Of a stretch of DNA of 22,992 bases, positions 1 through 22,992 are shown piece by piece. A model generated the notes under the pieces. The model was not told the origin of the DNA. It saw nothing but the letters and a program-made list of their open reading frames with translations, and ran no database searches. This DNA comes from Enteropsectra breve. Lineage: Eukaryota > Microsporidia. A program made the translations under genes and the position numbers. Numbering within the stretch: position 1 is the first letter of the stretch; every line of letters starts with the position of its first letter. The stretch covers positions 1-22,992 of the forward strand of contig JALPMN010000579.1 in NCBI GenBank assembly GCA_024243835.1. Direction: 5' to 3'.

Positions 1-327
1 CTGTTAAAGAATCTTTAATGGCAACCTAAGTATAAACCTTAAGCTGTATGTGAATGTTTACCAAACAAGGCATGCATGATGAAACGCTTGAAAGATTATT
101 TGTAATTCCCTCTAAGAATATTTCGTCCGATGTGTATTTGTATACTTTGCTTCGATATAAATTATCTTCAAGTGAAATTCAAAGCAACTAATAAATTACT
201 TTATAACATATTAGCATGTGCTCCTTGGTTGCTTTATCGTTGTAAAATCTTGTATTCAAAGATAAGGTATCTTGCCTGTATAAATTTCAAGAAATATTTT
301 TAGGGTCGCTCCACGCTTCCCACAGGG
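1..327. other. Gene-free left edge
   Basis: AT-rich sequence with no convincing ORF, tRNA or repeat. The last part, next to the start codon at 328, contains GGGTCGC and then CCCACAGGG directly before the ATG, which fits a microsporidian start-proximal signal for the downstream gene. Confidence 0.5.
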
Positions 328-729
328 ATGGTTGTTGATCCAAGCAGGGGGGAGGGGCGCAAAGGCAGGAAAGGAAGGGATCTCTGGAGGACCAAGGCAA
401 ACAGCAGCGGTGCCAACACTGTGAGAAGTGATGATGAATCCACTACAGCGATCAAGGAGAGCAAGTGCGTTTCGGAGGGAATGCAGCTCAGTGAGTATTT
501 GGAGGAAATTGAGATTTACTACCTGCAGAAAATAATTGAGTACAGGAGGGAGTTCAGAGAGAAGATTGAGGCTCTGGAGGATGAGCTTATGGAGGCACAA
601 GAGCAGCAGGTAGCCGAGGGTGTGAAGAACAGGGAGAGCAGAAGCAAAATAGCAGAGCTGGAAGAGAAGAACAGATTTTATAAAAACAAGATACGGGAAT
701 ATGAGGAACGAAATAAACAAGATACGTGA
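328..729 (+). CDS. Small coiled-coil protein, unrecognised (133 aa)
   Basis: I do not recognise this protein. The first 45 residues are basic and low in complexity (Gly/Arg/Lys/Ser), with no signal peptide or membrane segment. Residues about 50-130 are a nearly continuous charged helix rich in Glu, Lys, Arg and Gln with leucine/isoleucine spacing typical of a coiled coil (EYLEEIEIYYLQKIIEYRRE onward). This suggests a structural or adaptor protein that dimerises. The ATG is preceded immediately by CCCACAGGG, which favours this start. A 154-aa ORF on the opposite strand is its antisense shadow: it is leucine-rich only because it reads the complement of Lys/Glu codons. That the gene is real is likely; its function is unknown. 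Confidence 0.6.
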   Translation: MVVDPSRGEGRKGRKGRDLWRTKANSSGANTVRSDDESTTAIKESKCVSEGMQLSEYLEEIEIYYLQKIIEYRREFREKIEALEDELMEAQEQQVAEGVKNRESRSKIAELEEKNRFYKNKIREYEERNKQDT

Positions 730-832
730 GTATGATGAATCCGCCGCAACAGCACATAAAATAGAAAATGAAATATAAATAGCTTTATAAATTTCACTGT
801 TTTTGTTATAAAACTCTAACCTAAATTGTTAC

Positions 833-885
833 TCTAAATAGCTGTAGATATTAAGAATGAGTATCTAAATAGCTGAAGATATTAA
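833..885. repeat. 22-bp direct repeat, two copies
   Basis: TCTAAATAGCTGTAGATATT at 833 recurs at 864 with one mismatch (period 31 bp), each copy running about 22 bp. It lies in the spacer (730-1045) upstream of the PDI-like gene. Apart from a TATA-like CTATAAAAG about 25 bases before position 1046, I see nothing else in this spacer. Confidence 0.6.
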
Positions 886-1045
886 TGATATTCTTAGATA
901 AAACAGAATGTTTATTTAGATGTCACTGTACAAAACACAAATAAACAAAGTTATACAGCAAATATCTTCTAGTGACGCAATTTCATACAATTCTGTTTCA
1001 TGTTGTTTATTTTTAAGCTATAAAAGAAAAAACAACAAAAGAAAC

Positions 1046-2506
1046 ATGCTTCTCTTCCTAGGCGCGGCGATGGCCTATGCAAGCGAGTGCCCAGCACTGA
1101 CCGACGGGCTTGTGATAACAAAGTACTACCTGGATGGGTGTGGAGCCTGTGAGAAGATACAGGGGGAGTACAACGCACTCAAAGAGCAGATGATTAAGGC
1201 GAACATAAGCATTAACTACAGGGAGGTGGAGTGCACGACATGCGACTGCACGGGTGTCACCAGCTTCCCAACCATAGAAATTACTGAGGACCAGAAGGCC
1301 GTGGACAAAATTGTTGGCTACAAGGCACTGCCGTTCCTGGCGGAGTGGGTCACGAAAACACTGAAACTCAAAGAGGCGGTTCTGAAGACAGGCATTGAGC
1401 ACTCGGCAGGAAAAGTCACCCCGCTGATACCACGGGACTTTCTTTCGGGCTTTGAGGGCCAGTGGCTTATTCTTTTCTACGAGAACAAGAGCGAGGAATA
1501 CAGAAAAATATTTTTAACACTGGCGAAGGAGTTTGAGAACACCATAAGCTTTGGGGAGGCGAGCAAAGCCAGTGCTGAGCACGTGACAAACAGATTTGCA
1601 ATCCCCGAGTATCCGCACGTGGTGGCGATAAACAACGGAACAATTGTGCCTTTTGGCGGAAAGGGAAACAGAGAGGGCCTGAGAAATTTCGTTCTGAAAC
1701 TGGCGGCCCCGAGCTTCACGGAAATAACCCTGGAAAAGCTTAGAAAGGAGGCCTCAAAACTGGCCATGACCGGAGAGCCCATATTTGTTGTTATCTACAA
1801 AAACTTCGAAATTGCATCGCACTACTTCAACTCTCTGGCACAGCAGTTCAAATTCAAGGCCAAAATCTACAGAAGCAGCGATGACGCCATTTTCAGTGCA
1901 TCTGGATTTTATCCAAAAGAAAGCCACGATGACCACAACAAAATGACAAAGCTCTTCGTTTACAAAAACGGCATTTTCTATCCATCGCCAGCACGGCTCG
2001 AGGATGGAGACGACATCATCCAGTGGATATTCCACTCGCACTTCGCACATGTCACAAATATCAACAATGAAAACTTCTACACAATTTTCCACGGAATGAA
2101 GCCAGTGCTTATTCTGCTGACTTCTGGAGAAAAATACTTGGAGGAATACAACAGGCTGAGTGCGGAGAGACACATGGGATCGCCATACGCAGACATTGTG
2201 TTTGCAGTGCTTGATGTTGCTGAATACCCGATATTTAAGGAGCAGGTGCTGCCTACGGTGGATGCTCCATCACTGGCATTCTACGACCCGATTAAGGTCC
2301 AGTGGTACCACGAGAAGACAAAACTTTCAGGAGAAAACTTTAAAAATGAAACTGAAAAGGTGATTGACAGGTATTTCAGAAAGAAACTCAGTGAATACCC
2401 AGCGAAGAAGAGCAAGAAACTCTACTACATTCTGGGAGCATGGGCTGTTGGAATGGCTGCTTATTTGGCGCTTAAAATCAATTCAGACAGGCAGAAGGTT
2501 GAGTAA
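1046..2506 (+). CDS. Membrane-anchored thioredoxin/PDI-like ER protein
   Basis: This is probably an ER-lumenal thiol oxidoreductase that forms or rearranges disulfides in secretory proteins. The frame is open from an ATG at 920, but I chose the ATG at 1046 (486 aa) because it gives a signal peptide (MLLFLGAAMAYA, cleaved about residue 12) and follows a TATA-like CTATAAAAG. A first thioredoxin domain follows, with a CGAC active site (Cys32, Cys35 in YYLDGCGACEKIQ) and the cis-proline segment TSFPTIEI. A second cysteine cluster, CTTCDC, lies within this domain. Residues about 130-440 resemble further thioredoxin-fold repeats lacking CxxC, as in multi-domain PDIs. A membrane segment (about 459-477) and a short basic tail end the protein, so it is TMX-like rather than KDEL-retained. 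The exact orthologue is uncertain. Confidence 0.75.
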   Translation: MLLFLGAAMAYASECPALTDGLVITKYYLDGCGACEKIQGEYNALKEQMIKANISINYREVECTTCDCTGVTSFPTIEITEDQKAVDKIVGYKALPFLAEWVTKTLKLKEAVLKTGIEHSAGKVTPLIPRDFLSGFEGQWLILFYENKSEEYRKIFLTLAKEFENTISFGEASKASAEHVTNRFAIPEYPHVVAINNGTIVPFGGKGNREGLRNFVLKLAAPSFTEITLEKLRKEASKLAMTGEPIFVVIYKNFEIASHYFNSLAQQFKFKAKIYRSSDDAIFSASGFYPKESHDDHNKMTKLFVYKNGIFYPSPARLEDGDDIIQWIFHSHFAHVTNINNENFYTIFHGMKPVLILLTSGEKYLEEYNRLSAERHMGSPYADIVFAVLDVAEYPIFKEQVLPTVDAPSLAFYDPIKVQWYHEKTKLSGENFKNETEKVIDRYFRKKLSEYPAKKSKKLYYILGAWAVGMAAYLALKINSDRQKVE

Positions 2507-2529
2507 TTTAATAAATCACAAATTTTAAT

Positions 2530-2673
2530 ACTTTAAATTAGTTTTTTAAAAGAAATATTTAGTTTTTTTCATAATCAAAATAACAAAGAAGATCACAAAG
2601 TTTAATGCAAAACTTTAAATTAGTTTTTAAAAGTAAATATTTAGTTTTTTCATAATCTAAAGTAACAAAGAAG
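2530..2673. repeat. 62-bp imperfect direct repeat, two copies
   Basis: Copy one (2530-2591) and copy two (2612-2673) both run ACTTTAAATTAGTTTTT ... CATAATC ... AACAAAGAAG with a few substitutions and length changes in the T-runs, period about 82 bp. They sit just after the stop of the PDI-like gene, in the 488-bp gene-free spacer 2507-2994. The rest of that spacer is plain AT-rich sequence with no ORF of interest. Confidence 0.75.
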
Positions 2674-2994
2674 TAAGCAAAGGCGAATACTTTTCTAATC
2701 ATAATATCACTATATAAAAGTGCTTTAAAATAGCACTAATGTAAGGCCAGTTAGAGATGAGTAATTGATTTTAAATATTTATCAGCTATTAAAACATGTT
2801 TTTTATATCTTTGTTCATAATAATATCAGTGTTACTGTTTAGTGAATTAATAATTTACTCTGTGATTACTTATATGCTATTATTAATAGGAAAAAATATA
2901 AAAATCCAAAGTTTCATATTGTGCCTAGCATGAAATGAAAGTGTTTTAAAAGTTGTTTCATGCTTCATATTTCTCTGAGTGCTGAACAACTTCT

Positions 2995-4170
2995 ATGATA
3001 GGAGAGATAACAGATGTTCTCTTTAGGAATAAAATAGCGGTCCTATCACAAACAGTATCGGTATTTCTCATATTTATTCTCGTGAAGTACAGATTCAGGA
3101 ATAGGGTAGATACTGAGATTATAAAGCTGAAGAAGCGCACAGTACGGCGCCTTATCGAGGACTTCAAGCCCGAGCCACTGGTTCCTGTAGCGAAACACGC
3201 AACTGTTGCTAAAATCCCCAAGATAAAGCTTGACTGTGCATCTTATGATATTTTCAATCTCGGGCAAAAGTATAAAAATGAAATCAAAGAGACGATCGCA
3301 GAGTACGGAATCGGGTGCTGTGGCCCGCGCGGATTCTACGGCACTCTTGACCTGCATCTTACGCTCGAGGCCAAGATTGCACAGTTTTTCAAGAAGGAGG
3401 ATGCTGTGCTCTATTCAAACCACTTTACCTGTGTGCAGAGCGTCATTAACTGCTTCTGCCGGCCGAAGAATGTTGTTTATTTCTACGAATACTCATCTGA
3501 GGCGATAATGCGCGGGCTGCTGTCAACCAACGCAGGGTCTATTTCGTTCAGCAGTCTGGAGATGCTGGAAGGGCGGCTCTCAACTGACATACCTGATAAA
3601 TACGTTGTTGTTGAAAGATTCTCCAAAAATACCGGCGAAATAATCGATCTGCAGAAGATCAAGAGGCTCAGAGAGACATACGGATTTAGACTGATACTCG
3701 ATGAAACGCATGCGATTCCATTCATGTTCCAGTCAGGCGAAGACTACGAGGGCGTAGATATTGTGATAGGCTCGCTGGCCCACGGCTATCCGGGCGGAGG
3801 GGCCTTCGTTGTCGGCAGCCGTGATGCGTGTGAGTTCCAGCGCTTATCCTCACATTCGTATGTTTTCAGCGCATCGCTCCCCGGATACCTGGCAACAGCG
3901 GCAATGTGTTTCTTCGATGAAAAGATAAATTACACCAAAATAAGCAAAGTTATTGAACTTGCCTTTGACATAATTCCAGGAATTATTTCTGATGCAAAAA
4001 GCCCTATTTTGCTTATTAAGAGACTCAATGCCAAAAAGACACACGCACGGCTGCTTGAAAAAGGCATTGCCTGTGGAGTGAACTCCAAATACCTGAGAAT
4101 ATGCCTGAATGAGAATATCACAGAGAAAGAGCTTGAAGTGCTTAAAGAGGAGCTTTTAGTCTATGACTGA
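2995..4170 (+). CDS. LCB1: Serine palmitoyltransferase subunit 1 (LCB1-type)
   Basis: LCB1 is the non-catalytic partner of LCB2 in serine palmitoyltransferase. This ER-membrane enzyme condenses serine with palmitoyl-CoA in the first step of sphingolipid synthesis. The 391-aa product has one membrane segment near residues 13-31 and then a fold-type I PLP-enzyme domain. Diagnostic stretches are YGIGCCGPRGFYGTLDLHL (about 104-122; Cys109 aligns with the Cys mutated in human SPTLC1 neuropathy), LDETHAIPF, and QRLSSHSYVFSASLPGY. No Lys stands at the PLP Schiff-base position (SLAHGYPGGGAFVVG), as expected for LCB1 and unlike LCB2. It is shorter than yeast or human LCB1, mostly at both ends, a usual microsporidian trait. 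The call is firm; LCB2 is not in the window. Confidence 0.9.
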   Translation: MIGEITDVLFRNKIAVLSQTVSVFLIFILVKYRFRNRVDTEIIKLKKRTVRRLIEDFKPEPLVPVAKHATVAKIPKIKLDCASYDIFNLGQKYKNEIKETIAEYGIGCCGPRGFYGTLDLHLTLEAKIAQFFKKEDAVLYSNHFTCVQSVINCFCRPKNVVYFYEYSSEAIMRGLLSTNAGSISFSSLEMLEGRLSTDIPDKYVVVERFSKNTGEIIDLQKIKRLRETYGFRLILDETHAIPFMFQSGEDYEGVDIVIGSLAHGYPGGGAFVVGSRDACEFQRLSSHSYVFSASLPGYLATAAMCFFDEKINYTKISKVIELAFDIIPGIISDAKSPILLIKRLNAKKTHARLLEKGIACGVNSKYLRICLNENITEKELEVLKEELLVYD

Positions 4171-4250
4171 ATAATATTAAAATCTATAAATAACTATATT
4201 TTTATCATACATCCTGACTATAATAAGGTAATTTCGTATTGAAGTGCTGA

Positions 4251-4322
4251 ACAGTAAAGTTCGCTTAAAAAGAACACAAACGCACGGTTGCAAAAGTGCT
4301 CTGTTTAAGCGAACTCTACTGT
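4251..4322. repeat. Strong inverted repeat (19-bp arms)
   Basis: ACAGTAAAGTTCGCTTAAA (4251-4269) is complementary to 4304-4322 with one mismatch. The 34-nt interior itself contains a GCAC/GTGC pair. It lies in the spacer after LCB1 (4171-4469). It could be a structured RNA, a miniature inverted-repeat element or a transcription-ending hairpin. There is no flanking TA or other target duplication I can see. Confidence 0.75.
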
Positions 4323-4469
4323 GGTTTAATATTTAAGATGTTAAATATAAATAATTAAATTACCCTCAATCATGCTACATATCTTCGACTTTTAATTAAA
4401 AATATAGACGTGTGTTGTACACTACTGAAATGAAGCATTAATAATACATTTAAGAATTTATTCTAAGCG

Positions 4470-4778
4470 TTAGATATCTGAAATATCCATATGCTTGCCC
4501 TTGATCTTTATTTTTACAGCATTTATTTTAGAATCTTGTTCTTTGGCACTTCTTACACAGATGTATCTCTGTAAGTCTGAGACCAGCCCCCTTAAATACT
4601 CAATTTCCAGATTATCCCTGGAGCACTCAATTATCTCATCTAAAAAATACTTAAAATTACTGTCCTGCGTTTTGATTCTTTTAAGAAGAGCACGCGCCTC
4701 TGCTTTGTAGTATGATGGGGCCTTTGTTGGGGCCAATGACAGCCTGCCGAGTTTTAAAAGTGCTGTCGGGTTTTTCAT
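4470..4778 (-). CDS. Small hypothetical protein (102 aa)
   Basis: No family recognised. The product is basic and mostly helical, without signal peptide, membrane segment or Cys pairs, and ends in a Lys-rich stretch (KIKIKGKHMDISDI). The start ATG is preceded by GCCCCTTTTAAAGC, a CCCC tract 10 bases upstream resembling the start signal of other genes here, which is the main reason to accept it as real. A same-strand ORF (to 4887) and an opposite-strand ORF overlap it but lack that signal. It lies tail-to-tail with LCB1 and in the same direction as the next gene at 5109-6245. Function unknown. Confidence 0.55.
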   Translation of the reverse strand: MKNPTALLKLGRLSLAPTKAPSYYKAEARALLKRIKTQDSNFKYFLDEIIECSRDNLEIEYLRGLVSDLQRYICVRSAKEQDSKINAVKIKIKGKHMDISDI

Positions 4779-5108
4779 GCTTTAAAGGGGCATATTTTAA
4801 AAATTTTAAAAGATTTATTTGAGAAATGATTACAACTAGAACAACATTTCCAAAGCACATCATTAAAGATAAATAAGATGTTAACATTTATTTTTAATCA
4901 AATACCCATGATTTTAGATAATCACATAAGATACAGATTTTTGGCATTGAGATATGAACATGCTTAGCACTTATGATTGATATAAATGATATAAATAATG
5001 TAAATGTAAATACATTTTCATAACAATTTAAAGAATATTTAAAAAATATGAACTTAATAAACACACCCCTTTAATTGAATTGATAATTAACTCTATTAAA
5101 TTTACATC
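4779..5108. other. Gene-free AT-rich spacer
   Basis: Low-complexity AT-rich sequence with runs such as GATATAAATGATATAAATAATGTAAATGT. Apart from the CCCC start signal of the 102-aa gene at its left end, I see no gene, RNA or repeat. Confidence 0.5.
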
Positions 5109-6245
5109 CTAATTATCAGTTGATGCTCCATAAAACAGGTCTGCATTGTTCATCCCCGCGTCATCAAAGGCCTTGTCCAGCGTGGCATTTACCGCATCAA
5201 AGGCCTCAGTATCGTCTTCAGAACTTGCCACCTCCTCTTTCTTCGCCTTGTACGCCTCAACAGCCTTTTTAATAACAGCATGCAGGCCAATGGCCTTTAT
5301 CGCGTTTAAGAAACTGGAATTTTCAACATTCAAAAAAGCTATTTTGATTGCCAGCTCGTTGTCCACATTTCTGCTTTCCCAGCGCTCCAGTCCGAAGCTT
5401 TTGGAGTCAAAGTAGTCGCTCAGCACCGAATACTTGGCCTTGAAGTCTTCCGGAATGGCTGTGTAATCAACACCCTCCACGCCTGTCTGTACTTTGCATC
5501 TGCGCACAACCCCACGGGATGTCCACTGGATCTGCACATTCAGAAGCGCAGGCATCGCATGCTTCCTTTTCTCAATGTCCCCATAGAACGTGTCGTCCTT
5601 GTAGAACTCCTGGCCTTTGTTGCATTTGTTGATTTTTCTAAACGAGTCCACGGCCCTCTGAATGAGTCCCTTTTTGCCGTAAAGAAGCACCGGGTTGAGA
5701 GAAACGAACTGCCATGCCAATCTGTTGCACTCAGTTTCGTAATTCCATCGATTTCCCATGTACATTTCATACGGGATATTTGCCCTCGGATAAACACAGT
5801 TGTCTGCTTTAAACTTCTCATTAAGCTTTGAAATATCAACACTCTCCAGATCGTAGCGCACTGAAAACTCGTTGTCTTCTAAATCTGCTTTGGGCATCGC
5901 ATTCAGTGCCGTTTCGCTTACTTTTGTGTTGTACTTGAAGCACAGTCTTTTTTCTCCATCGATCAGCTTCACATAGGGACGGGAGGCCGGCAGATTGACG
6001 ATCTTCCTGTTCGACGGCTTCTTAAGCTCCTCAGGAATCTTCTTTTTCTTGCGCTTCTCTTTCTTACGCCGCAGCGCATACGCACGCGAAAAGTCATCCT
6101 CGACTTTTGCGCCACTGTTGATTTCCTCATCCTTATAATTCATCAGCTTCAGGGAGTTCGGGTGGTTTTGGTCGCCAACAGCCACTTCATCACTCTCATC
6201 TATATGGGCAAAAGCATTATCCATGTTTGCATCGAATTGAGTCAT
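5109..6245 (-). CDS. Conserved fungal-type protein with DUF8032-like domain, probably nuclear
   Basis: The 378-aa product begins with an acidic segment, then a lysine/arginine cluster (about 59-81, RRKKEKRKKKKIPEELKK) that looks like a nuclear localisation signal. Residues about 90-205 match, from memory, a conserved fungal domain of unknown function (DUF8032). Landmarks are YVKLIDGEKRLCFKYNTKV, then SVDISKLNEKFKADNCVYPR, then ANIPYEMYMGNRWNYETECN and KKGLIQRAVDSFRK. A few Cys and many Lys follow, and the end is acidic. In fungi such proteins are often long and regulatory-looking, but I know of no assigned biochemical role. GGGG stands 2 bases before the ATG and AAAGGAG (+ strand) 53 bases upstream, a promoter pattern shared with the array at 10-18 kb. 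The protein family match is moderate; the gene itself is certain. Confidence 0.7.
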   Translation of the reverse strand: MTQFDANMDNAFAHIDESDEVAVGDQNHPNSLKLMNYKDEEINSGAKVEDDFSRAYALRRKKEKRKKKKIPEELKKPSNRKIVNLPASRPYVKLIDGEKRLCFKYNTKVSETALNAMPKADLEDNEFSVRYDLESVDISKLNEKFKADNCVYPRANIPYEMYMGNRWNYETECNRLAWQFVSLNPVLLYGKKGLIQRAVDSFRKINKCNKGQEFYKDDTFYGDIEKRKHAMPALLNVQIQWTSRGVVRRCKVQTGVEGVDYTAIPEDFKAKYSVLSDYFDSKSFGLERWESRNVDNELAIKIAFLNVENSSFLNAIKAIGLHAVIKKAVEAYKAKKEEVASSEDDTEAFDAVNATLDKAFDDAGMNNADLFYGASTDN

Positions 6246-6680
6246 GACCCCTATAAAAATTTTAAGAAAAATTTTTATTTAAGTGAAATAGGAGAATAAA
6301 GGAGAAGGGGCTACAGCACATTGCTATTGCTCGTTTTTCAGAACAGTATGACTGTAAACAAGTGCACAACAGCCATATCACAGATACTATGAAATAGCTA
6401 GTTGCATAAAGCTTAAAATCATATTATTATATTAAAGTTCAGTCAGAATACTTTACTTAGAAACGGCGAGATGATTCTTCATACAGCAATGCAATTTTAT
6501 GGAGGAGATAAGAGTTTTATTTTAATGTGGATAGGAAATATTTTTAGAGAATAAGTTAGCAAGCAATTAAATTCAATATCCAAATGCATTTAGGATCATA
6601 TGTTACAAACAGTTTTGATTCACTACTTTGTTCCAAAATAAAGAAAAAGTAAAGCATATACATCTTCATAATAAAAAAAT
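6246..6680. other. Gene-free spacer before tRNA-Pro
   Basis: 435 bp of AT-rich sequence. It carries the promoter region of the 5109-6245 gene at its left end and the T-run terminator of tRNA-Pro at its right end. I see no additional gene or repeat. Confidence 0.5.
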
Positions 6681-6750
6681 ACCATCGCTGGGGATCGAAC
6701 CCAGGACCTCTCGCACCCTAAGCGAAAATTCTACCACTAAACTACGACGG
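6681..6750 (-). tRNA. tRNA-Pro (AGG)
   Basis: Reading the minus strand: acceptor CCGTCGT pairs with GCGATGG (two G-U pairs). The D-arm contains TTTAGTGGTAGAA. The anticodon stem TTCGC/GCGAG encloses the loop TTAGGGT with anticodon AGG. The T-arm is CTGGG-TTCGATC-CCCAG. The anticodon arm closely matches the eukaryotic tRNA-Pro consensus. No CCA is encoded and there is no intron. A run of seven T follows within two bases, a Pol III terminator. The discriminator base reads T, which is unusual for a eukaryotic proline tRNA. Confidence 0.92.
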
Positions 6751-6898
6751 CTTAAAATTACGTAGTAAATATGTATTTATAATACAGCAATATTTGGTGA
6801 GTTTAAAAACATTCGAAAATCACTCTTGAAAATAAAAGCAGCATATCAGTACTCTATGATTACAAAAATTGTTAAAGAGCGTATACAAAATAGATTTA

Positions 6899-7618
6899 TT
6901 ACAGCTCAAACCGCTGGATATTATTTTTGCAAAGCACTGCAATCTTGCTGCTTTTAGCAAATATTTCATATCTAAATCGTTTGTCATCGCTCTCTACCGA
7001 AAATATTTCCCTGGCATTGGAATACACTCTTATTTCCCCCACGTAGCAGTTCGGTTTTATTTCGACAGAGATGCACTTATCTTTTCTGTCAACTTGTATT
7101 TCATAAAGCTTTTTGATGTGGTATATCTCTGTCAGCACTATCTTCTTCTCTCGCACCCGCAGGTCCCTGAACTCGTTGTACTTCATTATTCCCACTCTCT
7201 CTTTTACCTCTTCCCTTTTAATGTAGTTTACAATCATGCACTTCATTTCCCCTTTGTTCTTCTCACTGATCATCTTTACATACTCCCGCGATATTTTATT
7301 GAGGGCCTCGATGCTCTGTGTTCTTTTAATCATCCTGCTGTCCTCTCCTGAGTTTGACTCTCTTGCAAGGCTGAAATAGTTCTGTTCATCACTATTATTG
7401 CTTATTTCTGATTCAGAAGTGCTTTCTGGAGACAAGTTTTCTCTGAGAAGCTGCTTGTAAAGGTCTTTGTCCATCTCTTCATCTGACTCTTCGTCCACTG
7501 GCACCTGGATGTACGGCTTTTTGCCGGTCCTCGCTGTTTTCTTGTATTTTATTTCCAAATAGTCATATTCTATGTCCTTGTTTGTTGCAAGAATCTCGCC
7601 TTCGTAAGCCTCTAGCAT
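6899..7618 (-). CDS. Hypothetical acidic protein (239 aa)
   Basis: I do not recognise the family. The first third is hydrophilic. Residues about 40-95 are strongly acidic and serine-rich (VPVDEESDEEMDKDLYKQLL, then SPESTSESEISNNSDEQN), resembling a disordered, phosphorylatable linker. Residues about 100-235 look folded, with a basic helical part (SREYVKMISEKNKGEMKCMI) and a later part with alternating hydrophobics suggestive of beta strands (CISVEIKPNCYVGEIRVYSN). There is no signal peptide or membrane segment, so a cytosolic or nuclear protein is likely. No CCC tract precedes the ATG. It is divergent from the 60-aa gene at 7989. Codon use and length make it a real gene; function unknown. Confidence 0.7.
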   Translation of the reverse strand: MLEAYEGEILATNKDIEYDYLEIKYKKTARTGKKPYIQVPVDEESDEEMDKDLYKQLLRENLSPESTSESEISNNSDEQNYFSLARESNSGEDSRMIKRTQSIEALNKISREYVKMISEKNKGEMKCMIVNYIKREEVKERVGIMKYNEFRDLRVREKKIVLTEIYHIKKLYEIQVDRKDKCISVEIKPNCYVGEIRVYSNAREIFSVESDDKRFRYEIFAKSSKIAVLCKNNIQRFEL

Positions 7619-7866
7619 GTTTGTTTTGATAAACTTTTAGCAATATGTTTTTAAACACAACCGTGCTCTGAGGCATATAAGAGTCTTATTTATTTTAATT
7701 ATATTATATCCTTGCATATATAATAGCATTTTAGATATATAAAATGCTTTGTAGTTGTCTTATAGTTAATGTATTGTTTATAACTCATATAGGATTGTAT
7801 ATTGATTCTTACCCTCTACCTAATACTACTGTAAATATTATTGTTTAATAGTAATTTACTTATGGT

Positions 7867-7912
7867 GGGGCTAGTCCGGTAGTCCTCACAATCAACTATC
7901 ATCCCCTCTTTT
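7867..7912 (+). ncRNA. Candidate small structured RNA with Pol III-like terminator
   Basis: GGGG (7867-7870) can pair with CCCC (7903-7906). Inside it GGTAGT (7878-7883) pairs with ACTATC (7895-7900; one G-U), leaving an 11-nt loop. TCTTTT follows at once, as after a Pol III transcript. The stretch is GC-rich within a very AT-rich 370-bp spacer (7619-7988), which suggests constraint. It may be only the 3' end of a longer RNA. I could not match it to U2, U4, U5, U6, SRP or RNase P RNA signatures. Low confidence. Confidence 0.3.
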
Positions 7913-7988
7913 AAATATAAAATATTTATTTTACAACAAATATAATTTTTCCTGTGGATGAAAAAGATTTATTTCTAGCCCATCATAA

Positions 7989-8171
7989 ATGGAGGATGAT
8001 GATCTTTCGTTTCAGTTCCCGGACTTTGAGATAAACGAGCTGGCAACCAACGATCTTAATAAAGAAACAATAGAGAAGATACACGAGTATCTGGACAATG
8101 ACCTGAAGCGCGTAGAGGAGCTTAAGGCAAGGCTTCTAGAATACGAGCAGAAGCTGGATATGAAGTTATAG
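7989..8171 (+). CDS. Very small acidic coiled-coil protein (60 aa)
   Basis: No family recognised. It starts with an acidic MEDDD and a short aromatic segment (FQFPDFEINEL), then forms a helix from about residue 24 to the end with heptad-like leucines (ETIEKIHEYLDNDLKRVEEL), likely a coiled coil. GCCC lies 7 bases before the ATG, the start signal seen at other genes in this window, and codon use looks like that of the larger genes. That makes a real gene more likely than chance despite the length. It could be a small subunit of a complex. Confidence 0.55.
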   Translation: MEDDDLSFQFPDFEINELATNDLNKETIEKIHEYLDNDLKRVEELKARLLEYEQKLDMKL

Positions 8172-8535
8172 TAAAATGTATATAAGAAATAAAGTAGTAT
8201 TGTAATATATTAAAGAAATATCGGTTGCACTGGGTATTTTGTTGACTATAAAATATATAGCCATATTCTCTTTGTAAAGATGATTGTTGTATTATAACTA
8301 TAAATAGCGATATGATAGTTAAAACACCCTTATGTTTACTATTCCTTTTTCCAACAATGATTGCTGTATTATAGTTCTAAAAATATGCATGGGATAATAT
8401 TATTATTCTTCAAAAAAAATCCTTTCATTGTTATCATACACATTTTAAAATACTTCCTACTGGAAGAAATTCTGAAATATCCTTTGAAAAAATTAAATTT
8501 ATAGAAAATATACTTTATCGTTATCAGCGAAAGCC
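8172..8535. other. Gene-free spacer with a degenerate direct repeat
   Basis: ATGATTGTTGTATTATAACT near 8280 recurs as ATGATTGCTGTATTATAGTT near 8358 with three mismatches. Otherwise AT-rich with no gene evident. An ORF on the minus strand here (8369-8569) is low-complexity and overlaps the end of the RING gene. Confidence 0.45.
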
Positions 8536-9693
8536 CTAATTTACAAGATCCACCGGAACTCCACTCCACACCTCATGGCCACGGCGGAATTCTTTCTCAC
8601 GGGAGAACTCAAGATCGCCACGGCAGATCGGACAGGTCGTTTCACGCTCGCACCAGAGCTTGAGGCACTCGGCATGGAAGCAGTGCCCACAGCGCAGCTG
8701 CTTGCCCCGGCCAATATCGTCGGTGCATATCGCACAGGTGCCGGTCATCTCAATCTCAGGGACATTCTTGAGATACTCACAAAGGCCCAGGTATTTTCTA
8801 AAAAGAACAATTTTCTTGCAGAGCTTCTGGCATGTGATAAGCAGCGAGCGTGCTGATGAAAATGGGAATTTGTACATCGCCGTAACAATCAGGGTAAAAG
8901 CCAAATAAAGCAGTATTTTGAAGACCAGGCAGACAATGCCGATTGCAAAGATGTACAGCGATCTGTTGGTCTCAATGCCCAGAAAGTCCAAAAGTACAGC
9001 AGTTGCAGTCTCCAGCATGTCGAGCGTAAAAAGCGCAAATTCCAGACCAAACAGAATTTTGGAGCTGTAGACCAGCAGGCACTTCTTAAGGCAGAAAACA
9101 GCAATGGCAGTGCTGGGGAGGATGGTGGAGAAGGCGGTGATGAGCATTTTTTTGTTGAAGCTGCGCGATGATTTGATCACAAATATCCACTGGAAAGTTC
9201 TAAAACAAAAGAGTCCGGCAAACGCAATTAAATTCGGCATATCCAGATCCTTGGAGAAAAAAGAAAGAACAACAATCAACTCAGAGAAAAACTCATACAC
9301 ATTCTCGTTGTAGAGCATCGTTTCTGATTCGCTGAGCTTGCCGAGTGATGTGTCTGTTATTTTAAAAGTCAGCCAGAGAAAGATGTGGATGGCGAGCGCT
9401 GTATGGAGGAAATGAAGAAAGTTTGTGTTGACAACATTGCTTAAGATGGAGAAGAAGTTCCTTTGTCTGGGAATTGCAATGGCGAGCAGTGTGAGGATGG
9501 AGAAGTGCAGAGAGAGGCCCTTCACGGAAAGAAACATTGGGGCTTTGAAAAATAAAAAGCAAAGTGTTCTGCATATCATGTATAAAAATAGCCCATGCAA
9601 GATGCTAATAGCAGCCAATAAAACAGAAGAGTGGTTTAAAAGTAATTTACTTACTAAATAACCGTATTTGAAGTATAAAATAATGTATTTCAT
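8536..9693 (-). CDS. HRD1: Multi-pass membrane RING-H2 E3 ligase, Hrd1-like
   Basis: Probably the ER-associated degradation ubiquitin ligase that moves misfolded ER proteins to the proteasome. The first ~290 residues contain several hydrophobic spans (for example SVLLAAISILHGLFLYMI, FLHFLHTALAIHIFLWLTF, SLYIFAIGIVCLVFKILLYL), consistent with six to eight membrane passes. Residues 320-358 form a C3H2C3 RING-H2 finger: CAIC, then CGHCFHAEC, then CPIC, all eight zinc ligands present. Order, length of the membrane part and the position of the RING directly after it fit Hrd1/synoviolin or the related gp78 type. The tail after the RING is only about 27 residues, far shorter than in yeast Hrd1. Other membrane RING ligases are not excluded. 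The large + strand ORF opposite the RING is a shadow. Confidence 0.8.
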   Translation of the reverse strand: MKYIILYFKYGYLVSKLLLNHSSVLLAAISILHGLFLYMICRTLCFLFFKAPMFLSVKGLSLHFSILTLLAIAIPRQRNFFSILSNVVNTNFLHFLHTALAIHIFLWLTFKITDTSLGKLSESETMLYNENVYEFFSELIVVLSFFSKDLDMPNLIAFAGLFCFRTFQWIFVIKSSRSFNKKMLITAFSTILPSTAIAVFCLKKCLLVYSSKILFGLEFALFTLDMLETATAVLLDFLGIETNRSLYIFAIGIVCLVFKILLYLAFTLIVTAMYKFPFSSARSLLITCQKLCKKIVLFRKYLGLCEYLKNVPEIEMTGTCAICTDDIGRGKQLRCGHCFHAECLKLWCERETTCPICRGDLEFSREKEFRRGHEVWSGVPVDLVN

Positions 9694-9831
9694 AAATAAA
9701 CTTATAAGCTTATATGAAAAGTATTTCTATGGCAAATATAGTTTAGCTCTTTCTAATAGATAGACTTTCTAGCGCTCTTCAAGTTGTATTTGATTCTTTA
9801 AATGTCAAGTTCAGTATTTTCTATAAAATTA

Positions 9832-9904
9832 TCTCTCGTGGCGTAATGGTTAACGCGTCTGACTTCTAATCAGAAGATTGCGGGTTCGAGTCCCGCCGAG
9901 AGAG
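9832..9904 (+). tRNA. tRNA-Arg (TCT)
   Basis: Complete cloverleaf: acceptor TCTCTCG pairs perfectly with CGAGAGA. The D-arm contains TGGCGTAATGGTTAACGC. Anticodon stem TCTGA/TCAGA encloses CTTCTAA with anticodon TCT, reading AGA. The T-arm is GCGGG-TTCGAGT-CCCGC. Discriminator G, no intron, no encoded CCA, and TTTT follows within a few bases. Confidence 0.95.
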
Positions 9905-10172
9905 TAAACTTTTGTACATAATATTTATTTTTAGCATGCTAAATACAAGATGAGACAAAGACTCAGTCAATGATATTTATTTTGTGCACTTTATGCCTTA
10001 AAGACACTTTACGATTAATGTTTAGACTACGTGAAGATAAATTTTGCAAATCTTAGATGAGAAGATACTTAGTGCATGAAAAAAAATTAAATACCGTTAG
10101 CAAAAATGAAAAATACTAAGATTTAATGATTATTGAATCAATACCTTAACAATATTCTTTTAACTAGTAGTT

Positions 10173-11111
10173 TCACTCAGTTCCGGGTAGTATCTCTCTC
10201 ATCATTAGATAGTATATTGCATCCGGTTCTACGTTGTGAAACACCATAGGATGGCCGTTATTTTGAATGCATTCTATCTTTGATTCGTTGTATTTAATGT
10301 TTTTAATGTCCTTAATATACAGGACTGACTCAACGGCGTACTTATTAGGGAGGATTTTTCTTCCGTTCGGATCTTGTATGAAATAAGTTGTTTCGAACTG
10401 GGCTGTCTTATCCTTGTAAACAGAATCCAGGTGCAGTTTTAAAATAAAGTGCGATTTGGCTGTCATTCCTGTAAATGTAACTCTTTCTGGATGTGCTGCG
10501 CCTTGGCACTGGGCACAATGTGAAGTCTGAAACAATGTGAGCATGCAAAGATCAACTTTTCCTGTCTCATCATAAACAGAAGGATTGGCACAGATATTCA
10601 GGCATATGTTTTCATCATTTATTTCCAATTTTCTTTTAGTGTTAAAACACAGTGCATTTCCTGTGACCCTGGTAAACATATTTTTGAATGGGTTATCGTA
10701 TTTGAATTCACTGGATTTTTCTGTCTCAAGGATTATCAGAAGAGTCTGCAATTTTCTTTCTAATGAGTGGTAATCGGATTTTTTTGCAAGGAAACTGTCC
10801 AGAACATTTATAGCATCTCGCTCATGTTTTTTTAGATCTTTATACTTCATGCTGCCATCAACAATCTTGATCATCATCTTTAGTGCGTTTGTATAAGATT
10901 TACACATAAATTCTTTGCCAAGAAGCGCCGATTTTACTTCTTTATTGGAAAGAATGAAGGACGAGATGTTTTGCAAGTAGTTTTGATTTAGCGGGTTTTC
11001 GGCATAATATTCATACACAAAGTATATGATCAGTGCACTAAATATCAGTAAGCAAAAAACTGCACATACACCAACTCTGAAGAGTAATAGATCATCCCCT
11101 TTAACATCCAT
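10173..11111 (-). CDS. Membrane-anchored degenerate USP-like protein, divergent array member (copy A)
   Basis: 312 aa, the most divergent of four paralogues. A membrane segment (about 12-33) is followed by a region I read as a ubiquitin-specific protease fold. NYLQNISSFILSNKEVKSAL (44-63) lies where USPs have TCYMNSxLQ, with Asn44 at the catalytic Cys position. PFKNMF (141-146) corresponds to the PFxG segment before the zinc fingers. Cys155 and CAQC (199-202) are finger remnants. YAVESVLYIKD and VFHN correspond to the C-terminal box, but the catalytic His is replaced (KIECIQNNGHP). It is thus the copy that has lost most active-site residues. GGG stands 2 bases before the ATG and AAAGGAG (+ strand) 50 bases upstream. 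That the paralogues are related is certain; the USP assignment is inferred. Confidence 0.75.
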   Translation of the reverse strand: MDVKGDDLLLFRVGVCAVFCLLIFSALIIYFVYEYYAENPLNQNYLQNISSFILSNKEVKSALLGKEFMCKSYTNALKMMIKIVDGSMKYKDLKKHERDAINVLDSFLAKKSDYHSLERKLQTLLIILETEKSSEFKYDNPFKNMFTRVTGNALCFNTKRKLEINDENICLNICANPSVYDETGKVDLCMLTLFQTSHCAQCQGAAHPERVTFTGMTAKSHFILKLHLDSVYKDKTAQFETTYFIQDPNGRKILPNKYAVESVLYIKDIKNIKYNESKIECIQNNGHPMVFHNVEPDAIYYLMMREILPGTE

Positions 11112-11113
11112 GT

Positions 11114-11167
11114 GGGTAATAAAATAGATCGATTGATAAAAATTTTAGAAAAATAATTTTAAAGGAG
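11114..11167 (-). promoter_or_regulatory. Promoter-like pair of motifs, copy A
   Basis: On the gene strand CTCCTTTAAAATT lies about 50 bases before the ATG and CCC 2 bases before it. The same two elements precede copies B, C and D. Confidence 0.4.
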
Positions 11168-11513
11168 AAAAAAAGAATTATATCACAAATGATTTTGCTT
11201 GATTTGCAACGACAAAATACCCCTTCTACAAAACTATTTGTATAACCAGCATGGGTCTAAAAGTATCATTTTGAATAAAAACGGCAAAATCTTTCAAATC
11301 TACCTTTTTCCTGTATAATTAGCGGCTTATAGTCCCTTAATTTTAGTTTTCAACATCTTCATGAATATTCAAATACTTTCTATGATATAACTAACAGAAT
11401 CGAAAGCTAATTATTCCATTTTAAATATTATAGTTTTACCATGCAAGTTGTAAAGCAGCTTAGATAACGCTTAGGCGAGTATTGAAAAAAATATAAAATG
11501 ATAAGTTTATAAT
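11168..11513. other. Gene-free spacer between copies A and B
   Basis: AT-rich, no ORF, RNA gene or notable repeat seen. Confidence 0.45.
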
Positions 11514-12428
11514 TTAATTTGATCTCTCTTTCATCATGGCATAATATGCTCCATCCTTCTGGAAATCGTTAAATACTAGGGGCTGCCCCTTGTTCTCCAC
11601 ATAGTGCATCGTAGCGCCCATGATGGAGCTGTCCTTAATATAGAGAACTGAAAGAACCTCATATTCATTTGGCTGGAGAATTTCTCCCACCTCATTTTTT
11701 AAATGGTATCTTTCCCTAAACTGAATTGGTGTATTTTTGAATTCTTTAACTGCCTCTATTCTCCAGATAAAATACTTATTGGCAGATACAAAATCTAAGG
11801 CCATGGTTTCGTTGTGGTAGGTTGAGTTGCACTGCGTACAAGGCGCATCCTCATAGATTGGCTTTATCTCAAAATCAAACGTTCCCTTCGCGTCAAGATC
11901 TGAGGGACTGAGTTTTGTATAAAGAAAAACGTAGTTATCAGCATCTTTTACTGTCCTTTTTGTACTGGGACAGGTAAGCGACCTGTTGTATTTGACAAAC
12001 AGCCCGTTGAATGGACTGTCTGGACGACCTGAATTGTCATTTTCCAAATGCTGCAGTATTTGCATGAATTTTATGCTGACAGGAGCCTTTTCCTCAGTAT
12101 TGTATGTTATGCTACGAAGGAAATAATCAAAATTTCGGATACTATTTTGCTCGCTCTTTGGCAGGTTTTTGTACTCAATCCCTTCATCAACTATTTTAAG
12201 CAATGCTTTGAGGGCATGTGTTTTTGAGCCCTCAGGAAATTCATTTGCGATGAGCCATGCCTTTATTTCCTTATTGGAGAAAATGAATGAAGCGGCATCT
12301 CTTAGATAAGTTGAAATCGAGCTATACAGGCTTTTGATGACTAACCAAACAATACAGCCTACTAGTACCACTATTGCGAGTGCTATTCCATAATAGATAA
12401 GATCTTCCCCCAGTGCTTTTAACAACAT
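11514..12428 (-). CDS. Membrane-anchored degenerate USP-like protein (copy B)
   Basis: 304 aa. A membrane anchor (about 12-32) would leave the rest on one face of a membrane. Landmarks in USP order: TYLRDAASFIFSNKEIKAWL (40-59), aligning with the Cys box TCYMNSxLQxL but with Thr40 for the catalytic Cys; a helical part ending in FMQILQHLE (121-129); SPFNGLF (138-144); CPST (153-156), half of a zinc knuckle; CTQC (197-200), an intact knuckle; KYFIWRIEA (218-226), like the LPxxLIxxLxRF strand; NEYEVLSVLYI (254-264); MHYVENKG with His275, the GHY position; FND with Asn287-Asp288; and AYYAMM (294-299), like the final AYxLFY. Cys loss predicts no deubiquitinase activity, with possible ubiquitin binding. 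The start is set by CCCC three bases upstream. Nearest relative is copy C, with visibly similar DNA. Confidence 0.8.
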   Translation of the reverse strand: MLLKALGEDLIYYGIALAIVVLVGCIVWLVIKSLYSSISTYLRDAASFIFSNKEIKAWLIANEFPEGSKTHALKALLKIVDEGIEYKNLPKSEQNSIRNFDYFLRSITYNTEEKAPVSIKFMQILQHLENDNSGRPDSPFNGLFVKYNRSLTCPSTKRTVKDADNYVFLYTKLSPSDLDAKGTFDFEIKPIYEDAPCTQCNSTYHNETMALDFVSANKYFIWRIEAVKEFKNTPIQFRERYHLKNEVGEILQPNEYEVLSVLYIKDSSIMGATMHYVENKGQPLVFNDFQKDGAYYAMMKERSN

Positions 12429-12431
12429 ATT

Positions 12432-12469
12432 GGGGATAAAATCTTTGGATCATTTTTATTTTAAAGGAG
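12432..12469 (-). promoter_or_regulatory. Promoter-like pair of motifs, copy B
   Basis: On the gene strand: CTCCTTTAAAATAAAAAT with its CTCCTTT 35 bases before the ATG, and CCCC three bases before it. Spacing is the same as for copies C and D. Confidence 0.45.
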
Positions 12470-13062
12470 AGTAAAATTTTTAAAGGATGTATATTTTTTA
12501 TTCGAATTAGAATTGTGTGTAAATAGTCTAATAATTAAATACCGCTCTATGGATAACCATTATTTATAGCATAAGGCTATTAACGATAAGAATGTTTTAT
12601 TGAATATTGTAGAATAAAAGACATACTGCTGCAAAAGCATTAATTCTAGAAATAAATCAGCTTATTTTTAGATATGCCGCATATTCAGATCTCATTTTGT
12701 CGAAATACCTCAAATGGACTGATGAAATTTTAATTAAATTACCCATGTTAGAGCAACAACCAAATAGCTTCTTTTCGTTTAGTAAAGAACCTGAAAGCGA
12801 AACAATTAAAGGATATGTGTGTCTAAACCTTCTTTTTACAACTTTTCCATCTAGATATAAGTTTACGGGAACTAAGGTTTCAACTTGAATAAGACTTTTA
12901 GATTATGGCTGGACTTAATTAGTAAAATAACAGTAATAATAATCGTTAGACAAATCACACTACAAAATGGGTTGAAAAAAAGACTATTTTTGAAAAGGCT
13001 TTGTGTCGAAAAAATGAATAATGCAACCCAAGGGTATTTAAATTTTATTTTAATATCTATGG
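12470..13062. other. Gene-free spacer between copies B and C
   Basis: About 590 bp of AT-rich sequence. The only ORF of note (12697-12888, +) has no ATG and no start signal. I see no RNA gene or clear repeat. Confidence 0.45.
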
Positions 13063-13980
13063 TTAAAATCCACTTTTATAATCTGATTTCTCTTTCATCA
13101 TGACAAAATATGCTCCATTCTTCGCTAGATCGTTAAATACCAACGGCTGTCCCTTGTTCTCCACAAAGTGCATCGTGACCGAGAACCAGTTAAGCCTGAT
13201 ATAAAGAATTGAAACAATTTCATATTTGTTTGGTTGAAGAATTTCTCCAGCCTCATTTTTTAGATAATATTGCTCCTTAAATTGAACTGTTGTTCCTTTG
13301 AAGTCCTCAGTTGCCACTATTTTCCAAATAAAATACTTATTGGCTGACGCAAAAGTCAGTGTCTTGTTTTCTTTGTGGAAATAAGCATTGCACTGGGTAC
13401 AAAATGGATATTCAGTCAACTGCTTTGCTCTAAAACTAAAGGCTCCGTTCTTGTCTAGATCAGAACGGCTGAGATCTGTTTTAAGAAATATACATTTTTC
13501 AGTGCTCTCCATGGTTTTCGTTGTGCTGGGACATAAAAGAGACGTGTTAAATGTAACAGCCATGCGGTCAAATGCACTATCTGGACGATCAGAGTTTTCT
13601 TTCACTAAAAATTCTAGAATTTGCATAAATTTCATGTCTATAGGAAGCTTGTGCTCAGGAACCGCTGTTATGCTACGAAGGAAGTAGTCTAGTTTTAAGA
13701 TACTGTTTTTCTCATCCTTTGTCAGGTATTTATAGTCCATTCCTTCATCAACTATTTTCATCATTGCTTTGAGGGCATATGTATATGATTCTTCGGGAAA
13801 CCGGCTGGATTTGAGCCAGATCTTTATTTCTTCATTGCTAAGGATAAATGACATGGTATCCTTTAGCTGAGTTGAGACCGAGCTATAGAAGCAACTGGCG
13901 ATATAAATGCCAATACCAGCTATTGCTGTGCAAATTCCCATAACTATCCAGTAGTCTAATGATCCCACATACCACTCCAT
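13063..13980 (-). CDS. Membrane-anchored degenerate USP-like protein (copy C)
   Basis: 305 aa, close to copy B throughout. Membrane segment about 10-32. The Cys-box equivalent is TQLKDTMSFILSNEEIKIWL (37-56), with Thr37 at the catalytic Cys and Gln38 at the following aromatic. Other landmarks are FMQILEFL (118-125), CPST (150-153), CTQC (194-197), KYFIWKIVA, NKYEIVSILYI, His271 in TMHFVENKG, Asn283-Asp284 in FND, and AYFVMM. Its SAFDRM replaces SPFNGL, so the segment before the finger has decayed. The extra tail (YKSGF) after the shared KEKS end comes from a lost stop. CCCC lies three bases before the ATG. The Harbinger transposon begins about 330 bp beyond its start codon, outside the promoter motifs. 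Confidence 0.8.
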   Translation of the reverse strand: MEWYVGSLDYWIVMGICTAIAGIGIYIASCFYSSVSTQLKDTMSFILSNEEIKIWLKSSRFPEESYTYALKAMMKIVDEGMDYKYLTKDEKNSILKLDYFLRSITAVPEHKLPIDMKFMQILEFLVKENSDRPDSAFDRMAVTFNTSLLCPSTTKTMESTEKCIFLKTDLSRSDLDKNGAFSFRAKQLTEYPFCTQCNAYFHKENKTLTFASANKYFIWKIVATEDFKGTTVQFKEQYYLKNEAGEILQPNKYEIVSILYIRLNWFSVTMHFVENKGQPLVFNDLAKNGAYFVMMKEKSDYKSGF

Positions 13981-13983
13981 CTT

Positions 13984-14022
13984 GGGGCTAAAATTAAATG
14001 CTGATTTTTATTATAAAGGGGA
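13984..14022 (-). promoter_or_regulatory. Promoter-like pair of motifs, copy C
   Basis: On the gene strand: CCCCTTTATAATAAAAAT with CCTTT 34 bases before the ATG, and GCCCC three bases before it. Beyond it to the transposon (14023-14309) the spacer shows nothing else. Confidence 0.45.
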
Positions 14023-14312
14023 ATGAGTTTTTTATTGAAGTAGTAATTTTATTAATTTTTGTTTTGAGTTAAAATTTTTGCGAAAATTTTAAATACAGCG
14101 GTAAAATATGGTAATTATTTGTTGGAAGGTTGCTTTTTGCAACATGAAAAAAAACATAGTTTGTGGAGTCTTTTTTAAAAAATAAAGCAGCTTATAAACA
14201 CAACGATGTGGTAAGGCAACACATAAAAATAAAGAGACGACGTAGAGCAAAGCTAGAAATAGTGTGCCAGGGTGAAGCCACAAAAGTTAATTATGAAGTA
14301 TGATTAAACTAA

Positions 14313-14335
14313 GGGCGTGTTCACATTTTTGCTTA
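14313..14335 (+). repeat. Left terminal inverted repeat
   Basis: 23 bp beginning GGGCGTGTTCACATTTTT; exact reverse complement of 16284-16306. Preceded by target duplication TAA (14310-14312). Confidence 0.95.
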
Positions 14336-14355
14336 TGGAAAAATTTTTCAAAATT

Positions 14356-14430
14356 ATGCGCATAGAAAATTCGATGCGCATTAGATTTTCTATGTGCATT
14401 TATAATTAATGAGTGTTCACATTTTTGCTT
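14356..14430. repeat. Left subterminal repeats of the transposon
   Basis: ATGCGCATAGAAAAT (14356-14370) faces ATTTTCTATGTGCAT (14385-14399), one mismatch. GTGTTCACATTTTTGCTT (14413-14430) repeats 18 bases of the terminal repeat in direct orientation. These are likely binding sites for the transposon-encoded proteins. Confidence 0.8.
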
Positions 14431-14467
14431 TTGTAAAATAAATATTAAAAAATTTTTATTATGATAT

Positions 14468-15472
14468 ATGCTGTCTCCTGGAAGAAAAAAATTCTTACTG
14501 TCAATGATTGATGAAGAATTGGTTTTATTAATGTTGAAAAAAAGGAGTACATTGTATGATGAAACGTGGTATAAAATGTCATTGAAAGAATATGACAATT
14601 CTCAATTTGAAGCCACTTACAGAATGCCTCGCTTGTGCATGACTTTTATAGAAGAAATTTTTTTTAGTAGAAGTTTACTTGTGAAAAGTGATGAAAATTT
14701 GAAGTATTTTCACATGCTTGTGTATTTCAGCATGTATAGTATAAGTTATCGTGCACTTGGTGAAAAATTTGGTGTTACAATTACAAAAACGTTTTATCAT
14801 TTACGCAGAATCAAGACGATATTTAATAGGGTAATAGGCCCTATTTATATTAAAAGACCACAGGGGACAGATGAATATATAGAACTTGCATCCAAATTTA
14901 GCACAAATAGGGGGTTGATAGGCACAATACTAGCGGTCGACGGGACTCATATACCAATAGAGGCCCCAAAACATCATGCGACTCAATATATAAATAGGAA
15001 AGGATGGTATTCCATAGTATTTCAATTAGTAGCAGATGCAGATTATATTATTCGAGACATATTTGGAGGTTTTCCAGGTTGCTGCCATGATGCCTATATT
15101 TATGCGAGATCTCCTTTTAAAAACTATGTCGATACTGTTATTCCTAGCCCATATTTTGTAATTGGTGATTCTGCTTATCCTTCTTCTGATAAACTGGCGA
15201 CTCCTTTTCGTGGAATTTTAACACTTGATCAAGAAATTTACACCAATCAACTATCTTCGCAAAGAATGCATATTGAGTGTACGATTGGCAGGATAAAAGG
15301 AAGATTTAAGCGTTTTATGACGTCTTCTAAAAATGGTGAAAATGCGCCGGCTGTTGGACTTTTTTATTTTGCTTGTGTACTACATAATATTATTACATTA
15401 CACAAGCTTGATTCTGCTGATAAGTATTACGAGGAGTATCTAAATGAACAAGAAAACGACAATAATGATTAA
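14468..15472 (+). CDS. PIF/Harbinger transposase (DDE superfamily, HARBI1-like)
   Basis: The 334-aa product is the nuclease that would excise and reinsert the element. An N-terminal helical part (to about 130) contains a helix-turn-helix-like region (YFSMYSISYRALGEKFGVTI). It is followed by the DDE_Tnp_4-type catalytic core. Asp158 is in AVDGTHIPI, Asp234 in GDSAYPSSDKL and Glu270 in HIECTIGRIKGRFKRF, the expected DDE triad. GCCHDAYIYARS (about 204-215) matches the conserved HDxxxxxxS segment. Length is normal for the family and no stop or frameshift is present, so it is probably functional. The ATG at 14468 is the first in frame. It converges on the Myb/SANT gene, ending 12 bases from it. 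Confidence 0.92.
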   Translation: MLSPGRKKFLLSMIDEELVLLMLKKRSTLYDETWYKMSLKEYDNSQFEATYRMPRLCMTFIEEIFFSRSLLVKSDENLKYFHMLVYFSMYSISYRALGEKFGVTITKTFYHLRRIKTIFNRVIGPIYIKRPQGTDEYIELASKFSTNRGLIGTILAVDGTHIPIEAPKHHATQYINRKGWYSIVFQLVADADYIIRDIFGGFPGCCHDAYIYARSPFKNYVDTVIPSPYFVIGDSAYPSSDKLATPFRGILTLDQEIYTNQLSSQRMHIECTIGRIKGRFKRFMTSSKNGENAPAVGLFYFACVLHNIITLHKLDSADKYYEEYLNEQENDNND

Positions 15473-15483
15473 AATTTAGTTAT

Positions 15484-16098
15484 TTAATTAAGTTTCTTTA
15501 GTACAGCATCGAGTTTTTCGTTAACGCTACTTAGGCCTTTTTTTAAATCAACGATGTCTTCCTCAATTTTTGTAATATTTATATTTTCATTATCAATTAG
15601 GCTTTTTATCAAATGATTACGCTCAGAAAATGAACTAGCTAGCATTTGCATTATACCATTGTCTTTTTTATTTTTATTGCTTGCTTTACCACTGGCTGTT
15701 AATACGTTTTGTACGGAATCACAACTCACAACGCTACTATCATAGTGTTCTACTTGTTCATCTAATAGTCCATCATTATCAACTACTGCAATAGGCGAAA
15801 TCGTCGGATTTTTAAACAAGTGCTCTTTGAGTATGGCATAATATTTCCACTTTACTGTACTCTCACCGCTTCGTCTTGCGATTAAGTCATGCTTTTTATA
15901 TTGCGTGAGCAAATAATTATACTGAATCCTGGCTTCAGCACCAGATATATCGTTGCCTATTTCTTCAGAAAGGCTATTCCATAAGATCCCAACTTGTCGC
16001 GCCCTTCCTTTCATTTCTTCAAAGCGCTCTTCCCATTCTCTGCTGCTTCTAAGCTCGATAAGCCTAATAATCTGATCATTGTTCCATTTTAGCTGCAT
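15484..16098 (-). CDS. Transposon Myb/SANT-like DNA-binding protein
   Basis: The 204-aa second protein of the Harbinger element. Residues 1-95 form a Myb/SANT-like (MADF-like) trihelical domain: MQLKWNNDQIIRLIELRSSR with Trp5, then Trp22 in REWEERFEEM, then GILWNSLSEEI, and a third helix around EARIQYNYLLTQYKK. In characterised Harbinger elements this protein helps the transposase enter the nucleus and binds the ends. The C-terminal part is acidic and polar and ends in a coiled coil (about 165-203) suited to dimerisation or transposase contact. Start ATG at 16098 lies just inside the right end of the element. The ORF is intact. Confidence 0.85.
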   Translation of the reverse strand: MQLKWNNDQIIRLIELRSSREWEERFEEMKGRARQVGILWNSLSEEIGNDISGAEARIQYNYLLTQYKKHDLIARRSGESTVKWKYYAILKEHLFKNPTISPIAVVDNDGLLDEQVEHYDSSVVSCDSVQNVLTASGKASNKNKKDNGIMQMLASSFSERNHLIKSLIDNENINITKIEEDIVDLKKGLSSVNEKLDAVLKKLN

Positions 16099-16201
16099 TA
16101 TATGGAATTTAAAAATTGCGTATAGAATTTTCTATCAACTCAGATGCAGATTGAAAATTCTACACGCAAAATATTTCTTTTGCCTAAGCAAAAAAAGAAG
16201 A

Positions 16202-16253
16202 GTGTTCACATTTATAAATATGGAAAAAATATTTTTCTATGCGCATAGAAAAA
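16202..16253. repeat. Right subterminal repeat and palindrome of the transposon
   Basis: GTGTTCACATTT (16202-16213) repeats part of the terminal motif. A perfect 22-bp palindrome centred on ATGCGCAT (16232-16253, TTTTTCTATGCGCATAGAAA...) shares CGCATAGAAAA with the left subterminal repeat. Confidence 0.85.
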
Positions 16254-16283
16254 TTTGGCCATTTACAAGCCAATTTTTTTGCT

Positions 16284-16306
16284 TAAGCAAAAATGTGAAC
16301 ACGCCC
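16284..16306 (-). repeat. Right terminal inverted repeat
   Basis: Exact reverse complement of the left terminal repeat, followed by target duplication TAA (16307-16309). Confidence 0.95.
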
Positions 16307-16536
16307 TAAGTTTTTTTTATAAACACGCCGTTAATTTTTAATTGGCTTTACAACAATTCAAATAGCAAAAAAGTGTGTCTAAGACACTCCAGTGGCAAAT
16401 ATACAATATACACGAATATTTATCACTGATCAGAGCCTGTTAGTCGATGCCGAGAATATTCAAACAAGTACTAGAGAAAAGGTTCAGTATATCTGCTGCA
16501 CAAGGGGCATCTAGCAAAAATGATGGTGCATAGTAT

Positions 16537-16598
16537 GCGCACTCCTAAAAGGTTTAGGATAACCAACAGACATTTCTGAACCTTTTAGTTCTGTGCGC
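16537..16598. repeat. Imperfect inverted repeat (62 bp)
   Basis: GCGCAC..TAAAAGGTT at the left pairs with AACCTTTTAG..GTGCGC at the right, with a small internal bulge (TCC opposite GTTCT). It could form a long hairpin. Confidence 0.65.
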
Positions 16599-16961
16599 AA
16601 AAATCTTATTGTGTAAAATGAGAAAGTGTTAGATCGTCAATTTAACAGTCCTTTTTTATACTACAAAACTTGAAAAAGAAAACATAGATGTCAACAGCAG
16701 CAATAATTATCAGGCTATAGAAAAAGCTGTTCTTACATAGTGCTATTGCTGCGGTGTATTGATAGGGGAATTCAAGCAAAAATATTTAATATAGGAAGCA
16801 TTTTAAAACGTAGAAAGTCGCATTTTAATAGCACACAACATGTCTGGTCATTAATGTCAACACAAGAATTGTTCAAATGATTTATTTCTCTCTGGCGTTC
16901 CATCCTCTCTTTCCGTTGTAAAATATTTATCAAAATTTTATAACGACAATTAAAATATCAG

Positions 16962-16986
16962 CAAGAGAGGATTTTCACCTCTCTTG
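16962..16986. repeat. Perfect 9-bp hairpin
   Basis: CAAGAGAGG (16962-16970), a 7-nt loop ATTTTCA, and CCTCTCTTG (16978-16986). GC content is well above its surroundings. It lies about 170 bases past the stop codon of copy D. Confidence 0.6.
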
Positions 16987-17151
16987 AACATTTAAAATGG
17001 TAGTTAAATTTGCTTCTTAAATGTTTATATTTTTAAACCCCTAATGCCAATTAATAGTGTTTGCTTTGGTGCTTCATCTTTTAACATTACTATCTTAATT
17101 AAACAATAAGGATCTAACTAAAAGATAAAAAATATCGCTAAAGCTTATTAT

Positions 17152-18057
17152 TTAATTCGATTTCTTTTTCATCATAACATAGTATACTCCAGAGATCGTG
17201 AGATCGTTAAATACCATCGGCAGCCCATTGTTCTCGACATAGTGCATCGTAAAGTGTCTTATAGACATGTCCTTAATATAAAGAATTGAAATAACTTCAT
17301 ACTCGCTTGACTGGTGATTTTCTCCCGCATCATTTTGCAAATAATATTTCTCCTTAAATTGAATTAATTTCCCATTGAAGTCTTCTCTCGCTTCTATTCT
17401 CCAAATTAGATACTTACTGGCTGATACAAGCGTTACAGTCCTCTTTTCATTGTGATCCAAGGTGTTGCAAGAGGGACAGAATAGACCCTCTGACACAAGG
17501 CTTGTTTTAAAATCAACAACTCCCTTCGTATCAATTCCAGAAGGACTAAGATGTGTCTCAAGGAAAATAGATTCTTCAGAGATTAACTCCGTTTTCTTTG
17601 TGATTGGACAACAACGCGTTACGTCATATTTAACCAATAAACTGCCAAACGGACTGTCGTAACGTGATGAATATTCTCTTTCCAGCAAATTCAAAAGATT
17701 CATAAATTTTATGTTCATAACAGCCTCATCTGCATAGTCAACGTTTATGTTTAGAAAGTTAAAATCGCAATTTCTGATACTATTTTTCTCACTCTTCGAC
17801 AAGTTTTTATACTCCACGCCGTCATCAACAATCTTTAGCAATGCCTTGAGGGCATGTGCTTTTGTTCCTTCGGGAAAGTCATTTGCTCTGAGCCATTCCT
17901 TTATTTCTTTATTGCCAAAAATGAAGGAAGCGGCAATTCTCAGATAATATGAGGCTGATTTGTATCTGCGCTTTAGGAAAAATCGATCAATGTAGCTTAT
18001 TACAGAAACTACTATTACTGCAATAACCAGCCCAATAAGATAATCCATAATAGCCAT
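17152..18057 (-). CDS. Membrane-anchored degenerate USP-like protein (copy D)
   Basis: 301 aa from the ATG at 18057. I prefer this to the in-frame ATG at 18075 because CCCCC lies three bases upstream and the 35-base promoter spacing then equals that of copies B and C. Membrane segment about 7-24 followed by basic FFLKRRYKS, which suggests the rest is cytosolic. The Cys-box equivalent YYLRIAASFIFGNKEIKEWL has Tyr37 for the catalytic Cys. Other landmarks are FMNLLNLLE, SPFGSLLVKY (135-144), CCPIT, CPSC (194-197), KYLIWRIEA, SEYEVISILYI, His272 in TMHYVENNG, Asn284-Asp285 in FND, and VYYVMM. It lies beyond the inserted transposon but in line with copies A-C. Confidence 0.8.
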   Translation of the reverse strand: MAIMDYLIGLVIAVIVVSVISYIDRFFLKRRYKSASYYLRIAASFIFGNKEIKEWLRANDFPEGTKAHALKALLKIVDDGVEYKNLSKSEKNSIRNCDFNFLNINVDYADEAVMNIKFMNLLNLLEREYSSRYDSPFGSLLVKYDVTRCCPITKKTELISEESIFLETHLSPSGIDTKGVVDFKTSLVSEGLFCPSCNTLDHNEKRTVTLVSASKYLIWRIEAREDFNGKLIQFKEKYYLQNDAGENHQSSEYEVISILYIKDMSIRHFTMHYVENNGLPMVFNDLTISGVYYVMMKKKSN

Positions 18058-18060
18058 CTT

Positions 18061-18098
18061 GGGGGTGCAAGACATCCATACTTTTTAACATAAAGGAG
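18061..18098 (-). promoter_or_regulatory. Promoter-like pair of motifs, copy D
   Basis: On the gene strand: CCTCCTTTATGTTAAAAA with CTCCTTT 35 bases before the chosen ATG, and CCCCC three bases before it. Confidence 0.45.
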
Positions 18099-18198
18099 GA
18101 TAAAATTTTTTAAAAGGAAGTATAAATTTACTATAATTTTATTTTTTTAAATTAAACTTCTTGTGGATAAATAAACTATAGTAAAACCATTTATTGTA

Positions 18199-19023
18199 TT
18201 ATAAGTCTGCCAGTACCGTCTGGTTTGTTATTTTTTCGTTGCAGGCAGTTCCATGTCCAGGGAAGCGGGATGGCAACGCATCACGGTACTGCTCAAACAG
18301 GCATTTCCCAGCATAGGGATGCAGAAAGGAACTGGCCTTTATTTTGTGGGCACGGCAGCTCTCTGGAAATATGCAGCAAATAGAAGTTGCGGGAACTGCA
18401 GAAACCCTCCAGTGTGCATTTTCGATTTTATCACTAAACTTCTGTTTTCCAAGCATCTTCAGAATCGCATCCAGTTTCCCCACTATTCCGGCAGAATATT
18501 TCCCTGGAGGCATAAAGTAGTCCTGTGGGTCAGTTTCATTCCCGCTGTCCGGCAAGTATTTGCTGGTCTGCACCAGATTTGCAAATTCAATATGCAAAGT
18601 CTGCGTATTTTTGAGCACAAGCAAATCAAGCTTTGGCTCCTCTATTGTGACTTGGATGTAGCACTTGTAAAGGTTGTTTTTATTTTTTGCCACGAATCCT
18701 GGGTCCAGATAGGACTGTCCCTTTATTCCTGTGATTGACGCATCAAACTTTGTCACTTCAGGATCAACTAGTTTTTCGATTCTCAGCAAATTTAGGCACG
18801 GGATGCAGATGGTATTGTATTTGTAAAGAGGTTTCTGTAGCTTTGTCTCACTCTTTACAAATACTTTGCTGCTGTTCTCAGGATTCACTATCTTGTCAGT
18901 TGCATGCTCTGTCTTCATAAAGTAGTCGCAGCATGCGCCTTTGTTCTTGCAGTTTTTCGATGGATAGAAGTGATCCTCGAGAAACACTGCCGATGCTGCA
19001 AGGATGTACAGCCAGCCACGCAT
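18199..19023 (-). CDS. Secreted or lumenal Cys-rich protein, unrecognised (274 aa)
   Basis: A signal peptide (MRGWLYILAASAVFLEDHF, cut about residue 15) and no second membrane segment point to secretion or the ER lumen. Eleven or so cysteines include NCKNKGACC near the start, CIPC (about 73-76), CC, ESC and two late single Cys, which suggests disulfides. No family is recognised with confidence. Weak order-of-motif resemblance to the USP-like array next door: CIPC, then MPPGKYSAGIVGK, then AHWRVSA, then HPYAGKCLFEQYRD could echo the finger, the YxLxxVI strand, the His box and the final AYxLFY. This may be coincidence. It lies 141 bp upstream of copy D on the same strand. It could be a spore or host-directed protein. 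Confidence 0.6.
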   Translation of the reverse strand: MRGWLYILAASAVFLEDHFYPSKNCKNKGACCDYFMKTEHATDKIVNPENSSKVFVKSETKLQKPLYKYNTICIPCLNLLRIEKLVDPEVTKFDASITGIKGQSYLDPGFVAKNKNNLYKCYIQVTIEEPKLDLLVLKNTQTLHIEFANLVQTSKYLPDSGNETDPQDYFMPPGKYSAGIVGKLDAILKMLGKQKFSDKIENAHWRVSAVPATSICCIFPESCRAHKIKASSFLHPYAGKCLFEQYRDALPSRFPGHGTACNEKITNQTVLADL

Positions 19024-19084
19024 TGAGGCATTTTTATCAGATGTATTATAAATTGATGTAAAATTTATTTTTAATGATGTAGAT

Positions 19085-19192
19085 ATTCATAAGATATTCA
19101 TGTAACTATTCATAAGATATTCATGTAACTATTCATAAGATATTCATGTAACTATTCATAAGATATTCATGTAACTATTCATAAGATATTCA
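19085..19192. repeat. 23-bp tandem repeat, 4.7 copies
   Basis: Unit ATTCATAAGATATTCATGTA+ACT repeated without change from 19085, 19108, 19131 and 19154, with a partial copy from 19177. It begins about 60 bp upstream of the start codon of the secreted protein, so it may lie in that gene's promoter. Copies are identical, which suggests recent expansion; useful as a minisatellite marker. Confidence 0.93.
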
Positions 19193-19703
19193 AGCTTAGT
19201 CAGGCAGTAGACACATGTAAAAAATAGCAAAGACATTTCTTTTCTAATGCTATTACAGCCGATCATTTAAAATTTTAGATATTCACTTGATTTTGAATCC
19301 AGGCAGTCATATAATCAACATGAAATACGATATTAAACTATTTTTATAGATAATCTATGACCAATAATTAAATATTTAGTTGTTCAGATATTTTTTTTAA
19401 ATTCTGCAAAATAAGCTTGTTTAATTGATAAATTATCACCAGAATACTCTCAGATTAAACTTTCATAATCTTTGATGATAGTATAATGCCATACAACTCT
19501 TATGATTCTTATTACTGAGGGCTACTGAATATCACAAATAAAAGCCAATGAAATAAGTTATTTAGTCCTAAAATTTTATTATAATGTATTCATATATCCA
19601 CTAGTAATACCAGTATGTCTATCCATTAGTTATAATTGTCATATATCCACTAGTAATAATAGTGTGTTAACAACTTTCAATGGCTATAAAATATCGCTTC
19701 TTA
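19193..19703. other. Gene-free spacer with a 19-bp direct repeat
   Basis: CATATATCCACTAGTAATA occurs exactly at 19591-19609 and 19640-19658. Otherwise AT-rich with no ORF, RNA gene or start signal that I can support. Confidence 0.55.
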
Positions 19704-20675
19704 CTACTCATTGAGGTGTATCTTTTTCATATGAAGAATCAACGCTCCTCTTGTTTCCAGCACATCTCCACACTTGGAACAGGTTCTAAACGCTGCATGC
19801 TCATTTTTGTATTCTCTTGCATTTTTAGTTTGTTCATTTGCAAAAGTGTTGCTCTCGTGGGCCTCTTCTGACTCAACTGCAGTTATGATATTTTCATTCT
19901 GCTCCTGTGTTTCTTCCTTCTGAACAGCCGTATCTTTCAGATATTCGATTCTCTCTGTGCCATTTTCTATGTTTCTTTTGTGCTGTCTGCTTTTGAGATG
20001 GTCATTCAATGTGTTTCTGCTGTTAAATCCCTTGTCACAGTTTTTGCACAGTATTTTCCATTCCTTTTTCACTCTGATTTTCTGGCTATCAGCATCATCT
20101 CTATTTTTCATAGCACCCTTTTTCATAGCATCATCTCTCTTTTTTATAGCACCCTTTTTCATAGTATCCTCTCTATTTTTCATAACATCTTTGCTTGTGA
20201 TGTTCCGTGGATCCTTGCTCTTTACATATTTTATGATGCTTCTGATTGCATTCTCTTGCTTTGCATCTCCATCCCTGAACTTCCCCCAGTAGCGATAAAA
20301 TCCCACATAGTCCGGATCCAGGAATCCAGGCGCAGCCTTCTGCTGATACACAACAGCCAGTCGCTCGAAGAAATCCTCTGCATATTTCTTGAAATCAGAA
20401 TCAAACAGAGATGGTATATAAATCTCTACGTAAAGCTTTTTCTTGCACTCTTCATAGGCGTTGTTGTACGACAGAAGTAGCTCCTCATTATCTTTGCTTA
20501 AATAGCTGAGCCGCAGATACGCTTTCTTTGTTCCCTTCAGTGTCTCCTCTTTGGCTATCCCAAGCACCTCATATGGCGCCCTTTCTCCTTTACCCAGTGT
20601 TTTACTGAAGAGATCTGTGTAGTATTTTGCTAGATTTCTTATTGCGTTCTTTAGGCTTGCAATCACATTACCCAT
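19704..20675 (-). CDS. JJJ1: Jjj1/DNAJC21-like protein: J-like domain plus two C2H2 zinc fingers
   Basis: Jjj1 acts with Hsp70 and Rei1 in late cytoplasmic maturation of the 60S ribosomal subunit. The frame continues to an ATG at 20705, but the ATG at 20675 directly follows CCC and its MGN start is mirrored in a partial duplicate at 20822, so I prefer it (323 aa). Order: helical lead; J-like domain (about 33-80, PYEVLGIAKEETLKGTKKAY) in which the HPD loop is missing; FYRYWGKF (126-133), matching the FYxYWxxF signature of Jjj1; a threefold 12-residue repeat (about 165-200); zinc finger one CxxCx12Hx5H (210-232, CKNCDKGFNSRNTLNDHLKS); an acidic linker; and zinc finger two CxxCx12Hx4H at the end. 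It is much shorter than yeast Jjj1. It is divergent from RPB5. Confidence 0.72.
   Translation of the reverse strand: MGNVIASLKNAIRNLAKYYTDLFSKTLGKGERAPYEVLGIAKEETLKGTKKAYLRLSYLSKDNEELLLSYNNAYEECKKKLYVEIYIPSLFDSDFKKYAEDFFERLAVVYQQKAAPGFLDPDYVGFYRYWGKFRDGDAKQENAIRSIIKYVKSKDPRNITSKDVMKNREDTMKKGAIKKRDDAMKKGAMKNRDDADSQKIRVKKEWKILCKNCDKGFNSRNTLNDHLKSRQHKRNIENGTERIEYLKDTAVQKEETQEQNENIITAVESEEAHESNTFANEQTKNAREYKNEHAAFRTCSKCGDVLETRGALILHMKKIHLNE
20076..20183 (-). repeat. In-frame 36-bp tandem repeat, three copies
   Basis: Encodes MKNREDTMKKGA, IKKRDDAMKKGA and MKNRDDADSQKI inside the Jjj1-like protein. The period is 12 codons, so the reading frame is preserved. Likely a charged flexible linker that varies in length between strains. 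Confidence 0.85.
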
Positions 20676-20855
20676 GGGCTTTTTTAAAGCTTTGTAAATA
20701 TACATTTATAATATTTTTACCCTCATGTCAGTAAATATTCCTTTAAACCAGCAATCTGTTGTTAACAATACATTTATAATATTTTTATGATTTATTTCTA
20801 TGCTGCCGATGGCATTGCCCATCTTAAATAAGCTCTATACATAAAAATATTCCTT
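20675..20855 (-). repeat. Partial duplication of the 5' end of the Jjj1-like gene, with AT-rich motif repeats
   Basis: On the minus strand ATGGGCAATGCCATCGGCAG from 20822 (MGNAIGSI) resembles the Jjj1-like start ATGGGTAATGTGATTGCAAG from 20675 (MGNVIASL). The resemblance continues upstream (AGAGCTTATTTAAG versus AAAGCTTTAAAAAAG). The frame runs 38 codons and stops just before position 20705. In addition TACATTTATAATATTTTTA is repeated exactly at 20701-20719 and 20769-20787. Confidence 0.5.
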
Positions 20856-20906
20856 GCATATTTCATTCATCTAAAAACATTTTTTCAAATAAATTTTTAT
20901 CTCCAA

Positions 20907-21500
20907 ATGAGAAATCTCTGGCTCTGCAGAAACACAGTCGTAGAAATGCTGGAGACACGGGGAATCTCCACAGGCGCAAAAACAATGACCTTCGCTGAAT
21001 TTACCAGTGAATTCCCATCGGCACTGAGCAACCCCTCCATGCTGAACATCACCCACACGTTGGTGGATGGAGAGTGTGTTTCTGTCCATTTTACACGCGA
21101 CGAGAAGCTCCCCAAGGCTACGCTTGACAAGATCCTTTCTGAACACAACTCCACAGGCACCACCCGCCTCATTCTCATCACTGAGTCCAAGCTAAACCCG
21201 TCCTGCAAGGCCACACTCCGCAACAGCACACTTCCAGTTGAGCACTTTCTTATAGAAGAGCTGCTCTTCAATAAAACAAAGCATATTTTGGTTCCCAAGC
21301 ACACGATCATGGGCCCCGAAGAAACAGCCGTGCTTTTGAAGACTCTCAGAGCAGAAAAATGCAATCTTGCAGGAATTCTGTCATCTGATCCCATCTGCCG
21401 CTTTATCGGAGGAAAGACAGGAGATGTGATAAAAATAGAACGGGCATCACAGACAACAGGCATTTCACTGTACTACCGGGTGGTTAGAGAGGAGCTTTAA
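20907..21500 (+). CDS. RPB5: RNA polymerase I/II/III shared subunit RPB5 (RPABC1)
   Basis: RPB5 is common to all three nuclear RNA polymerases and forms part of the lower jaw that contacts downstream DNA. The 197-aa product has both domains. The eukaryote-specific N-terminal domain begins MRNLWLCRNTVVEMLETRG, matching the RLWRxxxTVxxML signature, and includes RLILITESKLN. The conserved C-terminal assembly domain runs from about 125: HILVPKHTIMGPEE, then ILSSDPICRFIGGKTGDVIK, then ERASQTTGISLYYRVV. Length is close to that of yeast (215) and human (210). The start agrees with the family N-terminus. It is divergent from the Jjj1-like gene with about 230 bp between. The 188-aa ORF on the opposite strand is an antisense shadow. 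Confidence 0.95.
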   Translation: MRNLWLCRNTVVEMLETRGISTGAKTMTFAEFTSEFPSALSNPSMLNITHTLVDGECVSVHFTRDEKLPKATLDKILSEHNSTGTTRLILITESKLNPSCKATLRNSTLPVEHFLIEELLFNKTKHILVPKHTIMGPEETAVLLKTLRAEKCNLAGILSSDPICRFIGGKTGDVIKIERASQTTGISLYYRVVREEL

Positions 21501-21596
21501 TAAAAAATTAACATGATTTTGCACTACAATTTTATTGTTAACTATAAGGATTGTTGATAGAGTATGTTGATTTTACAAATAGATTATGAAAAGATG

Positions 21597-21676
21597 TTTG
21601 AAATTGATTATGAAATAAACTATAAAACTATTTTTGCAAGTGAATTTAGAATTACATTTGAAATTGATTATGAAAT
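21597..21676. repeat. 20-bp direct repeat, two copies
   Basis: TTTGAAATTGATTATGAAAT at 21597-21616 and 21657-21676 (period 60), followed in each case by a related ACTTTTTGC-like stretch, so an imperfect 60-bp duplication. It lies in the convergent spacer between RPB5 and the Hop1-like gene. Confidence 0.8.
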
Positions 21677-21774
21677 TACTTTTGCGAATGATTAAATGCG
21701 TATTAAGCATATCTTATAATAATATCCTTTTCTTGATATCCATTAGGATAAGTCTTGCTGTTTAAATATTTTTA

Positions 21775-22956
21775 TTACCCACTCACTTCGATTGACTCCA
21801 TGCTCGTATAAACATCTTCTTTATTAGCATTATAATATTTTTTGATTTTAATTTTGCTCTCCTGGCTTTTTACTGCAACATAAATACAGACATCCTCAGC
21901 CAGCTGTCTGTTTTTATCATTATTTACAGCATATTTGCTCTCAATAAAACCTTCTTCTATGAGCCTCTTAAAGGCTATTTCCACAAAATTATTCGTTAGT
22001 CCGAGCCTTCTTCTGATATAATCCTTGGTTCTAAAATCCTCATTATAAACGATATACAAGATCCTTCTGAACACACATATTTTCCTTTTAATCATGTTGT
22101 TCTCTTTGCCACAGAACAAACAGATATAGTCGATTGGAATTCTGTTATCTCTGGACGAGAAGTATCCCATACACACGGCATGTTGGTAAAAATTGCAGTT
22201 AGAGCATTTGATGAGCTGTCCATCCTGATTATTTATGCAGCAGGGGCATTTAACCGCTTTATTATTTGTATCTTCTTTAGTAATATCAGTTACATTTTGC
22301 TTATTATCGGTAGAATTATTGCATTGCGTATCGACTTTTATGGGGTATTTCTTATTTATAAGGGGACTGTTGTAAAACGATAGCTCTCTGGAATCAAACA
22401 TCTCCTTTGAATAGTCTATTTTGTACTTGTATTTTATCAGATTATCTTTTTCTCTCTCGTTTAGTTTCTTCTTTATAAAAACCCCATTGCTTTCCAGCTC
22501 TATTCCCTGTGCTACTTTCCACCGCTCGTTGAGGCTTTTAAAGCCAGGAATCTCTATTTTATGCTTGGTCATTATTTTAAGCTTGATTTTTATTTTGCTG
22601 CTGGGAAGAGGATCGAGCTTTTGCAGGATTTTACACAGGTTTTTGATTTTTTCAATGACTGGGCATTCAGGAATATCTTCCTTGTTGGTAGTGTCAGCAA
22701 AAATATCCCTTAGCTCATATATCTCTTCAAGGCCCTGCTGGCTGTAGATTCCCAGCATAACCCCAGATATTTCATCTTTGTGGCTGGCCAGGATATCAAG
22801 CCAATCCATGAACTTAACAGTACGCTCATTTTTCCTGAGGATGCGCAGAGTAAGCATATCAGACTGTGCTGCATCGAAGGAATCTTCATCAAAGAAGTTG
22901 CGTAGATACGCAATTGTGGAGAGTAGAAGAGGGAGCTGCTCTTGCTCCTGTTGCAT
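21775..22956 (-). CDS. HOP1: Hop1-type meiotic chromosome axis protein (HORMA, PHD-like, winged helix)
   Basis: Hop1 binds the meiotic chromosome axis through its HORMA domain and promotes interhomologue recombination. The 393-aa product shows the HORMA start LLLSTIAYLRNFFDEDSF (about 10-27) followed by MLTLRILRKN; the domain probably extends to about 180. A polar linker follows. A PHD-like zinc-binding module (237-282) has CPCC, CSNC, HAVC and CLFC, that is seven Cys and a His in canonical order. A winged helix (about 293-342, YIRRRLGLTNNFVEIAFKRL) comes next, the PHD-winged-helix chromatin-binding arrangement known in fungal Hop1. The ATG at 22956 sits close before the HORMA core; an ATG at 22964 is out of frame. 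HORMAD-like is the only reasonable alternative; other HORMA proteins (Mad2, Rev7) lack the PHD module. Confidence 0.85.
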   Translation of the reverse strand: MQQEQEQLPLLLSTIAYLRNFFDEDSFDAAQSDMLTLRILRKNERTVKFMDWLDILASHKDEISGVMLGIYSQQGLEEIYELRDIFADTTNKEDIPECPVIEKIKNLCKILQKLDPLPSSKIKIKLKIMTKHKIEIPGFKSLNERWKVAQGIELESNGVFIKKKLNEREKDNLIKYKYKIDYSKEMFDSRELSFYNSPLINKKYPIKVDTQCNNSTDNKQNVTDITKEDTNNKAVKCPCCINNQDGQLIKCSNCNFYQHAVCMGYFSSRDNRIPIDYICLFCGKENNMIKRKICVFRRILYIVYNEDFRTKDYIRRRLGLTNNFVEIAFKRLIEEGFIESKYAVNNDKNRQLAEDVCIYVAVKSQESKIKIKKYYNANKEDVYTSMESIEVSG

Positions 22957-22965
22957 TGATGCATA

Positions 22966-22992
22966 AACAGCTTTAAAAATTTAAAAGCTGTT
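22966..22992. repeat. Palindrome upstream of the Hop1-like gene
   Basis: AACAGCTTT (22966-22974) and AAAGCTGTT (22984-22992) are exact complements around a 9-bp A/T centre. It is 10 bases before the ATG and runs into the end of the window, so its full extent is unknown. It may be an operator-like site. Confidence 0.5.

Follow-up and report, generated by a model that had tools for sequence, protein, structure and literature searches.

We asked what is encoded by an array of four same-strand paralogues of the microsporidian Enteropsectra breve, which a sequence-only reading had described as a tandem family of membrane-anchored proteins with a degenerate ubiquitin-specific protease (USP) fold. 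Are these proteins related to USPs, could they still act as proteases, and what might they do? The window that we analysed is an entire contig of 22,992 bp (C66), and the genome set searched comprised 3.96 Mb in 155 contigs. The explanation that we consider likely is that the family consists of fast-evolving, functionally constrained, membrane-anchored pseudo-deubiquitinases, so far found only in E. breve, in which the USP fold would be reused as a tethered binding or scaffold module.

The array and its relatives in the genome

All four paralogues were found as open reading frames (Table 1). Copies 1, 3 and 4 are 30–53% identical to copy 2, and 56 columns are invariant among the four. The true start of copy 4 is probably the second ATG, at 18057, where the gene had previously been placed, because CCCCC stands directly ahead of it, like the CCCC ahead of copies 2 and 3. 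The motifs that had suggested a USP do occur in the order described, but they are consensus-like, each matching exactly in one, two or three copies and never in all four: only copy 2 has SPFxGL, YEVxSVLYI and MHYVENKG in exact form, CPST is exact in two copies, and copy 1 has IECIQNNG in place of MHYVENKG and VFHN in place of VFND. The genes form a same-strand array but not a simple tandem, as a transposon-like element lies between copies 3 and 4 and further members lie on ten more contigs. The inverted ends of the element (38 nt, 92% match) are accompanied by more inner repeats that match in part, and from the type of transposase we take the element to be PIF/Harbinger-like.

Table 1. Features of the array, its neighbours and related genes (window positions unless a contig or locus is named; residue numbers are those of copy 2)
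Feature	Position	Strand	Remarks
HRD1/synoviolin-like RING E3 protein adjoining the array	8536-9693	-	TPR_SYVN1_N, E 6.3e-18
Copy 1, most divergent of the four	10173-11111	-	ORF, 312 aa; TM 11019-11075
Copy 2, modelled protein	11514-12428	-	ORF, 304 aa
Transmembrane helix core, residues 13-31	12336-12392	-	KD 2.82; model helix 2-34
USP-like domain, residues 37-304	11517-12320	-	predicted, from model ranges 37-303/304
Thr40 codon, place of the USP catalytic Cys	12309-12311	-	by extended profile register
Cys153, sole cysteine kept of zinc knuckle 1 (CPST)	11970-11972	-	16/19 members
Cys197-x2-Cys200, zinc knuckle 2	11829-11840	-	16/19 and 17/19 members
His205, proposed replacement zinc ligand	11814-11816	-	H in 10/19, C in 5/19
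His275 of MHY, candidate catalytic His position	11604-11606	-	by family alignment
Copy 3	13063-13980	-	ORF, 305 aa; TM 13891-13947
Transposon-like element	14306-16313	.	inverted ends 14306-14343/16276-16313
DDE_Tnp_4 transposase in the element	14468-15472	+	Pfam
Myb/SANT-like ORF in the element	15484-16098	-	below cut-off
Copy 4	17152-18057	-	301 aa from second ATG (ORF to 18075, 307 codons); TM 17998-18054
Full-length members outside the window	C97, C36 (two), C1, C148 (two), C40, C154, C22 (two), C137, C79, C39 (two)
Tandem USP trio	C93: L054 1420-3630, L055 991-2562, L056 1258-2646	-	UCH-positive
L051/L052, USP	C65/C78: L051 1285-2388	+	ORF identical on both contigs

A search of the genome with the members recovered at least 14 more full-length ORFs on ten other contigs, an extra identical copy (C80, identical to C79) and, on C148, an ORF without the N-terminus. 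We therefore speak of 18 full-length members, and counts out of 19 refer to all members in the family alignment; these counts are lower bounds, because we searched 3.96 Mb whereas the published assembly has ∼6.0 Mb (PMC10393165). Broken or partial copies were also seen (C108:14115-14784, C53:2985-3212, C26/C32/C83 and C19:17379-17480), one of them with equal-scoring copies on three contigs, and can be read as signs of gene birth and death. One family protein is identical to ENBRE01_1318 of E. breve. The search of other microsporidian proteomes that had been proposed was made through a protein database; relatives outside E. breve did not turn up, although the database includes proteins of Vittaforma, Pancytospora and Nematocida. 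Within the genome, a distant branch has only 12–19% identity to copy 2. When nine pairs of members were tested (NG86), six had a usable dS, with dN of 0.25–0.47 and dS of 0.74–1.50 (values above 1 being rough), and the remaining three had a dS that was 3.0 or undefined. The copies thus appear to be kept by selection and yet to change fast.

A deepened profile and a structure model point to USPs

The Pfam search with single sequences matched UCH in 0 of the 19 members, and a profile built from the four window proteins alone failed to match USPs. A missing UCH hit had been named beforehand as an outcome that would speak against the proposal if another family scored clearly; it was indeed missing in the single-sequence searches, but no other Pfam family passed the cut-off either. 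In contrast, the deepened profile of 19 members did reach USPs. Compared by hhalign with a second profile, made from the nine distinct USPs of the same genome (found with PF00443), it aligned over 206 columns with a score of 60.9 (probability 93.5%, P 2.3e-7). This exceeds chance, since reversed profiles reached 12.2 and 11.4 and 100 column shuffles at most 15.9. The alignment has a sensible register: SFIFSNKEIKAWL coincides with the helix that follows the Cys box of USPs, and CTQC with their second knuckle; of the two strands, KYFIWRI corresponds to 'YLxVxIxR' and NEYEVLSVLYI to 'YxxxAxIxH'. We also ran hhalign against single-ORF templates, 53 of them from outside the alignment. Family pieces on C26 took ranks 1 and 2 and USPs ranks 3–6 (43.2 to 28.9), ahead of the best unrelated ORF (23.7); the other five of the nine USPs could not be told singly from unrelated ORFs (L047 scored 21.3 and L051 18.2, while L050, L049 and L053 ranked 26, 30 and 36). 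Sequence homology to USPs (C19) is thus detectable by profile–profile comparison only.

The AF2 model of copy 2 (pLDDT 77.7, pTM 0.73) came from an alignment of only four sequences. Among the 50 matches listed in a structure search with this model there were USP domains only; the match spans residues 37–303, with identities of 7–14% in the matches listed, and the predicted domain has the fingers, palm and thumb of C19 USPs. The C-terminal MHYV, VFND and YYAMM lie outside the profile match, and their assignment comes solely from the match of the predicted structure. Copy 1 gave a poor model, which neither adds support nor removes any. The few sequences behind the first model, the weakness of the second and the five USPs that singly resemble unrelated ORFs would all fit a fortuitous AlphaFold look-alike, the family being in truth an unrelated membrane protein. 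We regard this as most improbable, as the profile–profile evidence was obtained without any structure and has the same register. Together, the structure search with copy 2 and the deepened profile support what had been claimed at the outset, a membrane anchor joined to a degenerate USP fold.

The active site is lost and a membrane helix probably takes its place

Can these proteins still be proteases? The profile alignments begin at residues 45–46, and we placed the catalytic column by extending the register 5–6 residues back, whereby USP cysteines (Cys82 of L051, Cys23 of L048) land on Thr40 of copy 2. At the columns of residues 38–43, all 18 full-length members are without cysteine. The only one with a cysteine in columns 37–44 is the C1 copy, where it sits in an insertion two residues ahead of column 40. 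The segment SFIxxNKEIKxWL, previously taken as Cys-box-like, is instead the helix that directly follows the Cys box, and the box itself is absent. A GHY-type His box with its Asp/Asn is not found in the family alignment, in which we read these positions since the profile match ends earlier: the His of MHY occurs in 3 of the 19 members, all of them window copies, and ND at 287–288 is kept in three window copies. The His of MHY and the ND of VFND in the earlier description are therefore retained in only three copies and do not amount to a family-wide active site. With no cysteine in the catalytic column and the His in so few members, the family does not consist of proteases of the known USP mechanism; keeping the predicted USP fold and having lost the catalytic triad, it classes as pseudo-USP.

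Another matter would be an active site that is unusual or has moved elsewhere, a case that has been made for PAN2/USP52. Activity has been reconsidered for other pseudo-USPs (PMC10919355), three window copies retain both His275 and the ND pair, and the C1 cysteine is close to the catalytic column. Nevertheless, an active protease appears very improbable: besides the empty catalytic column, no domain column other than the zinc-type ones has a cysteine in four or more members.

As had been proposed, a single strongly hydrophobic segment (KD 2.08–2.82) is present near the N-terminus of every window copy, and such a segment occurs in 17 of the 18 full-length members (KD ≥ 2.08). The exception is one C36 copy (C36a), whose start may be misjudged. 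In the model of copy 2 the membrane helix ends with residue 34, and residue 40, the catalytic position, opens the first helix of the domain, which suggests that the membrane lies at the former active cleft. The computed picture is therefore that of a single N-terminal membrane helix followed, within ∼6 residues, by a predicted USP fold without Cys box or family-wide triad. The helix would enter the domain where the catalytic cysteine once was; the cleft in which active USPs hold the ubiquitin tail would then lie at the membrane, making protease function impossible, and the fold, anchored in a membrane of the parasite, could serve as a rigid module for binding or scaffolding. Expansion of the family may have supplied variants with differing surfaces.

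The zinc site appears to be rebuilt. Two CxxC knuckles, which are not universal in USPs, are not found here, knuckle 1 being CxxT in most members, with Thr at the place of the second Cys. Position 205 is a proposed ligand because its exchange between His and Cys is as expected of a zinc ligand, and all four proposed ligands (Cys153, Cys197, Cys200 and His/Cys205) occur together in 13 of the 19 members. Such a C...CxxC...H/C site would stabilise the fold.

Orientation and possible partners

K/R residues are more frequent in the C-terminal than in the N-terminal flank of the membrane segment in 14 of the 17 anchored members (two show the opposite and one a tie), although the count is biased, and hence weak, as the N-flanks are shorter. 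This excess makes it more likely that the domain faces the parasite cytosol, from the ER or the plasma membrane. QDAxEF is the ubiquitin-contact motif of USPs, and its residues are not kept at SIKFMQIL of the family; a ubiquitin-related partner is a tentative idea that the sequence does not favour.

A cytosolic domain would also suit a protein that acts at the ER to regulate the ubiquitin system of the parasite itself, such as a scaffold linked to ERAD or HRD1, and an HRD1-like gene adjoins the array. Adjacency is weak evidence, however, with the other full-length members on ten other contigs, and a family that diverges and has no database relative outside E. breve is hardly what one would expect of a housekeeping protein, so that we consider this role unlikely. 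A domain on the parasite surface could instead bind ubiquitin or a ubiquitin-like modifier of the host, or a ligase, and so blunt a ubiquitin coat that the nematode puts on parasites. What makes this role attractive is that some cells of N. parisii, another microsporidium that infects nematodes, are targeted with ubiquitin by C. elegans while most escape, for which blocking effectors have been suggested (PMC4063957); moreover, host contact has been proposed for families of these genomes that carry transmembrane segments or signal peptides (PMC10393165), and the same genome encodes the tandem USPs L054–L056, which, by eye, begin with signal peptides and have their Cys, His and Asp. Since the flank charges, for all their bias, favour a cytosolic domain and the ubiquitin-contact residues are lost, we judge a host-facing role quite unlikely. 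More speculative still would be a two-part kit against nematode ubiquitin defence, in which active USPs with putative signal peptides cut while the diversified family, with the helix run into the active site, binds or acts as decoy.

Comparison with known systems

The family resembles USP catalytic domains (PF00443, MEROPS C19; USP15, USP35 and USP14) in its predicted fold over residues 37–303 and in the order of the post-Cys-box helix, the second finger knuckle and the equivalents of the two strands. It differs in having a membrane helix in place of the Cys box, a first zinc knuckle with one Cys, and no conserved His and Asp/Asn. USP30, which is among the structure matches listed, likewise has an N-terminal membrane helix followed by a USP domain, but it is an active enzyme with a Cys box. 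USP39/Sad1 and PAN2/USP52, which belong to splicing and deadenylation complexes, are soluble and single-copy, unlike the multicopy, membrane-anchored family. Pseudo-deubiquitinases have been described as scaffolds or allosteric partners, and USP39 and PAN2 reconsidered as possibly active (PMC10919355).

The family resembles EbrLGF, PanLGF and NemLGF, which are species- or clade-specific membrane or secreted families of nematode-infecting species (PMC10393165). That study defines large gene families by at least 10 paralogues of which at least half have a transmembrane segment or signal peptide; with 18 full-length ORFs, 17 of them with a TM-like segment, ours falls within this definition by count and hydropathy alone. 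Only one of the five largest families of nematode-infecting species matched a solved protein there, and no structural match is reported for EbrLGF1. Figure 4 of the same paper marks some large families with Pfam peptidase domains, and its main text does not contain the words 'USP', 'deubiquitin' or 'protease'. Our literature search found no description of such a membrane-anchored pseudo-USP family. As a class, large gene families are already known from E. breve; a multicopy, membrane-anchored pseudo-USP family would add a further kind to the few known pseudo-USPs. The reduced genomes of these parasites are filled by species- or clade-specific families, and one of them is now tied by structure and profile to deubiquitinases, which turns 'hypothetical proteins' into a testable hypothesis in a parasite whose host group, nematodes, uses ubiquitin against microsporidia (PMC4063957).

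Other USPs of the genome and a neighbouring gene

By eye, L054–L056 have signal-peptide-like N-termini and L051/L052 an N-terminal hydrophobic segment, much like the family; in contrast to it, they keep apparent active-site residues (Cys, His and Asp/Asn, likewise by eye; in L054 also by position) and pass the Pfam UCH cut-off. L054–L056 are thus possible secreted deubiquitinases. In L054 a single Cys stands in the first knuckle (CADG) and an additional one in the second (CAVCGKRSAEC), a pattern similar enough to that of the family to suggest, without proving, a common origin. L053 (C108, 1486-2667, minus strand) is soluble and UCH-positive, seems by eye to be without a normal Cys box and GHY, and may be a second pseudo-USP of the genome. 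Finally, the gene that adjoins copy 4 (18199-19023, minus strand), which has no Pfam match, encodes a Cys-rich protein of 274 aa with a start that looks, by eye, like a signal peptide.
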